Part shown: positions 1 through 64,000 of the stretch, piece after piece
How positions within the stretch are numbered: the first letter of the stretch is position 1
How the letters are laid out: each line of letters opens with the position of its first letter
Translations under genes and position numbers: made by a program
Origin: Microbacterium sp. AG1240
Lineage (GTDB): Bacteria; Actinomycetota; Actinomycetes; Actinomycetales; Microbacteriaceae
Assembly (NCBI RefSeq): GCF_003635115.1
Contig: NZ_RBXJ01000001.1
Span: 1,178,001 to 1,242,000 of the forward strand
Reading direction: 5' to 3'
DNA: 64,000 nucleotides
The notes under the pieces: generated by a model
Database searches by the model: none
Told to the model about the DNA's origin: nothing
The model's input: the letters and a program-made list of their open reading frames with translations, nothing else

Positions 1-1161
1 GGGGTTCTGCCCTACCCGCTGCGAGGTGATCGCGATGCGCTCCCGCGGTTGGATTGGTCGTTCGACGACGACGACGCGGATCTGCCCGACGCGATCGAGC
101 AGCTCCGCGAGGCGGATCGCGCTCATCAGGAGCGCGAGGAGAGACGTCTCGCCTACGTCGCGGTCACGCGCGCCCGGTCGGAGCTCCTGCTCACCGGCGC
201 GCACTGGGCCGGGCAGAAGGAGCCCCGCACACCCAGCCGGTACCTGGTCGAGATGCTCGATGCCCTCGGTGCTCCGCCGATCGAGGAGTCGGCGCCCGAC
301 GACAATCCCTACCTCGACAAGGGCGGCCGCATCGTGCAGTGGCCGCTCGACCCGCTCGGAGCGCGGCGCCAGGCGGTGCTCTCCGCGGCAGATGCCGTGC
401 GGGCCGCCGCCGACCACGATCCGGTACCCGACGACACGCTCGCGCGCCTTCTCGCCGAGTGGGAGCAGCGCCGCCGGGGAGCGCCCGTGCGGCCACCGGC
501 ACGCATCCCCGCCTCGCGGTTCAAGGACTACGTCACCGACTACCGCGCGACCGTGTCAGCGGTCACCCGCCCGCTGCCCGAGCGCCCGTTCCGCCAGACG
601 CGCCTCGGCACGCTCTTCCACGCGTGGGTCGAGCAGCGATCGGGTCGCGCCGGCACGGCCGGGTCGATCGACGACGCGCTCTGGGAGATCGACGACGACG
701 GCGACGCGTCGGAGGCATCCACCTCGGACGCCGCCGACCTCGCTCGCCTGAAGGAGGTCTTCGAGAGGTCGGAGTGGGCCGACCTCGCCCCGCTCGAGGT
801 GGAGACCGAGATCGACTTCGCGATGTCGACGGGCGACGGCGAGCAGCACGTCATGATCTGCAAGCTCGATGCCGTCTACCGCCGCGCCGATCGCGGCGGA
901 CGCCTCGAGATCGTCGACTGGAAGACCGGCCGCGCGCCGATCTCGGCCGCCGAGAAGGACGAGCGGATGCTGCAGCTCGCGCTCTACCGGCTGGCCTACC
1001 ACAAGAAGCACGGCGTGCCCCTCGACGACATCGACGTCGCGCTGTACTACGTCGCGGACGATCTCGTCATCCGATCGGACCGGGTCTGGGAGGAAGCGGA
1101 GCTCGTCGCGCGATGGCGCCGCGCCCGCGACACGGCCGGCGGACGGACTCAGGTGCCCTGA
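1..1161 (+). CDS. adnB: AdnB-like UvrD/REP helicase-nuclease, C-terminal part (5' truncated by window)
   Basis: The reading frame is open from the first base, so the start lies outside the window. What remains is the C-terminus of a superfamily 1 helicase fused to a RecB-type nuclease. Helicase motif VI is seen as RRLAYVAVTRAR. Further on come the PD-(D/E)XK elements KLDAVYRR and EIVDWKTGRAP, whose Asp and D-x-K residues are the metal-binding and catalytic ones. In actinobacteria AdnA and AdnB form a heterodimer that resects double-strand breaks. The downstream order nudC, uvrD2, DUF2342, S16 protease, UPF0182 matches the mycobacterial neighbourhood of adnAB, which favours AdnB over AdnA or RecB. 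The call as B rather than A is inference, since the N-terminal half is not visible. It overlaps the convergent next gene by 13 nt. Confidence 0.82.
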   Translation, partial: GVLPYPLRGDRDALPRLDWSFDDDDADLPDAIEQLREADRAHQEREERRLAYVAVTRARSELLLTGAHWAGQKEPRTPSRYLVEMLDALGAPPIEESAPDDNPYLDKGGRIVQWPLDPLGARRQAVLSAADAVRAAADHDPVPDDTLARLLAEWEQRRRGAPVRPPARIPASRFKDYVTDYRATVSAVTRPLPERPFRQTRLGTLFHAWVEQRSGRAGTAGSIDDALWEIDDDGDASEASTSDAADLARLKEVFERSEWADLAPLEVETEIDFAMSTGDGEQHVMICKLDAVYRRADRGGRLEIVDWKTGRAPISAAEKDERMLQLALYRLAYHKKHGVPLDDIDVALYYVADDLVIRSDRVWEEAELVARWRRARDTAGGRTQVP

Positions 1162-2501
1162 CCGACTCGCGCGTCGTCGCCCCCGGCACCCCATCGGCGC
1201 AACGCTGCGCGGGTCGCCCGCTGCGCCTCGTCCCGAAGATCCTCGTCGTCCCTGACGGCGTCGTCGACCCCGGCGGCATCGGCGGGCGCCGGCTCCTCCT
1301 GGGGCTCCTGCCCGGTGGCGTCCGATTCCCGCAGCGACGACCAGCCCTCCATATCGATCGGCGCCGTCGACTGCTCCTCCGGCTCGCGGAGCCCGTCGAG
1401 GCCGAAATCGGGCGCGGATGCCGCGGTCTGCCGGTCGCGCTCGGCCGCGAGGAACAGCGACATCATCTGCGGATCGTAGGCGTCGGTCTGCATGGACGTA
1501 TCGACGGCGGTCGGTGCGGACTCGGGGATCAGATGCGCGTACGACAGCGCAGCATCCACATCGGGACGGGCCTCCGGCACGATCTCGTCGCCGCGCACCC
1601 CGTCGGCGAGCGACTCGAGCAGGGCGACGGCGTCGGCCACGACCTCGGGGCGTCCGTTGTCGTGACCGTGGACCAGCCACTTCACGAACTCGAGCTCGGC
1701 GTACATCCGCGCTCTCTCACGCAGGAGCGCGTCGGGCGCCCTCGACGCGTCGGCGGTGTAGCCCGCGTAGACGTCGTCGGCCGCGGTCGGGGCCGACGCG
1801 AGCCAGCGCAGATCGGTCGCCGGGTCGCCGACGCTCAGGCCGCCCCAGTCGAGCAGGCCCGTGACCGTCGCCGTGTCGTCTTCGGAGAGCAGGAACGACG
1901 CGGAGGTGGCCCCGCCGAGCACGACGGCCGACTCGAACCGCCACAGGTCGTCGGAGTCGACGGCGCGTCGCCAGCGTTCGATCAGGAGGTCGGGGACGCG
2001 TCGAGTGGCCTCGGCGCGGTCGAGGAGCCGTGAGACGTCGTCGCGCACCTGATCGGGAGTGCGGACGGGGAGGCCGTCGGTGCGAACGATCGACGGCGGG
2101 AGCGCGTGCACGGCGGCGAGGGCGCTGCCGATGGCGGTCGCGAAACCGGAACCCTGGGGCAGGTGCGCCGGGTCGACCCGATAGCCCTCGAGCCGGTCGA
2201 CCACGAGAACGCGCGCGGCTCCGGACCCGGCTTCGCCGAGCACCTCGGGAACGCGGAACGGGAGGAGGGCGCGAACACCGGGGGTGAGGGCGTGGAGGGC
2301 GCGCGACTCCGCCGCGAGCTCTCCCGCCGAATCGTCGTCGGCGGGGGTGCGCACCACGACCTCGCGGCCGTCGTCGAGGCGGGCGACGGCCGAATCGAAC
2401 CGCCCCGCGCCGTTCTCGGTGAGAAGGCCCACACCCACCACCCCTGCCCCGGGAAGGGCGGCCGTGACCGACGCGGCTAGAGTGAGAGGGGAGCGTGCCA
2501 T
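1149..2501 (-). CDS. Phosphotransferase-fold (APH-like) protein with degenerate catalytic loop
   Basis: A 450-residue protein resembling the aminoglycoside/macrolide phosphotransferase family. The N-lobe strand pattern (REVVVRTPADDD) and a DFG-like segment LLDWGGLSVGDP (about residues 217-226) followed by TDLRWL fit this fold. The catalytic loop, normally HGDxxxxN, should lie near residues 195-203 but reads VVLGGATSASFLL, so His, the base Asp and the Asn are all missing. Residues from about 330 to the end are acidic and low-complexity, probably disordered. It starts at ATG and lies between adnB and nudC, a place where actinobacteria often carry a gene annotated as macrolide 2'-phosphotransferase. 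Antibiotic modification is doubtful. A non-catalytic or altered kinase-fold role is inferred. Confidence 0.72.
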   Translation of the reverse strand: MARSPLTLAASVTAALPGAGVVGVGLLTENGAGRFDSAVARLDDGREVVVRTPADDDSAGELAAESRALHALTPGVRALLPFRVPEVLGEAGSGAARVLVVDRLEGYRVDPAHLPQGSGFATAIGSALAAVHALPPSIVRTDGLPVRTPDQVRDDVSRLLDRAEATRRVPDLLIERWRRAVDSDDLWRFESAVVLGGATSASFLLSEDDTATVTGLLDWGGLSVGDPATDLRWLASAPTAADDVYAGYTADASRAPDALLRERARMYAELEFVKWLVHGHDNGRPEVVADAVALLESLADGVRGDEIVPEARPDVDAALSYAHLIPESAPTAVDTSMQTDAYDPQMMSLFLAAERDRQTAASAPDFGLDGLREPEEQSTAPIDMEGWSSLRESDATGQEPQEEPAPADAAGVDDAVRDDEDLRDEAQRATRAALRRWGAGGDDARVGQGT

Positions 2502-2564
2502 GGGCCCAGGGTAGGCCGGGCTCGCCTCCGAACCCCCGCGCCACGCCCTTGGAAGAGGTCATCG

Positions 2565-3473
2565 ATGACGGCGCCAGCTACGCCACCCGCTTCGGATCCG
2601 AACGACCTCGTCGTCGACCGACGCGCCGAGGAACGCGCCGTTCCCGGACTCCTCGACGCCCTCCGCGCCGACCCCGCCACAAGAGCGCTCGTCGTGCACG
2701 GCGACGCCACTGCGTTGACCGCCGACGGACGGCTCGAGCTCCTCGCCGTCGACGCCGTACCCGTCGACGCCGAGTGGGCGTTCCTCGGACGCGCGTCCGA
2801 CGGATCAGCGGTGCTGCTGGCCGCCTTCGATGCGGCAGCCGACGCCCCCGTCTCGGTCTCGTGGGGCTCCTTGCGCTCGATCGCCGGGTCGCTTCCGGCC
2901 GGGGAGGCCTCGCTATTGGTGACGGCCGTCTCGCTCGCACGCTGGCTGATCGACTCGCCGTTCTGTCCCGCGTGCGGTGCTCGCACCGAGGAACGGGACG
3001 CAGGCTGGTCGAGGAAGTGCCCGTCCTGCGGTCGCCAGCACTTCCCGCGCACCGATCCCGCGGTCATCGTCGCCGTCACGCGTGCCGACGATCCGGATCT
3101 GCTCCTCCTCGGTTCGAACGCCCTCTGGGACGACAACCGCTATTCGTGCTTCGCCGGGTTCGCCGAGGCCGGCGAATCGCTGGAGGAGGCCGTCGCCCGC
3201 GAAGTGGGCGAGGAGGCCGGGGTGGTCGTCGCAGATGTGGCGTACCGTGGCTCCCAGGGCTGGCCGTACCCTCGATCGCTGATGCTGGGGTTCCGCGCCT
3301 CGGCCACGGTGCCGACCGACGCCCAGGCCGACGGGGAGGAGATCCTCGACGTGCGGTGGTTCACCCGCGCCGAGATCGCCGCCGGTCTCGCCGGTGAGAG
3401 CGAGCTCCGCCTCCCGGGGCCGGCGTCGATCGCCCACCGACTTATCCTCGAGTGGCTGGCCGAGGCGCGATGA
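2565..3473 (+). CDS. nudC: NAD(+) diphosphatase / NADH pyrophosphatase NudC
   Basis: A 302-residue Nudix hydrolase that splits NAD(H) into NMN(H) and AMP and, in other bacteria, removes NAD caps from RNA. A zinc ribbon (CPAC, then CPSC 14 residues later, from about residue 134) precedes the Nudix box, which starts GFAEAGESLEEAVARE and continues VGEEAGV near residues 198-220, with the REVGEE metal-binding core intact. The NudC signature after the box reads SQGWPYPRSLM, with Gly replacing the usual first Pro of SQPWPFPxS. The ATG start has a good ribosome site (GGAAGAGG) upstream. The stop overlaps the next start as ATGA, so it is translationally coupled to the helicase downstream. Confidence 0.93.
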   Translation: MTAPATPPASDPNDLVVDRRAEERAVPGLLDALRADPATRALVVHGDATALTADGRLELLAVDAVPVDAEWAFLGRASDGSAVLLAAFDAAADAPVSVSWGSLRSIAGSLPAGEASLLVTAVSLARWLIDSPFCPACGARTEERDAGWSRKCPSCGRQHFPRTDPAVIVAVTRADDPDLLLLGSNALWDDNRYSCFAGFAEAGESLEEAVAREVGEEAGVVVADVAYRGSQGWPYPRSLMLGFRASATVPTDAQADGEEILDVRWFTRAEIAAGLAGESELRLPGPASIAHRLILEWLAEAR

Positions 3474-5227
3474 GCGCAAGCGCTCTCGACGGTCTCGACG
3501 AGCGGCAGCGGGACGCCGCATCCGTGCTCCGTGGTCCTCTGTGCGTGCTCGCCGGCGCGGGCACGGGTAAGACACGCGTGATCACGCACCGCATCGCGCA
3601 CGGCGTCGACACCGGGGCGTATTCGCCGGGCCGGGTGATGGCGGTGACGTTCACCGCGAAGGCGGCGGGGGAGATGCGGGGGCGCCTGCGGGCGCTCGGC
3701 GTCGAGGGAGTGTCGGCGCGCACCTTCCACGCGAGTGCGCTCGCGCAGGTGAACTACTTCTGGCCGACGCTCGCGGGCGACTCGGCGCCGTCGATCATCG
3801 ACAACAAGGTCAAGATGCTCGCCCACGCCGCCGACGGCATCGGGATGAACCTCGACACCGCGACACTGCGCGACGTCGCGGGTCAGATCGAGTGGCGCAA
3901 GGTCACCATGCGCTCGATCGACGCCTACGCCGCGGCGCGTCCGGACGGCATCGGACGCCTGAGCCTGGAGCGGGTCGTCGACCTGCAGCGCGCCTACGAG
4001 AAGCTCAAAGACGAACGTCGCCAGATGGACTTCGAAGACGTGCTCCTCGCCTGTGCGGGGATGATCGAGGCAGAACCCCGCGTCGCCGCCGCGGTCCGCG
4101 AGCAGTACCGGCATTTCACGGTCGACGAGTTCCAGGACGTCTCGCCCCTCCAGCACCACCTCCTCGAGCTCTGGGTCGGGGAGAGGCACGACCTCTGCGT
4201 GGTCGGCGACGCCAGTCAGACCATCTACTCCTTCACCGGAGCCGACGCGTCGTTCCTGCTCGATTTCCCTCGCCGGCACGAGGACGCCCGCGTGGTGAGG
4301 CTCGAGACGAACTACCGCTCGTCGGAGCCCATCCTGGCGGTGGCGAACGAGCTCATGCGCGATCGGCCCGGTTCCCTGCACCTGCACCCAGCCCAGGACG
4401 CCGACGGCCCGACGCCCGTGGTGCGGGCTTTCGACGACGACGCGGCCGAGGCCGCGGGCGTCGCGCGATCGGTGTCGACCGCGATCGCCTCCGGCGTGGA
4501 CCCGGCCTCGATCGCCGTCCTCTACCGCGCGCACGCCCAGTCCGCCGCCCTCATCTCCGCACTCTCGTCGGCGGGCGTGGCATCCACCGTGCTGGGCGGC
4601 AAACGCTTCTTCGACCAGTCGGAGGTGCGGCAGGCCGTCATGGCGCTGCGCGCGGCCTCGGTCGCCCCGCTCGAGACCGGGTTCGTCGCAACCGTCCGCG
4701 ACGTGCTGCGTTCGCTGGGCCTCACCGACGAGGCGCCGCCCGCGGGAGGGGCGCTGCGAGACGCGTGGGAGGCGCGGGCCGCCCTCCTGCGCCTCGCCGA
4801 GGAGGCGCCGGCCGAGACGACACTTCGCGACTTCACCGATCAGCTGCTGGCCCGCGCGAAAGATCAGCACGAACCGGCCACGCGCACGGTCACGCTCTCC
4901 ACGCTGCACGCGGCCAAGGGTCTCGAATGGGACCACGTGCACCTCGTCGGCATGAGCGAAGGGTTCCTGCCCATCTCGTACGCGAGCACGTTCGAGGCGG
5001 TCGACGAAGAGCGCCGGCTGGCGTACGTCGGCATCACGCGGGCCGCGCGAACTCTGTCGGTGAGCTGGTCGCGGTCGTCGGGGCGATCCGAGCGATCGCC
5101 GTCGAGATTCCTTCAAGAGATCGGCAACCGCACGCTGCGTGCGGCGGATGCTGCCGCCACCGCCGGTGCGGGGAGTCGACGCGCAGGCGCACCGACGAGC
5201 GCACGGGGCCGGGGTCGGGCTCAGTGA
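3470..5227 (+). CDS. uvrD2: UvrD2-like superfamily 1 DNA helicase
   Basis: A 585-residue 3'-5' SF1A helicase. All motifs are present: Walker A AGAGTGKTRVITHR, DEAD-box equivalent VDEFQDVSPLQ, motif III VVGDASQTIYSFTGAD, motif IV LETNYRSSEPIL, motif V TLHAAKGLEWDHVHLVG and motif VI RRLAYVGITRAAR. The start is taken at the ATG that overlaps the nudC stop (ATGA); an in-frame ATG 18 nt upstream lies inside nudC. Mycobacterial UvrD2 has an HRDC domain and a tetracysteine linker after motif VI. Here only about 50 Ala/Arg/Gly-rich residues follow, so the HRDC domain is absent. The last 194 nt overlap the opposite-strand gene. A role in DNA repair is inferred from the family. Confidence 0.9.
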   Translation: MSASALDGLDERQRDAASVLRGPLCVLAGAGTGKTRVITHRIAHGVDTGAYSPGRVMAVTFTAKAAGEMRGRLRALGVEGVSARTFHASALAQVNYFWPTLAGDSAPSIIDNKVKMLAHAADGIGMNLDTATLRDVAGQIEWRKVTMRSIDAYAAARPDGIGRLSLERVVDLQRAYEKLKDERRQMDFEDVLLACAGMIEAEPRVAAAVREQYRHFTVDEFQDVSPLQHHLLELWVGERHDLCVVGDASQTIYSFTGADASFLLDFPRRHEDARVVRLETNYRSSEPILAVANELMRDRPGSLHLHPAQDADGPTPVVRAFDDDAAEAAGVARSVSTAIASGVDPASIAVLYRAHAQSAALISALSSAGVASTVLGGKRFFDQSEVRQAVMALRAASVAPLETGFVATVRDVLRSLGLTDEAPPAGGALRDAWEARAALLRLAEEAPAETTLRDFTDQLLARAKDQHEPATRTVTLSTLHAAKGLEWDHVHLVGMSEGFLPISYASTFEAVDEERRLAYVGITRAARTLSVSWSRSSGRSERSPSRFLQEIGNRTLRAADAAATAGAGSRRAGAPTSARGRGRAQ

Positions 5228-5894
5228 TCAGGTGGAGGGCGACGCGCGCGGCCTCCGAGGCGAGGACGGACCCCGCGACGGGGGAGCGCCGGGCGACCAG
5301 CTGAGAGGCGACCAGCGGCCAGGCGGCGTCGGCGTCGCGCGCATGAGCGTCGCCGCAGGCGAGACAGGCGGTTCGGCCGGGTTCGACGACGGGGCCGACG
5401 AGAGCGCCGCCCCCGTCGAGCACGAGCGGCAGATGGCGGACGTCGTCGCGCATCAGGGCCGACGCCCGGCGCGGCTCGACGAGGTGCGTGGCGAGCAGCA
5501 CGACGGTCGCCCGAGGGGGCGGCGAGGGAGTGGCCGTGCCCGCCCAAGGGCGGTGCTCGGCGGCGGCCCCGGCGTGACGCATCGCCGCCACGACGCGGTC
5601 GAGGTCGCGGGACAGCACGTCGTCGCCCGCCTGGACGACCACCGGGATGGGCGGCGGGTCGTCGCGCAGCACGGGTTGCAACTCGGCGAAGAACGCGTCG
5701 GCGCGTTGCTCGTCGACGTCGTGCGAGCGCAGGAACGCGTGTACCTCCGAGGGTGACGAACCCCGCGTGAGCTGGTCGACGAGGAGCTCCTCCCACGGCT
5801 CGGGCTCGTCGAGCCTCGCCGTATCATCGACGCCGAACTGCAGGCACGTCGCGCTCCGCCAGAGCGGGGGATGGGCCGGGTCGATGCGCAGCAT
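5034..5894 (-). CDS. ThiF/E1-like cyclodehydratase-related protein (TOMM leader-binding type), zinc-binding
   Basis: A 286-residue protein. The C-terminal half has the hallmarks of the E1-like part of azoline cyclodehydratases: VLDGGGALVGPVVEPGRTA, then CLACGDAH, and HAACGC near residue 257, giving a CxxC plus CxC zinc site. The ATP-binding and catalytic features of a true ThiF adenylyltransferase are not evident. No YcaO partner or precursor peptide gene is in the window, so peptide modification is not supported. Gene neighbours are housekeeping DNA-repair and protease genes, and a similar gene is thought to occupy this place in related genomes. The final 29 residues are low complexity and, with the CGC motif, are encoded antisense to the helicase tail. 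Function unknown. Confidence 0.7.
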   Translation of the reverse strand: MLRIDPAHPPLWRSATCLQFGVDDTARLDEPEPWEELLVDQLTRGSSPSEVHAFLRSHDVDEQRADAFFAELQPVLRDDPPPIPVVVQAGDDVLSRDLDRVVAAMRHAGAAAEHRPWAGTATPSPPPRATVVLLATHLVEPRRASALMRDDVRHLPLVLDGGGALVGPVVEPGRTACLACGDAHARDADAAWPLVASQLVARRSPVAGSVLASEAARVALHLITEPDPGPVRSSVRLRVDSPHRRWRQHPPHAACGCRSLEGISTAIARIAPTTATSSPTEFARPA

Positions 5895-5943
5895 GGCCCG
5901 ATTGTCCCGCGCCCGGGGCCACGCGTCCCCGCGCTGTCCACAG

Positions 5944-5974
5944 GCCTCAGCCCGCGGAGGCCGCGGGCTGAGGC
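5944..5974 (-). terminator. Hairpin terminator after the DUF2342 gene
   Basis: A perfect 14-bp stem (5944-5957 with 5961-5974) with a 3-nt loop lies in the 108-nt gap between two minus-strand genes, 28 nt past the stop of the upstream one. There is no T-run, as is common in high-GC actinobacteria. Confidence 0.6.
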
Positions 5975-6002
5975 TGGGGAGGAGAGCGCGGGGCCCACCG
6001 TC

Positions 6003-7412
6003 TCAGACGGGCCGCGGGTCCTCGGGGCGGTCGTCGCTCGGGTCGCCGTCGTCGTCACCCGATGACGTGGGGGCGCCGTCGGTGCGATCGGTCTCCTCGG
6101 CGAGCAGCTGAGCGAGCGCGTCGTCCATCGCGTCCTGCGCGGGCAGCTCGCCCCGAGCGGTGGCCTGCAGGCGCGCGACGAGCGCGGCGGGATCGTCGAT
6201 GTCCTCGGCGGTGGGCATGAGGTCGGGGTAGTCCCAGAGCGCGTCGCGTCCGGCCACGCCCGCAGCATCCGTCACCGCCCGCCACATCGCCGCGGCCTCG
6301 CGCATGCGGCGCGGGCGCAGTTCGAGTCCGACGAGCGACTTGAGCGCCTCTTCGGCGGGCCCGCCGACGGCGCGGCGACGACGGACGGCCTCGGCGATCC
6401 GGCCCGCGGACGGCAGCCGGGAGGTCGCGTCGTCGGTGACGACGTCGACCCAGCCCTCGATCGTGGCGAGGAGGTTCTCGAGTCGCACGAGCGCCGCCGT
6501 CTGGGCCTCGGATCGCTCGGGGAGGAGGGCGCCCGTCTCGAGCGCGCGACGCAGTTCGTCGGGCTCGGAGGGGTCGAAGCGCGATGCGAGGTCTTCCAGG
6601 GCGCCGGTGTCGACGTGGATGCCATGCGCGAAGTCGCGCACCTGCGCGATGACGTGCAGGCGCAGCCACTTGGCATGGCGGAAGAGTCGGGCGTGGGCGA
6701 GCTCGCGGGTGGCGAGGTACAGCGCGAGCTGGTCGTCGGGGATCTCGAGATCCCGTCCGAAGTCGGCGAAGTTCTGCGGCAGGATCGCCGCGTCACCGGC
6801 CGGCATGACCGGGATGCCGACGTCGCCGCCGCTGACGACCTCGGTCGCGAGGCGTCCGACCACCTGGCCCAGTTGTGTGGCGAACAGCGACCCGCCGACG
6901 GCGCGCATCAGACGGCCGGCGTCGGCGATCATGCTCTGCATGTCGTCGGGCGCCTGCTCACTGAGCGCCGCAGTGAGGGCGTCGGCGATGCTGGTGGCCA
7001 CCGGCTCGGCGAGCTCCTGCCAGACCGGCAGCGTCGCCTCGACCCAGGCGCCCCGCGTGATGGTGCGGCCGGGGGTGGGCAGGTCGGCGATCGTGGTCGC
7101 CTCGCCGAGCCACAGCGCGGCCAGCGAGAAGGCCTGATCGAGGTCGCGTCGCTCACCCGTCGTCACGCCGAGGTCGCTCTGGTTCGCGATGTGCAGTGCC
7201 TGGCGCTTCGCGAGGTCCCACGAGATGCCGTCGTCGGATCCGGCGAACGCCCCCTGGAGCTGCTGCATCATCTGCTGCATCATCGCGGGGTCGATCTGCA
7301 TGCCCGAGAGGCGGGAGAGCTGCTCGGGGTCGATAGCTCCGGTGTCTCCCGACAGCAGCCGCCGCAAGAGCTCCTGGAACTCCTCTTCGGGGTTCCGGTC
7401 GTCGTCTGCCAC
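6003..7412 (-). CDS. DUF2342 zinc-dependent metalloprotease-like protein
   Basis: A 469-residue protein of the DUF2342 family (also annotated as putative hydrolase or F420-biosynthesis-associated). A Met/Gln-rich segment near residue 45 (PAMMQQMMQQLQG) precedes the conserved helical region. The motif ATRELAHARLFRHAKWL is the part in which zinc-ligand His and nearby acidic residues are expected. The C-terminus is acidic (Asp/Glu/Pro). Translation starts at GTG with AAAGG about 10 nt upstream. It is transcribed away from the S16 protease gene, a divergent pair kept in mycobacteria (Rv3195/Rv3194c neighbourhood). The true substrate is unknown; proteolytic activity is inferred only from the family. 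Confidence 0.82.
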   Translation of the reverse strand: MADDDRNPEEEFQELLRRLLSGDTGAIDPEQLSRLSGMQIDPAMMQQMMQQLQGAFAGSDDGISWDLAKRQALHIANQSDLGVTTGERRDLDQAFSLAALWLGEATTIADLPTPGRTITRGAWVEATLPVWQELAEPVATSIADALTAALSEQAPDDMQSMIADAGRLMRAVGGSLFATQLGQVVGRLATEVVSGGDVGIPVMPAGDAAILPQNFADFGRDLEIPDDQLALYLATRELAHARLFRHAKWLRLHVIAQVRDFAHGIHVDTGALEDLASRFDPSEPDELRRALETGALLPERSEAQTAALVRLENLLATIEGWVDVVTDDATSRLPSAGRIAEAVRRRRAVGGPAEEALKSLVGLELRPRRMREAAAMWRAVTDAAGVAGRDALWDYPDLMPTAEDIDDPAALVARLQATARGELPAQDAMDDALAQLLAEETDRTDGAPTSSGDDDGDPSDDRPEDPRPV

Positions 7413-7536
7413 TTCAGCCGCCTTTCAGCCGGGGGATGTGCGTGCGATCTACGCTAGTCGCACGGATTCATCGCACTCCCCGGCACGGCCATCGCCCTGT
7501 ACGCCGGTCGCGAACGACCAGGCAAGGTAGGTCCCT

Positions 7537-8661
7537 GTGACGCTGTTCGACGAGAACACGACGGTCGAGCCTGCCCCGCGTCAGCGGTGGGGCCGGCGGA
7601 CGACCGCGGGCGCGTGGGCGGTGTGCGTCGCGCTCATCGTGCTGCTGGTGATCAGCTTCCTGCCCACCGCCTACGTGATCCAGCAGAAGGGGCCGGTCTA
7701 CAACACGCTCGGCACCGCGCAGAACGCCGACGGCGAGGACGTGCCGCTGATCTCGATCGAGGATGCCGAGACCTACCCGACGGCCGGCTCGCTCGACCTG
7801 CTCACCGTGCAGGTGGTCGGAAACCGGGAGCGCACCCCCTCCTGGTACGAACTCGCCGCCGCGTGGTTCGATCCGTCCCGCGCCGTCGTCCCCATCGACA
7901 GCATCTTCCCCGCGGGTCAGACCACCGAGCAGCGCAACGAAGACAGCGTGCGGCTGATGGTCGACTCTCAGAAGGAGGCCACCGCCGCCGCACTGACCGA
8001 GCTCGGCTACGACGTGGAGACCCACCCGTCGGTCTACGCGGTCTCGCCCGGCTCGGCGGCGGACGGCCTGCTCGAGAACGGCGACCTCATCCTCACGGTC
8101 GACGGCGAACCGACGTCGCAGCTGACCGACGTGTCGGATCGCATCGCCGCCGGGGGCGGAGAACCCGTCGAGATGACGATCGAGCGCTCGGGCCAGGAGC
8201 AGGCGGTGGAGATCACCCCGCGCCAGGAGGACGTCGGCGGCGAGCAGCGCTGGATCGTCGGCATCCAGCTGATGACCGACTTCGACTTCCCGATCGACGT
8301 CGCCCTCCAGCTGAACAACGTCGGCGGCCCGAGCGCGGGCATGATGTTCGCGCTGGGGATCATCGACGTGCTCACTCCGGGCGAGCTCAACGGCGGGCAG
8401 GAGGTCGCGGGAACGGGCACCATCGATGCGAAGGGCGTCGTAGGGCCCATCGGCGGCATCCGACAGAAGCTGTACGGCGCTAAAGACGCCGGGGCCCAGT
8501 ACTTCCTCGCACCGGAATCCAACTGCAACGAGGTCGTCGGCCACGTGCCCGACGGTCTCCGGGTGTTCTCCGTCGCCACGCTCGACGACTCCCTCGCGGT
8601 GCTCGATGCGATCCGCGACGGCGGCGACCTCGACGCCCTCGCGGCGTGCGCAGCATCCTGA
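7537..8661 (+). CDS. Membrane-anchored PDZ/Lon-type (S16) protease, YlbL-like
   Basis: A 374-residue protein. One N-terminal transmembrane segment (VCVALIVLLVISFLPTAYVI, about residues 28-47) anchors it with the rest outside the membrane. A PDZ domain follows (around residues 165-230, SPGSAADGLLENGDLILTVDG). The Lon-type S16 domain has the nucleophile in GGPSAGMMFALG (Ser near residue 266) and the dyad Lys in GGIRQKLYGAKDAG. The start is GTG. The family includes B. subtilis YlbL and mycobacterial Rv3194c; it has no ATPase domain, so it must degrade unfolded or specific exported substrates. The next gene is UPF0182, as in other actinobacteria. Confidence 0.9.
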   Translation: MTLFDENTTVEPAPRQRWGRRTTAGAWAVCVALIVLLVISFLPTAYVIQQKGPVYNTLGTAQNADGEDVPLISIEDAETYPTAGSLDLLTVQVVGNRERTPSWYELAAAWFDPSRAVVPIDSIFPAGQTTEQRNEDSVRLMVDSQKEATAAALTELGYDVETHPSVYAVSPGSAADGLLENGDLILTVDGEPTSQLTDVSDRIAAGGGEPVEMTIERSGQEQAVEITPRQEDVGGEQRWIVGIQLMTDFDFPIDVALQLNNVGGPSAGMMFALGIIDVLTPGELNGGQEVAGTGTIDAKGVVGPIGGIRQKLYGAKDAGAQYFLAPESNCNEVVGHVPDGLRVFSVATLDDSLAVLDAIRDGGDLDALAACAAS

Positions 8662-8706
8662 CCGTCTGACCTGAAGGGTCACGGCATTCCCCCAGAACCA
8701 CGCGCC

Positions 8707-8712
8707 TAGACT
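8707..8712 (+). promoter_or_regulatory. -10 box for the UPF0182 gene, probably leaderless
   Basis: TAGACT stands 6 nt before the GTG start of the UPF0182 gene. This TAnnnT spacing fits a transcript starting at or near the start codon. No clear -35 is seen. Confidence 0.5.
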
Positions 8713-8718
8713 GGGAAC

Positions 8719-11643
8719 GTGACCACGACCTCGACGCCGAACCAGGCCACGCCGAATCGTTCCCGCCGAATCATCACCATCTCGCTGGCGATCATCGCCG
8801 CCCTGGTGGTGGGGTTCTTCGTCTTCGCGAACCTCTACGCCGACTGGCTGTGGTTCGACCAGCTCGGGTTCCTCGGCGTGCTCACCACCCAGTGGCTCGG
8901 CCGGGTCGTGATGTTCGTCGTCGGCTTCCTCGCGATGGCCGTTCCGGTCTGGGTCGCGATCCAGCTCGCCTACCGTCTGCGACCGGTCTACGCGCGTCTG
9001 AGCTCGCAGCTCGATCGCTACCAGGAGGTCGTCGAGCCGCTGCGTCGTCTGGCGATGTGGGGCATCCCGGTCTTCTTCGGCTTCTTCGCGGGCTTCGCGG
9101 CGTCGTCGCAGTGGGAGGTCACCTGGCTCTGGTTCAACGGCGTCGCCACCACCGTCACCGACCCGCAGTTCGGTCTCGACACGGGCTTCTACCTGTTCGC
9201 CATGCCCTTCTACGGCGCGGCGCTCGGCTTCGCCTCGGCCGTCATCCTCATCTGCCTCCTCGTCACCGCGGTCGTTGCCTACCTGTACGGCTCGGTGCGA
9301 GTGGGTCAGCGCGAACTGCGGATCTCGAAGGCGGCGCGCATCCAGCTCGCGTTGCTCGCGGGCCTCTACCTCCTCACCCAGGCGGCCAGCCTCTGGCTCG
9401 ACCGCTACCGCAGCCTCATCGAGGCGAACGACCGCATCACGGGCCCCGGCTACGTCGGGACGCAGATCGTCATCCCCGGCCAGACGATCCTGGCCATCAT
9501 CGCGGTGCTCGTAGCCATCCTCTTCTTCGTCACCGCCGTGATCGGTCGCTGGCGGTTCCCCCTGATCGCCACCGCGCTGCTCGTCGTCTCGGGCCTCGTG
9601 ATCGGCGTCGCGGTGCCGTGGGTCATCAACACCGTGCAGGTGCGCCCCAACCAGCTCGCGTTGGAGAGCCAGTTCTACCAGCGCAACATCGACATGACCA
9701 AGCAGGCCTACGGCATCGACGGTCTCGAGAAGCAGAACTTCCAGACCGAGACGACCGCCGAGGCCGGGCAGCTGCGCGAAGACGCGGCGACCACCGCGCA
9801 GATCCGCATCATGGACCCCGCGATCATCGGACCGACGGTCCGCCAGCTCGAGCAGTACCGCGCGTACTACCAGTTCCCCGGCGTGCTCGACGTCGACCGC
9901 TACGAGATCAACGGTCAGATGCAGGACACCGTCGTCGGCGTCCGCGAGCTCGACATGACGCAGCTCGGCGAGGCGGCCTCGTGGCAGAACACGACCACCG
10001 TCTACACGCACGGCTACGGAATGGTCGCCCTCGCCGGCAACGAGCGCACCACCGACGGCGACCCCGTCTTCCTCGAGCAGGGTATTCCGGCCACCGGGTT
10101 CCTCAGCGACCAGGAGGACTTCCAGCCGCGCGTCTACTTCGGCGAGCAGTCGCCCGCGTACTCGATCGTCGGCGCGCCGGCCGGCACCGAGCCCGTCGAA
10201 CTCGATTACCCCATCGGCGCCGAGAGCGGAAACGTCACGCGCACGACGTTCGACGGAAACGGCGGCCCGAGCGTCGGCAACGTCTTCAGCCGCCTCATCT
10301 ACGCCCTGAAGTTCCAGTCGGAGCAGATCCTCTTCTCCGACTCGGTGAACGCCGACTCGCAGATCCTCTACGACCGCGACCCGCTGCAGCGCATCAGCAA
10401 GGTCGCGCCCTACCTGACTCTCGACAGCGACCCGTACCCCACGGTGGTCGACGGTCGGATCAAGTGGGTCGTCGACGCCTACACGACCAGCGCGAGCTAC
10501 CCGTACTCCAGCAGCGTCAGTCTGTCGCAGGCGATCGCCGACACGAACAACACGCAGCCGCGCTTCGCGCTCGACAACATCAACTACATCCGCAACTCGG
10601 TCAAGGCCACCGTCGACGCCTACGACGGCTCGGTGACGCTGTACGCCTGGGATGAGGAAGACCCGCTCCTGCAGGCATGGCAGAAGGTGTACCCCACCAC
10701 CGTGCAGCCCATCTCGGAGATGTCGGCCGACCTGATGAGCCACGTGCGCTACCCCACGGACCTGTTCAAGGTGCAGCGCGAGAAGCTCGGCATCTACCAC
10801 GTCGACGACGCCGGCTCGTTCTACCAGCAGGACAACCGCTGGGCGACGCCCGACGACCCCCAGAACGAGACGCGGTTCCAGCCGCCGTACTACCTGACGA
10901 TGCAGATGCCCGGCCAGGAGGAACCGACATTCTCGATGTTCTCGAGCTTCATCCCGGCCTCGCAGGGCAACGCGCGCAACGTGCTGACGGGCTATCTCGC
11001 CGTCGACGCCAACGCGGGCGACCAGGCCGGCGTGAAGTCCGACGACTACGGCAAGCTGCGCCTGCTGGAGATCGATTCGGCGACCACCGTGCCCGGACCC
11101 GGTCAGGTGCAGAACACGTTCAACTCCGACACGGCGGTCTCCTCGCAGATCAACATCCTGTCGCAGGGGCAGTCGGAGGTGCTCAGTGGAAACCTGCTGA
11201 CCCTCCCCGTGGGCGGAGGCCTGCTCTACGTGCAGCCCGTGTTCGTGCAGTCGTCGGCGGGCACGCAGCTGCCGCAGCTGCGACGCGTACTGGTGGCCTT
11301 CGGCGACCAGATCGCGTTCGAAGACACCCTGAGCGAGGCGCTCGACGTGCTCTTCGGCGGTGACTCCGGTGCCGACACCGGCGACGAAGAGGTGACGCCG
11401 ACCACGCCCGAGGGCGGGGCCACACCGTCGCCCACGCCGACCCCGGGTGAGACCGCGTCGCCCGAGCCGACGACGCCCACGACCCCGTCGTCCGACTACC
11501 AGACGGCTCTGCAGCAGGCCCAGCAGGCCATGCTCGACCGCGACACCGCGCTGCGCGCCGGCGACCTCACCGCGTTCGGTGAGGCCGACGAGCGGCTGAC
11601 CGCGGCCGTCGAGCGCCTGATCGAACTGGGCGACCAGGGCTGA
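8719..11643 (+). CDS. UPF0182 family membrane protein
   Basis: A 974-residue protein. The N-terminal third has about seven hydrophobic helices, starting with IITISLAIIAALVVGFFVFA near residue 15, up to about residue 310. After that comes a large extracytoplasmic domain typical of UPF0182 (DPLQRISKVAPYLTLDSDPYP, split as DPLQRISKVAP and YLTLDSDPYP). The last 100 residues are Thr/Pro/Asp-rich and end in a helical Gln/Ala-rich segment (YQTALQQAQQAMLDRDTAL). Molecular function is unknown in the family. The start is GTG with the -10 box 6 nt upstream. It is followed by a strong terminator and is the last gene of the conserved adnB-UPF0182 block. Confidence 0.92.
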   Translation: MTTTSTPNQATPNRSRRIITISLAIIAALVVGFFVFANLYADWLWFDQLGFLGVLTTQWLGRVVMFVVGFLAMAVPVWVAIQLAYRLRPVYARLSSQLDRYQEVVEPLRRLAMWGIPVFFGFFAGFAASSQWEVTWLWFNGVATTVTDPQFGLDTGFYLFAMPFYGAALGFASAVILICLLVTAVVAYLYGSVRVGQRELRISKAARIQLALLAGLYLLTQAASLWLDRYRSLIEANDRITGPGYVGTQIVIPGQTILAIIAVLVAILFFVTAVIGRWRFPLIATALLVVSGLVIGVAVPWVINTVQVRPNQLALESQFYQRNIDMTKQAYGIDGLEKQNFQTETTAEAGQLREDAATTAQIRIMDPAIIGPTVRQLEQYRAYYQFPGVLDVDRYEINGQMQDTVVGVRELDMTQLGEAASWQNTTTVYTHGYGMVALAGNERTTDGDPVFLEQGIPATGFLSDQEDFQPRVYFGEQSPAYSIVGAPAGTEPVELDYPIGAESGNVTRTTFDGNGGPSVGNVFSRLIYALKFQSEQILFSDSVNADSQILYDRDPLQRISKVAPYLTLDSDPYPTVVDGRIKWVVDAYTTSASYPYSSSVSLSQAIADTNNTQPRFALDNINYIRNSVKATVDAYDGSVTLYAWDEEDPLLQAWQKVYPTTVQPISEMSADLMSHVRYPTDLFKVQREKLGIYHVDDAGSFYQQDNRWATPDDPQNETRFQPPYYLTMQMPGQEEPTFSMFSSFIPASQGNARNVLTGYLAVDANAGDQAGVKSDDYGKLRLLEIDSATTVPGPGQVQNTFNSDTAVSSQINILSQGQSEVLSGNLLTLPVGGGLLYVQPVFVQSSAGTQLPQLRRVLVAFGDQIAFEDTLSEALDVLFGGDSGADTGDEEVTPTTPEGGATPSPTPTPGETASPEPTTPTTPSSDYQTALQQAQQAMLDRDTALRAGDLTAFGEADERLTAAVERLIELGDQG

Positions 11644-11651
11644 TCCGCAAG

Positions 11652-11688
11652 AAGGCCCCGCCCCCGATGCGTTCGGGGGCGGGGCCTT
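11652..11688 (+). terminator. Strong terminator after UPF0182 gene
   Basis: A perfect 16-bp GC-rich stem (11652-11667 with 11673-11688) with a 5-nt loop, 8 nt after the UPF0182 stop. The arm ends in AA/TT, a common terminator shape in this genus. Confidence 0.9.
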
Positions 11689-11715
11689 CGTGGTTCGTAC
11701 CCGTACCTCTCACGA

Positions 11716-11788
11716 CCGCGAGACTTCACCCGGACTACGAGACTGCGGGCGACGCGTGCAGTCTCGTAGCCACGATGAAGTCTCGCGG
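11716..11788. repeat. Large imperfect intergenic palindrome (family with TCTCG core)
   Basis: Two 31-nt arms (11716-11746 and 11758-11788) are inverted copies matching at 27 of 31 positions, with an 11-nt loop. The ends of the arms carry CCGCGAGACTTCA. It lies between a terminator and the 3' end of crtEb and is not coding. The core GAGAC/GTCTC also appears in the intergenic palindromes at 32.1 and 48.1 kb. Confidence 0.8.
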
Positions 11789-11821
11789 GTGCGGCGGGTG
11801 CGGCGGGTGCGGCGGGTGCGG
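11786..11821. repeat. Four tandem copies of a 9-nt repeat
   Basis: The unit CGGGTGCGG is repeated four times without mismatch and is followed by a partial fifth copy. It abuts the right arm of the palindrome and ends 12 nt before the crtEb stop codon. Likely a slippage-prone microsatellite. Confidence 0.9.
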
Positions 11822-11832
11822 CGGGCGCCGCG

Positions 11833-12723
11833 TCAGGCCGGGAGGAGGGCCCACCAGATGAGCAGCAGCGTCGCGCCGAAGCCGGCGAGCTGGTTCACCC
11901 AGAGGAAGCGCCGCCAGCCGCGCGTGGCCGTCTCCGCGGTGTCGTCGGTCACGCTGCGGAACGGCCAGACGACCGCGAGGTAGGGCACGACGAGGAGCGC
12001 GGCGAGAGGCCCGGGCCACGCCGAGGCGAGCATCACGAGGCCGGATGCCGCGTAGCACGCGATCGCGAAGCGCACGGTCCAGCGTGCGCCGCGAGCCGTG
12101 GCGATCGACGAGATGTCGGCCGCGCGGTCGGCGACCACGTCTTGCACGGCGCCGAACGCGTGGGAGGCGATCCCCCACAGGGCGAACGCGACGATGATCG
12201 CCGCGAGTTGCCAGGTCCACGCCGCGCCCGCGAGCACGAGGCCGTAGACGGCGGGGGAGAAGAAATGGATGCTGCTGGTCACCGAGTCGGCGAACGGCCG
12301 CTCCTTCAGCCGAAGCGGCGGTGCCGAGTAGAAGACGACGAAGAAGAGGCTCGCGGCGAGCACGAGCCACGACATCGGAGACCCGACGACGACGAGGTAC
12401 GCCACGAACGGCAGGCATGACAGCGTCGCCGCCCACAGGGTGATCCGATGCATCCGTCGGTCGAGCACCGCGCCGTGGGCGCCGCCCTTGCGAGGGTTGC
12501 GCAGATCCGACTCGTAGTCGAAGACGTCGTTCACGCCGTACATCGCGAGGTTGTACGGCACGAGGAAGAAGATCGTGCCGATGACGAGCGTGAGGTCGAT
12601 CTCGCGCACGACGAGCAGGTAGGCCGCGGCGAACGGATAGGCGGTGTTGATCCAGCTGACCGGGCGCGACGAGACGAAGAGCTCGCGCACCACCCGCGCG
12701 GGGGTGAGGGCGGGGGAGGTCAC
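11833..12723 (-). CDS. crtEb: Lycopene elongase, UbiA-type prenyltransferase (CrtEb)
   Basis: A 296-residue UbiA-superfamily integral membrane protein with about eight hydrophobic helices. The first Asp-rich motif is NDVFDYESDLRNPRKGG and the second is DVVADRAADIS; these bind the Mg-diphosphate of the prenyl donor. It is the last gene of the crt operon, after the two lycopene cyclase halves. This order is the one found in C50 carotenoid producers such as Corynebacterium and Micrococcus, where the elongase adds two C5 units from DMAPP to lycopene to give flavuxanthin. The GTG start overlaps the crtYf stop (GTGA). Without the operon it could be mistaken for another UbiA enzyme; with it the call is firm. 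Confidence 0.9.
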   Translation of the reverse strand: MTSPALTPARVVRELFVSSRPVSWINTAYPFAAAYLLVVREIDLTLVIGTIFFLVPYNLAMYGVNDVFDYESDLRNPRKGGAHGAVLDRRMHRITLWAATLSCLPFVAYLVVVGSPMSWLVLAASLFFVVFYSAPPLRLKERPFADSVTSSIHFFSPAVYGLVLAGAAWTWQLAAIIVAFALWGIASHAFGAVQDVVADRAADISSIATARGARWTVRFAIACYAASGLVMLASAWPGPLAALLVVPYLAVVWPFRSVTDDTAETATRGWRRFLWVNQLAGFGATLLLIWWALLPA

Positions 12724-13028
12724 GCGGTGTCCTTCCGGCGGGTGAGGAGTGCGAAGACGGCGGGGATCAGGAAGGCGGCGCACACGGGGTAGGAGAAGTC
12801 CTCCAGCGGGGCGAGCCCGATGCGGAGCCCGCTCAGGTGCTCGGGCGGGTAGGTGAACAGGTCGAGGGCGATCATGACGTTGTCGAAGATCGCTGTCAAC
12901 ACGACGAGGACCACCGCGCCGAGAGCGGATGCGGCGATCCGGCGGCCGAATCCCGGACGGACCGCGCTCACCGCCGTGACAACGACCGTGAGCGCGACGA
13001 ACGGCAGGATCATCAGCGGATACGTCAC
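12720..13028 (-). CDS. crtYf: C50 carotenoid epsilon/gamma-cyclase subunit CrtYf
   Basis: A 102-residue membrane protein with three predicted helices. The family hallmark is the segment FDNVMIALDLFTYPPEHLSG, shared with lycopene cyclase domain proteins. It forms a heterodimer with CrtYe, and together they cyclise the C50 intermediate. The GTG start overlaps the crtYe stop by 4 nt and the stop overlaps the crtEb start by 4 nt, so the three are translationally coupled. Which ring type forms (epsilon or gamma) cannot be read from sequence alone. Confidence 0.87.
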   Translation of the reverse strand: MTYPLMILPFVALTVVVTAVSAVRPGFGRRIAASALGAVVLVVLTAIFDNVMIALDLFTYPPEHLSGLRIGLAPLEDFSYPVCAAFLIPAVFALLTRRKDTA

Positions 13029-13360
13029 GAGTGCTCCATCCGCGCGCGGCGGCGGCGCAGCATCCGCTCGGCCGCGGCCCAGGCGACCAGCGCGAGGTAG
13101 CAGAGGAAGGCGAGGAAGACGGGCTCCTCGATCGGGAGGTGCGGCGCCAGCTCGACACCGATCAGCAGCGGACTGTCTCCCTTGACGAACACGCCCGTGG
13201 CGATGCCCACGAGATCCCACACGACGAAGAAGAGCGTGCCGGCCACGACGGTGATCGCGGTGCGCACCGGCGCATCGCGGACGACGAGCCGCGACCGCAC
13301 GTCGATCGCGGCGATACCGCCGAACGAGGCCAGGATCGCGAGGAGGTACAGCCCTGGCAC
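13025..13360 (-). CDS. crtYe: C50 carotenoid cyclase subunit CrtYe
   Basis: A 111-residue membrane protein of the lycopene cyclase domain family with three helices. The recognisable part is FFVVWDLVGIATGVFVKGD followed by LPIEEPVFLAFLCYL, where the paired Glu residues are conserved. It is the partner of CrtYf encoded directly downstream. The start is a GTG 4 nt after the crtI stop. The split cyclase, rather than one fused CrtY, is typical of actinobacterial C50 producers. Confidence 0.88.
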   Translation of the reverse strand: MPGLYLLAILASFGGIAAIDVRSRLVVRDAPVRTAITVVAGTLFFVVWDLVGIATGVFVKGDSPLLIGVELAPHLPIEEPVFLAFLCYLALVAWAAAERMLRRRRARMEHS

Positions 13361-13364
13361 GCGA

Positions 13365-14912
13365 TCACACCGCCGAGCGCGCGGGTTCGGGCAGAGGCCC
13401 GGGTGAGGAGTCGCCGCGCAGGCGCTTCACGACGAGCTCGGCCGAGATGAGGCACATCGGCAGCCCGATCCCGGGGAGCGCCGATCCGCCGGCGTACGAG
13501 AGCCCCGCCACGCGGCGGGAGGCGTTCTTCGGGCGGAACATGGCGCTCTGGTTCAGGGTGTGCGCGAGGCCGAGCGCGTTGCCGCGCCAGGTGTGCAGGT
13601 CGGTCTCGAAATCGCCGGGTGAGATGGTGCGGCGCACGACGATGCGTTCGGCGAGGTCGGGGATGCCGCACGTCTCGGCGATCTGCGCGATCACCTGGTC
13701 GGCGGCCGCCTCGATGAGGGCGTCGCCGTCGCCGTCGACGCCGCCGTGACCCAGCGAGGGATCGGAGGGCACGGGCACGAGGACGAAGAGGTTCTCGAAG
13801 CCCTCGGGGGCGACTCCGGTGTCGGTGGCGCTCGGGCGGCAGACGTAGAGCGAGGCCGGGTCGGGGATGCGGGTGTCCTTGCCGAAGATGGCCTCGAAGT
13901 TCGATCTCCAGTCCTCCGTGAACACCAGGGTGTGGTGTGCGAGCTGGGGGAGCTCGCCCCGCACGCCCAGCAGCACGAGGAGGGCGCCGAAGCTGGGGAT
14001 GCGCTTGTCCCACCACTTCTCGGGGTAGGTGCGTTCCTTCTCGGCGAGGAGCTTGGTCTCGGTGTGATGCAGGTCGGCGGTCGACACGACGTGGTCGGCG
14101 GCGATGAACCGGCCGTCCTCGAGCTCGACGCCGGTGACCTCGCCGCCGTCGGTGACGATGCGCGACACCTCCGCCTCGGTCTCGACACGCACGCCGCGGG
14201 CGCGCGCGAGCCGCTCAATCGCGGCGATGACCTCGACGAACCCGCCGCGCGGGTAGAGCACGCCGTCGTCGAGGTCGAGATGGCTCATCAGGTGGTACAG
14301 GCTCGGGACCGCATAGGGCGAGCCGCCGAGGAACACCGCGGGGTACCCGAGGATCTGCCGGAGACGCCGGTCGGTGAAGCGCTTCTCGATGTGGGACGAG
14401 AGGGTGCGGGCGAGCAGCGGCAGCAAGGTCGGCAGTCGCTTCAGGAGCGCCGGGTCGCGCAGCCCCTCCGTCGTCGTGTACGGGTCGTAGAGGAAGCGCG
14501 AGACGGCCAGCTCGTACGCATCGGCCGCGGAGTCGAGGTAGGCGTCGAGTTTGCCGCCGGCGCCGGGCTCGATCGATTCGAACAGTGCGGTCGACGCCTC
14601 GCGCCCCGAGACGACGTCGACGGGGGCGTCCTCTCCGCTGTAGATGCGGTACGCCGGGTCGAGCCGCACCAGGTCGAGTTCTTTCTCGGCCGAGGTGCCG
14701 AGCAGGTGGAAGAAGTGGTCGAACACCTCGGGCATCAGGTACCAGCTGGGCCCGGTGTCGAACCGGAAGCCGTCGCTCGACCACGATCCGGCACGACCGC
14801 CGAGTTCGGAGCGCGCCTCGAGGAGCACGACGTCGTCGCCCTCCTCGGCGAGGAGCGCGGCGGTCGCCAATCCGGCGATACCGCCGCCCACGATCACGGT
14901 CTTGCGGGTCAT
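13365..14912 (-). CDS. crtI: Phytoene desaturase CrtI
   Basis: A 515-residue FAD-dependent desaturase that converts phytoene to lycopene in four steps at the membrane. The N-terminal dinucleotide-binding fold is VIVGGGIAGLATAALLAEEG with LLEARSELGGRAGS. The C-terminal family signature is GLSYAGGSALPGIGLPMCL, ahead of a charged tail. The ATG start overlaps the crtB stop (ATGA). Length matches bacterial CrtI (about 490-550). Together with CrtE and CrtB it supplies lycopene for CrtEb. Confidence 0.95.
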   Translation of the reverse strand: MTRKTVIVGGGIAGLATAALLAEEGDDVVLLEARSELGGRAGSWSSDGFRFDTGPSWYLMPEVFDHFFHLLGTSAEKELDLVRLDPAYRIYSGEDAPVDVVSGREASTALFESIEPGAGGKLDAYLDSAADAYELAVSRFLYDPYTTTEGLRDPALLKRLPTLLPLLARTLSSHIEKRFTDRRLRQILGYPAVFLGGSPYAVPSLYHLMSHLDLDDGVLYPRGGFVEVIAAIERLARARGVRVETEAEVSRIVTDGGEVTGVELEDGRFIAADHVVSTADLHHTETKLLAEKERTYPEKWWDKRIPSFGALLVLLGVRGELPQLAHHTLVFTEDWRSNFEAIFGKDTRIPDPASLYVCRPSATDTGVAPEGFENLFVLVPVPSDPSLGHGGVDGDGDALIEAAADQVIAQIAETCGIPDLAERIVVRRTISPGDFETDLHTWRGNALGLAHTLNQSAMFRPKNASRRVAGLSYAGGSALPGIGLPMCLISAELVVKRLRGDSSPGPLPEPARSAV

Positions 14913-15772
14913 CGGGAGGCCTCTCGAGCTTTCATCATGGCGCGCAGGGCGATGGTCGCCTTCGCGGCATCGGGCACACGCACGCGCGGTGCCCCGGGTG
15001 TGGTCGCGCGCAGTCTGCGCGACAGTTCGGCGAACAAGTGGTGAGCCGTCCAGACCGCTCCGCGCACGTCGGCCGGAAGGCGGGGGATGACAGCGGCGGC
15101 GGCGGCCAGGTCGGCGTCGATCCCGTCGAGCACGTGCACCCGTCGCGCCGCGTCGGCCGCGCCGTTGAGGTAGTCGCGACCCAGGCGGCCGGCGTCGTCG
15201 TCGAGGTCGCGGAGGAAGTTGACGTCCTGGAAGGCGCGGCCGAGGCGCCGGGCGCCGTCGACGAGCTGTTCGTCGGGTCGTCCCTTCGGCGTCGCATCGG
15301 CGTTCACGAACACCTGCAGGCACATGAGGCCCACGACCTCGGCCGACCCGAACACGTAGGCGGCGTGGGAGGCCTCATCATGCTCGACGACATCGAGATC
15401 GGTGCGCATCGACGAGAAGAACGGCTCGACGAGGTCGGCAGTGATCTCTCCCGCACGGGCCGACCGCGCGAACGCGTGGACGACGAGGTTCGCGCTGAAG
15501 CCCGATGCGATCGCTTCGAGGGTGTCGCGCTCGAGGGCATCGAGCACCCTGCGTTGCTCGTCGCGGCTGAGACCCGCATCACCGGCGGGTCCGTCGACGA
15601 TCTCATCTGCGACGCGCACGAGCGCGTAGATGTTGCGCACGTGAGGGCGCACGCGCGGACCGAGCAGGCGACAGGCGAGCGCGAACGATGTCGAGTATCG
15701 GGAGATGACCGCCGCGGCTGCGTCGTCGGCCGTACGGTCGTACAGCGCCAGGCCGGTCGGGGCGTGGCTCAC
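14909..15772 (-). CDS. crtB: Phytoene synthase CrtB
   Basis: A 287-residue squalene/phytoene synthase that joins two geranylgeranyl diphosphates head to head. The first Asp-rich motif is VRVADEIVDG and the second is NFLRDLDDDAGRLGRDYL (R-D-x2-D type), both needed for Mg-diphosphate binding. The N-terminal YSTSFALACRLL is the usual substrate-pocket start. The start at ATG overlaps the crtE stop by 4 nt. Confidence 0.95.
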   Translation of the reverse strand: MSHAPTGLALYDRTADDAAAAVISRYSTSFALACRLLGPRVRPHVRNIYALVRVADEIVDGPAGDAGLSRDEQRRVLDALERDTLEAIASGFSANLVVHAFARSARAGEITADLVEPFFSSMRTDLDVVEHDEASHAAYVFGSAEVVGLMCLQVFVNADATPKGRPDEQLVDGARRLGRAFQDVNFLRDLDDDAGRLGRDYLNGAADAARRVHVLDGIDADLAAAAAVIPRLPADVRGAVWTAHHLFAELSRRLRATTPGAPRVRVPDAAKATIALRAMMKAREASR

Positions 15773-16839
15773 GGGATGCGATCCTGGACGGCGTCGGCGA
15801 GCTCGAACAGCATCGTTCGCGTCGCGTCGGGGAGAAGGGATGCGTCGACCGCACCACGTGCGGAGTCGAGGGTCTCGACGACGAGCGCCTCCATCCGCGC
15901 GCGGGCGCCGGACGCCGCCAGTGCCCGCTGGGCCGCGCGGATCGCGACCGGGCCGGTGTGCGCTTCGGAGAGGGCGTCGGCCACTTCCGGCCAGTGCTCG
16001 CTCTGGCGGGCGAGTGCGATCAGCGGCGTCTGCTTGGCCTCGTGCAGGTCGCCGCCCTCGCGCCGCCCCGCGACCGCGGCTGAGCCGAACGCTCCGATCA
16101 GGTCGTCGACCAGCTGGTAACCGAGACCGAGCTTCTCGCCGAAGCGACGCAGCGCCCTGCGCGACTCGGTCGGCGCGCCGGCCAGCACCGCGCCGGCCTC
16201 CAACGGGGCGGAGAAGGAGTACACCGCGGTCTTGTTCGCCGTCGCGAGAAGAATGTCGTCGGCGTCGAGCAGATCGCCCTGCGTGACGGAGTTCTCCACA
16301 TCGGCCAGCTCACCGGCGGTCGAGACCAGCACGGCCTCGTCCATCAGCTCGAACAGGTCGCCGCGCGTCGTCGGGTCGAGATCGGCGAGAGCGACTGCGC
16401 GCGTCGCCTCGTGCAGCAGCAGGTCACCGGCGAGGATTCCGGCGGCGTCACCGAGGAGCGCCGCGCCCGCAGCATCCGCTCCTCGGGTGGTACCACGCGC
16501 GCGGAATTCGCCCGCGATGTTCAGCGCACCCCGGCGGTGGGTGTCGTGGTCGATCACGTCGTCGTGAACGACGAACGCCGTGTGCAGCAACTCGAACGCG
16601 GCAGCGACGGGGAAGAGGGCAGGGGTCTCGTCGGCGCTGCCCCCGAGCGTCTCGAACGCGGCCACGACGAGCGCAGGTCGGAAGCGCTTTCCTCCGCTGG
16701 TGGCACGTTCGATCGATGCGGCGAGTGCATCGACGACAGGATCGACGGCAGCGGCACGTTCGCGCAGTCGCCGCAGGCTCGCATCGATGGCGGCGTCGAT
16801 GCCGGCTCGAGCGAGGGGAGCATGGGGCAGGGTTATCAC
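15769..16839 (-). CDS. crtE: Geranylgeranyl diphosphate synthase CrtE
   Basis: A 356-residue trans-prenyltransferase that extends DMAPP/FPP to the C20 precursor GGPP. The first Asp-rich motif is FVVHDDVIDHDTHRRG, and GGKRFRP near residue 50 is the conserved N-terminal binding site. The second motif reads LGYQLVDDLIGAFG, i.e. DDLIG instead of DDxxD, a variant common in actinobacterial enzymes. The start is GTG, overlapping the idi stop by 4 nt. It is the first committed carotenoid gene in the operon. Confidence 0.93.
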   Translation of the reverse strand: MITLPHAPLARAGIDAAIDASLRRLRERAAAVDPVVDALAASIERATSGGKRFRPALVVAAFETLGGSADETPALFPVAAAFELLHTAFVVHDDVIDHDTHRRGALNIAGEFRARGTTRGADAAGAALLGDAAGILAGDLLLHEATRAVALADLDPTTRGDLFELMDEAVLVSTAGELADVENSVTQGDLLDADDILLATANKTAVYSFSAPLEAGAVLAGAPTESRRALRRFGEKLGLGYQLVDDLIGAFGSAAVAGRREGGDLHEAKQTPLIALARQSEHWPEVADALSEAHTGPVAIRAAQRALAASGARARMEALVVETLDSARGAVDASLLPDATRTMLFELADAVQDRIP

Positions 16840-17387
16840 GGGGCTCGAAGGCTATCTATCTGGTGGGCGAGGAGAGGGAGTTGCTCGGCCTGGAGGACGA
16901 GCCACGGGCTGAACGCCCAGGGCGTGGCGATGATCGATGAAGCGAGATCGAGGGGGTCGACCCACCGGGTGTCGACGACCTCGTCGGGGTGGGGTTGCGG
17001 TTCCACCGTGGTGAACGCGGTGTAGACCGGGCAGATCTCGTGCTCGACGATTCCGGAGGCGTCGATGGCGCGGTACCGGAAATCGGGCAGGGCGAGCTCG
17101 ACGTCGTCGATGGTCATCCCCAGCTCGAACGCCGCGCGACGATGCACCGCGTCGACGATCGCCTCTCCGGGCTGCGGGTGGCCGCAGAACGAGTTCGTCC
17201 ACACCCCCGGCCAGGTCTTCTTACCGAGAGCGCGGCGCGAGACGAGCACCTGTCCGGCGCCGTTGATGATGTGGCAGGAGAAGGCGAGGTGGAGAGCGGT
17301 GTCGGTCCCGTGGACGGTGCTCTTCGGCGCCGTTCCGATCGGGTTGCCGTCGTCGTCGACCAGCACGACGTATTCCGTCTCGCTCAC
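16836..17387 (-). CDS. idi: Isopentenyl-diphosphate delta-isomerase type I
   Basis: A 183-residue Nudix-fold isomerase that interconverts IPP and DMAPP. The catalytic Cys is in NSFCGHPQPGE and the catalytic Glu in VEHEICPVY; TWPGVWTN precedes the Cys. It starts at GTG with a GGAGG site 6 nt upstream and is the first gene of the crt operon. DMAPP is used both by CrtE and, twice per molecule, by the elongase CrtEb, which explains its place here. Confidence 0.95.
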   Translation of the reverse strand: MSETEYVVLVDDDGNPIGTAPKSTVHGTDTALHLAFSCHIINGAGQVLVSRRALGKKTWPGVWTNSFCGHPQPGEAIVDAVHRRAAFELGMTIDDVELALPDFRYRAIDASGIVEHEICPVYTAFTTVEPQPHPDEVVDTRWVDPLDLASSIIATPWAFSPWLVLQAEQLPLLAHQIDSLRAP

Positions 17388-17401
17388 CGTGCCTCCATTT
17401 T

Positions 17402-17416
17402 GCTAGATTAGCTAGC
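17402..17416. promoter_or_regulatory. CTAG-containing candidate operator between idi and the MarR gene
   Basis: The 63-nt divergent gap holds an AT-rich segment GCTAGATTAGCTAGC with the rare tetramer CTAG twice. A minus-strand -10 (TAATCT, complement of 17405-17410) for idi lies inside it, and a plus-strand -35-like TTAGCT also falls in it. This is where a MarR-type CrtR would block both promoters. The site is seen; its use is inferred. Confidence 0.55.
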
Positions 17417-17459
17417 GACTTCATTCGAGCATACAAGCGGTACGAGGAGAGTGTCCACA

Positions 17460-17930
17460 GTGACCGACCGGGTCTCCGAGCGTACGCCGACCGATGAGAG
17501 CGTGCGTGCAGCGCTCCTCGCGGTGCGCGCTCTGAGCGACGCGCTCGATCGCATGCACGGGGGGATGAAGGACGACATGGACATGAACGCGAGCGACCTC
17601 GCGGCGCTGCGCATGTTGATCGTCCGTGAACAGCGCGGCCAGTCGGTCAGCCCGCATGATCTTGCGCGTCACCTGCGCATCTCGACCGCGTCGACGACCA
17701 AGCTCCTCGATCGTCTCGCCGCGCTGGGGCACGTCGAGCGACGCCCGCACCCGCATGACCGCCGCGCGCGGATCGTCACGCTCACCGAGGAGTCGCGGCG
17801 AGAGTTCTCGAGGCACTTCGGCGCCCATCTCGGAGCGATGCGGGAGGTCACGGCCCGGTACTCCGATGGCGAGCTCGAGGTGATCGCGCGGTATATGGGC
17901 GAACTGGGCGAGGCCGTCGACCCGAGCTGA
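17460..17930 (+). CDS. crtR: MarR-family regulator of the carotenoid operon (CrtR-like)
   Basis: A 156-residue winged-helix regulator. The DNA-binding part is LARHLRISTASTTKLLDRLA and the wing HPHDRRARIVTLTEE with the typical D-R-R. Two GTG codons are possible; the AGGAG at 17445-17449 is only 1 nt from the first (17451) but 10 nt from the second, so 17460 is chosen. It is divergent from idi, as CrtR is from crtE in Corynebacterium glutamicum, where GGPP relieves repression. By position the same role is inferred here. Confidence 0.83.
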   Translation: MTDRVSERTPTDESVRAALLAVRALSDALDRMHGGMKDDMDMNASDLAALRMLIVREQRGQSVSPHDLARHLRISTASTTKLLDRLAALGHVERRPHPHDRRARIVTLTEESRREFSRHFGAHLGAMREVTARYSDGELEVIARYMGELGEAVDPS

Positions 17931-18020
17931 GTCGATCCTGGCGGCGCACCCGAGGCGGGCTGGCGTCGGCGTCCGGTCGTGCCGTGCCCCGAACCCGCAG
18001 GATCACGCGGCGAAAATGCC

Positions 18021-18056
18021 AGAAGCCGCTTCCGAATTTCTCCGGAAACGGCTTCT
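18021..18056 (-). terminator. Terminator-like hairpin downstream of the initiator tRNA
   Basis: A 14-bp stem (18021-18034 with 18043-18056, one mismatch) with an 8-nt loop. In minus-strand sense it follows the tRNA by 17 nt and is followed by a short T-run (TTTT). It could also serve crtR from the other side. Confidence 0.6.
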
Positions 18057-18072
18057 GATCTGTTCTTCTTTG

Positions 18073-18146
18073 TTGCGGGGACAGGATTTGAACCTGCGAC
18101 CTCTGGGTTATGAGCCCAGCGAGCTACCGAACTGCTCCACCCCGCG
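18073..18146 (-). tRNA. Initiator tRNA-Met (CAT)
   Basis: A 74-nt cloverleaf on the minus strand. The anticodon loop CTCATAA lies between CTGGG and CCCAG, which contains the three G-C pairs of initiator tRNAs. The acceptor stem starts CGCGGGG and ends CCCCGCA, leaving the C1-A72 mismatch that marks the formyl-methionine initiator. The T-loop is GGTTCAAATCC. CCA is not encoded. The 158 nt between this gene and the small ORF at 18305 show nothing recognisable. Confidence 0.95.
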
Positions 18147-18304
18147 GCACAAGAAGTTAGCCTAGCACGGGATTCGACCGGGTGCACATCGAGATGGCGG
18201 GACATCGCTCCGAGAGGGGCGACGCGCCAAGATCGCCGGGTGAGTGATCCCCGTGATTCCGCGCTTCCCGAGAGTGATGACGGTCGGTCGCCCTCCACCG
18301 GATC

Positions 18305-18535
18305 GTGTTCCGTCGGCGCGTCGAACCCGAGGTGGTGTACTTCGGGCACGTCTCGCTCATCGCCGCGCTCGCCGCCGTGAGCCTGCTCCTCGCGGGTGTC
18401 GCCGCGTTCGTCTTCGACGTGGTCATCGGCGGGGTCGCGGCGTGGGCGGCGGGGATCGCGCTCGGCGCGGTGATCCTCGTACTGTGGGTGATAGTGCCGA
18501 CGGTGATCCGTCGGTGCGGGAGGAGCACGGAATGA
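18305..18535 (+). CDS. Small two-helix membrane protein
   Basis: A 76-residue protein not recognised. It has two long hydrophobic stretches: VSLIAALAAVSLLLAGVAAF near residue 16, and GIALGAVILVLWVIVPTVI near residue 50, with basic ends. The start is GTG. The stop overlaps the nitrilase start (ATGA), so the two are coupled. It may be a small membrane subunit or leader-type gene; function unknown. Confidence 0.55.
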   Translation: MFRRRVEPEVVYFGHVSLIAALAAVSLLLAGVAAFVFDVVIGGVAAWAAGIALGAVILVLWVIVPTVIRRCGRSTE

Positions 18536-19338
18536 GCGACCGATCGGTCGGTGTCGCGGTGGCGCAGTTCGCGCCGTCGGCGTCGGTGCACGCGAACCTC
18601 GAGGTCATCGTCGAGTTGACCGAGCGCGCCGCCGCGCGCGGCGCGAAGGTCGTGCTGTTCCCCGAGTACTCCAGCTACTTCGTGGATCCTTTCGACGACA
18701 CCCTCGCCGCGAATGCCGAGGAGATCGACGGGCCGTTCGTCGCGGCTCTCGCCCGACTCGCCTCCTCCACGGGCGTCGTGGTGGTCGCGGGCCTGCTCGA
18801 GAAGAGCACCGACGGTCGACGTGTGCGCAACACCGTGGTCGCGGTGGGGTCCGCCGGCCCCCTTGCGGTCTACCGCAAGCTCCACCTCTACGACGCGTTC
18901 GGGCAGCGCGAGTCGGACTGGGTCGAGCCCGGCGAGATCGCCACCCCTCAGACCTTCGAGGTCGATGGACTGCGCTTCGGACTGATGACGTGCTACGACC
19001 TGCGCTTCCCGGAGGTCGCCCGCACGATCGTCGACGAGGGCGTCGATGTCGTGCTCGTCGCTGCCGAGTGGGTGCGGGGGCCGCTCAAGGAGCACCACTG
19101 GCGCACGTTGCTGCAGGCGCGCGCGATCGAGAACACGGTCTTCGTCGCGGCATCCGACCACCCGCCGCCCCTCGGGGTGGGGCACTCCCTCGTCGTGGAT
19201 CCTCAGGGCGTCGCGATCGCTGCGGTCGGCACGACGACCGATGTCGCGGTCGCACACCTCGACCTCGACGCGGTCGCCCGGGTGCGACGAGTGAACCCGG
19301 CGCTGGCGCTGCGGCGCTTCCGCGTCGTTCCCGACTGA
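18532..19338 (+). CDS. Nitrilase-superfamily amidohydrolase (omega-amidase/YafV-like)
   Basis: A 268-residue carbon-nitrogen hydrolase. The triad is visible: Glu in LFPEYSSYF, Lys in VYRKLHLYDAFG, and Cys in MTCYDLRFPEVAR. It ends one base before the end of a convergent class I/II aminotransferase. In other organisms such hydrolases (Nit2, E. coli YafV) remove the amide from 2-oxoglutaramate or 2-oxosuccinamate produced by glutamine transaminases, so an omega-amidase role with its neighbour is a reasonable inference. Other branch-10 nitrilase homologues with unknown substrates cannot be excluded. Confidence 0.87.
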   Translation: MSDRSVGVAVAQFAPSASVHANLEVIVELTERAAARGAKVVLFPEYSSYFVDPFDDTLAANAEEIDGPFVAALARLASSTGVVVVAGLLEKSTDGRRVRNTVVAVGSAGPLAVYRKLHLYDAFGQRESDWVEPGEIATPQTFEVDGLRFGLMTCYDLRFPEVARTIVDEGVDVVLVAAEWVRGPLKEHHWRTLLQARAIENTVFVAASDHPPPLGVGHSLVVDPQGVAIAAVGTTTDVAVAHLDLDAVARVRRVNPALALRRFRVVPD

Positions 19339-20541
19339 TCAGCCGCCGAGGAGCGACAGTCGACGGGATGCTTCGTCGAGCACGTCGGCGCGTTTGCAGG
19401 CGGCGAAGCGCACGAGCGTGGCGTACTCGGCCCTGTTCTCGCGGCTGGCGAAGGCCGTCAGCGGGATGCCCACGACACCCGCCCGCTCGGGAAGGGCGCG
19501 GCAGAACTCCGCCGCATCCGTCGCTCCGAGGGGCGCGGCGTCAGCCACCGTGAAGTACGTGCCGCGGGGTGTCGATACGTCGAAGCCCGCGGCGGTGAGT
19601 CCTCGTCCGAGGACGTCGCGCTTCTCGCGGAGCGTCGTCGCGATGCCCTCGAAAAAGGCGTCGGGCAGCCGGAGGCCTGCGGCCACGGCCGGCTGGAAGG
19701 GGCTGCCGTTCACGTAGGTCAGATACTGCTTCACGGTGAGGATCGCGGAGATCACGGGCGCCGGGCCCGAGACCCATCCGATCTTCCACCCGGTGACGGA
19801 GAACGTCTTGCCCGCGGAGGAGATGGAGACCGTACGTTCCCCTGCGCCGGGAAGGGTGGCGATGGGCACGTGCGGTGCATCGAAGGCGAGGTGCTCGTAC
19901 ACCTCATCGGTGACGATGATCGCGTCGTGACTCTCGGCCAACTCGACGATGCGTCGGCGCACGGCCGGGGTGAAGACGGCCCCGGTCGGGTTGTGGGGGT
20001 CGTTGACGAGGATGACGCGCGTTCGGTCGCTCACGGCGGCGGTCAACCGGTCGAGATCGGGCTGGAAGTCGGGCCACCGCAGCGGCACCGGCACCAGCCG
20101 GGCGCCGGCGAGGGCGACCGCTGCCGCATAGGCGTCGTAGTAGGGCTCGAAGACGACGACCTCGTCGTCGGGTCCGTCCAGGAGAGCGAGGAGCGTGGCC
20201 GCCAGCGCCTCGGTCGCACCGGCGGTGGCGATGATGTCGCGCTCGGGGTCGAGGTGCAGGCCGTAGAAGCGTTCCTGGTGTTCGGCGACCGCCGCGAGCA
20301 GATCGGGGAACCCGCGCCCCGGGGCGTACTGGTTCACTCCGTCGGCGATCGCCCGCATCGCCGCATCCAGCACTTCTGCCGGTCCGTCCTCGTCGGGAAA
20401 CCCCTGTCCGAGATTGATGGCGCCCGTTCGGGCCGCGAGCCCGCTCATCTCGGCGAAGATGGTGGTACCGATCGTGCCGTCCGCGGCACGGAGACCGGCC
20501 CCATCTGCGGTCCGCTGCCAGGCCCCGGGAATCACTCGCAT
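19339..20541 (-). CDS. Class I/II pyridoxal-phosphate aminotransferase (KAT/methionine or DapC type)
   Basis: A 400-residue fold-type I aminotransferase. The PLP-binding Lys is in SSAGKTFSVTGWKIGW; NDPHNPTGAVF and VTDEVYEHLAF supply the cofactor-contacting Asn, Asp and Tyr. The N-terminal INLGQGFPDEDGP with QYAPGRGFPDL is the signature of the kynurenine/glutamine transaminase K and succinyl-DAP aminotransferase group. The open frame reaches further upstream, but ATG at 20541 with GAGCAGG before it is the likely start. Its 1-nt spacing from the nitrilase suggests the transaminase/omega-amidase pair used in methionine salvage, though a DapC role in lysine synthesis is possible. Confidence 0.85.
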   Translation of the reverse strand: MRVIPGAWQRTADGAGLRAADGTIGTTIFAEMSGLAARTGAINLGQGFPDEDGPAEVLDAAMRAIADGVNQYAPGRGFPDLLAAVAEHQERFYGLHLDPERDIIATAGATEALAATLLALLDGPDDEVVVFEPYYDAYAAAVALAGARLVPVPLRWPDFQPDLDRLTAAVSDRTRVILVNDPHNPTGAVFTPAVRRRIVELAESHDAIIVTDEVYEHLAFDAPHVPIATLPGAGERTVSISSAGKTFSVTGWKIGWVSGPAPVISAILTVKQYLTYVNGSPFQPAVAAGLRLPDAFFEGIATTLREKRDVLGRGLTAAGFDVSTPRGTYFTVADAAPLGATDAAEFCRALPERAGVVGIPLTAFASRENRAEYATLVRFAACKRADVLDEASRRLSLLGG

Positions 20542-20639
20542 CCTGCTCACGCTAGTCGCATAGACAGAGCCCATCCGCACCATATGAAACGCACAGCAAC
20601 TCGCCCCAAGCTGAAAGTCGCTTGGCAGAAGGAGCAATC

Positions 20640-22217
20640 ATGAGTGAGACACAGGGCGACCGCCCCGACGAGAACGCCGCGACGCCCGCGCCGCACACTT
20701 CCTCCGACGCGACGCCGGCGCCGCAGACCGGCGCGACGTCCGCGTCGGCAGGCACCCCCGCGCCCGCCGCACCGCCGGTTCCGACGACTCCGGCGTCGGC
20801 GCAGCCGTCGGCGCCGCCCGCTGCTCCCGCGTGGTCGGGACAGCGCCCGCCGCAGCCGCCCCACCCGCAGGCGCCCTACGGCGGTGCCCCCCAGCAGCCG
20901 GCATACGGCGTGCCCTCCCGTGAGGGCTACGCGGGCCAGCCGGCCGGCCAGAGCTTCGGGATCCCGCCGCAGCACACCCAGCCCACCCTGCCGCTGCACG
21001 GCACCATCGACACCGCTCCGCGCAAGAAGTCGAACGCGGGCAAGGTCGCCGGCCTCATCGTGGCCGCCGCACTCGTCGGCGGCGCCGCCGGCCTCGGCGG
21101 CACCTACGCCGGCCTCAGCCTCTGGGGCGGGTCCGACGCGACCCCGGTCGCGGGGGCGGCGACGGTCACGGTCAACGACACCGAGAACGTGAACCAGACC
21201 ACCGGCATCGCCGCGAAGGTCGTGCCCAGCGTCGTGACGATCAGCGCGACCGGCGGCAGCAGCGGCGGCACCGGTTCCGGCGTCGTCCTGAGCGCCGACG
21301 GCTACGTCGTCACCAACACCCACGTGGTCACCCTCGACGGCGCGACGGGCGACGCGACCATCCGCGCGACGACGTCCGACGGGCGCGTGTACAACGCGAC
21401 GGTCGTCGGCACCGACCCCACGTACGACCTCGCCGTCATCAAGCTGACGGATGCTTCGGGTCTCACGCCGATCGAGTTCGGCGATTCGGGCGATCTGAAC
21501 GTGGGCGACGCGACGGTCGCGGTCGGCGCCCCGCTCGGGCTGTCGAACACGGTCACCACGGGCATCGTGAGCGCTCTGAACCGTTCGATCGAGGTCGCGT
21601 CGTCGGCCGCACCGCAGGACGACCAGCCCAGTGAGGGCGGTTCCGGCGAGAGCCCCTTCCAGTTCGACTTCGGGCAGGGCGGGCAGGGCTCGACGCCGTC
21701 GTCGGAGACGATCAAGATCGCCGTCATCCAGACGGATGCGGCGATCAACCCCGGGAACTCCGGTGGCGCGCTCGTCGACGACCAGGGCCGTCTCATCGGC
21801 ATCAACGTCGCCATCGCCTCGGCGGGCAGCTCATCCGGCGGCGGTCAGGCCGGTTCGATCGGTGTCGGCTTCTCGATCCCGTCGTCGGTCGCCGAGCGCG
21901 TCGCGAACGAGATCATCGACAACGGCTCGGCGACACACGGTCTGCTGGGCGCGTCGGTGCAGTCGACTTCCACCGTGGCGAACTCCACGATCGAGGGCGC
22001 CTACGTGGCGAGTGTGACCGACGGCGGTCCCGCGGCCGCGGCCGGGCTCCGCTCGGGCGACATCGTCACGGCGTTCAACGACCTCCCGATCACGAACTCG
22101 GTCGATCTCACCGCGCAGGTGCGCGCCGTGGCCGCCGGGAGCGACGCGACCGTCACCTACGTCCGCGACGGTCAGACCCGCACCGCGAACGTGACGCTCG
22201 GTTCCCTGGGCTCCTGA
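20640..22217 (+). CDS. HtrA/DegP-like membrane serine protease with PDZ domain
   Basis: A 525-residue protein. Residues 1 to about 125 are Pro/Ala/Thr/Gln-rich and disordered in the cytoplasm. A transmembrane helix (VAGLIVAAALVGGAAGLGG) spans about 135-157. The trypsin-like domain carries His in YVVTNTHVVT (about 227), Asp in TYDLAVIKL (about 265) and Ser in NPGNSGGALVD (about 373). A C-terminal PDZ domain follows (DGGPAAAAGLRSGDIVTAFN). The ATG at 20640 has an AGAAGGAG site 5 nt upstream. It resembles mycobacterial PepD/HtrA, which handle misfolded envelope proteins under stress. Confidence 0.93.
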   Translation: MSETQGDRPDENAATPAPHTSSDATPAPQTGATSASAGTPAPAAPPVPTTPASAQPSAPPAAPAWSGQRPPQPPHPQAPYGGAPQQPAYGVPSREGYAGQPAGQSFGIPPQHTQPTLPLHGTIDTAPRKKSNAGKVAGLIVAAALVGGAAGLGGTYAGLSLWGGSDATPVAGAATVTVNDTENVNQTTGIAAKVVPSVVTISATGGSSGGTGSGVVLSADGYVVTNTHVVTLDGATGDATIRATTSDGRVYNATVVGTDPTYDLAVIKLTDASGLTPIEFGDSGDLNVGDATVAVGAPLGLSNTVTTGIVSALNRSIEVASSAAPQDDQPSEGGSGESPFQFDFGQGGQGSTPSSETIKIAVIQTDAAINPGNSGGALVDDQGRLIGINVAIASAGSSSGGGQAGSIGVGFSIPSSVAERVANEIIDNGSATHGLLGASVQSTSTVANSTIEGAYVASVTDGGPAAAAGLRSGDIVTAFNDLPITNSVDLTAQVRAVAAGSDATVTYVRDGQTRTANVTLGSLGS

Positions 22218-22230
22218 CCCATCAAGCGAA

Positions 22231-22263
22231 GAAGGCCGCCCCGCTCGATGCGGGGCGGCCTTC
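22231..22263. terminator. Bidirectional terminator between htrA-like gene and maltokinase
   Basis: A perfect 13-bp GC-rich stem (22231-22243 with 22251-22263) with a 7-nt loop lies between two convergent genes, 13 nt after one stop and 17 nt before the other. Confidence 0.88.
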
Positions 22264-22280
22264 GTCGTGCGCTCAGGGGG

Positions 22281-23621
22281 TCATACGCCGCGGGTGAGCC
22301 GCTCGATCGCCGACAGGGGGATCGAGAGCCAGTCGGGGCGGTTGCGCACCTCGTAGACGGCCTCGTAGACGGCCTTGTCGAGTTCGAACGCCCGCAGGAG
22401 CCGCTCGTCGGCCGAGGGGCCGCCCGCCGCGGCGTAGCCCCGCTCGAATGCGGCGACCGCCGCGGTCGCCCACGCACGTGCCCGGGTCTCGTCGACGCCG
22501 AGCCGTTCGACGGATCCGGCGACGTAGTCGAACGACCGCAGCATCCCTGCGACGTCCCGCACCGCGAGGTCGGGCATGCGTCGAGCCGCGATCGGCCGCA
22601 GCGGTTCGCCCTCGAAATCGAGCAGCACCCAGCCGCGGCCCTGCACCTCGAGCACCTGCCCCAGGTGCAGATCGCCGTGCACGCGCTGGAACAGCGGCCA
22701 CGGGGCGGATTCGGCCGCCGCGTAGACCTCCCGGATGGATGCGGCGAACCGCGCCACCGCAGGGATCTCGGCCACCGCCGTGGCCAGCCCGTCTTCCCAG
22801 ACCGCCGCGACGCGCCGTCTGTCGGAGTCGTCGGCCTCGTGCGTCGGCAGGATGCGCGACAGCGTCAGGTGCACGTCGGCGACGGCGGCCCCCAGGGCCG
22901 CGGCACGATCGGCGAAGTCGTCGTCCTGCTGCGCGGCGGTGAGTGCGACGCGCCACGCGTCTTCGACGTCGTCGAGGAACTCCTGCGCGAACGCGAGCGA
23001 TCCCGACACGACGTGCTCGGGGTTGCCCGGGTCGCGCCAGGTGCCCTCGAGAGATCCGATGGCGCGCGGAACCGACGACGACCCGTTGTCTGCGAGGGCG
23101 GTCTGCAGTTCGATGTCGGGATTGAGTCCGGGGTGCACCTGACGGAAGAGCTTGCAGATGACCGCGCTCCCCTCGCCGTCGGGACGGAAGATCAGCGAGG
23201 TGTTCGACTGTTCCGCCCCGAGCACCGACGCCGCGGCGGTCGGCGCGGTGGACGGACGCCGCGCCGCGGGGTGGCTGTCGAGAGGGCCGTCGACACCGCT
23301 GACCCGACCGCCGGCCGTCACCGACCGGTACAGCCACGCCGCGTAGGCGTCGTCGGTCGCACCGTCGACCAGCACCGTCGCGTCGTCGAGCTCGCCCACG
23401 ACCCCCGTCTCGGGGCGCGTGGAGCGCACGACGAGGGGCACTTGATACAGCACCGGGGTCTCGGGCGCGTCATCGGCGACGAGGAGCACGCGCACGCGCG
23501 CGGATGGCTCGTTCGCGACGTCCCACTCGGCGACGAGTCGAAGGCGCGGAGTGCGACCCTTCGAGGCGTACCACCGTTGTGCGGGCATCCAGTCGGTCAG
23601 GGACTGCAGGGTGCTGTCCAT
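22281..23621 (-). CDS. mak: Maltokinase (Mak/Pep2)
   Basis: A 446-residue kinase of the maltokinase family, which phosphorylates maltose to maltose-1-phosphate for GlgE-driven alpha-glucan synthesis. The N-terminal cap has WMPAQRWYASKGR. The kinase part has the intact catalytic loop RVHGDLHLGQVL and the metal-binding LLDFEGEPLRP. The partner genes treS and glgE are not in the window. The frame starts at ATG 9 nt after the stop of the upstream gene, so the two form an operon. Confidence 0.92.
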   Translation of the reverse strand: MDSTLQSLTDWMPAQRWYASKGRTPRLRLVAEWDVANEPSARVRVLLVADDAPETPVLYQVPLVVRSTRPETGVVGELDDATVLVDGATDDAYAAWLYRSVTAGGRVSGVDGPLDSHPAARRPSTAPTAAASVLGAEQSNTSLIFRPDGEGSAVICKLFRQVHPGLNPDIELQTALADNGSSSVPRAIGSLEGTWRDPGNPEHVVSGSLAFAQEFLDDVEDAWRVALTAAQQDDDFADRAAALGAAVADVHLTLSRILPTHEADDSDRRRVAAVWEDGLATAVAEIPAVARFAASIREVYAAAESAPWPLFQRVHGDLHLGQVLEVQGRGWVLLDFEGEPLRPIAARRMPDLAVRDVAGMLRSFDYVAGSVERLGVDETRARAWATAAVAAFERGYAAAGGPSADERLLRAFELDKAVYEAVYEVRNRPDWLSIPLSAIERLTRGV

Positions 23622-23630
23622 GGGGCGGGG

Positions 23631-24608
23631 TTACCTTTCGTCGGTGTTCTCCGGTGGTGCGGCACTGTCGGAGGCTTCGTCGACCTCCGCCGAGGTCGTC
23701 GATTCGATCTCTTTGCGCTTCCGGCGGGGGACCGCCCGCCGGCCGACCGACCCCATTCCGCGTGCGGTGCTTCCCGCGGCTCCCGCGATCGCGCTGCCGA
23801 CACGCGCGACGCCGCTCGCCGCCGAGTGCTCGACCCGTTTCGCGCCCGGCCGGGGCTCGATGACGGCGGGGACGGTGAGCGGCGGAGGGCCGAAAGCCCG
23901 GCGTGAACCCACCAGCACGCGCCGGCCGAGGATGTGGTTTCCCGCGCCGCCGACGACCGCTCCCACGCCGAACGGGAGCGCTTTGCCGAGCACCGACGCC
24001 CCGCCGCGCGCGGCGAACTGGTGCACGAACGTCGTCTTCAGACGATCGACGAGCGGGCCGATGGCTGCGCGCGGGAGTGTCTTCGTGATCATCTGCCCCC
24101 AGTACCCCGATCGGTCGGGGCCGCGCCCGGCTGCCTGTCCGGCAAGTTGCGCGAGAAGATCGACACCCTCGCGGCCGAGCATCAGGGTGAGCACGAGCGC
24201 TCGAGCCCGTTCGGGGTCTTCGACGGCGACGCCGTGCACCTCGGCGATCGACTGCGCGAAGAGCGCCGTCGATTCGAGGAATCCGAGCGTCTCCACGCCG
24301 CTGAGGGCGAGGGTCACCCCGGTGCCGATACCGGGGACGACGGCGGTCGCGCCGACGGCGGCCCCGCCGGTCGTGACCGCGGCGAGGTAGCGGCGCTCCA
24401 GGATGCGCACGATGTCGAGGGTGGACGCCTCGGGGTGGCGCAGCCGGATGCTGCGCAGGTGCGCCAGCACGACGGGGCGCTGTATCGCCAGCACCCGGTC
24501 GAGGGCGCGGATGGTCCGGGGGTGCTCGGGGGAGCCGACCGGCGGGAGGCCGCCGTCCCACGGCGCGTCACCGGGCAGCGAATGGATCCGATGCACCTTG
24601 TCGCTCAC
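23631..24608 (-). CDS. Conserved hypothetical protein with glycine/alanine-rich hydrophobic core
   Basis: A 325-residue protein not assigned to a known family. A hydrophobic region near residues 78-105 (AAVGATAVVPGIGTGVTLAL) and a second around 220-250 (LPFGVGAVVGGAGNHILG) could insert into or lie on the membrane. The C-terminus is first basic (RRAVPRRKRKE) then acidic. The start is taken as GTG at 24608, following TAGGATCGTGCAG; the open frame continues upstream but without plausible signals. It is co-transcribed with maltokinase. Function unknown. Confidence 0.65.
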   Translation of the reverse strand: MSDKVHRIHSLPGDAPWDGGLPPVGSPEHPRTIRALDRVLAIQRPVVLAHLRSIRLRHPEASTLDIVRILERRYLAAVTTGGAAVGATAVVPGIGTGVTLALSGVETLGFLESTALFAQSIAEVHGVAVEDPERARALVLTLMLGREGVDLLAQLAGQAAGRGPDRSGYWGQMITKTLPRAAIGPLVDRLKTTFVHQFAARGGASVLGKALPFGVGAVVGGAGNHILGRRVLVGSRRAFGPPPLTVPAVIEPRPGAKRVEHSAASGVARVGSAIAGAAGSTARGMGSVGRRAVPRRKRKEIESTTSAEVDEASDSAAPPENTDER

Positions 24609-24721
24609 CTGCACGATCCTACGAATGCGAGCCGGAAAGAGCCTGGGGGGTTGCGCCCGAGAACCCGACACCCATGACATTCGCGGCGGGAGCCGGTCGT
24701 GACCCTTGGTAGTTTGGAGCG

Positions 24722-26539
24722 ATGACAGCATCGCTGCCGAACCCGTTCGAGTCACCGGCCGAAGAGGCCGGAGACCAGAGCGTCGACGGCCGCGACGAGC
24801 AACCGGCCGCAGCCCCCAAGCCTCGCGCGCCGCGTGCCAAGCCCGCGTCGCCGCGGCCGGCGCGGAGCTCGTCGGCGAACAAGGCGAAGACGCCGCGGCG
24901 CACGCCGGCGTCGAAGGCGCCGCGGACGACCCCGAAGGCGTCGGCGAAGCCGATCGATCCGGGTCCGCCCCCGCCGCTGCCCACCGATGTCGTCGTGCCG
25001 CCGAAGCCTCCGCTACCCCCCGTCCCGCCCCTGCCGGCAGATCTGGCGGTCGCGGCTCACGGCGCGGGCTCACGGTCTTCCGAATCGCCGTCACCGGTCG
25101 ACGACGCCCCCGCAGCCGCCGCCGAGGCGGATTCATCGGAGGCGCTGCCGGTCGCGGACGCGCCGGCGGAGCCCGTCGTGGAACGCGAGGGCGAGCCGGT
25201 CGTCGACCTCGGGGCCGAGGCCGTCGCCGATGCCGCGGCGGTCATCGATGCCGAGCCCGAACCCGACCCCGAGCCCGTCATCGACGTCGAGCCCGAGCCT
25301 GTCGTCGACGTCGAGCCCGAGCCTGTCGTCGACGTCGAGCCCGAGCCTGTCGTCGACGTCGAGCCCGAGCCCGAGCCTGTCGTCGACGTCGAGTCCGAGC
25401 CTGTCGTCGAGGTCGCGCCCGAGCCCGCCGTCGAGGTCGATCAGGTCGAGGCTGACTCCGCGGCGGATCCGAGCGACCCGTCCGAGCCCATCGACCTGCC
25501 CGAATCGCCCGAGGACGAGGCGATCGCCGACCCCGAACCGACCGACCCCGAGGTCGCGTCGGTCGACGAGACCGAGCCGGCCGCCGGATCCGCGCCCGAG
25601 CCCGCTGCGCCGGAGGATTCGGTCGTCGAGACCGAGGCGCCGTCCGACACCTCGGCGGTCGACGCATCCGACGAACTCGTCGACGAGGCGGTCATCACCG
25701 ACGACGACGAGGGCGCTCTCGCCCCCGCCGTGATCGTGACCGAGCCCGGCGACTCTCTCGCCTTCGACGCGGAGTCCGCCGTTCCCGCTCTTCAGCTGCG
25801 CGGTGTGACGAAGGTCTTCGGCGACACGCGGGCCGTCGACGGTATCGACCTGACGGTTCCGGCCGGCTCGTTCTACGGGTTGGTCGGTCCGAACGGCGCA
25901 GGCAAGACGACGACCCTGTCGATGATCGCCGGTCTCCTGCGCCCCGACGCCGGCACCATCACGATCGGCGGCATCGACGTGTCTCGCAAGAGCGCGGCCA
26001 CGAAGAAGCTCATGGGCGTGCTTCCCGATCGGCTGCGCACCTTCGACCGCCTCACCGGCCGCCAGCTGCTCTACTACTACGGAGTGCTCCGAGGCCTGCC
26101 GGCAGCTGTCGTGGAGTCGCGCACGACCGATCTCGCGCGGGCGTTCGATCTCACGAGTGCGCTCGGTCGGTCGGTCTCCGACTACTCCGCGGGTATGACC
26201 AAGAAGGTGATGCTCGCCGGCGCGATGATCCATTCGCCCCGACTCCTGGTGCTCGACGAGCCTTTCGAGGCCGTCGACCCGGTCTCCAGCGCCGTCATCC
26301 TCGACATCCTCTCGACGTACGTCTCGCACGGAGGCACGGTGATCCTCTCCAGCCATGGCATGGAGCTCGTCGAACGGGTGTGCTCCGGGGTGGCGGTCAT
26401 CGTCTCCGGACAGGTGCTCGCGGAGGGCACGGTCGACCAGGTGCGCGGCGAGTCGACTCTCGAGCAGCGTTTCCTCGAACTCGCGGGCGGCCTCGGAGAC
26501 ATGGAAGGCCTCGAGTGGTTGCACACGTTCTCCGACTGA
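24722..26539 (+). CDS. ABC transporter ATPase with a 355-residue disordered N-terminal extension
   Basis: A 605-residue protein. From about residue 356 it is an ordinary exporter-type ATPase: Walker A GPNGAGKTTTL, signature YSAGMTKKVMLAG, Walker B RLLVLDEPFEAVDP, and H-loop VILSSHGMEL. The extension has two parts: residues 20-100 are Lys/Pro/Ala-rich and basic, and about 100-355 are strongly acidic with repeats of PEPVVDVE. Typical ATPases of this group are near 250-310 residues. The next gene, 11 nt downstream, is the membrane subunit. The cargo is unknown. Start ATG has GGAG only 2 nt upstream, so a leaderless start is possible. Confidence 0.88.
   Translation: MTASLPNPFESPAEEAGDQSVDGRDEQPAAAPKPRAPRAKPASPRPARSSSANKAKTPRRTPASKAPRTTPKASAKPIDPGPPPPLPTDVVVPPKPPLPPVPPLPADLAVAAHGAGSRSSESPSPVDDAPAAAAEADSSEALPVADAPAEPVVEREGEPVVDLGAEAVADAAAVIDAEPEPDPEPVIDVEPEPVVDVEPEPVVDVEPEPVVDVEPEPEPVVDVESEPVVEVAPEPAVEVDQVEADSAADPSDPSEPIDLPESPEDEAIADPEPTDPEVASVDETEPAAGSAPEPAAPEDSVVETEAPSDTSAVDASDELVDEAVITDDDEGALAPAVIVTEPGDSLAFDAESAVPALQLRGVTKVFGDTRAVDGIDLTVPAGSFYGLVGPNGAGKTTTLSMIAGLLRPDAGTITIGGIDVSRKSAATKKLMGVLPDRLRTFDRLTGRQLLYYYGVLRGLPAAVVESRTTDLARAFDLTSALGRSVSDYSAGMTKKVMLAGAMIHSPRLLVLDEPFEAVDPVSSAVILDILSTYVSHGGTVILSSHGMELVERVCSGVAVIVSGQVLAEGTVDQVRGESTLEQRFLELAGGLGDMEGLEWLHTFSD
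25258..25443 (+). repeat. In-frame 24-nt tandem repeats coding for PEPVVDVE
   Basis: About seven units of 24 nt, several identical at the DNA level, with one 6-nt insertion (an extra Pro-Glu) and decay at the end. They lie in the acidic part of the ABC ATPase extension. Their DNA-level identity suggests recent expansion and likely length variation between strains. Confidence 0.9.
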
Positions 26540-26550
26540 GGATCGCTACG

Positions 26551-28074
26551 ATGCTCGGCGCCCTCCGGGGCGACCGTCGGCATGTCATCCGTGTGAGCAC
26601 TGGCCTGGTGCTGCTCGTCGTCGCGACGGTCGTGGGGGCCATGGCCGTACTCAGCCTCGCCGATGCATCCGAGACGGCGATCGCGGTCGTCCTCGTCTTC
26701 GCCGGGTCAGCCGTGACCCTCGGTTTCGTCGTCGCACCGCTCGTGACCGGTGCGGCCGACCCGCTCGATCCGCGCCGGTTCGCTGTGCTCGGTCTTACTC
26801 CCCGCCCGCTCGCCGCTGTGCTCGCCCTGTCCGGACTCATCAGCGTGCCGAGTCTCGTGCTCATCACCCTCTCGGTGTGCGCGGCGCTCGCGTGGACGGC
26901 GCAGGGAGCGTCGTCGTTCGTCGCCGTCGTCTCTGCCGTCGCCGGCGTCGTGACGTGCGTGCTCGCCGCGCGGGTCAGCATGGCCGTGGCCGCGCTCGTG
27001 CTTCGCGAGCGCCGTTCACGTGAGCTGTCGGGCATGTTCCTGGTCGCGATCCTGGTCGTCGTGGTTCCCGTCGGCGTCTTCCTGGCGTCGCTCGAATGGC
27101 GCGGGCAGGTGCCCCCGCAGCTGAGTGAAGCCGTCGCCGTTCTCGGCTACACCCCGGTGGGTGCCGCGTGGGCCCTGCCGTCCGCGTCGCAGCCGGCGGC
27201 GGCCGTCTGGGGCGCCGTGGTGATGGTGGCCACCGTCGTCGCCCTCGCCGTCGCGTGGGTGGCGCTGGTGAGCCGCGCGCTCACCACCACGGAGCGACCC
27301 GTGGCGGTGCGCGAACGCGGCGGCCTCGGCTGGTTCGCCGTCGCGCCGGGAACACCCGGTGGGGCGATCGCGGCGCGAAGCCTGGTCTACTGGCTGCGCG
27401 ACCGCCGATACCTGGTCAACATCGTGGTCGTCCCCGTCGCCGCGGTGCTCGCCGTCGTGCCCCTCCTCGTCGCGGGCGTGCCCTTCGAGATCGCGGTACT
27501 CGTTCCGGTGCCGATCATGGCGCTCTTCTTCGGGTGGCTCCCGCACAACGACCTTGCGTACGACTCGACCGCCGTATGGATGCATCTCGCCAGCGCGGTC
27601 CGCGGATCGTCTGACCGCATCGGCCGCCTCGTGCCCATGATCTTCGTCGGCGCTCCGATCCTCGCCATCGCGATCCCCATCGCTATCGCCCTCCACGGTC
27701 GGTGGGCGTTGCTTCCCGCGATGGTGGGGGTCTGCGCGGCGCTCTTCCTCGCCGGGCTCGGTTTGTCGAGCATCACCTCCGCGCTGGCCCCGTACGCGGT
27801 GTCCCGGCCCGGGGACAGCCCGTTCCAGCAGCCGCAGCGCGCCGGGTCGGGTGCGATGGCGCAGGGCCTCGTGCTGCTCGGGTCGATCGCCGCCGCCGCT
27901 CCGGCCCTCTGGTGGGGGTGGCTCGCGCTCACCCGCGACATCTCCTTCGCGATGCCGTCGATGTGGGCGGGCATCGGTGCGGGTGTCGTGGTGCTCGTTC
28001 TCGGGGTGGCGATCGGATCGGCCGTCTTCCAGCGACGAGGCAGCCGACTGATGGAGTTCGCGGAGTCGACGTGA
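26551..28074 (+). CDS. ABC transporter membrane subunit
   Basis: A 507-residue polytopic membrane protein with about 12 hydrophobic helices, starting LVLLVVATVVGAMAVLSLAD. No soluble domain is seen. It begins 11 nt after the ATPase stop, which with the ATPase type indicates a two-gene exporter. The ATG at 26551 follows TGAGGATCG, a usable ribosome site; the open frame upstream overlaps the ATPase gene and is not used. Substrate unknown. Confidence 0.8.
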   Translation: MLGALRGDRRHVIRVSTGLVLLVVATVVGAMAVLSLADASETAIAVVLVFAGSAVTLGFVVAPLVTGAADPLDPRRFAVLGLTPRPLAAVLALSGLISVPSLVLITLSVCAALAWTAQGASSFVAVVSAVAGVVTCVLAARVSMAVAALVLRERRSRELSGMFLVAILVVVVPVGVFLASLEWRGQVPPQLSEAVAVLGYTPVGAAWALPSASQPAAAVWGAVVMVATVVALAVAWVALVSRALTTTERPVAVRERGGLGWFAVAPGTPGGAIAARSLVYWLRDRRYLVNIVVVPVAAVLAVVPLLVAGVPFEIAVLVPVPIMALFFGWLPHNDLAYDSTAVWMHLASAVRGSSDRIGRLVPMIFVGAPILAIAIPIAIALHGRWALLPAMVGVCAALFLAGLGLSSITSALAPYAVSRPGDSPFQQPQRAGSGAMAQGLVLLGSIAAAAPALWWGWLALTRDISFAMPSMWAGIGAGVVVLVLGVAIGSAVFQRRGSRLMEFAEST

Positions 28075-28100
28075 CGGGCCCCGGCGAAGGACCTCCCGAC

Positions 28101-28106
28101 TACACT
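28101..28106 (+). promoter_or_regulatory. -10 box for the DUF3039 gene
   Basis: TACACT sits 8 nt before the ATG, the spacing expected of a leaderless actinobacterial transcript. Confidence 0.5.
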
Positions 28107-28114
28107 GGCACCCT

Positions 28115-28381
28115 ATGAGCACGCCTCTCGACAGTCCTGACCAGGGGGGTCTGGCGACCCTCGACCGTGAACTCGAAGAGCTCATCCGCGAGGAGAGCAT
28201 CGAGCCCGGAGATCATGAGCGGTTCTCGCACTACGTCAAGAAGGACAAGATCCTCGAGTCGGCGATCAGCGGCAAGCCGGTGCGTGCGCTCTGCGGCAAG
28301 AAGTGGACCCCCGGGCGCGATCCCGAGAAATTCCCCGTCTGCCCGACCTGCAAAGAGATCTACGAGAACCTGACGAAGTAG
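28115..28381 (+). CDS. DUF3039 family small protein
   Basis: An 88-residue actinobacterial protein of the DUF3039 family. Conserved features are the acidic start LEELIREESIEPGDHERFSHYV, seen as HERFSHYVKKDKI, a CGKKW motif and a terminal CPTCKEIYE. Three Cys and one His could bind a metal. Convergent with pncB, with 2 nt between the stops. No function is known. Confidence 0.85.
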   Translation: MSTPLDSPDQGGLATLDRELEELIREESIEPGDHERFSHYVKKDKILESAISGKPVRALCGKKWTPGRDPEKFPVCPTCKEIYENLTK

Positions 28382-28383
28382 CG

Positions 28384-29709
28384 TCAGTCGGCCTCGGCGA
28401 AGACGGTCGGGATCGCCGGCTCGGAACGGCTGAGCGCCAGGCCGCGCACCGGCAGCTCCTCCCGCACGCGCAGGTGGTGTGCGCGGGCGGCGGCCACTCC
28501 GGACGGACCCTCCGCCGCCTCGTCGATCTCCCCGCCGACCACCAGGGGCACGTGCAGCGCACGCGCGGACGGATGCGACGCAGCATCCGCGATCTTCTCG
28601 AACCCGTCGGAGACCACGATCAGCTCGCTCGTCGCGACACCGTCGTCGAGGGTGCGGAACGCGGCTTTGCGGCCGCCCGCGCTCGACTTGTCGGTCGAGC
28701 GCTTCGCCACCGAGACCCACCCGCCGTCGGAGCCCTGCCGCGCGACGAGCTTGTAGACCATGCCGGCCGTGGGGGTTCCCGAGCCGGTCACCACCGACGT
28801 CCCCACCCCGTAGGCGTCGACAGGGGAGGCCGCGAGAGCGGCGATGGCGAACTCGTCGAGATCGCTGGTCACGGTGATGCGCGTTCGCGTCGCTCCCAGA
28901 TCGTCGAGGAGCTCGCGCACCTGCGCCGCCACCGTGGGGAGGTCTCCCGAGTCGATGCGTACGCCGCCCAGGTCGGTGCCGGCCACGCGAACGGCGGTCT
29001 CGACGCCGGTGGGGATGTCGTAGGTGTCGACCAGCAGAGTGGTGCCTGCGCCGAGAGCGGCGACCTGAGAGCGGAACGCCTCTTCCTCGGTGTCGTGCAG
29101 CAGGGTCCAGGAGTGCGCTGCCGTGCCCATCGTCGGGATTCCCCATCGAAGACCCGCCGCGAGATTGCTGGTCGCCCCGAACCCGGCGATATAGGCCGCC
29201 CGACCCGCTGCCAGGGCCGACTGCTCGCCCGCGCGCCGCGAGCCCATCTCGGCGAGCGGGCGGTCGCCGGCGGCGATGCTCATGCGTGCGGCGGCGGTGG
29301 CGACCGCCGAATCGTGGTTCAGCACCGACAGCGCGAGGGTCTCCAGCAGCACGGCCTCCGCGAAGGTGCCCTCGATCTCGAGGATGGGCGAACCGGGGAA
29401 GTACAGATCGCCCTCGCGGTAGCCGCTGATGGTGCCGGTGAACCGATAGTCGGCGAGGTAGTCGAGGGTCGTCGGGTCCACGACCCTCTCGTCGCGCAGG
29501 AAGCGCAGCTCCTCGTCGCCGAAGCGGAAGTCGCGCAGCAACGACAGCAGGCGTCCCGTTCCGGCGACGACGCCGAAGCGGCGCCCCCCGGGTAGCCGGC
29601 GCGCGAAGACCTCGAAGACGCACCGCCGATCGGCGGTGCCGTCGCGCAGAGCGGCGTCGAGCATCGTGAGCTCGTAGCGGTCGGTGTGCAGGGCCGTACG
29701 AGCGCTCAT
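28384..29709 (-). CDS. pncB: Nicotinate phosphoribosyltransferase PncB
   Basis: A 441-residue enzyme that makes nicotinate mononucleotide from nicotinate and PRPP, in the NAD salvage pathway. The N-terminal [10 protein letters not shown] is typical, as are [19 protein letters not shown] with AAHSW and the phosphate-binding [10 protein letters not shown]. The ATG at 29709 follows TATGGT by 6 nt in minus-strand sense, so the mRNA is probably leaderless. An extra 24 codons upstream are open but lack signals. Confidence 0.93.
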
Positions 29710-29754
29710 CCGGCCACCATACCCGCGCGCCGGCGGGCCGCAGGAGTCGGCGGG

Positions 29755-29760
29755 TAGGCT
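29755..29760 (+). promoter_or_regulatory. -10 box for murI
   Basis: TAGGCT lies 8 nt before the GTG start of murI, consistent with leaderless transcription of the murI-rph-rdgB group. Confidence 0.5.
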
Positions 29761-29768
29761 GGGGTCCC

Positions 29769-30641
29769 GTGGACGACGCACCGATCGGGATCTTCGACTC
29801 CGGAGTGGGGGGTCTCACCGTCGCCCGGGCGATCTCTGCGCAGCTTCCGCGCGAGTCGATCCGCTACATCGGCGACACGGCGCGCTCGCCCTACGGGCCG
29901 AAGCCCATCGCCGACGTGCGGCGCTATTCGCTCGAGGTGCTCGACACGCTGGTCGAGCAGGGCGTGAAGATGCTCGTGATCGCGTGCAACACCGCTTCGG
30001 CGGCCATGCTCCGTGACGCCCGTGAACGGTACGACGTTCCGGTGGTCGAGGTCATCGGACCGGCCGTGCGCACCGCGATGTCCACGACCCGCAACGGCCG
30101 CATCGGCGTGATCGGCACCGCCGGCACGATCGGGTCGGGCGCGTACCAGGACATGCTCGAGGTGAACGAGCGCCTGACGGTCTTCGCCGAGGCGTGCCCC
30201 CGGTTCGTGGAGTTCGTCGAGGCGGGGGTGACCCAGTCGCCGGAGGTGCTCGCCACGGCGGAGGAGTACCTCGCGCCGCTGCGCCACGCCGGGGTCGACA
30301 CCCTCGTTCTCGGCTGCACGCACTATCCGTTCCTCGAGGGTGCGATCTCCTACGTGATGGGGCCCGACGTGAGCCTGGTCTCGAGCGATACCGAGACGGC
30401 GAAGGACGTGTACCGCCAGCTGGTGAGCCGCGATCTGCTCGCCGGTCCTGACTCGATACCCACCCATGTGTACGAAGCCACCGGCGCATCGGCCGACGAG
30501 TTCCTCGACCTCGCCCATCGCTTGATGGGACGCGAGGTCACCGAGGTGCAGCTCGTGCAGACCGGAACGATCCCGGTCATCGCGTCCCGCGCCCCCCTTT
30601 CACCATCGACGTCGTCGACCGGCCACCTGCCGCGACGCTGA
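29769..30641 (+). CDS. murI: Glutamate racemase MurI
   Basis: A 290-residue cofactor-independent racemase that supplies D-glutamate for peptidoglycan. The two catalytic Cys are seen in [12 protein letters not shown] and [11 protein letters not shown]. The N-terminus [16 protein letters not shown] is the usual signature. GTG start. It is followed by rph and rdgB, an order common across actinobacteria. Confidence 0.96.
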
Positions 30642-30701
30642 GTCGCCGCATCCACCGACCGTGTGCAGAAAGTGGCACATTCCTATCCCGAGGAGAACCG
30701 C

Positions 30702-31448
30702 ATGACCGACATCACCCGCGCCGACGGGCGCGCGCTCGACCAGCTCCGTCCGGTCACGATCGAGCGCGGCTGGTCGGCCCACGCCGAGGGCTCCGCGCTG
30801 ATCAGTTTCGGCAACACGCGCGTGCTGTGCACGGCGTCGTTCACGAACGGCGTACCGCGTTGGCTCACCGGCAAGGGCAAGGGCTGGGTGACGGCCGAGT
30901 ACGCGATGCTGCCGCGCGCGACCAACTCTCGCAACGACCGCGAGAGCATCAAGGGCAAGGTCGGCGGGCGCACGCACGAGATCTCCCGTCTGATCGGCCG
31001 GGCGCTCCGTGCCGTCGTCGACACCAAGGCGCTCGGCGAGAACACGATCGTCATCGACTGCGATGTGCTGCAGGCCGACGGCGGCACCCGCACCGCCGCG
31101 ATCACGGGGGCCTACGTCGCCCTGGCCGACGCGATCGAGTGGGGACGCCGCAAGAAGTTCATCGCGCAGCGCTCCGAGGTGTTGTTCGACTCCGTCTCGG
31201 CCATCTCGGTGGGCATCGTCGACCAGACGCCCATGCTCGACCTCGCCTACGTCGAGGACGTGCGCGCCGAGACCGACATGAACGTCGTCGTCACCGGCCG
31301 GGGTCTCTTCGTCGAGGTGCAGGGAACGGCCGAGGGTGCGCCGTTCGACAAGGCCGAGCTCGACCGCCTGCTCGAGCTGGGAGTCAACGGATGCGGCGAC
31401 CTGCGCGACATCCAGACGGCCGCGCTGGAGGCGTCCCTTGAGGGCTGA
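30702..31448 (+). CDS. rph: Ribonuclease PH
   Basis: A 248-residue phosphorolytic 3' exonuclease that trims tRNA 3' ends. The start of the domain ([20 protein letters not shown]) and the substrate-binding [20 protein letters not shown], split over residues 80-100, are typical. [18 protein letters not shown] carries the phosphate-binding part. The ATG at 30702 follows a GAGGAG site. The stop overlaps the next gene's ribosome site. Confidence 0.95.
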
Positions 31449-31455
31449 GGAGGCG

Positions 31456-32052
31456 GTGCGCCGGGTCGTGCTCGCGACGCACAATCCGCACAAGGTGGAG
31501 GAGTTCGCCGGGATCGTGGCACGGGTGCGTCCCGACCTCGAGGTCGTGGGGTACGACGGCCCCGAGCCCGTCGAGGACGGCGTCACCTTCGCCGCCAATG
31601 CGCTCATCAAGGCTCGTGCGGCCGCAGCGCACACCGGTCTCCCGGCCCTCGCCGACGATTCGGGGGTGTGCGTCGATGTGCTGGGCGGTTCGCCCGGCGT
31701 GTTCTCGGCGTACTGGGCGGGGCACGCGAAAGACGCCGGGGCGAACCTGCGCCTGCTGCTCGACCAGCTCTCCGACGTCGCCGACCCGCACCGCACCGCG
31801 CAGTTCGTCTCCACGATCGCGCTCGTCGTGCCCGACGGCCCCGAGCACGTCGTGGAGGGCGTGTGGCCGGGACGGCTGGCGTCCGAAGCATCCGGAGACG
31901 GCGGGTTTGGGTACGACCCGATCTTCGTGCCCGACGGTCAAGACCCCGCGGCGGAGCGCACGGTCGGCGAATGGAGTGCGGCCGAGAAGAACGCGGCCTC
32001 GCACCGTGCGCGCGCGTTCGACGCGCTGGCGCCCCTGCTCGCTGCGCTCTGA
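31456..32052 (+). CDS. rdgB: RdgB/HAM1 non-canonical purine NTP pyrophosphatase
   Basis: A 198-residue house-cleaning enzyme that hydrolyses ITP, dITP and XTP. The N-terminal VVLATHNPHKVEEF, the metal-binding ALADDSGVCVDVLGG and GFGYDPIFVP are all present. The start is uncertain: GTG at 31456 gives MRRVVLATHN, with GAGGAGG 2 nt before; TTG at 31438 and GTG at 31468 are alternatives. Coupled to rph. Confidence 0.93.
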   Translation: MRRVVLATHNPHKVEEFAGIVARVRPDLEVVGYDGPEPVEDGVTFAANALIKARAAAAHTGLPALADDSGVCVDVLGGSPGVFSAYWAGHAKDAGANLRLLLDQLSDVADPHRTAQFVSTIALVVPDGPEHVVEGVWPGRLASEASGDGGFGYDPIFVPDGQDPAAERTVGEWSAAEKNAASHRARAFDALAPLLAAL

Positions 32053-32076
32053 TACCGGTGTCGAGTCGACGTCGTC

Positions 32077-32124
32077 TCGCCGAGTCGACATCATCCCGGC
32101 GTGAAAGGGATGTCGCCTCGGCGA
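32077..32124. repeat. Imperfect intergenic palindrome after rdgB
   Basis: A 21-nt left arm (32077-32097) pairs with an 18-nt right arm (32107-32124) except for a 3-nt bulge and one mismatch, with a 9-nt loop. GTCGTCTCGSCG occurs on both flanks (32071 and 32131). It may terminate rdgB transcripts or be a dispersed repeat; it shares the TCTCG core with the element at 11.7 kb. Confidence 0.6.
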
Positions 32125-32182
32125 AAGGCTGTCGTCTCGGCGGGCCAGTGCCGCACCGGAGCGTTTCCGCTACGGTCTGAGA

Positions 32183-33061
32183 ATGGCTGCGACACCCACC
32201 GTCTCGATCGTCATCCCCGCCTACAACGAGGAGGAGACGATCCGGCACTGTCTGCTCGCCGCGATCGAGCAGACGGTTGCGGCCGAGGAGATCGTCGTCG
32301 TCGACAACCGCTCGACCGACCGCACCGCCGAGATCGTCGAGGCGATGAGCGTCGCCTTCCCCGAGGCGAACATCCGGCTCGTGCGCCAGGACGCCGAGCA
32401 GGGCATCACCCCCACGCGCAACGCCGGGTTCGATGCCGCCACCGGTGACGTGATCGGACGCATCGACGCCGACTCCGCCCTCGCCGCCGACTGGGTGGAG
32501 CAGGTGAAGGGCGCCTTCGCCACCGGCGACTTCGACGCAGCCTCCGGCTCGGTCGAGTATTACGACATGCCGCTGCGCGGGTTCGGACACCAGGCCGACG
32601 ACGCGTTCCGCCGCCTGCAGGTGAAGCTCGCCGGCGAGTACGTCTTCCTCTTCGGCAGCAACATGGCGCTGACCAAGAGAGCATGGCTGGGGGTTCGCGA
32701 CGACGTCTGCGCCGACCGCGACGACCTCATGCACGAAGACCTCGACCTCTCGGTGCACCTCGTGAAGAACGGCTTCAAGGTCGGATACGTCTCGGCCATG
32801 GTCGCCGGCATGTCGGCCCGTCGCCTCGACGACAGCCCGCGCGACTTCCGCTTCTACGTCGAGCGGTTCGAGCGCACGTACCGACTGCACGGTATTCACG
32901 ACGTGCGTCTTCTCACGCCGATGGTGGTGCTGCTCGGCACCTATCCGGCGCTGCACGCCGAGCGACGCATCCAGGCCCGCCGAGGCCACGCGGGCATCAG
33001 CCTCCCCGAGACCGGCGGCCAGCACCACGCCCAGGCCGCCGCGGGGGTCGTGCCGGACTGA
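32183..33061 (+). CDS. Family 2 glycosyltransferase
   Basis: A 292-residue GT-A fold enzyme. It begins VSIVIPAYNEEETIRHCL, with the nucleotide-binding VVDNRSTDRT and the metal-binding IGRIDADSAL (DxD). Later MHEDLDLSVHL carries the probable catalytic Glu/Asp. No transmembrane helices are clear apart from a weak one near residue 245. Sugar donor and acceptor cannot be told. A -10-like TACGGT lies 5 nt before the ATG. Confidence 0.87.
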   Translation: MAATPTVSIVIPAYNEEETIRHCLLAAIEQTVAAEEIVVVDNRSTDRTAEIVEAMSVAFPEANIRLVRQDAEQGITPTRNAGFDAATGDVIGRIDADSALAADWVEQVKGAFATGDFDAASGSVEYYDMPLRGFGHQADDAFRRLQVKLAGEYVFLFGSNMALTKRAWLGVRDDVCADRDDLMHEDLDLSVHLVKNGFKVGYVSAMVAGMSARRLDDSPRDFRFYVERFERTYRLHGIHDVRLLTPMVVLLGTYPALHAERRIQARRGHAGISLPETGGQHHAQAAAGVVPD

Positions 33062-33117
33062 GAATCGTCATCGTTCCCGACAGCGCGTAAGTCCGCCTGG
33101 CGGGGGCGCGCCGGCTC

Positions 33118-33123
33118 TAGCCT
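33118..33123 (+). promoter_or_regulatory. -10 box for the CDF transporter gene
   Basis: TAGCCT stands 6 nt before the ATG, matching the leaderless pattern seen elsewhere in the window. Confidence 0.45.
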
Positions 33124-33129
33124 GGGAGC

Positions 33130-34053
33130 ATGCACGATCACGCGAGCCCGAGCGGCGGCCTCCGAGGCGCCAGCAATCGGCGTCTGCTTGCGCTGTCGCT
33201 GTCGATCACCGCGATCGTCATGGTCGTGCAGATCGTCGGCGCCGTCCTGTCGGGCTCGCTCGCGCTGCTCGCCGACGCCGTGCACATGTTCACGGATGCT
33301 GCGGCCCTCGTCATCGCGCTGATCGCCAGCGCCGTGGCCGCGCGCCCGGCCAACGACCGACGCACCTTCGGCTACCAGCGCGCCGAGGTGGCCGGAGCCC
33401 TCGTCAACGGAGTGATCCTCATCGTGCTGGCGGTCTGGGTCGCGGTGGAGGGCGTGCGGCGCCTCCTCGAACCCGCCGACGCCGAGGTGACGGGCGGTCT
33501 CATGCTCGTCGTCGCCGTCATCGGCCTCCTCGCCAACGCGGTCGCGATGTGGCTGCTGAGCGCGGCGCAGAAGCGCAGCATCAACGTACGCGGCGCCTAC
33601 CTCGAGGTGCTGGGCGATCTGCTCGGTTCGGCAGCGGTCATCATCGCCGCGGTCGTGATCCTCTTCACCGGGTGGATGCAGGCCGACGCCGTCGCGTCTC
33701 TTCTCATCGCGGCCATGATCGTGCCGCGCGCCATCGGACTGCTGCGCGAGGTCGCGTCGGTGCTGAGCGAGGGGACGCCGAAGGGGATGCAGGTCAGCGA
33801 CATCCGCGAGCACATCCTTTCGACCCCGGGGGTCGTCGACGTGCACGACGTGCACGTGTGGCAGCTCACCCGAGGAGCCCCGGTGATGAGCGCCCACGTC
33901 GTGGTCGATGACGACGACTTCCGAGGCGGCCGCGCCGGCGGCATCCTGCACGAGCTGCAGGGGTGCCTCGCGACGCACTTCGACGTCGAGCACTCGACCT
34001 TCCAGCTCGAACCCGCCGGGCACGTCGAGCACGACGACGCCCGCCACGCCTGA
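33130..34053 (+). CDS. Cation diffusion facilitator (CzcD/ZitB-like) metal exporter
   Basis: A 307-residue protein with six helices and a C-terminal cytoplasmic domain. Metal-site residues of helix 2 are in ADAVHMFTDAAALVIAL (His and Asp) and those of helix 5 in LEVLGDLLGSAAVI, where the usual His is replaced (LEVLGD). The C-terminal domain has DVHDVHVWQLT with metal-binding His residues. A His-rich start (MHDHASPSGG) is short. Zinc is the usual substrate; cobalt or cadmium are possible. It ends 2 nt from ligD on the other strand. Confidence 0.88.
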   Translation: MHDHASPSGGLRGASNRRLLALSLSITAIVMVVQIVGAVLSGSLALLADAVHMFTDAAALVIALIASAVAARPANDRRTFGYQRAEVAGALVNGVILIVLAVWVAVEGVRRLLEPADAEVTGGLMLVVAVIGLLANAVAMWLLSAAQKRSINVRGAYLEVLGDLLGSAAVIIAAVVILFTGWMQADAVASLLIAAMIVPRAIGLLREVASVLSEGTPKGMQVSDIREHILSTPGVVDVHDVHVWQLTRGAPVMSAHVVVDDDDFRGGRAGGILHELQGCLATHFDVEHSTFQLEPAGHVEHDDARHA

Positions 34054-34055
34054 CG

Positions 34056-36536
34056 TCAGGATTCGCGAACGACCTCGTCGGGCCGCTTATCGGGCCGCAG
34101 GCCCCGCCATCGCGCCTGACGCAGGATGCCCCCCGGGGTGAACTCCGCGAACTCCACCTCGCCGACGAGTTCGGGTCGCACCCACAGGGCGTCGGAGGCA
34201 TCGGCGGCCGGCACGTCGACGAACGGCACCGCGGTCGTGCGCAACGGTTGCAGCACCTCTTCGAGGCGGGCGATCGTCGATTCGCTGAAGCCCGAGCCGA
34301 CCCGGCCCGCGTAGGCGAGTCCGCCGGGTGCAGGGACCCCGACGAGCAACGATCCGATCGATCCCGAGCGCCCGCCCTTACCCGGTCGGATGCCGCCGAT
34401 CACGACCTCCTGCGTGCGGGTGAGCTTGACCTTGAGCCACTCTTCCGACCGCACTCCACGGCGGTACCGCGATCGCGGATCTTTCAGCATCACGCCCTCG
34501 AGACCGAACAGCTCGCTCGTCTCGAGGGCCGCGTCGAGGTCGTCGAAGACGGGGGGAAGCACCACCGGGTCGCGGGCACCCTCGGCCAGGGACTCCAGGA
34601 TGCGGCGGCGCTCGGCGAGGGGCGATCCGGCGGTGTCTTCGCCGCGGAACGACAGCACGTCGAACAGGTAGAGCTTCACCGGGGTGCGCGGTGCTTCCCG
34701 GGCGATCTCGCGGGTTTTCTGCAGATTCATGCGGGCCTGGAGGAGCGGGAAGCTGGGACGGCCCTTCTCGTCGAGGGCGACGATCTCGCCGTCGATCACC
34801 GCGGGATCGGGTCCGAGTCCCAGGTCGGAGGTGCTGAGCTCGGGATACTTCGCGGTGATGTCTGCGCCACTGCGGGCGCGCAGCCGCAGACGCGAGCCGT
34901 CCCACAGACCGATGGCGCGCACGCCGTCCCATTTCATCTCCACCCAGGGGTGCCCGTCGATGGCCCAGCGCCGCGCCGCATCGCGGGCGAGGCCGCGGGT
35001 CGCCGAGGTCGCGATCATCGGGGCAAGGTCCGAGGCCGGGGGAGTCGTCTGTGTCACCGGCCCGTGATCGTGGGGTCGCTCGTCGTCGTCGGTCTCATCG
35101 ACGGGCACGACGGGTTGGCCTTCGGGCTGAGGGCGGCCCGCCGCATCCGTCTTCATCCGATGCAGCAACCACGTCGATTTGGCCCCCGTGCCGTCGGTGC
35201 GGATGAGGGCGAGGCGCACGCGGCCCAGAGGACCGCCCGCTCGGCCCTCGAGGGTGAAGATGATCTCGTCGTCGCGCCACTTCTCGAGCTCGTAGCGGCC
35301 TTCGTCCCAGATGGTCATCGTGCCCGCGCCGTACTCGCCCGCCGGGATCGAGCCCGAGAAGGCGGCGTACTCCATCGGGTGGTCCTCGGTCTGCACCGCC
35401 AGATTGTTGCGGCTCGCGCTCGGGGGCACGCCCTTCGGCACCGCCCAGCTGGCGAGAACGCCGTCGCGCTCGAGCCGAAGATCCCAGTGCAGGCGCGTGG
35501 CGTGATGCTCCTGGATGACGAAGACGGGAAGGCCCTCGGATGCTGCGGCGCCGAGCGGATTCGACGGCACCGGTTCGGGCGTCTTGCCGGCGGCGCGCAT
35601 GGAGATGTACTCCGACAGAGGACCGGTGTCGGCATGCCGGGCCCCCGCGCGGAAGCCGAGGTCGGCCATCGGATCGCCGGCATCCGCCACGCGGGCCAGC
35701 ACCTCGTCGAACTGCAGGTGGCGCAGGGCGGGATCGTCGAGCTCCTCCCACGTGCGGGGCGCGGCGACCGTCGGATGCGTGCGACCTCGCAGCGAGTAGG
35801 GGGCGATCGTGGTCTTCGCGCCGTTGTTCTGGCTCCAGTCGATGAAGACCTTGCCGGGTCGCACCGCTTTCGCCATCTGGCTGACGACGAGCTCGGGATG
35901 GTCGGCCTCGATCGCGCGGGCGAGTTCTTTCGCCAGCGCCGTGATCGCATCGCTGGACTGATCGCCCGGGAGCGGTGCGTAGAGATGGATCCCTTTGCTG
36001 CCGCTCGTCACCGGAAGAGCCTCGAGCCCCATGCCGCCGAGGATGGCCTTCGCCCACCGGGCGACCTCGGCGCACTCGGCGAGCCCGGTACCGGGTCCGG
36101 GGTCGAGGTCGAGCACGAGCCGGTCGGCCGGCCCCCTGTCGCCGTCCGGCGCGAACCGCCACTGCGGCACGTGAAGCTCGAGGCTGGCGACCTGGGCGAG
36201 GTAGACGAGGGTGGCGCGCTCCGTGACGAGCGGATAGTCCTTGGCGCCGGTGGAGTGATCGATCGCGCGCCGCGCGACCCACGACGGTGTCCCGGCCTCG
36301 AGGTCTTTCGCGAAGAACGACATCCCCGGGTGCTCGTCGGTGCCCACGCCGTCGGGCCACCGCTTGCGCGTGACGGGGCGGCCGGCGACGTGGGGGATGA
36401 GGAACGGTGCGATGCGGCTGTAGTAGTCGATCACCTCGCCCTTGGTGGTGCCCGTCTCGGGGTAGAGCACCTTGTCGAGGTTGGTGATGCGCAGGCGGCG
36501 GCCGTCGATCCGCACCGTCTGCTCGCCGCCCGCCAT
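34056..36536 (-). CDS. ligD: Multifunctional ATP-dependent DNA ligase LigD (polymerase-phosphoesterase-ligase)
   Basis: An 826-residue non-homologous end-joining enzyme with three domains in mycobacterial order. Residues 1 to about 300 are the primase-like polymerase (LVLDLDPGPGT with the D-x-D metal site, and SGSKGIHLY). About 335-480 is the 3'-phosphoesterase (HHATRLHWDLRLE). From about 505 on is the ligase, whose nucleophile Lys is in VEMKWDGVRAIG near residue 534, with ALDEKGRPSFPLLQ and LKVKLTRTQEVVIGG later. The ATG at 36536 is preferred over upstream in-frame codons that would run through the intergenic palindrome. Divergent from ku. Confidence 0.95.
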   Translation of the reverse strand: MAGGEQTVRIDGRRLRITNLDKVLYPETGTTKGEVIDYYSRIAPFLIPHVAGRPVTRKRWPDGVGTDEHPGMSFFAKDLEAGTPSWVARRAIDHSTGAKDYPLVTERATLVYLAQVASLELHVPQWRFAPDGDRGPADRLVLDLDPGPGTGLAECAEVARWAKAILGGMGLEALPVTSGSKGIHLYAPLPGDQSSDAITALAKELARAIEADHPELVVSQMAKAVRPGKVFIDWSQNNGAKTTIAPYSLRGRTHPTVAAPRTWEELDDPALRHLQFDEVLARVADAGDPMADLGFRAGARHADTGPLSEYISMRAAGKTPEPVPSNPLGAAASEGLPVFVIQEHHATRLHWDLRLERDGVLASWAVPKGVPPSASRNNLAVQTEDHPMEYAAFSGSIPAGEYGAGTMTIWDEGRYELEKWRDDEIIFTLEGRAGGPLGRVRLALIRTDGTGAKSTWLLHRMKTDAAGRPQPEGQPVVPVDETDDDERPHDHGPVTQTTPPASDLAPMIATSATRGLARDAARRWAIDGHPWVEMKWDGVRAIGLWDGSRLRLRARSGADITAKYPELSTSDLGLGPDPAVIDGEIVALDEKGRPSFPLLQARMNLQKTREIAREAPRTPVKLYLFDVLSFRGEDTAGSPLAERRRILESLAEGARDPVVLPPVFDDLDAALETSELFGLEGVMLKDPRSRYRRGVRSEEWLKVKLTRTQEVVIGGIRPGKGGRSGSIGSLLVGVPAPGGLAYAGRVGSGFSESTIARLEEVLQPLRTTAVPFVDVPAADASDALWVRPELVGEVEFAEFTPGGILRQARWRGLRPDKRPDEVVRES

Positions 36537-36605
36537 GCGTCCACGGTAGCCCCGCCGCAGCATCCGCCCCTCGCGGCCCACGATGCGTCGCCCCTTTTCG
36601 TCCGT

Positions 36606-36687
36606 ACTCAGGATGAGACGAGAGGCCCGCGGGTCGGACGCCGGAAATCCGGGCCGCCCCGGGCCGTGCCGGGTTCTCATCCTGAGT
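36606..36687. repeat. Intergenic palindromic element (CTCAGGATGA family) between ligD and ku
   Basis: The 13-nt arms (36606-36618 and 36675-36687) are perfect inverted copies, ACTCAGGATGAGA and its complement, enclosing a GC-rich 56-nt interior. The arm sequence recurs at 60.3 kb, so the element looks dispersed. It is in the 253-nt gap between the two divergent NHEJ genes. Confidence 0.75.
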
Positions 36688-36789
36688 TCGTGCAGAGCGA
36701 CGGCGCGCACCCGCCCAGTTTGAAGGCGCGGGCCGACGGGCGACGCAAGGGGATAGCCGTGACGGGTGTGACTGCTGTTCACTGGGACC

Positions 36790-37662
36790 ATGAGGGCGAT
36801 TTGGAAGGGCGCGTTGACGTTCGGGCTGGTGAACGTGCCGGTGAAGGTCTACTCGGCCACCGAGGACCACGACGTCTCGCTGCACCAGGTGCACAACAAA
36901 GACGGCGGGCGCATCCGCTACCAGCGCATCTGCGAGATCGACGGCGAGGTGGTGCCGTTCGCCGACATCGACAAGGCGTACGACGATGGCGAGCAGACGG
37001 TGGTGCTCACGAAGGACGACTTCGACGCGCTGCCGTCGGAGAAGAGCCGCGAGATCGACGTGGTGGAGTTCGTGCCGAGCGAGCAGGTCGACCCGCTCAT
37101 CCTCGACAAGGCCTACTACCTCGAGCCCGACTCCACCTCGCCCAAGGCCTATGTGCTCCTGCGCAAGACCCTCGAGCAGACCGAGCGCACGGCGATCGTG
37201 CGCTTCTCCCTCCGCCAGAAGACGCGTCTGGCCGCGCTTCGTGTGCGCGGCGACGTGCTGGTGCTGCAGACGCTGCTGTGGGCCGATGAGGTGCGTGAGG
37301 CGTCGTTCTCGTCCCTCGACGAATCGGTGCGGATCTCGGCGAAAGAGCTCGAGATGTCGGCATCGCTGGTGGAGAGCTTCGCGAAGGACTTCGACCCGGA
37401 GGAGTTCACCGACGACTACCAGGCCGAGTTGCGCACGCTGATCGACGCGAAGCTCGAGCAGGGCGACGCGCTCGACACCGCGGCGACGTTCGGCGAGCAG
37501 GAAGAAGCATCCGACGGGGGAGAGGTCATCGACCTCATGGAGGCCCTGCGTGCGAGCGTCGAGCGCAGCCGGGCCGCGCGCGGCGGGTCGAGCGACGAGA
37601 AGAAGTCGCCGGAGAAGAAGCCGGCCGCGAAGAAGACCGCGGCGAAGAAGAAGGCTTCCTAA
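36790..37662 (+). CDS. ku: NHEJ DNA end-binding protein Ku
   Basis: A 290-residue bacterial Ku that forms a homodimeric ring on double-strand ends and recruits LigD. The family start AIWKGALTFGLVNVPVKVYS and the central RIRYQRICEIDGEVV are intact. The tail after residue 255 is Lys/Ala-rich (KKPAAKKTAAKKK), as in Ku proteins with DNA-binding C-terminal extensions. ATG start; divergent from ligD. Confidence 0.97.
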   Translation: MRAIWKGALTFGLVNVPVKVYSATEDHDVSLHQVHNKDGGRIRYQRICEIDGEVVPFADIDKAYDDGEQTVVLTKDDFDALPSEKSREIDVVEFVPSEQVDPLILDKAYYLEPDSTSPKAYVLLRKTLEQTERTAIVRFSLRQKTRLAALRVRGDVLVLQTLLWADEVREASFSSLDESVRISAKELEMSASLVESFAKDFDPEEFTDDYQAELRTLIDAKLEQGDALDTAATFGEQEEASDGGEVIDLMEALRASVERSRAARGGSSDEKKSPEKKPAAKKTAAKKKAS

Positions 37663-37681
37663 GGGCGCGGATGCTGCGGCG

Positions 37682-38464
37682 TCAGGCCTTCGGCGCGTCG
37701 CCGTCGGTGGGGGTGTGCCGGCCGTGCTCGACGACGTCCTCGTCGAGGGCGAGTTCCTGCGCCTCGGCGCGGTCGGTCACCGCGTCGCCCGCGCGCTCCG
37801 CCTTCTTCGCCTGAGCGCGCTCGCGCAGGAAGTTGAAGGCGATGAACAGCGCCGTGCCGGCGACCGCGATCAGCAGGAACACGTCGATGTACTCGGCGAC
37901 GAACTCACCCACGCCCGGGATCAAGCTGATGAGGAAGCCGAAGATCGTGAGGCCGAAACCCCAGATCACGGCCCCGATGAAGTTGTAGAGGGTGTACTTC
38001 CACTTGTTCATGTGACCGACGCCCGCGGCGATCGGTGCGAACGTGCGGACGATCGGCACGAAGCGAGCCAGGATCACCGTGGCCGCGCCGAAACGCTCGA
38101 AGAACTCGTTGGTGCGTTCGACGTTCTTCCGGCTGAAGATGCCGGAATCTTTGCGCTCGAAGATCGCCGGCCCCGCCTTATGACCGATGAGGTAGCCGAC
38201 TTCCCCTCCGACGAACGCCGACAATCCGATGAGGAGGCCGACGATCCAGACGTTCACCCCGAAGACGCCGTGCGGGGGATGGGTCGTCGGGTTCGACAGA
38301 AGACCGGCGAGAACGAGCAGAGTGTCGCCGGGGAGCAGGAACCCGATCAGCAGGCCGGTCTCGGCGAAGATGATGAGGCACACCACGAGCAGGGCCCAGG
38401 GCCCCGCGGCGTCGATGATCGCAGCCGGATCGAGCCAGGGGATGAGCGCGGAATGCTGGATCAC
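37682..38464 (-). CDS. DedA/SNARE-associated family membrane protein
   Basis: A 260-residue DedA family protein (putative undecaprenyl-phosphate or lipid flippase). Conserved parts are FAETGLLIGFLLPGDTLL near the N-terminus and the central ARFVPIVRTFAPIAAGVGHM with the essential Arg residues. The last 50 residues are charged and cytoplasmic. The start is a GTG. Convergent with ku, 19 nt apart. Confidence 0.9.
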   Translation of the reverse strand: MIQHSALIPWLDPAAIIDAAGPWALLVVCLIIFAETGLLIGFLLPGDTLLVLAGLLSNPTTHPPHGVFGVNVWIVGLLIGLSAFVGGEVGYLIGHKAGPAIFERKDSGIFSRKNVERTNEFFERFGAATVILARFVPIVRTFAPIAAGVGHMNKWKYTLYNFIGAVIWGFGLTIFGFLISLIPGVGEFVAEYIDVFLLIAVAGTALFIAFNFLRERAQAKKAERAGDAVTDRAEAQELALDEDVVEHGRHTPTDGDAPKA

Positions 38465-38516
38465 GGGTGCCTCGGAGGTGTAGGGCCGATAGGTGGGTTG
38501 GCCGCTGGGGCCGTTG

Positions 38517-38598
38517 TGCGGAAGGGGGGACTTGAACCCCCACGCCCGAAGGCACAGGAACCTAAATCCTGCGTGTCTACCGATTTCACCACTCCCGC
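38517..38598 (-). tRNA. tRNA-Leu (TAG)
   Basis: An 82-nt class II tRNA on the minus strand. The anticodon loop TTTAGGT between CAGGA and TCCTG gives TAG, reading CUA/CUN leucine codons. A long variable arm follows (TGCCTTCGGGCG), then the T-loop GGTTCAAGTCC. The acceptor stem is GCGGGAG with CTTCCGC (one G-U pair). CCA is not encoded. Confidence 0.95.
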
Positions 38599-38725
38599 GG
38601 GTGCGATCAGTCTAAATGAGGCGGGTGCGCAGATATGGCGGGTGAATTCACGGCCAACGGCGCCGGCGCGAGACGCCGGAATCTTCGTCAGGCGCCGCCA
38701 CGCGCAGACGGCCCCGGGCCTTTTT

Positions 38726-38738
38726 TCAGGCAGCCTGA
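38726..38738. promoter_or_regulatory. Perfect short palindrome upstream of alcohol dehydrogenase
   Basis: TCAGGC-A-GCCTGA, 43 nt before the adh start and just after a T6 run. It sits where a repressor could act on the adh promoter. Function inferred only from symmetry and place. Confidence 0.4.
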
Positions 38739-38780
38739 GACACTGGTGGTCAGACAGTTCTCGATGAGGAGATGCGAACC

Positions 38781-39911
38781 ATGGCCGATACGAAACGGAT
38801 GATGCGGGCGGCGGTGCTGCGCGATGACGCGGCGGCACTGGAAGTGATGGACATTCCCGTTCCGGTCGCGCGTGCGGGTGAGGCTCTCGTGAAGATCATC
38901 GCGTGCGGTGTCTGCCACACCGATCTCCACGTCATGAAGGGTGAGGTCGCGTTCCCCCGTCCCGCGGTGCTCGGCCATGAGATCACGGGAACCATCGTGT
39001 CGCTGGGCGAGGGCACGACCGACACGCGCGGGCTGTCGCAAGGCGACACCGTCGTGGGCGCGTTCATCATGCCGTGCACCGAGTGCCGGTACTGCCTGCA
39101 GGGTCGCGACGACATGTGCGAGAACTTCTTCGCCCAGAACCGCCTGCGCGGAACGCTCTACGACGGCGAGAGCCGGCTGAGCCTCGATGACGGGTCGTTC
39201 CTGGCGATGTACTCGATGGGCGGCCTGGCCGAGTACTCGGTCGTGCCGCTGTCGGCTCTTGCGCCGCTGCCCGAGAGCCTCGATCCGGTGACCTCGTCGG
39301 TGCTCGGGTGTGCGGCGTTCACCGCCTACGGCGCCGTGCGCCGGGCCGGCGCGCTGATCGAGGGTCAGTCGGTGGCCGTGGTGGCCGTCGGGGGCATCGG
39401 CAGCGGGGTGATCCAGGTCGCAGCCGCCTCGGGGGCCTACCCCGTCATCGCGATCGACGTCGCGGACGACAAGCTCGACGCCGCACTCGCGCTGGGGGCC
39501 ACGCACGCGGTCAACTCCCGCGAGAACGACGTCGCGGCCGCGGTGCGCGAGATCACCGACGGCCGCGGGGTCGACATCGCCTTCGAGGCCCTTGGCCGCC
39601 CCGAGACCTTCCGTCAGGCCGTCTCCCTGCTGGCCGACGGCGGACGGATGGTCGCGATCGGGATCGCCGCGGGCAACGCCTCCGCCGAGGTCGAGATCAC
39701 ACCGCTGGTGCGCCGCGGATACACGATCACGGGTTCGTTCGGCGCCCGCACCCGAGAAGACCTTCCCGCCGTCGTCGACCTCGCCGCGAACGGCGGTTTC
39801 GATGCCGATCGTCTCGTGACGCGGCGCTATGCGCTCGCCGACGTCGACCAGGCGTATCAGGCGCTCGCACGCGGCGAGATCACCGGGCGCGCGGTCATCG
39901 TGATGGGGTGA
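38781..39911 (+). CDS. Zinc-dependent medium-chain alcohol dehydrogenase
   Basis: A 376-residue MDR dehydrogenase. Catalytic zinc ligands are in CGVCHTDLHVMKG and VLGHEITG; the structural zinc Cys set is CTECRYCLQGRDDMC. The NAD(P)-binding fold is VVAVGGIGSGVIQ. The ATG at 38781 with AGGAG 9 nt before is preferred over the one at 38772, which overlaps that site. The substrate is unknown. It stands alone between a tRNA and the tad operon. Confidence 0.9.
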   Translation: MADTKRMMRAAVLRDDAAALEVMDIPVPVARAGEALVKIIACGVCHTDLHVMKGEVAFPRPAVLGHEITGTIVSLGEGTTDTRGLSQGDTVVGAFIMPCTECRYCLQGRDDMCENFFAQNRLRGTLYDGESRLSLDDGSFLAMYSMGGLAEYSVVPLSALAPLPESLDPVTSSVLGCAAFTAYGAVRRAGALIEGQSVAVVAVGGIGSGVIQVAAASGAYPVIAIDVADDKLDAALALGATHAVNSRENDVAAAVREITDGRGVDIAFEALGRPETFRQAVSLLADGGRMVAIGIAAGNASAEVEITPLVRRGYTITGSFGARTREDLPAVVDLAANGGFDADRLVTRRYALADVDQAYQALARGEITGRAVIVMG

Positions 39912-40076
39912 CCTCGAGCCGTCTGCGAGTGGCCCGCGCGAACAGTAGCCCTGTCGCGTGCTCGGTTCTCGGGCCGGATGCCGACTGTGGATGACTTTCG
40001 TCCGTTCTGACGAGATGTCTGCGTGCTGTGGAGAACCGCCGTCAGCCTGGGCCGCATCGTTGCCAGGATGCTGGGC

Positions 40077-41234
40077 GTGAGCCTCGCCATCTCTTCCGGC
40101 ACCGCGACAGCAGCTGTCGTCGAGCGTGTGCGCGAGCGACTGCGCGCCGACGAGAGCGATCCGGCCCGTGATCCGGGGTACGCGGAGCGGGTGATCCGGT
40201 CCGAGGTGCGACGGCACAACGACTTCGCACTCGCCAGGGGCATCCCGCCTCTCGACGACGAGGGTGCGTGCGTGCGAGAGGTGCTCGCCCAGCTCACCGG
40301 GTACGGGCCGCTGCAGGCGTACCTCGACGACCCGACCGTCGAGGAGGTGTGGCTCAACGCGCCCGACCGGGTCTTCGTCGCGCGCGGCGGCGTGGCCGAG
40401 CGGGTGCCGGTCTCCCTCACCGACAGCGCGGTGAGAGACCTGGTCGAACGGATGCTGCACACGAGCGGTCGCCGCGTCGACCTCAGCCAACCTTTCGTCG
40501 ACGCGTCGCTCCCCGACGGGTCGCGGCTCCACGTCGTGATCCCCGACATCACGCGGCGGCACTGGGCCGTCAATATCCGCAAGTTCCTCCCGGCCTTCCG
40601 CGATGTGGGGCGTCTGGTCGAGACGGGGTCGCTCGCTCCGGAGGCCGCCGACCTGCTCGTCGATGCGATGCGGCAGGGGCGCAGCATCCTCGTGTCGGGG
40701 CCGACCCACGCGGGGAAGACGACGCTCCTCGCAGCGCTCGTTGCTGCCTCCGCCCGGTCGCAGCGCATCGTGACGGTCGAGGAGACGTTCGAGCTCGCCA
40801 TCGATGCGCCCGACCTCGTCGCCTTGCAGGGGCGCCAGCCGAGTCTCGAGGGCGGGGGAGAAGTGACGCTGCGGCGCCTGGTGAAAGAGGCGCTGCGCAT
40901 GCGCCCCGACCGGGTCGTGGTCGGCGAGGTGAGAGATGCCGAGGCGCTCGATCTGCTGCTCGCCCTCAACACGGGTGTGCCGGGGGCGGCCACGATCCAC
41001 GCGAACTCCGCGGCGGAGGCCCTGGCGAAGCTCGCCGCCCTGCCGCTCCTGGCCGGACGCAACATCGACGCGCAGTTCGTGCTCTCGGCCGTCGCCCGGT
41101 CGGTGCATCTCGTCGCGCACTGCGGCCGCGATGCGCGCGGCCGGCGTCGGGTGCTCGAGATCGTCACGCCGACCGGGCGGCTGGTGGGCGACGCCGCCGA
41201 GGTGCGGTCGCTGTACAGGGCGGGTCGATCGTGA
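40077..41234 (+). CDS. tadA: TadA/CpaF-type secretion ATPase of the Flp pilus
   Basis: A 385-residue type II/IV secretion ATPase that powers Flp pilus assembly. N-terminal GYGPLQAYLDDPTVEEVWLN is the family marker. Walker A is SGPTHAGKTTLLAAL, the Walker B/His box RMRPDRVVVGEVRDAEALDL and GAATIHANSA. Start choice is weak: GTG 40077, ATG 40068 and GTG 40023 are all in frame; CCAGGA lies 9 nt before 40077. Its stop overlaps tadB by 4 nt. First gene of a seven-gene operon. Confidence 0.9.
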   Translation: MSLAISSGTATAAVVERVRERLRADESDPARDPGYAERVIRSEVRRHNDFALARGIPPLDDEGACVREVLAQLTGYGPLQAYLDDPTVEEVWLNAPDRVFVARGGVAERVPVSLTDSAVRDLVERMLHTSGRRVDLSQPFVDASLPDGSRLHVVIPDITRRHWAVNIRKFLPAFRDVGRLVETGSLAPEAADLLVDAMRQGRSILVSGPTHAGKTTLLAALVAASARSQRIVTVEETFELAIDAPDLVALQGRQPSLEGGGEVTLRRLVKEALRMRPDRVVVGEVRDAEALDLLLALNTGVPGAATIHANSAAEALAKLAALPLLAGRNIDAQFVLSAVARSVHLVAHCGRDARGRRRVLEIVTPTGRLVGDAAEVRSLYRAGRS

Positions 41235-42088
41235 CGCTCGTGCTGGGGGCGCTCCTGGCCGGCGGGATGCTGCTGGTCGCGTCGCCCTGGCTATGGCCGA
41301 GCGGGCAGGCACCGTCGGCCCCGGAGCCGGACGGCGCGCTCCTGCGGCTGCTCGAGTCGGCGGGGTTCGCGTCGGTGCGACCGCGCGTGGTCGTCGTGCT
41401 GGGCACGGTCTTCGCTCTGGTCGCGGCGGCCATCGTGTGGCTGGTGACGGCCGTGCCCGCACTCAGCGTCATCGCGGGCGCTGCCGCTGCCGTCGCTCCG
41501 CTGATGTGGCTGCGCGCCCGGCGCACACGACTGCTGCGCACTCGCCGCGCGCTCTGGCCCGACGTGTGTGATCTGCTCATCGCATCGGTGAGGGCCGGAA
41601 TGTCGTTGCCCGACGCCGTGGCCAGCCTGGCGGTGTCCGCCCCGCCCCCGCTTCGGCCCGCGTTCGCCGCATTCGGTAGCGACATGGCAGCATCCGGCCA
41701 CTTCGACTCCAGCGCAACGCGCCTGAAGACGGCGCTGTCCGATCCGGTCGCCGACCGCATCATCGAGACCCTGCGGATGGCGCGTCAGGTCGGCGGCACC
41801 GAGCTGACGGTGGTGCTGCGTGCGCTCGCCGGTTCGGTGCGCGCCGATGCGGCTCTCCGCGGCGAGGTCGAGGCGAAGCAGTCGTGGATCCGCGGGGCGG
41901 CCGTGCTCGGGGTCGTCGCGCCCTGGGTGATCCTCGTGCTGTTGGCGCTGCGCCCCGAGGGGTCTCGCGCCTATGCCAGTGGCGAAGGGGTCGGGCTCAT
42001 CCTGGCCGGAGCGGTCGTGTCGGTGGTGGCGTTCCGCGTGATGCTGCGCATCGGTCGGCTCCCGGAACCTCGGCGGTGGTTCGGATGA
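41231..42088 (+). CDS. tadB: TadB, Flp pilus platform protein (T2SF family)
   Basis: A 285-residue membrane protein. An N-terminal helix and a pair of helices around residues 55-95 come before the T2SF domain, which has LWPDVCDLLIASVRAGMSLP followed by a C-terminal pair of helices (VLGVVAPWVILVLLAL). GTG start overlapping the tadA stop and ATGA overlap with tadC show tight coupling. Confidence 0.87.
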   Translation: MTLVLGALLAGGMLLVASPWLWPSGQAPSAPEPDGALLRLLESAGFASVRPRVVVVLGTVFALVAAAIVWLVTAVPALSVIAGAAAAVAPLMWLRARRTRLLRTRRALWPDVCDLLIASVRAGMSLPDAVASLAVSAPPPLRPAFAAFGSDMAASGHFDSSATRLKTALSDPVADRIIETLRMARQVGGTELTVVLRALAGSVRADAALRGEVEAKQSWIRGAAVLGVVAPWVILVLLALRPEGSRAYASGEGVGLILAGAVVSVVAFRVMLRIGRLPEPRRWFG

Positions 42089-43014
42089 GCCCCGGGCTGC
42101 TCACAGAGACGGCCCTCGCGGTGCTGCTCGGAGGTGCGTTCGGGGTGGGGGTGTGCCTCCTCGTCTCACTCGCCCCGCGCGTGAGCGCGCCGAGCCTTTC
42201 TCGCCGTATCGCTCCCTACATCCGCGACGTCGTCGACCCGCGCGGTCTCGGCCCGGCCCAGCCTCCGACCGCAGGACTGCGAGGGGCGTGGGATGACGCG
42301 CTCACCCGACTCGGCCGCATGCTCGGTGGGGCGGAGGCCGTGCAGCACCGCATCGACCAGGCCGGCCGGGTGACGGATGCTGCGGGGTTCCGCGCACGTC
42401 AGATGGTGTGGTCGCTCGCCGGACTCGGCGCGGGTGGGGGCGTCGTCGTGCTCCTGGCCGTGGCGGGCACGCTCACGCCCCCTGCGGGTCTCGTGCCCGT
42501 CGCGGCTGCCGTGACCACCGCGATGGCGTGCGACGCTCGCCTCACGGGCGCGGCTCGGGCTCGCGTGCGGCGGATCGAGGAAGAGCTCCCCACGGTGCTC
42601 GACTTCCTCGCCCTGTGCCTCGCGGCGGGCGAGGGGATCCTCGACTCGCTCCGGCGGGTGGGGGAGATCGGCTCGGGGGAGCTGACCCCGGAGTTCCGCC
42701 GCACGGTGCTCGACGTCGGGACGGGATCGCCCCTGCCCGAAGCGCTCACGGCGCTCAGTCGCCGCATCCGCATCCCGGCCGTCTCGCGATCGATCGACCA
42801 CATCGTGGCCGCGCTCGACCGCGGCGCCCCTCTCGCCGCCGTGCTGCAAGCCCAGGCCTTCGATGCGCGCGAAGACGCCAAGCGCACGCTCATCGAGCAG
42901 GCGGGTCGGAAGGAGATTCTCATGCTCGTGCCGCTGGTCTTCCTGATCCTCCCGCTGAGCGTGCTGTTCGCAGTGTTCCCGGGGATCTTCATGTTGCGGC
43001 TCGGAATCGGCTGA
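42085..43014 (+). CDS. tadC: TadC, Flp pilus platform protein (T2SF family)
   Basis: A 309-residue membrane protein with a T2SF domain (EELPTVLDFLALCLAAGEGI, typical of TadC) and a C-terminal helix ILMLVPLVFLILPLSVLFAV. It should form the inner-membrane platform with TadB. ATG start overlaps the tadB stop. Confidence 0.87.
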   Translation: MSPGLLTETALAVLLGGAFGVGVCLLVSLAPRVSAPSLSRRIAPYIRDVVDPRGLGPAQPPTAGLRGAWDDALTRLGRMLGGAEAVQHRIDQAGRVTDAAGFRARQMVWSLAGLGAGGGVVVLLAVAGTLTPPAGLVPVAAAVTTAMACDARLTGAARARVRRIEEELPTVLDFLALCLAAGEGILDSLRRVGEIGSGELTPEFRRTVLDVGTGSPLPEALTALSRRIRIPAVSRSIDHIVAALDRGAPLAAVLQAQAFDAREDAKRTLIEQAGRKEILMLVPLVFLILPLSVLFAVFPGIFMLRLGIG

Positions 43015-43040
43015 TCGCCCACGCTCGGAAGGAGAACGAC

Positions 43041-43238
43041 ATGGATGCTGCGAAGGTGCTCGCGCGCAGACTGCGCACCGCCTGGGGAGACGCCCTCGAC
43101 GACGAGGCAGGAGACGTGCCCGGGTGGGTGCTGATCACGCTCATGACCGCGGGGCTCGTGGTGGTGATCTGGGCGCTCGCCGGGCCTGCGCTGGCCCAGC
43201 TGTTCGAGCAGGCGATCTCGCGCGTCTCGGGTCTCTGA
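43041..43238 (+). CDS. Flp-type small pilin candidate
   Basis: A 65-residue protein with a basic leader, acidic DDEAG, and one hydrophobic helix (VLITLMTAGLVVVIWALAG), the layout of an Flp pilin. A class III leader peptidase would cut after Gly24, but position +5 is Trp, not the usual Glu. An AAGGAG site lies 6 nt before ATG. Its place after tadC and before tadE supports the pilin call, with the odd +5 residue noted. Confidence 0.7.
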   Translation: MDAAKVLARRLRTAWGDALDDEAGDVPGWVLITLMTAGLVVVIWALAGPALAQLFEQAISRVSGL

Positions 43239-43239
43239 G

Positions 43240-43626
43240 ATGCGTAGGCTCCGCCAGGCCCTCGACGACGAGGAGGGGGCGAGCCCCGTCGAGTTCGTGC
43301 TGGTCGGCGGCCTCCTGACGCTTCTGACGGTCGCCGTGCTGCAGTTGGCCCTCGCCATCTACGTGCGGAACGTGGTGCACGACGCCGCGGTCGAGGGGGC
43401 TTTCCACGCGGCGCTCGCTGACACGACTCTCGCCGACGGCGCGGCCCGCACCCGCGATCTCATCGGTCGTGCGGTGGCGACGTCGTATGCCGAAGACGTG
43501 ACAGCGGTCGAGCAGGGCGAGACGGTTCGCGTCACGGTGCGCACGACGCTGCCCCTTCTCGGGCTGTGGGGGAGTCCGCGAGCACTGGAGGTGACCGCTC
43601 ATGCGCCGAGCGAGTCGCTGGGGTGA
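43240..43626 (+). CDS. tadE: TadE-like pseudopilin
   Basis: A 128-residue protein. The leader ends DDEEG, then ASPVEFVLVGGLLTLL: a prepilin peptidase site after Gly with Glu at +5 of the mature form. One N-terminal helix and an extracellular domain rich in Val/Thr follow. It begins 1 nt after the Flp stop and overlaps the next gene by 26 nt. Confidence 0.83.
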   Translation: MRRLRQALDDEEGASPVEFVLVGGLLTLLTVAVLQLALAIYVRNVVHDAAVEGAFHAALADTTLADGAARTRDLIGRAVATSYAEDVTAVEQGETVRVTVRTTLPLLGLWGSPRALEVTAHAPSESLG

Positions 43627-44083
43627 GGCGTTCCGGCGAGCACTGGGTGACGACGACGAGGGATCGGCGGCGATCGAGTTCATCTTCGTCGGCCTCCTCC
43701 TGCTGGTCCCGACCGTTTACCTGGTGGTCGCGCTCGGCATGGTGCAGCACCAGTCGCTCGGGGCCGAGGCGGGAGCCCGGCACATCGCCCGCACGATCTC
43801 GACGGCGACCGACGGCGCCGACGCCGATGTGCGCGCCCGGGAGGTGCTGGCGACGGTTGTCGAGGAATACAGGCTCGATGCAGACACGGTGGATATCGAG
43901 ATCGACTGTCCGGGCGCAGCATCCGGGTGTCCGTCCGCCGGCGCGACCGTGGTGGTGACGGTGCGGACAGCCGTGGCGCTGCCGCTGGCTCCGCCGGTGC
44001 TCGGTCTCGACCGGTTGGCGCGCCTCCCCGTCGAGGCGGTCGCGGTGCAGAAGGTCTCCCGGTTCTGGGGTGCGACATCGTGA
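43601..44083 (+). CDS. TadE/TadF-like pseudopilin
   Basis: A 160-residue protein with the same plan as the preceding gene: leader ending DDDEG, then SAAIEFIFVGLLLLVPTVYL, with Glu at +5. The extracellular part has a Cys pair (IDCPGAASGCPS) that could form a disulfide. Its start overlaps tadE by 26 nt and its stop overlaps the next start (TGATG). Confidence 0.8.
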   Translation: MRRASRWGEAFRRALGDDDEGSAAIEFIFVGLLLLVPTVYLVVALGMVQHQSLGAEAGARHIARTISTATDGADADVRAREVLATVVEEYRLDADTVDIEIDCPGAASGCPSAGATVVVTVRTAVALPLAPPVLGLDRLARLPVEAVAVQKVSRFWGATS

Positions 44084-44493
44084 TGCGGCGCCTCGACGAC
44101 GACGGGAGCGTGCTGCTGCTCACGCTCGGCTACGCACTGCTCGCGCTGGCGCTCGTGCTCGTCTGCGCCAACGCCACTTCGCTCTATCTGGCGCAGAAGC
44201 GCCTGGACAGTGCGGCGGATGCTGCGGCGCTCGCCGGCGCCGACGGATTCACCCTCACGGTGACCGACGGTCGAGCGATGGCCGTGCTGACCGACGACGA
44301 CGTCCGCGCACAGGCGGAGGAGGTGGTCGCCGCGATGAGCGAGGCCCTCACGGTGGTCGAGGCCTCGACCCCCGACGGCGTCTCGGCCCGGGTGACCGTG
44401 ACGGGGGTGTGGCACCCACCCGTCGTGTCGCTGTTCGTGCCCGACGGCGTGCCCCTGGGAGCGACGGCGACCAGTCGCACGGCGCTGCTGTAG
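44083..44493 (+). CDS. TadG-like Flp pilus assembly protein
   Basis: A 136-residue protein with the N-terminal Flp-assembly TadE/G-like segment: DDDGSVLLLTLGYALLALAL, then LYLAQKRLDSAADAAALAGADG, quoted here as QKRLDSAADAAALAGA, which is the hallmark of this domain. The von Willebrand domain of full TadG is absent. ATG at 44083 overlaps the previous stop; GTG at 44080 is the alternative. Last gene of the operon. Confidence 0.8.
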   Translation: MRRLDDDGSVLLLTLGYALLALALVLVCANATSLYLAQKRLDSAADAAALAGADGFTLTVTDGRAMAVLTDDDVRAQAEEVVAAMSEALTVVEASTPDGVSARVTVTGVWHPPVVSLFVPDGVPLGATATSRTALL

Positions 44494-44599
44494 CTCGGTG
44501 GCGATCGCGCGGGTCTTCGGTGTCCGCGCTGCCCCTGAACGAGCCGCGCGCACCGAACGGCCGCGCGGACGCGAGCGAGGTGCTCGTTACGCTCGAAGC

Positions 44600-45619
44600 A
44601 TGGCCGAAGAACCTCGCGATGACATCTCTGCGCCCGTCGTCCCTCCCGCGCAGGCGTGGCCGACGGGTGCGCCCGGAGGCTATGTCGCGGTGAGGGCGCC
44701 GATGCCCGACCCGCGCAGTCCGCTGCCGGGTCTTCCCTTCGGGTCGAGCTACCGCACACCCCGCACCCGGTGGTGGAAGGGCCTGCTCAGCATCCTCATC
44801 GTGATCGTCGGCATCCTGCTGTTCACCACGATCGGTGGCCTCGTCGCGACGATCGTCGACCTCATGATCGGCGCGCAGGACGCCGACGCCCTCATGTCGG
44901 GCCTGATCGTCATGACCCCGGTCGTGTTGCTCGCGACGAACCTCAGCATCGTCGCGGCCGCGGCGCTCTCGATCATCGCCCACCGCTTCGTCAGCGGGGT
45001 GCGGATGGGCTTCTTCCACTCGCTGCGACCGGGGTTCCGGTGGCGGTGGCTGTGGATCTCGACGGCCATCGCCGCGCCGTTCTATCTGGCCTTCGCCGCA
45101 CTCAACCTGCTCGACCCCGCCTACCGCATCGAGATGTCGTCGTCGGCCCTCGCCTTCCTCGCCGTGATCGTGCTCACCACACCCCTGCAGGCGGCCGCCG
45201 AGGAGTACATGTTCCGTGGCGTGGTGCAGCGGGCGGCCGGTTCGTGGCTGCGCTCGCCGCGCTGGGCGCTCATCGTGGGAACGACCGTGAGCGCGTCGAT
45301 CTTCTCGGCCGTGCACTTCGCCGCCGACCCCTGGCTGATCGCCTACTACTTCCTGTTCGGCGTCGGACTGTCGATCCTTGCCCAGCTCACGGGCGGCCTC
45401 GAGAGCGGCATCGCGATCCACACCGCGAACAACGTCTTCCTGCTGGCCGTCTCGGCGTTCACGGGCTCGATGGATGCGGGCTTCGACCGCTCTGCCGGAG
45501 TCGGAAGCCCCGTGCTGCTTCTGCCGATCGTCATGCTCGCGATCGTGATCGCGATCCTGGCGGCGGTCGCCCGCCGGAGGCGTCTCGCGCGGGTCACGCC
45601 CGAGCCTCCGCTCGTCTGA
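44600..45619 (+). CDS. CPBP-family intramembrane metalloprotease (Abi/Rce1-like)
   Basis: A 339-residue membrane protein with about eight helices. The CPBP motifs are AAAEEYMFRGVVQR (paired Glu and Arg), FSAVHFAADP (His) and IHTANNVFLL (His/Asn). A Pro-rich cytoplasmic N-terminus of about 65 residues precedes the first helix. The ATG at 44600 follows TACGCT by 6 nt (leaderless type). Convergent with an MFS gene. Function in actinobacteria is unclear; some relatives process membrane peptides. Confidence 0.85.
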   Translation: MAEEPRDDISAPVVPPAQAWPTGAPGGYVAVRAPMPDPRSPLPGLPFGSSYRTPRTRWWKGLLSILIVIVGILLFTTIGGLVATIVDLMIGAQDADALMSGLIVMTPVVLLATNLSIVAAAALSIIAHRFVSGVRMGFFHSLRPGFRWRWLWISTAIAAPFYLAFAALNLLDPAYRIEMSSSALAFLAVIVLTTPLQAAAEEYMFRGVVQRAAGSWLRSPRWALIVGTTVSASIFSAVHFAADPWLIAYYFLFGVGLSILAQLTGGLESGIAIHTANNVFLLAVSAFTGSMDAGFDRSAGVGSPVLLLPIVMLAIVIAILAAVARRRRLARVTPEPPLV

Positions 45620-45628
45620 GCGTCGTTC

Positions 45629-46909
45629 CTACTTCGCCCGCGGCACGAACCGCGGCACCCAGCGCACGAACCCGAGCGCACCCAGCAGCCCGATGACGCC
45701 CATCGCCCCGGCGGCGAACGACAACGACAGCACGGCGGCGATCCCCGAGATCAGGAGCGGGGCCGTCGCGCCCCCGGCGTCGGTCAGGGTGCGCCACGAC
45801 CCGAGGAAGGGTGCCGGGTCGGTCGGGGGCGCCACGTCGGCGCCGAGGGTCAGGAGGATGCCGCTGGAGAGCCCGTTGCCGACTCCGAGAACCGCGGCGA
45901 ACATCGCGAACCACATGCTCGCGTTCGTCAGGTCGTGGGTGATCGAGAGCGCGAAGAATCCCGCACCCATGAGCACCATCGCGGGCAGGGCCGCCCACAG
46001 CCGGCCGAACCTGTCCATGACCTGACCGCTGGCGTAGAACAGCGCGAAGTCGATCGCCCCCGAGATGCCGACGACGAGCGCGATGGTCTGCGCGTCGAGA
46101 CCGATCGAGACACCCCACAGGGGCAGCATCACCTGACGCGCCGACCGCAGGGCCGATAGCGACGCCGCCGCGAGCCCCAGGCGCGCGAGCACGTCGCGGT
46201 GCCGCCACATGGTGCGGAACACGCCTACCCGCTGCGCCCCGGCGGCGGGGAGCGGGATCGAGCCGGTCACGGGCTCGCCGGTGTCTTCGCGCGGCTCGGG
46301 TGCCGCAGCATCCGACCCGTTCTTCGTCAGCGCCAGTTCAGGATCGGGCCCCAGCAGCACGAGCAGCACCGTCGCCACCAGACAGACGCCGAAGAACCAG
46401 ATCGCCGCGCTCTCGCTGCCGAAGACGGTGAGGAGCACCGCCGCGATGAACGGTCCGACGAACATGCCCAGGCGGAACGTGCCGCCGAGCAACGACAGCG
46501 CCCGCGCGCGGAACGACAGGGGCACGCGCGTCGTCATGAACGAATGACGCGCGAGCCCGAAGGCGGCCGCGCACAGCCCGATCACGAAGACGGCCGCGGC
46601 GAACAGCAGCAGGGTCGGGGCCAGAGCGAGACAGATCGTCGCAACGAGGGCCACCACCCCGGCGACCCCCATCGTGATGCGCTCACCGAAGCGGGCGACC
46701 GCCCAGCCGGCAGGGATGTTGCCGCACAGCTGACCGACGACGAGGGCGGAGGCGACGAGCGCGGCGATGGCGATGTCAGCGCCCAGACGCGACGCGATGA
46801 TGGGGATGAGCGGGATGACCGCGCCCTCGCCGATGGCGAACAACAGCGTCGGGCCGTAGATCATCGGGGCGAAGCGGACGAGGATGCGGCGGGGGGAGTC
46901 GTCAGCCAT
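45629..46909 (-). CDS. Major facilitator superfamily transporter
   Basis: A 426-residue MFS protein with 12 hydrophobic helices. The motif-A-like loop between helices 2 and 3 is GWAVARFGERITMG, and the second half has GQVMDRFGRLWAAL. The middle loop is Pro/Glu-rich. ATG with GGAGGCGAC before it. Drug or metabolite efflux is likely but the substrate cannot be told. Divergent from prfB. Confidence 0.85.
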   Translation of the reverse strand: MADDSPRRILVRFAPMIYGPTLLFAIGEGAVIPLIPIIASRLGADIAIAALVASALVVGQLCGNIPAGWAVARFGERITMGVAGVVALVATICLALAPTLLLFAAAVFVIGLCAAAFGLARHSFMTTRVPLSFRARALSLLGGTFRLGMFVGPFIAAVLLTVFGSESAAIWFFGVCLVATVLLVLLGPDPELALTKNGSDAAAPEPREDTGEPVTGSIPLPAAGAQRVGVFRTMWRHRDVLARLGLAAASLSALRSARQVMLPLWGVSIGLDAQTIALVVGISGAIDFALFYASGQVMDRFGRLWAALPAMVLMGAGFFALSITHDLTNASMWFAMFAAVLGVGNGLSSGILLTLGADVAPPTDPAPFLGSWRTLTDAGGATAPLLISGIAAVLSLSFAAGAMGVIGLLGALGFVRWVPRFVPRAK

Positions 46910-46986
46910 GTCGCCTCCAACATACGCCCGGCGTCGGCGGCACCGGCCGGTCCGCCCGGCGCCGGATACCGGCGCACGGAGGACGG

Positions 46987-46992
46987 TAGGCT
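46987..46992 (+). promoter_or_regulatory. -10 box for prfB
   Basis: TAGGCT lies 8 nt before the ATG, with GGGGAG in between. Confidence 0.5.
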
Positions 46993-47000
46993 GGGGAGCC

Positions 47001-48113
47001 ATGCTTGAACTCGATCTGACCGCCGATATCCAGGCGCTGCGCTCCACCTTCGGCGACATCCGCGCCGTGGTGGACGTCGACGCGCTCACCGCCGACATCG
47101 CACGCCTCAGCGAGGAGGCCGGCGCCCCCGACCTCTGGGACGACGTCGACAAGGCGCAGAAGGTGACGAGCGCGCTGAGCCACCGGCAGTCGGAGCTCAA
47201 GCGCATCTCCGACGTGGAGGCGCGCCTCGACGACCTCGAGGTGCTCGTCGAGCTCGCCCTCGAGGCGGAGGACGAGGAGTCGGCGGCCGAGGCCCGTAAG
47301 GAGCTCGCCGACCTGACGAAGGTGATCAACTCGCTCGAGGTGCAGACGCTCCTCGACGGCGAGTACGACCCGCGCTCCGCGGTCGTGACGATCCGTTCCG
47401 GTGCCGGCGGCGACGACGCGACCGATTTCGCCGAGATGCTGCTGCGCATGTACCTGCGCTGGGCCGAGCGTCACAAGTACCCCGTGAAGGTCATGGACAC
47501 CTCCTACGCCGAGGGCGCGGGCATCAAGTCGGCCACCTTCGAGGTCGACGTGCCGTACGCCTTCGGAACCCTGAGTGTCGAGGCCGGCACGCACCGTCTC
47601 GCCCGCATCAGCCCCTTCGGCTCCGCCGACAAGCGGCAGACGAGCTTCGCCGCGGTCGAGGTCATCCCCGTGATGGAAGAGGCGCAGGAGGTCGAGGTAC
47701 CCGAGGGTGACATCCGCGTCGACGTCTTCCGCTCGTCGGGTCCTGGTGGCCAGTCGGTCAACACGACCGACTCCGCTGTGCGCATCACCCACCTCCCCAC
47801 CGGCCTCGTCGTGTCGATGCAGAACGAGAAGTCGCAGATCCAGAACCGCGCCGCCGCGATGCGCGTTCTGCAGACGCGCCTGATGCTGCTGCAGCGCGAG
47901 GAAGAGGCAGCGAAGAAGAAGGAGCTCGCCGGCACGATCACCGCGAGCTGGGGCGACCAGATGCGCTCGTACTTCCTCTACGGACAGCAGCTCGTCAAAG
48001 ACCTCCGCACCGGCTACGAGGTCGGCAACCCCGCATCCGTCTTCGACGGCGACCTCGACGGCCTGATCGCCGCGGGAATCCGCTGGCGCAAGCGCAAGAC
48101 CGAAGACGACTGA
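47001..48113 (+). CDS. prfB: Peptide chain release factor 2
   Basis: A 370-residue class I release factor that reads UGA and UAA. The tripeptide that recognises the stop codon is in ARISPFGSADKR (SPF type, so RF2). The catalytic GGQ is in SSGPGGQSVNTTDSAVR. The frame is continuous from ATG, so there is no programmed +1 frameshift as in E. coli. It precedes ftsE, as in other actinobacteria. Confidence 0.96.
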   Translation: MLELDLTADIQALRSTFGDIRAVVDVDALTADIARLSEEAGAPDLWDDVDKAQKVTSALSHRQSELKRISDVEARLDDLEVLVELALEAEDEESAAEARKELADLTKVINSLEVQTLLDGEYDPRSAVVTIRSGAGGDDATDFAEMLLRMYLRWAERHKYPVKVMDTSYAEGAGIKSATFEVDVPYAFGTLSVEAGTHRLARISPFGSADKRQTSFAAVEVIPVMEEAQEVEVPEGDIRVDVFRSSGPGGQSVNTTDSAVRITHLPTGLVVSMQNEKSQIQNRAAAMRVLQTRLMLLQREEEAAKKKELAGTITASWGDQMRSYFLYGQQLVKDLRTGYEVGNPASVFDGDLDGLIAAGIRWRKRKTEDD

Positions 48114-48161
48114 CCGCGAGACCCGTTCTGCGTGGCGAGACCACGGCCTGATGTCGCGGTC
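48112..48161. repeat. Short intergenic palindrome between prfB and ftsE
   Basis: GACCGCGA (48112-48119) and TCGCGGTC (48154-48161) flank a GC-rich spacer that itself has a GGCGAGACC copy. The GAGAC/GTCTC core matches the elements at 11.7 and 32.1 kb. It may act as the prfB terminator. Confidence 0.45.
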
Positions 48162-48254
48162 TCGTCGGCCAGACGCGGTTTCGTCGAACGGATGCTGCGC
48201 GGCGGGCGCGTCACGACGGGATGCGACGGGGGAGCCGCTTAGGCTTCTTGCGCC

Positions 48255-49250
48255 ATGATCCGGTTCGAGAACGTCAGCAAGCGGTATCGCGGCACCTCCA
48301 AGCCCGCCCTCAACGAGGTCGACTTCGAGGTGCAGCGCGGAGAGTTCGTCTTCCTCGTCGGTCAGTCGGGTTCGGGAAAATCCTCGTGCCTGCGTCTGAT
48401 CCTGCGAGAAGAGACGCCGAGCAAGGGGCGCGTCGTCGTCCTCGGTAGAGACCTCCGCACCCTCTCGAACCGCAAGGTGCCCTACTTCCGTCGGCACGTC
48501 GGTGCGGTCTTCCAGGACTTCCGGCTGCTGCCGACGAAGACCGTCTTCCAGAACGTCGCGTTCACCCTGCAGGTGACCGGCGCCTCGCGCGGCTTCATCT
48601 CGCAGGCCGTGCCCGAGGCTCTCGCCCTCGTCGGTCTCGCCGGCAAGGAGAAGCGCCTGCCCCACGAGCTCTCGGGTGGTGAGCAGCAGCGCGTCGCCAT
48701 CGCGCGTGCTCTCGTCAACCGCCCGCAGGTGCTGCTCGCCGACGAGCCCACAGGAAACCTCGACCCGGCGACCTCGATCGACATCATGCAGTTGCTCGCG
48801 CGCATCAACGCCGGCGGCACCACGGTCGTCATGGCCACGCACGAGGCCGGCTTCGTCGACCAGATGCAGCGTCGCGTGATCGAGTTGCAGAACGGCGAGA
48901 TGGTGCGCGACGAGCGTCACGGCGGCTACGGCGACACGTCGGGTCTTCCGCGCCTCGCCCCCCAGGTCGAGAAGGGTGCGGCGGCGGTCGCGGCCCTGAC
49001 CGCGGTGCTCGAGGTGCAGCGAGAGGTCGCTCAGGTCAACCCCGCCGCCGGTGCCGCGTTGGAGGAAGCCGCGGAGCGGCTCACGCCGGCCGCCGAAGAA
49101 GCCATGGCTCCCGTCATCGCCGAGCAGACGCCGGAACCGGCATACACCCAGCGGGCCGAGGGCTCCGGCGAGATAGACGAACTCGGACTCGCCGACCGCC
49201 TCGGCCTCAGCGGCAACCGTCGCGACGATGAAGTGGGGCCCACCTCGTGA
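48255..49250 (+). CDS. ftsE: Cell-division ABC ATPase FtsE with C-terminal extension
   Basis: A 331-residue ATPase that with FtsX regulates peptidoglycan hydrolases at the septum. Walker [15 protein letters not shown], signature [17 protein letters not shown] and Walker [14 protein letters not shown] are intact. Usual FtsE is about 229 residues; here about 100 more residues follow, Ala/Glu-rich and helical or disordered ([20 protein letters not shown]). The start at ATG is conserved ([10 protein letters not shown]). The stop overlaps the ftsX GTG. Confidence 0.95.
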
Positions 49251-50158
49251 GGATCGGACTCATCCTCGGCGAGGCCTTCACCGGTCTTCGCCGCAACGCC
49301 TCGATGGTCATCTCCGTCGTGTTGGTGACCTTCGTCTCGCTGACCTTCGTCGGCGCCGCGATGCTCATGCAGATGCAGATCGGCAAGATGCAGGAGTTCT
49401 GGGCGGATCGCGCCCAGGTCGCGGTCTACATGTGCTCCTCGGTCTCCGATACCGCCACGTGTTCGGATGGTCTGGCGACGCAGGAGCAGATCGACGCGGT
49501 GACCGCATCGCTCGAGGGCGGTGCGCTCGCGCCGCTCATCCGCGACTACACCTACGAGAACAATCAGCAGGTGTACGACCGCACGATCGCGCAGCTGCCG
49601 GAATACGCCGACGTGCTCACCCCCGACCAGGTCGGTGCGACGTTCTCGATCAACCTCGTCGACCAGAGCCAGTCGGATGTGATCGCCGAGGCCTTCGGTG
49701 GGCTCGAAGGCGTGGAAGACGTCGCCGACCAGCTGCAGTACCTCGACCCGCTCTTCGACGCTCTGCGGATCGCGAGCTACGTCGCGATCGGAATCGCTGC
49801 GTTGATGCTCATCGCCGCCGTCCTCCTCATCGCCACGACCATCCGCCTCTCGGCGTTCGCCCGCAGGCGCGAGATCGGCATCATGCGTCTCGTCGGAGCA
49901 TCCAACCGCTTCATCCAGACTCCCTTCGTGCTGGAGGGCGTGCTCGCCGCACTCATCGGATCGGCGCTGGCGAGCGTCACGATGTGGGGCATCGTGACCT
50001 TCGGGGTCGAAGACTACCTGCGCGACAGAGTCGCCTTCATCACCGCGTGGGTCGGCCCCGGCGACCTCGGCGTGGTGATCCCTGTGATCGTCGCGCTGGG
50101 CGTGGTGCTGTCGGCTCTGTCGGCCGGCTTCGCCATCAGGCGCTGGCTGCGCACCTGA
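49247..50158 (+). CDS. ftsX: Cell-division membrane protein FtsX
   Basis: A 303-residue protein with one N-terminal helix, an extracellular domain with a Cys pair (YMCSSVSDTATCSDG), and three C-terminal helices with AFARRREIGIMRLVGASNRF, the conserved coupling loop. GTG start overlapping the ftsE stop by 4 nt. Partner of FtsE. Confidence 0.95.
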   Translation: MRIGLILGEAFTGLRRNASMVISVVLVTFVSLTFVGAAMLMQMQIGKMQEFWADRAQVAVYMCSSVSDTATCSDGLATQEQIDAVTASLEGGALAPLIRDYTYENNQQVYDRTIAQLPEYADVLTPDQVGATFSINLVDQSQSDVIAEAFGGLEGVEDVADQLQYLDPLFDALRIASYVAIGIAALMLIAAVLLIATTIRLSAFARRREIGIMRLVGASNRFIQTPFVLEGVLAALIGSALASVTMWGIVTFGVEDYLRDRVAFITAWVGPGDLGVVIPVIVALGVVLSALSAGFAIRRWLRT

Positions 50159-50175
50159 GGTCGGCGTCGGCCTTG

Positions 50176-50181
50176 TAGACT
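50176..50181 (+). promoter_or_regulatory. -10 box for smpB
   Basis: TAGACT lies 39 nt before the smpB ATG. Unlike many genes here, smpB has a leader with a strong GGAGGAGG ribosome site. Confidence 0.45.
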
Positions 50182-50220
50182 GATGGGCTTGCATGAGCCC
50201 GACAGCCGGAGGAGGTTGCC

Positions 50221-50697
50221 ATGCCCCGCGAACAAGGCGAGAAGGTCGTCGCGACCAACCGTCGCGCGCGTCACGAGTACGCCATCGAGAAGACGTACGA
50301 GGCGGGCCTCGTGCTCACCGGCACCGAGGTGAAGTCGCTTCGGCAGGGTCGGGCGAACCTCAGCGACGGCTACGCCTACATCAACGGGGGAGAGGCGTTC
50401 CTCGACGCCGTCAACATCCCCGAGTACTCGCAGGGGCACTGGACCAACCACTCCGCGAAGCGCATCCGCAAGCTCCTCCTGCACAAGGAGGAGATCGTGA
50501 AGCTCTCGCACGCGATCTCGGCCGGCGGCTACACGCTGGTGCCGCTGAAGCTCTATTTCCTCGACGGTCGTGCCAAGGTCGAGATCGCGGTCGCCAAGGG
50601 TAAGCGCGAGTTCGAGAAGCGTCAGACGATCCGCGAGCGCGAAGACAAGCGCGAGGCCGAGCGTGCGATGCGCACGCGCAACCGCACGGGCGAGTAG
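50221..50697 (+). CDS. smpB: SsrA-binding protein SmpB
   Basis: A 158-residue tmRNA chaperone. [19 protein letters not shown] and [20 protein letters not shown], in part, are the oligonucleotide-binding core, and the basic tail ([19 protein letters not shown]) enters the decoding centre. It is 1.7 kb from the tmRNA gene it serves. Confidence 0.96.
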
Positions 50698-50700
50698 TCC

Positions 50701-51360
50701 CTACGACGCGCGGAACCGCGCCTCCACCGCCGCGCCGACCACGATGTCGGCCGGCTGGAGCGCGAGTGCCGGGCCCGCAGCATCCGACGCGGCCATCCGC
50801 ATCATGCGAGGAGCGGATGCTGCAGCCTCCGTCTGTCCGGCGAGAAGCCCCACGTCGGCGATCTCGATCGGCGCCACCGTGCCGAGCCCGATGGCGTCGG
50901 CGTAGGCCTCGGCGCGCGTGACAGCCACGCGCACGGCATCGGAGGCGACGTCGCGCTCGACGATCGCGCGGGTGCCGGGGGTGAGTTGCCACGAGATCGA
51001 CGCGACCTGAACCTCGTCGGCGTCGGCGGTCTCGCCGAGCCACCACGACAGTGCGGTGAAGTCGGCGAACGACGCCGAGATGTCGACGGAGGCGTGGTGC
51101 ACCGGCGGCAGCTGTCGGCCCTCGTTGTTCCAGGGGCGTTCCGACCAGACCGAGACGCGTCCGCTCGACCACTCGGCGACCTCGCCGGAGCGCTGGTGGG
51201 CATCGAGACCATCGCGAATCGGCGCCGCGGCGGCGTTCACACGCTCGACCACGGGTCCGCGTTCGGGCCCGTCGGCTCTCACGGACAGCTGCACGACGGC
51301 CCGCTCGGGAGCGACCCGGCGCTCCTGCTCGCCTCGGACGGTGATGACGACCTCGCTCAT
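50701..51360 (-). CDS. SIMPL domain (DUF541) protein
   Basis: A 219-residue protein of the SIMPL/DUF541 family, starting VVITVRGEQERRVAPERAVV. No signal peptide is seen, so it appears cytoplasmic, unlike many exported relatives. SIMPL proteins have been linked to oxidative-stress tolerance and, in mammals, to a signalling scaffold; here the function is unknown. Convergent with smpB, 3 nt apart. Confidence 0.8.
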   Translation of the reverse strand: MSEVVITVRGEQERRVAPERAVVQLSVRADGPERGPVVERVNAAAAPIRDGLDAHQRSGEVAEWSSGRVSVWSERPWNNEGRQLPPVHHASVDISASFADFTALSWWLGETADADEVQVASISWQLTPGTRAIVERDVASDAVRVAVTRAEAYADAIGLGTVAPIEIADVGLLAGQTEAAASAPRMMRMAASDAAGPALALQPADIVVGAAVEARFRAS

Positions 51361-51414
51361 GCGCCGAGCCTACGGGCTCTGCCTGAGCGGGCGCGCGCTG
51401 CGGGGGCCGGAGAG

Positions 51415-52236
51415 TCAGGCGGGGAAGATCTGCCCGACGGGCAGGCGCTTCTCGGCCTGGAACGCGTCTTCGGTGCGGCCGGCGGCCCAGTACGCCGAGA
51501 GTGACAGGTCGGATCGATCGACGCCTCGCTCGACGAAGATCGGACGCAGAGCCTTCATGGCCCCTCGCTCGCCGTGCGCGAAGACCTGCACGCGGCCGAC
51601 GGGCCACTCCAGCGCGGTCACGGCGTCGACGAGGCGCGCACCCGGGGCATCGTGGTCTTCGTCGATCCAGGTCACGCTCGCGGGGGAGTCGGGCAGATCG
51701 GCGCGGTGCTCGGCGGAACGGGCTTCGAGCAGCACGGTGACCTGAGCATCATCGTGCAGCGACTCGAGGGCGGCGGAGATCGCGGGGATCGCCGATTCGT
51801 CACCGATGAGCAGGATGCTGTCGACCTCCGGGTCGGGGGAGAAGCCCCCGCCGGGGGCAGACATCGTGAGCTCGTCGCCGGGCTGCGCGTTCGCCGCCCA
51901 GGGGCCTGCCACGCCGGTGTCGCCGTGCACGACGAAGTCGATCTCCATCACGCCACGATCGCGGTCGACGCGGCGGATCGTGTAGGTGCGGACCGTGGGC
52001 AGCTCGTCGAATGCGACCTCGTCGCGCAGAGCCGCGAGGTCGTACGGCGGGCGCAGGGCGCTGCCGGCCGGAGGGAAGAAGAGTTTCGCGTAGGTGTCGG
52101 TCTCGGGGCGGTCGGGGAAATCGACCAGCTCCTCGCCTCCGAGCACCACCCGCACGAGTCCGGGCGTGAGCCGGATCGTCTCGATCACCTGGAGGGTGGT
52201 CTGGGCAGCGGCGGATCGACGAGAAGGTGAGGGCAC
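51415..52236 (-). CDS. Siderophore-interacting protein (FAD-dependent ferric-siderophore reductase)
   Basis: A 273-residue SIP-family flavoprotein. The FAD-binding TVRTYTIRRVD (RxYT) and HGDTGVAGPWA are typical, as is the C-terminal NAD(P)H-binding part DSILLIGDESAIPAISA and AYWAAGRTEDAFQAEKR. It should release iron from imported siderophores. The GTG start follows TACGAT by 6 nt (leaderless type). No iron-box palindrome was seen. Confidence 0.9.
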   Translation of the reverse strand: MPSPSRRSAAAQTTLQVIETIRLTPGLVRVVLGGEELVDFPDRPETDTYAKLFFPPAGSALRPPYDLAALRDEVAFDELPTVRTYTIRRVDRDRGVMEIDFVVHGDTGVAGPWAANAQPGDELTMSAPGGGFSPDPEVDSILLIGDESAIPAISAALESLHDDAQVTVLLEARSAEHRADLPDSPASVTWIDEDHDAPGARLVDAVTALEWPVGRVQVFAHGERGAMKALRPIFVERGVDRSDLSLSAYWAAGRTEDAFQAEKRLPVGQIFPA

Positions 52237-52309
52237 CCTTACATCGTAGGCGACGGCTCGAGGGGCGAGCTGGGCCGCGGGTCCGGGAATGCGCCGAGGC
52301 GAGAACCGT

Positions 52310-52315
52310 TATAGT
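52310..52315 (+). promoter_or_regulatory. -10 box for ssrA
   Basis: TATAGT, the best -10 consensus in the window, 76 nt before the mature tmRNA 5' end. This fits a precursor trimmed by RNase P. Confidence 0.6.
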
Positions 52316-52391
52316 CTGTAGGGCTCGGGTGCTTCGGCAGCCGGGTTGGCAATTCCACAGTGTGACAGCGGTCCCTCCGACGGAGGACCAC

Positions 52392-52761
52392 GGGGATGAT
52401 CGGTTTCGACATCGCTTGTGATTCTGCGTGAAGCGGGCCGAGGATGCAGGGTTATCTCGTTAACGATCTCTGCAAAACAATAAGTGCCGAAACCAAGCGC
52501 ACTGACTTCGCCCTCGCTGCATAAGCGAGCCCGATAGTCCGTCGGACCGTAGGTGTTCCCGCTACGGATCCCGGCGTCATTTAGGGGACTAGCTGCGTGA
52601 CGGCGCCTCGACGTCACGCGGGACTTTTCCGGGGCTGGGCTCGTCGACTTAGGTGTCTGTGACAAAGGTCGGAGCCGAGCAGAACGTCTGCACAGACTGC
52701 GCCCGGAGAAACCGCACTTTCCCAGTGATGGACGGGGGTTCGATTCCCCCCATCTCCACCA
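52392..52761 (+). ncRNA. ssrA: Transfer-messenger RNA (tmRNA)
   Basis: A 370-nt single-piece tmRNA. The 5' end GGGGATG pairs with CATCTCC at the 3' end (one G-U), followed by encoded ACCA. The T-arm is GGGGGTTCGATTCCCCC. The open frame after the TAAGT signal reads AETKRTDFALAA and stops at TAA, the degradation tag with the usual LAA end. It rescues stalled ribosomes with SmpB, encoded 1.7 kb away. Several pseudoknot stems lie between tag and 3' end. Confidence 0.96.
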
Positions 52762-52780
52762 AGCCGCTGTCACTGAAGAG

Positions 52781-52828
52781 GGCCCGAGAGCCGCGTCACC
52801 ACGCGGATCTCGGGCCTTCTTCGTTTTC
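52781..52828 (+). terminator. ssrA terminator
   Basis: A long stem-loop (GGCCCGAGA and CCGCGT pairing with ACGCGG and TCTCGGGCC, one mismatch, loop CACC) followed by TTCTTCGTTTTC, a T-rich tail. 20 nt after the tmRNA. Confidence 0.85.
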
Positions 52829-52901
52829 TCGGAATCCGTGGCGTGCTCGGACGGCAGATCAGCCGCCGCGGTCTTCCTCCCCGGTTCCTCTCGGCACGCG
52901 G

Positions 52902-52907
52902 TAGCCT
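52902..52907 (+). promoter_or_regulatory. -10 box for the DUF2252 gene
   Basis: TAGCCT 5 nt before the ATG, consistent with a leaderless mRNA and supporting the start at 52913. Confidence 0.45.
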
Positions 52908-52912
52908 GCGGC

Positions 52913-54304
52913 ATGGGCAACGGCGTGCGAGGATCATCCGCGGAGCGGGTCGGGCGTCAGGTGCGAACTCGCCTGCCCCGGCGAAGCTTGGCTGAACTCC
53001 TCCTTCCCGTCGACCGTGATCCGCTGGGCATTCTCGAGGAGCAGCACGCGTCGAGACTGAAAGATCTCGTGCCGGTGCGGGTGGGCAGGATGCTGCAATC
53101 GCCGTTCTCCTTCTACCGGGGCACCGCAGCGGTGATGGCGGCAGACCTGCGCGCTGCGCCGACCACCGATCTCGAGGTCGTCTCCTGCGGCGACGCGCAC
53201 ATCTCCAACTTCGGATTCTTCGCCTCACCCGAACGTGCGCTCGTCTTCGACCTCAACGACTTCGACGAGGGCGGCGTCGCGCCGTGGGAATGGGACGTGC
53301 GTCGGCTCACGGCGAGCGTGCACGTCGGCGGGCGCGATATCGGATTGAGCGAGGATGCGTGCCGCGACGCGGCCTTCGCCGCAGCCGACGCATATCGGAA
53401 GATGCTTCGGGACTACTGCAGCCTCTCCACTCGGGAGCGCTACTACACCCGGGTCGACACGTCGGCGGTGGCCCGCCACCTCGGGGAGAGAGGCGAGCGG
53501 ACGGTCCGGAGAGCAGCGAAGAAAGCACGCGCACGCACGTCCGAGCGACTTCTGCAGCGCCTGACGACGCTCTCGGTCGACGGCGGCCTCCGCATCGTCG
53601 ACCAGCCTCCCGTCCTGCGTCACGTGGACCACGCCACCCTGGGCGAGGTCACCGACCTCTTCGCGCAGTACCGCGCGACTCTGCGCGAGGACATATCGTT
53701 CCTGCTGGAGCAGTACCGCGTCGTCGACTTCGCTCTGCGGGTCGTCGGTGTCGGCAGCGTGGGCACCCGCTGCTATCTGCTCGCTGTCGAGGGGCCCACC
53801 GGCGACATGCTGTTCCTGCAGGTGAAAGAGGCTCCGCCCTCCGTCTTGACCACGTATGGAGGGAGGCGAGCGGTCATCCCCGGTCGAGACGGGGAGATGG
53901 ACTTCATAGAAGGCCATCGCGTCGTCGCCGCTCAGCGGATCCTGCAGGCGAACTCCGATCTTTTTGTCGGATGGATGCGCGGTTGGGCCGGGGATGCGGC
54001 GGACCGCCATCGGGTGGACTACTACTGGCGGCAGTTCCGCGACATGAAGGGGTCGATCGAACTCGACGAGCTCGACGCTGACCAGTTCCGCTCCTATGGC
54101 GCGCTGTGCGCGGCACTCCTGGCTCGGGCGCATGGGCAGTCGCCCGCGTCGGCGGCGATCGTGGGGTACCTCGGCCGGTCCGACGAGTTCGCCGAGGCGA
54201 CGGCGACATGGTCGGCCGCCTACGCCGATGTCGCCGAGGCTGACTTCGAAGCGCTTCGGCGGGCCGTCGCGTCTGGACGCGTTGCAGCGGAGACAGGCGT
54301 CTGA
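52913..54304 (+). CDS. DUF2252 family protein
   Basis: A 463-residue DUF2252 protein. Conserved parts: RMLQSPFSFYRGTAAVMAAD, then VVSCGDAHISNFGFF (about residue 92), VFDLNDFDEGGVAPWEWD (about 111), and HRVVAAQRILQANSDLF later. HxxN and DFD-like residues suggest a distant kinase-like fold. The open frame extends 75 nt upstream, but the -10 box supports the ATG at 52913. Function unknown. Confidence 0.86.
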   Translation: MGNGVRGSSAERVGRQVRTRLPRRSLAELLLPVDRDPLGILEEQHASRLKDLVPVRVGRMLQSPFSFYRGTAAVMAADLRAAPTTDLEVVSCGDAHISNFGFFASPERALVFDLNDFDEGGVAPWEWDVRRLTASVHVGGRDIGLSEDACRDAAFAAADAYRKMLRDYCSLSTRERYYTRVDTSAVARHLGERGERTVRRAAKKARARTSERLLQRLTTLSVDGGLRIVDQPPVLRHVDHATLGEVTDLFAQYRATLREDISFLLEQYRVVDFALRVVGVGSVGTRCYLLAVEGPTGDMLFLQVKEAPPSVLTTYGGRRAVIPGRDGEMDFIEGHRVVAAQRILQANSDLFVGWMRGWAGDAADRHRVDYYWRQFRDMKGSIELDELDADQFRSYGALCAALLARAHGQSPASAAIVGYLGRSDEFAEATATWSAAYADVAEADFEALRRAVASGRVAAETGV

Positions 54305-54379
54305 GCCGCGACGAGACGACCACTTCGCAGCATCCCGAGACGTTCCCGTTCCTCTCGCGTGCCGTCGCATCAGGTGCCG

Positions 54380-54560
54380 ACATCTGAGCCGGCGTCTGCA
54401 GAGACAGCCTGCTGGTGCAGTTCTTGCAGGAGGGGCTGCGCCATGGTGGTCACTGCGTCTGCCTCATGGACGAACTCGAGTCGACACCAGCATGCGAGAG
54501 AGGGCGCCGTCGCGGTCCGTCTCGTCTTACGAGCACCTCGTCGCTGCAGGCCGTCGGTAA
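54380..54560 (+). pseudogene. Decayed fragment of a MEDS-domain (DcmR-like) gene
   Basis: In one frame the text LLVQFLQEGLRHGGHC followed by VCLMDEL looks like the start of a MEDS sensory domain. A stop codon lies just upstream in the same frame, no start or ribosome site fits, and after about 30 residues the likeness ends; a possible continuation (SSYEHLVAAG) is in another frame. This fills most of the 295-nt gap between two convergent genes. The assignment rests on recall of the motif. Confidence 0.4.
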
Positions 54561-54599
54561 GCGCACCGCGATCGATGGGGGGCACCCCAGCGTGCGGGA

Positions 54600-55580
54600 C
54601 TATCCCGCCGCGCCGCTTCGTGCCCGCAGGGTGTCGGACGGACTTTCCGAGAACTGCGCACGATAGACCGCCGCGAACCGCCCGAGATGGGTGAACCCCC
54701 AACGTGCGGCGACGTCCGTCACACTGACTGTGCCGGGCACGGCGGCGGCCAGTTCGGCGCGGACCCGTTCGAGCCTGAGGCCTCGTAGGTACGCCATCGG
54801 CGTCGTCTCGAGGGAGCGACGGAAAGCGTCCTGCAGCCCGCGCACACTCACCGACACCGCCGCCGCCAGCTCCGTGACGCTCCACGGATGCCCGAGGTCG
54901 GAGCGTAGGAGCTCCACGGCCTGCGAGACGGGCTCGGCTCCGACCGCGAGTGATGGTTCGGCGAGCTCGGCGGAGTGGTTGTGGGACTGCGCGAAGAGCA
55001 GACTCTGGATCAGAACCCGCTCCAGCTGATGCGCGGCCAGCGGATGAGCCAGCAGTCCGCCTGCCTGTGTGGAAGATTCGTCGATGATCCGCACGGCTTG
55101 CATCATCGCTCGTGCACCATGCGTCGTCAGGTCGACCTCGCCCCAGAACTCGAGGGGGCGGCACAGCTCGCCCCCTCGAAGGTTCTGCAGTTCGAGCTGA
55201 AGGTGGTCGCGCGGGATCATCAGCGAGAGCTGCGAGAACCGCCCCTCACTCGAGATCTGCACCGGACGCCCCGGCATGAAGATCCCTGCCGTCTGCTCCG
55301 TCCCGTAGATCGGCGAACCGAGACCTGCGCGCATCGTCGCACGGCCCGCGGTCGGAATGTCGACGTGGTAGTTCTCCGCCTCCGCCGTCTGGATGCTGAC
55401 GGCGTCGCTGAAGCGCATGTAACCGCACGTGACTCGACCCACCGTCAGCGCGTTGAGCTGCATCCCGAACGTCGCTGATGCGCGTGCCGACGGGAAGTCG
55501 ACGGGGAGGAAGACTGCGCTGAGAGACTGCCGGGCGTGGTCGACATCGCGACTGTCTGCGACGCGGTGGCCCTCGAACAT
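54600..55580 (-). CDS. AraC-family transcriptional regulator
   Basis: A 326-residue regulator with an N-terminal AraC-binding-like domain (about residues 30-190) and two C-terminal helix-turn-helix motifs: WSVTELAAAVSVSVRGLQDA and VSVTDVAARWGFTHLGRFAA, ending YRAQFSESPSDTLR. The ATG at 55580 follows AGAGGTGA. It reads away from the SGNH-like gene, a plausible target. The inducer is unknown. Confidence 0.85.
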   Translation of the reverse strand: MFEGHRVADSRDVDHARQSLSAVFLPVDFPSARASATFGMQLNALTVGRVTCGYMRFSDAVSIQTAEAENYHVDIPTAGRATMRAGLGSPIYGTEQTAGIFMPGRPVQISSEGRFSQLSLMIPRDHLQLELQNLRGGELCRPLEFWGEVDLTTHGARAMMQAVRIIDESSTQAGGLLAHPLAAHQLERVLIQSLLFAQSHNHSAELAEPSLAVGAEPVSQAVELLRSDLGHPWSVTELAAAVSVSVRGLQDAFRRSLETTPMAYLRGLRLERVRAELAAAVPGTVSVTDVAARWGFTHLGRFAAVYRAQFSESPSDTLRARSGAAG

Positions 55581-55755
55581 CCCGCTCACCTCTGATCCAT
55601 GAGGGATCCTACGCGCAGGGATGCGCCCCGCGGGCATGCGCTCGCGCAGATCGCCTGCTTCGCTGCGCGAAACGGATATCGATCGACGTGCTCGCATCCG
55701 TACGGTGAGACGCCGTCGAAGCCACCAGCGGCCTCCTCCCGAAAGGCGACAGTGC

Positions 55756-56553
55756 ATGAGTTCGCATCTGCCGGTCGATAACCGATCTGCGCTGACCAAC
55801 GGTGAGCAGCCCGTCGTCCGGCGGTCAGCGCGCGGTCTGAGGGTCCCGCCCCGCCTACGAGGGATCTGGGAGAACCCGGAGGTGGTGCTCGGGCCACTGT
55901 TCTGGGGCCTCTTCAGAGCGACGACCCAGCACGAACGCACATGGCTCTATCCCGCAGGACCGGCCGGTGTCAGCATCCCGGGAATCCAGCCGGTCCGCAT
56001 CCTCATCGTCGGTGACGGCCCGGCGGCGGGGTGCGGTGTGCTGATCCACGAGCTGGGCATTGCCGGCACGCTGGCACGGCAGGTCGCAGAGCACACGGGA
56101 CGCGGAGCTGTGGTGACCGTCATCGCGCAGCCGGATGCATCCGCCCGTTCGACGCTCAAACGCCTCGACGGGGTCGACCTCGTCGGCTACGACTCGGTCG
56201 TCCTCATGCTCGCGACGACCGACGTCTTCTGCCTGACGGGTCGCCGCAGCTGGCGCCACAGCATGACCGAGCTCGTGGGGTTGTTGACCTCGTCGGGGGC
56301 GGCGTCCGTCTTCGTCACAAGCGCTGCCAGCATGCACCTGACGAGGTCGCTCGTGCCGCTCGCACGGCGTCTCACGGGCGATCACGCGCGATTGCTCGAC
56401 ACTGAGACCCAACAGATCTGCGACCTCACCGGTACGCAGATGATCGCTCTGGACGCCGCCAACGACCTCACCCCGCGCACCTACGCGAAGTGGGGCCGCC
56501 GCATCGGCGCGCACATCATCCCCTTCCTGCGGAGTTCGCCGTCGGGCTGGTGA
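55756..56553 (+). CDS. SGNH/GDSL-like protein lacking the canonical serine
   Basis: A 265-residue protein. The Rossmann-like start VRILIVGDGPAAGCGV and following DLVGYDSVVLMLATTDVF resemble actinobacterial SGNH/GDSL hydrolases, but the GDS serine is Gly and the usual GxND block reads ATTD. The C-terminal DxxH is not clear. So it is either a non-catalytic relative or a different alpha/beta fold. Divergent from the AraC regulator; ATG has GAAAGG before it. Confidence 0.55.
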   Translation: MSSHLPVDNRSALTNGEQPVVRRSARGLRVPPRLRGIWENPEVVLGPLFWGLFRATTQHERTWLYPAGPAGVSIPGIQPVRILIVGDGPAAGCGVLIHELGIAGTLARQVAEHTGRGAVVTVIAQPDASARSTLKRLDGVDLVGYDSVVLMLATTDVFCLTGRRSWRHSMTELVGLLTSSGAASVFVTSAASMHLTRSLVPLARRLTGDHARLLDTETQQICDLTGTQMIALDAANDLTPRTYAKWGRRIGAHIIPFLRSSPSGW

Positions 56554-56648
56554 GATGTCACGGTGGTGGCCGCTCAGAAGCGCGGTCCGACCCGCACGCT
56601 CGCCGGGCCCTCTTCCGCGCGATACGTCGTTCGACGAACCCGAACCGC

Positions 56649-57503
56649 TCAGCCGCTCACGTTCTCCGGAAGACGGGGAGGTGCGGCTCCGTTCGCGGGC
56701 TGGTGCCAGTTCGCGACCTCGGCGAACAGGATCGCCAGGCTCTCTCGCTGACGTCCGATCCCGTCCATCACCGCCTGCACGGCATCTATGCCCTCAGTGG
56801 TGGCCTCGAGCACGACCGCGCGGCGGTCTTCTGGCACGGCGCCTCGGCGGCGCGAGACGAATCCCTTTGCAGAGAGCTGATCGACGATGTAGGCCACGCC
56901 CGCCCGGGAGACCCCGAGCGCGGGAGAGAGGTCGTTCGGACGCACGCCGCCCTGCGACACGATCTGCACGAGCGCCGCCCGCTGGCGAGCGGCCAACTGC
57001 CCCTCGGACGCGGCGCTGGGCATCGTGTTCACGAGCGCTGCACCCGCCTTGCAGACGCGCTGGAGCAGATCGACCGGGTCGACCGGGGTGGTGGGGGGCG
57101 GGAGGGGAGATGAGGGTTGGAGCCCTTCGCTGATCTGGCTCGCGATCTGGGAACTCGCTCGGAAGAAGCTGTCGAGAGAGGTGCGCAACACCCCCGCGTG
57201 CTGCTCGCCGCGACCGGTCAGGACGACTTCGACGGCACGCCGGTCGGCCTCCGACGGTCGTGTCGTGACCAACCCTTCCGAGCGCAGGCGGGCGATCATG
57301 CGCGAAATCGCGCGGCGGTCCAGCCCGCTGTTGTCGGCGAGAATCCGGGTCGTCACGAAGCGACCTGTAAGGAGCTCGGCGATCGCGAGGATGTCCTCGA
57401 TCTCGGCCCACTTCGTGCCGAACGCGTCGTCGAAGACGTGCGTCAATCGGTCGCTGAACTGCCCCAGCAGATCCATCGCCCGGTTCAGCGCGTTCACGTC
57501 CAT
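56649..57503 (-). CDS. Tandem double-MarR winged-helix regulator
   Basis: A 284-residue protein with two MarR-like DNA-binding units in one chain. The first has TRILADNSGLDRRAISRMIA with wing EADRRAVEVVLT (residues about 50-100); the second NDLSPALGVSRAGVAYIVDQ with wing PEDRRAVVLEAT (about 195-240). A Pro-rich linker (SSPLPPPTTPVDPVD) joins them. Usual MarR proteins have one unit of about 150 residues and dimerise. ATG 57503 has GGAGGAG 9 nt before it; ATG 57527 is an alternative. Confidence 0.8.
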   Translation of the reverse strand: MDVNALNRAMDLLGQFSDRLTHVFDDAFGTKWAEIEDILAIAELLTGRFVTTRILADNSGLDRRAISRMIARLRSEGLVTTRPSEADRRAVEVVLTGRGEQHAGVLRTSLDSFFRASSQIASQISEGLQPSSPLPPPTTPVDPVDLLQRVCKAGAALVNTMPSAASEGQLAARQRAALVQIVSQGGVRPNDLSPALGVSRAGVAYIVDQLSAKGFVSRRRGAVPEDRRAVVLEATTEGIDAVQAVMDGIGRQRESLAILFAEVANWHQPANGAAPPRLPENVSG

Positions 57504-57582
57504 GTTCTCGTTCTCCTCCGCCTTCATTGAAGCAGTCGGACGTCGGTGCAACCGCGCGGAGAACAAGGCCGAAAAGTTTGCT

Positions 57583-57595
57583 CAGGATTGTCCTG
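57583..57595. promoter_or_regulatory. Short palindrome in the gap upstream of the double-MarR gene
   Basis: CAGGA-TTG-TCCTG is a perfect palindrome with a 3-nt centre, followed 8 nt later by TAACCT, a -10-like box for the rightward genes. It is a candidate operator for the double-MarR regulator. Confidence 0.45.
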
Positions 57596-57670
57596 CTTTG
57601 CGCTAACCTCACCTCGAGGCCAGATGTCCGGCCATTCGGGTCGGCGGCCGATCGGATGGGAAGCACGCCA

Positions 57671-58183
57671 ATGTCGAGAGAAGAACATGCCCGCGAGGGC
57701 GCGCAAGCGGTCATTCCCGACGACGAGGTACTCGATGTCGCCGTGGTCATGCCTCGAGGTTCGACCTTCGCCGGTGTGCTCGGCGCGGCCGCGGGCGTAG
57801 CCGGCGGCGGGAGCAACGCGACGGCGTGGGGCGTTGCGGGCGGCATGATCGGCGAGCGGGTGAACGCAGCGTCGAAGGGCAGCTATCCGTCCCTCGTCCT
57901 GGCGCTCTCGGCGAAGCGTCTCTATGTCCTCGGCCGCACCAGCACCGGACTGGTCGGAGGCTGGAAGCACCTCCACCCGGTCGCGCACATCGACCGAGAT
58001 CATCTGGAGGTCACCAAGCACCGACGTGGCACCGTCCTGGTCATCGGTCTGACCGACACGACGACAGGGACGACACTCGAGGTCGAAGCGCAGAACATCG
58101 GGGGTCTCGGTCTCAAGGATCTGCTCGGCGAGGTCGAGGCCGACGGATCGACGTCCGTCGACGCGGATGGAGAGAAGTCGTGA
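57671..58183 (+). CDS. Hypothetical protein with glycine-rich helix and PH/GRAM-like strand region
   Basis: A 170-residue protein not recognised. A Gly/Ala-rich segment (FAGVLGAAAGVAGGGSNATA) is followed by a strand-rich part (LVLALSAKRLYVLGRT, GTVLVIGLTDTTTGTTLEV) like bacterial PH-type domains. The ATG at 57671 is taken; ATG 57656 is also in frame. Its stop overlaps the next start (TGATG), so the two are coupled. Function unknown. Confidence 0.6.
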   Translation: MSREEHAREGAQAVIPDDEVLDVAVVMPRGSTFAGVLGAAAGVAGGGSNATAWGVAGGMIGERVNAASKGSYPSLVLALSAKRLYVLGRTSTGLVGGWKHLHPVAHIDRDHLEVTKHRRGTVLVIGLTDTTTGTTLEVEAQNIGGLGLKDLLGEVEADGSTSVDADGEKS

Positions 58184-58554
58184 TGGCCGGTCAGCGCCCC
58201 GGTGGCGTCGTCCTCATCGCCGTGCTGGCGTGGATCGGCGCGGCGGCACAGGTCATTTCCGGGATCCTCGTCTTGACGCGCGTTCTGAGCCCGAACGGCG
58301 TCGGCACGGAAGCGGCGTGGATCGCGATCGTGGTCGGACTGGTCTCCTTCGTCGTCACCTTCTTCCTCTTCAGCGGAAGCAACGTGGCGCGCATCCTGGT
58401 CACCATCTCGTTCGTCCTGTCGTTGCTCACGGCGATCTTCGCCCTGGCGGCGAACCCGGCGAACATCGTGGCGCCGGTCATCTCGGGCCTCGTGGCTCTC
58501 GTCGGCATCGCACTGCTCTACACGAAGCGGGCGAACGAGTTCTTCCGCCACTGA
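58183..58554 (+). CDS. Small four-helix membrane protein
   Basis: A 123-residue hydrophobic protein with four helices (VVLIAVLAWIGAAAQVISGI first, VISGLVALVGIALLYTKRAN last). No family recognised. Translationally coupled to the preceding gene and followed by a stem-loop, so the two form a short operon under the palindrome-bearing promoter region. Confidence 0.65.
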   Translation: MAGQRPGGVVLIAVLAWIGAAAQVISGILVLTRVLSPNGVGTEAAWIAIVVGLVSFVVTFFLFSGSNVARILVTISFVLSLLTAIFALAANPANIVAPVISGLVALVGIALLYTKRANEFFRH

Positions 58555-58562
58555 TCATCACC

Positions 58563-58598
58563 GGCCGTCGCACGAGTGCGCGCGCTCGTGCGACGGCC
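58563..58598 (+). terminator. Stem-loop terminator of the two-gene operon
   Basis: A perfect 14-bp stem (58563-58576 with 58585-58598) and 8-nt loop, 8 nt after the stop. No T-run follows. Confidence 0.65.
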
Positions 58599-58633
58599 GA
58601 CCCGCCTGCCCTCGCACTCGCAGAGAGAATCGC

Positions 58634-59428
58634 ATGACCCTCCACACGACAGATCGATACCGCGTCCACCCCCGCGTGTGGATCGGGCTGGTCATCTACC
58701 TCGCCTACATTGCGGTCGTCTTCGGCGTCCAGCAGGCCACGGGGATTGCCTACACCGACCTCGGCGACAGCGGCAGCAACCTGTTCCTCGGCGCCGGGCT
58801 CTCGCTCATCGTCGGTGCGATCCTCCTCGCCATCACCACGACGCTGCTCGGGTGGTGGCGCCCGGCGCTTCGAGACCGCCATCGTGCGGCTCACAGGTGG
58901 CCGATCATCGCGCCGGTCATCATGGCGGTAGCCCTCGTCGCCAATCTCGCCTCGACCGATTGGGGCTCGTACGACGCCGCATTCTTCGCAGCATCCGTCG
59001 TTCTGCTGCTCGTCGGTTTCACGGAGGAACTCACCACGCGGGGTCTGCTGCTCGTGGGTCTGCGCAGCCGACTCTCCGAGGCGTGGGTGTGGTTTCTCAC
59101 GTCGGCCCTCTTCGGGCTCATGCACCTCGTCAACGCGTTCAGCGGTCAGGATTCCGTGTCGACGCTGCGGCAGGTCGTCTTCGCCTTCGGAGCCGGCACG
59201 ATCTTCTACATCTTCCGGCGCGTGACGGGCAGCCTGCTCTGGGCCATGGTTCTGCACGGGCTGTGGGACTTCTCGACGTTCGGCGTCGGGCGCGGCACGC
59301 CGGGTCCGCTGGCGGCCCTCAGCGGTGTGCTCGAGATCGCAGCGATCGTCATCGCCCTCGTCGCGGTGGCCTTCGTGATCCGCGGGGCGGACGAACGGAT
59401 CCTCCGGGCGCCTACGCTCGGCACATGA
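58634..59428 (+). CDS. CPBP-family intramembrane metalloprotease
   Basis: A 264-residue membrane protein with about eight helices. CPBP motifs: FTEELTTRGLLLVGL (paired Glu, Arg), FGLMHLVNAF (His/Asn) and VLHGLWDFSTF (His/Asp). Second member of this family in the window. Its stop overlaps the DoxX start (ATGA), so the two are coupled. Confidence 0.87.
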   Translation: MTLHTTDRYRVHPRVWIGLVIYLAYIAVVFGVQQATGIAYTDLGDSGSNLFLGAGLSLIVGAILLAITTTLLGWWRPALRDRHRAAHRWPIIAPVIMAVALVANLASTDWGSYDAAFFAASVVLLLVGFTEELTTRGLLLVGLRSRLSEAWVWFLTSALFGLMHLVNAFSGQDSVSTLRQVVFAFGAGTIFYIFRRVTGSLLWAMVLHGLWDFSTFGVGRGTPGPLAALSGVLEIAAIVIALVAVAFVIRGADERILRAPTLGT

Positions 59429-59874
59429 GCCTTGTCCGCACCCTCGCTCGATTGCTGCTGGGGGCGGGCCTGGTCTTCGCCGGCGTCGGTCACCTCACCT
59501 TCGCTCGTCAGTCGTTCGTCGCGCAGGTGCCGTCATGGCTTCCGTTGCCCGTCGACCTCGTGGTCGTCGCGTCCGGTGTCGTGGAGATCGTGCTGGGTCT
59601 CGCGGTGGCACTGCTGTCGCGGTGGCGCGTGCCGATCGGGTGGATCGCGGCGGCGTTCTTCGTCGCCGTCTTCCCCGGCAACATCGAGCAGTTCGTGCGT
59701 GGCACCGATGCCTTCGGTCTCGACACCGATCTCTCGCGCGGAGTCCGGCTGCTGTTCCAGCCGTTGCTCGTCATCTGGGCGCTCTGGTCGACCGGGGCGT
59801 GGCAGGCGTGGCGAGATCGCCGGCGTGTCAGGGCGCAGCATCCGCCCCTTCGCCCCGGCGGCGAGACTCGGTAG
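59425..59874 (+). CDS. DoxX-like membrane protein
   Basis: A 149-residue protein with four helices typical of the DoxX/DoxD family (LARLLLGAGLVFAGVGHLTF and VVEIVLGLAVALL). It is coupled to the CPBP protease gene, and TACGCT lies 6 nt before its ATG, so it may also have its own leaderless transcript. Role unknown. Confidence 0.78.
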   Translation: MSLVRTLARLLLGAGLVFAGVGHLTFARQSFVAQVPSWLPLPVDLVVVASGVVEIVLGLAVALLSRWRVPIGWIAAAFFVAVFPGNIEQFVRGTDAFGLDTDLSRGVRLLFQPLLVIWALWSTGAWQAWRDRRRVRAQHPPLRPGGETR

Positions 59875-59899
59875 CTCACGCGCTGAGGAGGCGTCGCCC

Positions 59900-60289
59900 T
59901 CAGGCGAGCACGAGATCGATGCGAGGGTGCTGCGCGAAGATCTCGAGGACGATGTCGAAGTAGGTCTGGCCGGTGTCCGTCTCGAGCTGTGCGAGAAGCT
60001 TGCTGAAGTGCGTGCTCGAGAACGTCTCAGGATGGCGGAGCTTCTCCCGGTAGTACGCGGCGGTGGCCTCGCGCCCGAGGGCCTCGCGGCTGACGGCGTG
60101 ATCCGACCAGACCACCCGCACCGCATCGTCGCCCTGGAGCGCGCCGTATCCGCTGTAGAGCAGATCGTCGAGCGCGTCGAGGCTGGGGCCGAGTTCCCAA
60201 TCCTCGCCCGTCATGAACAGGCGGTTGAGCTCGTCGTAGAACGAGGGGATGCTGCGCACCACCGCCCCGCGGATCGTGAACGTGGCCAT
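59900..60289 (-). CDS. Barstar-like ribonuclease-inhibitor family protein
   Basis: A 129-residue protein resembling barstar: an N-terminal strand (ATFTIRGAVV), then SFYDELNRLF, and SLDALDDLLYSG, the segment that in barstar carries the barnase-facing helix. No barnase-type RNase lies beside it. Longer than barstar (about 90) by a C-terminal region (HFSKLLAQLETDTGQTYF). It could inhibit an unlinked toxin or have another role. Confidence 0.7.
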   Translation of the reverse strand: MATFTIRGAVVRSIPSFYDELNRLFMTGEDWELGPSLDALDDLLYSGYGALQGDDAVRVVWSDHAVSREALGREATAAYYREKLRHPETFSSTHFSKLLAQLETDTGQTYFDIVLEIFAQHPRIDLVLA

Positions 60290-60324
60290 GCGTCCATTTT
60301 CCCCACGGCAGCGCCGCCCTCTCG

Positions 60325-60418
60325 ACCGTATTCAGGATGAACGCGGTGCGCGCCACCGACCGGGCCCGAAAAGACGGGGGTCGCGACGTTCGCCCGATCG
60401 GTTCATCCTGAGTACGGT
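60325..60418. repeat. Intergenic palindromic element (CTCAGGATGA family)
   Basis: The 18-nt arms (60325-60342 and 60401-60418) match at 17 of 18 positions, with a second outer pairing CCGCCCTCTCG (60313-60323) with 60431-60441. The arm core matches that at 36.6 kb. It lies in the 260-nt gap between the barstar-like and satD genes. Confidence 0.75.
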
Positions 60419-60528
60419 CATCAGGCGGCCCGAGAGGGCGGTGCGGGAGAGCGGACACTGGGGCGTTCGCGGGCGACGGGCGCGGGTGCCGCGCGGCGTG
60501 TATTAGACCATTTCTTATAAACCGACCG

Positions 60529-60547
60529 AATCAGCTATAGGCTTATG
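60529..60547. promoter_or_regulatory. Degenerate SatD-box palindrome over the satD -10
   Basis: AATCAGC-TATAG-GCTTATG follows the 7-5-7 plan of the two palindromes near 62.0 kb (TATCAGC-N5-GCTGATA), matching 6 of 7 on the left and 5 of 7 on the right. It overlaps TAGGCT (60538-60543), a -10 box 6 nt before the satD ATG, so binding would block transcription. Confidence 0.5.
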
Positions 60548-60549
60548 TC

Positions 60550-61206
60550 ATGCAGTTCGCCGTCATCGCCGACATCGTCGGCTCGAGGAAGCTGGCAGAC
60601 CGCGGTCGTGCCCAGCTGACGATCGAGGATGCCGTGCGCGAGGTGGAGGGGTTCGCCCCGGCGGTGCGCGCACTGGTTCCCACCGTGGGCGACGAGTTCC
60701 AGGGCGTGTACGCCGACCTCGCCACGGCGCTGCTCGCGCTCGCCCTGCTGCAGCTGCGCCTCCCGCTCGATGCCGAGCTGCGGTTCGGGATCGGGGCCGG
60801 AGAGGTGCGCGCCGTCACCTCGAGCGCCGATCACGCGATCGAGGACGGTCCGGGGTGGTGGGCGGCGCGCCGGGCGATCGAGACGGTGCACCGGTGGGAG
60901 GAATCGAGGGTTCCTCGCGCGCGCACGTGGATCGCGAGCGGCGATGCGCAAGCCCCGGAGACGACCGCGTTCCTCTCGTCGGTGAACGCGTATCTCGTCA
61001 CGAAGGATCACATCGTCGGAGGTATGGGGGAGAGGGCGCGCCGCCTGACCTACGGCACCTGGCTCGGCCGCTCGCAGGAGTCGCTCGCGGCGGAGGAGGG
61101 GATCACCCAGTCGGCCGTCTCGCAGGCCCTCGCGCGCGCGGGCTCGTCGGCGCTCTCGCTCGGACTCCAGCAACTCACCTCGAACCTCCCGGAGGCACTG
61201 CGATGA
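60550..61206 (+). CDS. satD: SatD family protein with C-terminal helix-turn-helix
   Basis: A 218-residue SatD protein. The N-terminal FAVIADIVGSRKLADRGR and TVGDEFQGVYADL are the family's conserved blocks. The C-terminus (SQESLAAEEGITQSAVSQAL) reads as a helix-turn-helix. The name comes from the sat operon of Streptococcus mutans; no biochemical role is established. It is coupled by ATGA overlap to a membrane protein. A palindrome over its promoter suggests self-regulation. Confidence 0.87.
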   Translation: MQFAVIADIVGSRKLADRGRAQLTIEDAVREVEGFAPAVRALVPTVGDEFQGVYADLATALLALALLQLRLPLDAELRFGIGAGEVRAVTSSADHAIEDGPGWWAARRAIETVHRWEESRVPRARTWIASGDAQAPETTAFLSSVNAYLVTKDHIVGGMGERARRLTYGTWLGRSQESLAAEEGITQSAVSQALARAGSSALSLGLQQLTSNLPEALR

Positions 61207-61994
61207 TCACGGCCGGCCTCCTTCTCCTCACCATCGGCATCGCCGACCTCGCCCGGCAGTTCCTCGGTCGCGGCTCGCGCTCCGCCCGTATCGGCGCCAG
61301 CGTCGCCGTGGTGCTCCTGGTCGCGGTGCTCGGCACCGCCATCGTGGCGTGGCCCCTGGCGGTCGCCTTCGCGGTGATCGCCCTCGCCTGGTTGGCGCTC
61401 ATGCCCAGCACGAAAGATGCGGCGGTCGCGAGCTTCTGGCCCGTCGTCGGTCTTGCGGCCGCTGTCGTCGCCTTCGTCGTGGGGTCGCCCGCGACCGCAG
61501 AGGGCTGGATGGCGATGGATGCGGCGGGGTCGGTCGCGTTCGGCAAGGCCGTGCTCGCTCTCGGCGTCGCGTGCTTCCTGCTCGAGTCGGCCAATATCGT
61601 CGTGCGGGTCGCTCTGCAGAGCGAGCGCTCCGATGCCGCGGTCGTCGTCGCGACGGCTCCCGCGGTCAGGCGGGGGCTCATCGGTCGGCTGCGTCGGCCG
61701 GCGCCACCGGAGCCGACCGTTCCGACCAAGCAATTGCGCGGAGGACGTCTCATCGGCCCGCTCGAGCGCCTGTTCGTCGTCGGCTTGATCTTCACGAGTG
61801 CCGTCGCGCTGCTGGCCGCTTTCATCGCCGCGAAGGGCATCGTGCGCTTCCCCGAGATCCAGAAGGACAACGCCGGCGGCACGCAGGCCGAGTATTTCCT
61901 CGTCGGCAGCATGGCGAGCTGGGCCATCGCACTGGCCGCGGCGGGGTTGCTGTGGGCCGTGGGCGCCACCCCCGCGGATCTCCGTATCAGTTGA
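61203..61994 (+). CDS. SatD-partner multi-helix membrane protein
   Basis: A 263-residue membrane protein with about seven helices (ITAGLLLLTIGIADLARQFL first). A cytoplasmic loop near residues 140-175 is basic and Pro-rich (RRPAPPEPTVPTKQLRG). Conserved-looking RLIGPLERLFVVGLIF and FIAAKGIVRFPEIQKDNA follow. It is coupled to satD, so the two act together. No family assigned; SatD genes often have such a membrane neighbour. Confidence 0.75.
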   Translation: MITAGLLLLTIGIADLARQFLGRGSRSARIGASVAVVLLVAVLGTAIVAWPLAVAFAVIALAWLALMPSTKDAAVASFWPVVGLAAAVVAFVVGSPATAEGWMAMDAAGSVAFGKAVLALGVACFLLESANIVVRVALQSERSDAAVVVATAPAVRRGLIGRLRRPAPPEPTVPTKQLRGGRLIGPLERLFVVGLIFTSAVALLAAFIAAKGIVRFPEIQKDNAGGTQAEYFLVGSMASWAIALAAAGLLWAVGATPADLRIS

Positions 61995-62003
61995 GAGCTG
62001 ATA
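61985..62003. promoter_or_regulatory. SatD-box palindrome 1 (near-perfect)
   Basis: TATCAGT-TGAGA-GCTGATA, one mismatch between 7-nt arms. It overlaps the stop codon of the membrane gene and is 28 nt (centre to centre) from palindrome 2. Confidence 0.65.
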
Positions 62004-62012
62004 TTCGCTCGT

Positions 62013-62031
62013 TATCAGCGTGAGGCTGATA
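62013..62031. promoter_or_regulatory. SatD-box palindrome 2 (perfect)
   Basis: TATCAGC-GTGAG-GCTGATA, perfect 7-nt arms. It ends 21 nt before the ATG of the small ORF. Both palindromes share right arms and spacing, so the same dimeric regulator probably binds them. Confidence 0.7.
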
Positions 62032-62052
62032 GCGCACCAGAAAGGTCGTGCC

Positions 62053-62319
62053 ATGTCCGATCCGCGTCGTGACCGTCTCAGCGTCGGTGTGCTCTCCATC
62101 GCCCCCAGCTCCGTCCCCGAGAAGTGGGAGGTGCGAGCGACGCTCGATGGTGCGGCCGTCGAGGCGCACTGGGGGGAGTGGGTGCGTCTGGCCCGCCGCA
62201 TCCTCGACACCGACGCCCTCTCGCGCGACCGCGAGGCTCGCGGAGACGCGTGGGATCAGGGCCACGCGGCGGGCGCCGACCCGGAGGCCGCGAGCGAAGC
62301 GGTGAACCCCTACCGCTGA
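62053..62319 (+). CDS. Small hypothetical protein of the SatD module
   Basis: An 88-residue protein not recognised. Mixed charge with no membrane helix; WEVRATLDGAAVEAHWGEWV looks strand-rich and the end is acidic. The ATG has AAAGG 7 nt upstream. The two palindromes lie just before it, so it is likely under the same control as satD. Confidence 0.6.
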   Translation: MSDPRRDRLSVGVLSIAPSSVPEKWEVRATLDGAAVEAHWGEWVRLARRILDTDALSRDREARGDAWDQGHAAGADPEAASEAVNPYR

Positions 62320-62499
62320 GCTGCACGCTCCGGGACGAGGGGGAAGGAGCGCCGCCCCCGTCGACGGCGACCGGACTGTGTGTGAACTATGGGAAAATTG
62401 TGAATGACCGTCCCCCCGGTCCGTCCTTCTTCGCGTGCCGTCGTCGCTGCGCTCCATCCGACACGTGGCCCCCCAGCGGCTGCGACAGGAACGAGACGC

Positions 62500-63594
62500 A
62501 TGATCTTCTCCGCGCGCCGCGAACTCTGGGCCGACAGTGCCCGGGGCCTCGCGATCCTCGCCGTGGTGCTCGGGCACGTCTTCCTCCAGGAGGGTCCGGA
62601 GTCGACCTGGACGATGTGGGGCCCGGCGCAGAGCGCATGGATCGACCTGCGTGACCTGCTGCTCCCGGTGCGCATGCCGTTGTTCTTCCTCATCGCCGGC
62701 TACTTCGCCGCGAGCGCCATCGCGCGGCCGTGGGGCACCGTGCTGCGCACCCGCACGCTGAGCCTGTACTACCTGTACGCCGTCTGGCTGCTGGCGCAGA
62801 CCCTGTTCTTCCTGATGGTCCCTCACGCGGGCACGGCGGCCGCCTCTACCGTGCGCGAGCTCGCCGCGCAGCTCACGTACGCGCCGAACAACCTCTGGTT
62901 CCTCGTCGCTCTGGCCGCCTACTTCACGATCGCGAAGGCGGGCGCGCGCGTCGCCCCGGTCGCCCTCGCCGGGGCGGCGTGGGTGTCGTGGTCGGCCTTC
63001 ACCGACCGCCTGCCCGATTTCTTCGACCGCACGCCGATGCCGGAATACCTCGTCTTCTTCCTGCTCGGCGCCTACGCGCCGGGTCTGCTGCGCAGCATCC
63101 GGGGCAGCGCCCCGCTCGTGCTCGCGGGCGCGCTGGGCCTCATGGCGGGTGTGAACGCGATGCACGAGGCCGAGAGCCGGATGCTGTGGACCACCTACCT
63201 GCTGCTCTCGACGGTGGCAGGGGTCACGGCGGTGGTCTCGCTGCTGAAGCTCCTGGAGGCGCAGGGGCTGCTTCCGCGATCGACCGTGTGGGTCGGCCGT
63301 CGCACCCTGCCGATCTACGTGGTGCAGCTGCCCCTGGCCATCGCCGTCGACGCCCTGATCGGTCTGCTGCCGGGGGAGGTCGCCCAGGCGGTCTTCGGCA
63401 ACCCGGTCGTGTCGTCGGTGTACCCGATCGCGGTGACCGTGGTCGTGGTCGCCACGGCCCTCGCCCTGCACCACATCGTGCACCGCGTGGCTCCGTGGAT
63501 GTACCGCGCACCATGGCTGCACCGGGCACCGGGAGCGCGCGCGGCGTCGCAGCTACGCGGGTCGGCCCTGGTCAGCTCTCGGGGCGCTCGATGA
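62500..63594 (+). CDS. Acyltransferase-3 family membrane protein
   Basis: A 364-residue protein with about ten helices of the acyltransferase 3/OafA type. The start ADSARGLAILAVVLGHVFLQ carries the usual Arg and catalytic His. The frame is open from ATG 62404, but AGGAACGAG precedes the ATG at 62500, which begins the conserved domain. The AT-rich TATGGGAAAATTGTGA at 62386-62403 may hold its promoter. Overlaps the convergent next gene by 23 nt. Substrate unknown. Confidence 0.82.
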   Translation: MIFSARRELWADSARGLAILAVVLGHVFLQEGPESTWTMWGPAQSAWIDLRDLLLPVRMPLFFLIAGYFAASAIARPWGTVLRTRTLSLYYLYAVWLLAQTLFFLMVPHAGTAAASTVRELAAQLTYAPNNLWFLVALAAYFTIAKAGARVAPVALAGAAWVSWSAFTDRLPDFFDRTPMPEYLVFFLLGAYAPGLLRSIRGSAPLVLAGALGLMAGVNAMHEAESRMLWTTYLLLSTVAGVTAVVSLLKLLEAQGLLPRSTVWVGRRTLPIYVVQLPLAIAVDALIGLLPGEVAQAVFGNPVVSSVYPIAVTVVVVATALALHHIVHRVAPWMYRAPWLHRAPGARAASQLRGSALVSSRGAR

Positions 63595-64000
63595 GCAGCA
63601 GACCCTGCTTGGTGTCGGAGATCGTGACCCATCCGTCGCCGAAGAGATAGGTGATGCCGTACCCCTCGTCGTCGGTCGCGATGGCGGTGTCGGCGCTCTC
63701 GGTGATGTACAGGCCGTCGGCGCTCTCTTCGCTGCGCCACCCGCCCGACAGCAGCTCGTTCTTCGCGGTGGAGGCGGCCGCGTCGGTGATCGGAGCCCAG
63801 CCGTAGATCTGCACGTGGTCGGTCGCGACCGAGTAGTCGCCCCACGTGCACTGGATGCCGTCGGCGAGCTCGACGCCGCCGGCGTAGAACGGTCCTTCCT
63901 GCGAAGTCCAACCGAGCTCCTCGAAGTCGGCCACGGTCGATGCGGGGAGGATCGATGCGCATGTCGCGTCGGCGTCCGAGGTCGCGCTCACGCTCGGTTC
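63572..64000 (-). CDS. Secreted or lipoprotein-like protein, 5' truncated by window edge
   Basis: The frame runs off the right end of the window (EPSVSATSDADATCASILP), so the start and any signal peptide are missing. At least 142 residues are seen, with two Cys (ATCASI, IQCTWGDYS) likely forming a disulfide, and an Asp/Gly-rich strand pattern (YGITYLFGDGWVTISDT). It looks like an extracytoplasmic DUF-type protein of actinobacteria; not recognised further. Confidence 0.55.
   Translation of the reverse strand, partial: EPSVSATSDADATCASILPASTVADFEELGWTSQEGPFYAGGVELADGIQCTWGDYSVATDHVQIYGWAPITDAAASTAKNELLSGGWRSEESADGLYITESADTAIATDDEGYGITYLFGDGWVTISDTKQGLLLIERPES

Follow-up and report, generated by a model that had tools for sequence, protein, structure and literature searches.

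The satD gene of Microbacterium sp. AG1240 quite probably encodes an autorepressor that acts at tandem palindromes and also controls a coupled membrane gene; in the host and two close relatives it may control a small ORF as well. We analyzed the 64,000-nucleotide stretch of DNA that carries these genes (the window) together with genomes from the genus, the family, and beyond. The results support a real and well-conserved satD module that appears to be autoregulatory; its features are collected in Table 1.

Table 1. Features of the satD module, in positions of the window.
Feature	Position	Strand	Sequence, product or basis
satD operator, distal dyad	60501..60519	.	TATTAGA-CCATT-TCTTATA; sequence, profile R1, three-relative comparison
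satD operator, proximal dyad	60529..60547	.	AATCAGC-TATAG-GCTTATG; overlaps predicted -10, ends 2 bp before satD ATG
Predicted -10 hexamer	60538..60543	+	TAGGCT (TAnnnT); 6 bp before ATG; rests on conservation
satD	60550..61206	+	Predicted class III nucleotidyl-cyclase-like domain (~1-159) and C-terminal helix-turn-helix (~160-212)
Multi-pass membrane protein gene	61203..61994	+	263 aa; 4-bp overlap with satD
Second operator, first dyad	61985..62003	.	TATCAGT-TGAGA-GCTGATA; overlaps membrane gene end
Second operator, second dyad	62013..62031	.	TATCAGC-GTGAG-GCTGATA; perfect palindrome
Small ORF	62053..62319	+	88 aa; no Pfam, NCBIfam or PADLOC hit

The three palindromes of the preliminary description are all present, where and as it gave them: compared with the template TATCAGC-N5-GCTGATA, the site at 62013 is perfect, the site at 61985 has one mismatch, and the site at 60529 has three. 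All three are real, but their number is four and they come in two pairs, because a dyad at 60501 had been overlooked. This fourth dyad lies exactly 28 bp upstream of the 60529 site, the same spacing that separates 61985 from 62013. The fourth dyad and the shared spacing argue for two tandem operators (60501-60547 and 61985-62031), each made of two 19-bp dyads 28 bp apart, and not for three scattered sites. Counted singly, palindromes with up to three mismatches number 3 in the 64 kb, against 0.73 expected, and 4 of 100 shuffles reach 3. Across the whole genome, the perfect and one-mismatch sites stand out, with two further places at two mismatches; at up to three mismatches there are 58 forward matches versus 31 for the reversed control, so that the 60529 site, considered singly, does not exceed chance. 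What makes it significant is its partner 28 bp upstream. Among three close relatives the half-sites are identical at 26 of 28 positions in each operator, and the inter-site linkers at 1 of 9 (satD) and 5 of 9 (second operator); the distal satD dyad alone keeps 12 of 14 half-site positions, followed by the linker with its 1 of 9.

To search with a profile, we built an ungapped alignment of the tandem motif (A2) from 55 stretches upstream of satD in other species, with the host and the closely related G050 and G182 excluded. From this alignment we derived the sequence-only profile R1. The rows of A2 were chosen for their fit to the pattern (up to 4 mismatches, with spacer columns free), and part of the conservation in its half-site columns is due to this selection. 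In the 3.35-Mb host genome, R1 ranks 61985-62030 first (E 8.0e-5) and 60502-60547 second (E 1.1e-3); the third and last place at E <= 10 falls in a prophage-like region of contig 2 (E 0.16-0.19). Within the window R1 matches only at the two operators. We found no tRNA beside the host's own prophage-like tandem site. IMG/VR contains four exact tandem matches, one of which (L100) shares its DNA with this prophage-like region, and satD is absent from the examined stretches around all four. Another of these matches (L101) shows a long inverted repeat, terminator-like in appearance.

The second operator would place the small ORF under SatD in the host species and two relatives. The small ORF most likely starts at ATG 62053, from which its homologues align, and not at GTG 62020. 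Among three close relatives its variable sites by codon position are 5, 8, and 20 of 88 each. The conservation of the half-sites at the second operator would fit selection on that operator, but the stretches are short, and it is a point against this that the 21 bp following the operator are conserved at 19 of 21 positions, as much as the half-sites. Homologues of the small ORF occur in 25 of the 149 genus genomes, including the host, and only the host and G050 among these 25 have the single-site pattern at the small-ORF locus; G182, which lies outside the 25, shows the same arrangement of operator and small ORF as the host. In the 23 other genomes the homologue is on a contig other than that of satD or more than 0.6 Mb away (G044 is without a satD match), and their 3-kb small-ORF loci hold no match to the single-site pattern.

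The second operator might also have a role other than controlling the small ORF. As an auxiliary operator, the 61985-62031 pair could loop to the satD promoter over a distance of 1.48 kb, or it could form an RNA hairpin that ends the satD-membrane transcript, and we regard this as unlikely but still worth serious weight. The operator before the small ORF lacks the -10 T (GAGGCT), leaving no clear -10 there; in G178 (L079) a tandem site sits just after the membrane gene and before an unrelated gene, and L172 has such a perfect palindrome between two convergent ORFs. On the other hand, the terminator scan has no match at 61985-62031, no T-run follows it, and the pair scores better against the operator profile than the operator at satD does.

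At satD itself, the position of the operator suggests how it may act. In the 55 operators of A2, the proximal spacer has a T in 51 and an A in 52, compared with 25 and 23 of 55 in the matching columns of the distal spacer; in the commonest arrangement, this conserved T and A complete a TAnnnT at -12 to -7. A scan for TTGACA/TATAAT-type sigma70 consensus found no promoter at satD. With the -10 inside the proximal operator, the start point would fall at about the ATG, so the satD mRNA is probably leaderless and its core promoter covered by the operator. Since the proximal dyad holds the conserved -10 and adjoins the ATG, it occupies the position of a repressor site. Alternatively, SatD might activate, or alternate between activation and repression depending on a ligand; position alone is no proof of sign, and the -35 region falls under the distal dyad. 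We consider this unlikely: both here and in the commonest arrangement, the predicted -10 falls within the proximal dyad, which stops 2 bp short of the start codon, and a dimer bound there should block RNA polymerase.

The operator is conserved with satD well beyond this species. With this SatD as query (E <= 0.001), 119 of the 149 same-genus genomes contain a satD match and 30 contain none, which shows that the module is dispensable. A search of 366 genomes found the tandem pattern (up to 2 mismatches in 20) in 70, and the reversed pattern has no match among the matches listed; satD is present at all of the first 30 operator loci and directly follows the operator at 27. The named satD matches are mostly Microbacterium. 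At E <= 0.02, R1 finds 71 places in 65 of the 149 genus genomes, and each of the 65 has one no more than 130 bp upstream of satD. Of these genomes 41 had contributed a row to A2; the other 24 had contributed none, yet they behave alike, with few matches elsewhere. The six R1 places off satD comprise the operators next to the small ORF in G000 and G050, copies 0.94 kb upstream in G039 and G061, a site between satD and the membrane gene in G118, and an unlinked site in G136.

The spacing of the two dyads varies slightly. The set of genus loci (n = 137) comprises 21 loci found through the operator pattern and 116 found through satD homology, and counts were redone on the 116; G055, G003, and G123, which have satD matches, lie outside the set, and one satD-less and two redundant loci were dropped. 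Among the homology-found genus loci whose SatD has Gln at residue 192 (Q192; n = 81), allowing up to 4 mismatches in 20, there is a tandem pair at 28 bp in 51 and at 29 bp in 19, leaving 11 with a pair at neither spacing. A single fixed spacing of 28 bp is rejected by the 19 loci that fit 29 bp. None of the 34 genus loci with Lys at this residue (K192) fits the tandem pattern. As a control over the 137 loci, stretches inside satD and shuffled upstream stretches all have at least 7 mismatches. Among the named loci, 26 of 78 have up to 4 mismatches at 28 bp (two of 80 were skipped). Strict 7-5-7 dyad pairs (at least 6 of 7) amount to only 16 at 14 bp, 9 at 28 bp, and 5 at 42 bp; they are few because the half-sites vary and because a dyad between the two sites makes a 14-bp pitch, and we replaced strict dyad counting with the pattern and profile methods. 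Some species have three tandem copies.

Outside the genus the picture is similar. For other genera of the family we took the best 30 loci from the 117 of 249 genomes with a match and examined 28 of them; SatD-like proteins of the family with weaker matches, between E 1e-13 and 1e-3, fall outside this set. With up to 4 mismatches in 20, 18 of these 28 loci have a pair at 28 bp and 4 more at 29 bp, compared with 0 of 28 after shuffling; L185, L192, L197, L198, L199, and L206 have neither. That the motif is kept upstream of satD in the Microbacteriaceae, a point on which the preliminary description let its proposal depend, holds in 65 of 65 R1-matched genus genomes and, for the other genera, at 22 of the 28 loci. 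For other families, 30 loci were drawn from the 31 of 246 genomes with a match, mostly of other orders, and at the 22 loci examined most satD genes have palindromes of the TGAAG or TTAAG type in front of them. A conserved palindromic operator at its own promoter, as expected for an autoregulated helix-turn-helix factor, is thus found at satD.

The C-terminal part of SatD is a good candidate for the reader of these sites. In the AlphaFold2 model of SatD (pLDDT 96.0, pTM 0.91), helices 161-171, 176-183, and 187-197 are arranged as a helix-turn-helix; this part resembles a SigF chain (E 0.0012), and 26 of 86 SatD members match Sigma70_r4 at E <= 1 (best 1.1e-6). Two residues within helix 187-197 covary with the operator. 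Q192 proteins go with GCTKAT-type half-sites and K192 proteins with GGTTAT: at 115 homology-found loci there are 63 Q-C and 33 K-G combinations, 1 Q-G, 0 K-C, and 18 unclassified, and over all loci (n = 136) the corresponding numbers are 77, 33, 1, 0, and 25. The switch at residue 192 is a single event on the tree, and with kinship uncorrected column 192 tops its split over all loci at 0.810, close to columns 195 (0.804) and 171 (0.773). Simple templates fit the K192-type operators badly, with 8 of 34 best as type K.

Residue 187 provides the second contrast. Beyond the family, Q187 changes to A, P, D, or E and the operators change to TGAAG/TTAAG. Among homology-found Q192 proteins, Q187 goes with ATMAG in 103 of 107 and other residues go with TKAAG in 24 of 25; over all loci the counts are 124 of 128 and 24 of 25. 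Of the alignment columns examined, 187 tops the ATMAG/TKAAG split at 0.512 bits, ahead of 0.380 for the next column (all loci, kinship uncorrected). On a tree built without the helix-turn-helix, for which ties and K192 rows were omitted, residue 187 shows 5 changes and operator type 8. There are 2 contrasts on well-supported branches, which agree 1.9 times out of 2 on average and are never opposite; these are too few for the sign test to be significant. The covariation of half-sites with recognition-helix residues argues for direct reading by SatD, and the proposal that its C-terminal helix-turn-helix binds these sites is supported by these sequence comparisons.

A regulator encoded elsewhere could in principle bind the sites, with SatD only its best-kept target, and AT-rich promoter palindromes in GC-rich bacteria are indeed typical of many regulators. 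This seems improbable to us, given that 65 of the 71 R1 places are at satD, that all 65 matched genomes carry satD, and that the half-sites covary with SatD's own recognition helix. Finally, that the palindromes are chance AT-rich repeats can be dismissed: the 60529 site by itself is no better than the genome background, but the tandem spacing, the R1 ranking, the conservation in the genus and the tandem pairs in other genera, and the pattern's 70 genomes against the reversed control leave this idea with practically no credit.

The membrane gene is a regular partner of satD. At 115 homology-found genus loci, with the host left out, it follows satD on the same strand in 71, is convergent in 33, and is undetected in 11; it follows on the same strand at 27 of the 28 family loci outside the genus and at 20 of 22 loci from the class. 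With starts chosen close to the end of satD, 66 of 77 measured cases show a 4-bp overlap between the two genes. In G340 and G293 (2 mismatches each) and in G118 (4 mismatches), the membrane gene is uncoupled and has a tandem operator of its own. The three-gene module proposed in the preliminary description survives in part: the conserved unit consists of satD and the membrane gene, and the small ORF joins them only in the host and two close relatives. The membrane protein is modelled as a multi-helix structure (pLDDT 82.1). It has no convincing Pfam family, and a fold search gave no informative match, the best being ABC exporters at Z 5.7. A suspected resemblance to proteins with DUF3307 was not confirmed, as this family is absent from the 16 matched. 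Its role as a sensor or effector is a guess. None of the three proteins hits any PADLOC anti-phage model (E <= 1).

We also examined the N-terminal domain of SatD. The protein matches Pfam PF16264 over residues 3-117 (E 1.8e-13; 51.1 bits, cut-off 29), as do 86 of 86 aligned SatD relatives. The model of residues 1-159 superimposes on 5mbg with Z 13.4 and an rmsd of 3.0 over 140 residues, and on the GTP cyclohydrolase III 2qv6_A with Z 12.8 and an rmsd of 2.5 over 114. The best 50 structural matches of the SatD model are mostly adenylyl or guanylyl cyclases (Z 11.1-13.4), and the best Foldseek match is Rv1900c (E 2.7e-4); by these comparisons, the modelled domain has the class III cyclase fold. 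At the sequence level, hhalign found no significant cyclase homology (probability 0.8 %), and a phmmer search gave nothing significant, with a poly(A) polymerase as the best match at E 0.61. Guanylate_cyc (PF00211) occurs in 3 of 40 family genomes and is absent from the host genome.

Residues invariant in the 86 SatD sequences include D8, D48, E49, R78, G80, G82, W103, and R107. By the class III cyclase motif, D8 and D48 may correspond to the metal aspartates, and R107 would be the retained transition-state arginine. The positions of the substrate lysine and the transition-state asparagine presumably read P44 and W103, which points to a loss of ordinary cyclase activity. The natural guess from the model is that the domain is a nucleotide-binding sensor that is probably not a cyclase.

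Together, these results suggest the following mechanism. The C-terminal helix-turn-helix of SatD would bind the inverted half-sites ATMAG ... CTKAT, and SatD dimers would fill the two dyads 28 bp apart, probably cooperatively. Bound SatD would cover the core promoter and the start of the leaderless satD gene, repressing both satD and the translationally coupled membrane gene. The cyclase/palm-fold domain probably senses a nucleotide-type ligand that would release or strengthen DNA binding. A wider generalization is tempting, although we hold it only tentatively and think it more doubtful than the autorepressor reading: SatD proteins at large may be one-component nucleotide-sensing repressors, in which an altered class III cyclase domain binds or makes a second messenger and acts through the helix-turn-helix on a 28-bp-phased tandem operator and a dedicated membrane effector. 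The Q187/Q192 code would then allow regulator and operator to change together, and further genes, including those in prophage regions, could gain a tandem site and with it fall under SatD control.

SatD (PF16264) is named after the Streptococcus mutans secretion and acid tolerance gene D. The protein is common in the genus and family. The present analysis gives it a candidate job, together with an operator sequence, two residues that may set its specificity, and a fold of the sensor type. Should the sensor domain bind nucleotides, SatD would be a compact link from nucleotide signalling to transcription. In PubMed Central open papers we found no mention of PF16264 or of SatD together with Microbacterium; the name "SatD family" occurs in one paper, and none of the papers listed combines SatD with "nucleotidyl cyclase". 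The listings, and the passages available from three papers, gave no report of an operator, a recognition code, or a cyclase-like fold for the SatD family. Four points appear to be new: the tandem geometry of the operators, the SatD recognition code, the narrowness of the regulon, and the cyclase-like character of the sensor. In published work, satD of S. suis is listed as a DNA-binding protein (PMC12005413) and satD of S. pyogenes is an accessory gene, yet essential in transposon data (PMC11323703). Such essentiality is what would be expected of a repressor of something harmful; if our reading is true, the accessory but essential S. pyogenes gene would be simply explained by the loss of a repressor that restrains a harmful partner.

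How does SatD compare with known systems? The host protein is like other SatD proteins by its membership of the sequence family PF16264. DUF2652 is a bacterial family with the class III cyclase fold and conserved metal aspartates; it is a family other than SatD, and its proteins are, in the part of the source available, single-domain but for one and mentioned without a helix-turn-helix of their own (PMC4886424). Class III cyclases (5mbg-type light-regulated enzymes, Rv1900c, and Ma1120) and GTP cyclohydrolase III share the fold of SatD residues 1-159; the cyclases have no significant sequence match and, by the cyclase motif, presumably differ from SatD at the lysine and asparagine positions (P44 and W103 in SatD). 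The Foldseek list also includes the Bifidobacterium chain 3onq_B ("Regulator of Polyketide Synthase Expression"; 235 columns), which we take to belong to the CdaR/PucR-type group and which matches SatD weakly overall (TM 0.24, rmsd 15.8). No CdaR/PucR-type family is among the matches listed for SatD in the Pfam and NCBIfam scans. Regulators of the CdaR/PucR type combine a GGDEF-like domain with a C-terminal helix-turn-helix; like SatD, they place a palm-fold domain before a C-terminal helix-turn-helix.

At 33 of the 115 same-genus satD loci found through homology, a convergent gene takes the place of the membrane partner. The product of this gene resembles the partner chiefly in its C-terminal part; the pairing of satD with the membrane gene is therefore kept while the orientation has changed. 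In a distant relative (G178), a tandem site likewise lies 3' of the membrane gene, as in the window, and so gives a second instance of this placement; here it precedes a gene encoding a different protein.

Beyond the two window operators, the tandem-operator profile R1 finds a single place in the AG1240 genome, a perfect tandem match with 28-bp spacing, situated between two ORFs in a prophage-like region of contig 2. Nearby are PHROG matches of unknown function, and an IMG/VR locus (L100) carries the same DNA. A further tandem site, located away from satD in G340, is close to an apparent phage lysis region, the ORFs being read by eye.

A perfect 45-bp palindrome of operator type lies about 0.94 kb upstream of satD at two loci (L172 and L091); it sits between convergent ORFs and could serve as a terminator instead of an operator. 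In the window itself, the region upstream of satD holds a long inverted repeat, GACCGTATTCAGGATGAAC ... GTTCATCCTGAGTACGGTC, read by eye.

Coordinates of sites and features in the window and at other loci
Feature	Location	Strand	Remark
Divergently placed gene	window 59900-60289	-	borderline match to Barstar at 24.2 bits, against a cut-off of 23.4
Inverted repeat	window 60325-60421		
Tandem site in prophage-like region	L004:1474-1518 (contig 2, 522656-522700)		
G178 tandem site	L079:1501-1545		
G340 tandem site	L174:1922-1966		
Perfect palindrome	L172:2423-2467		also in L091
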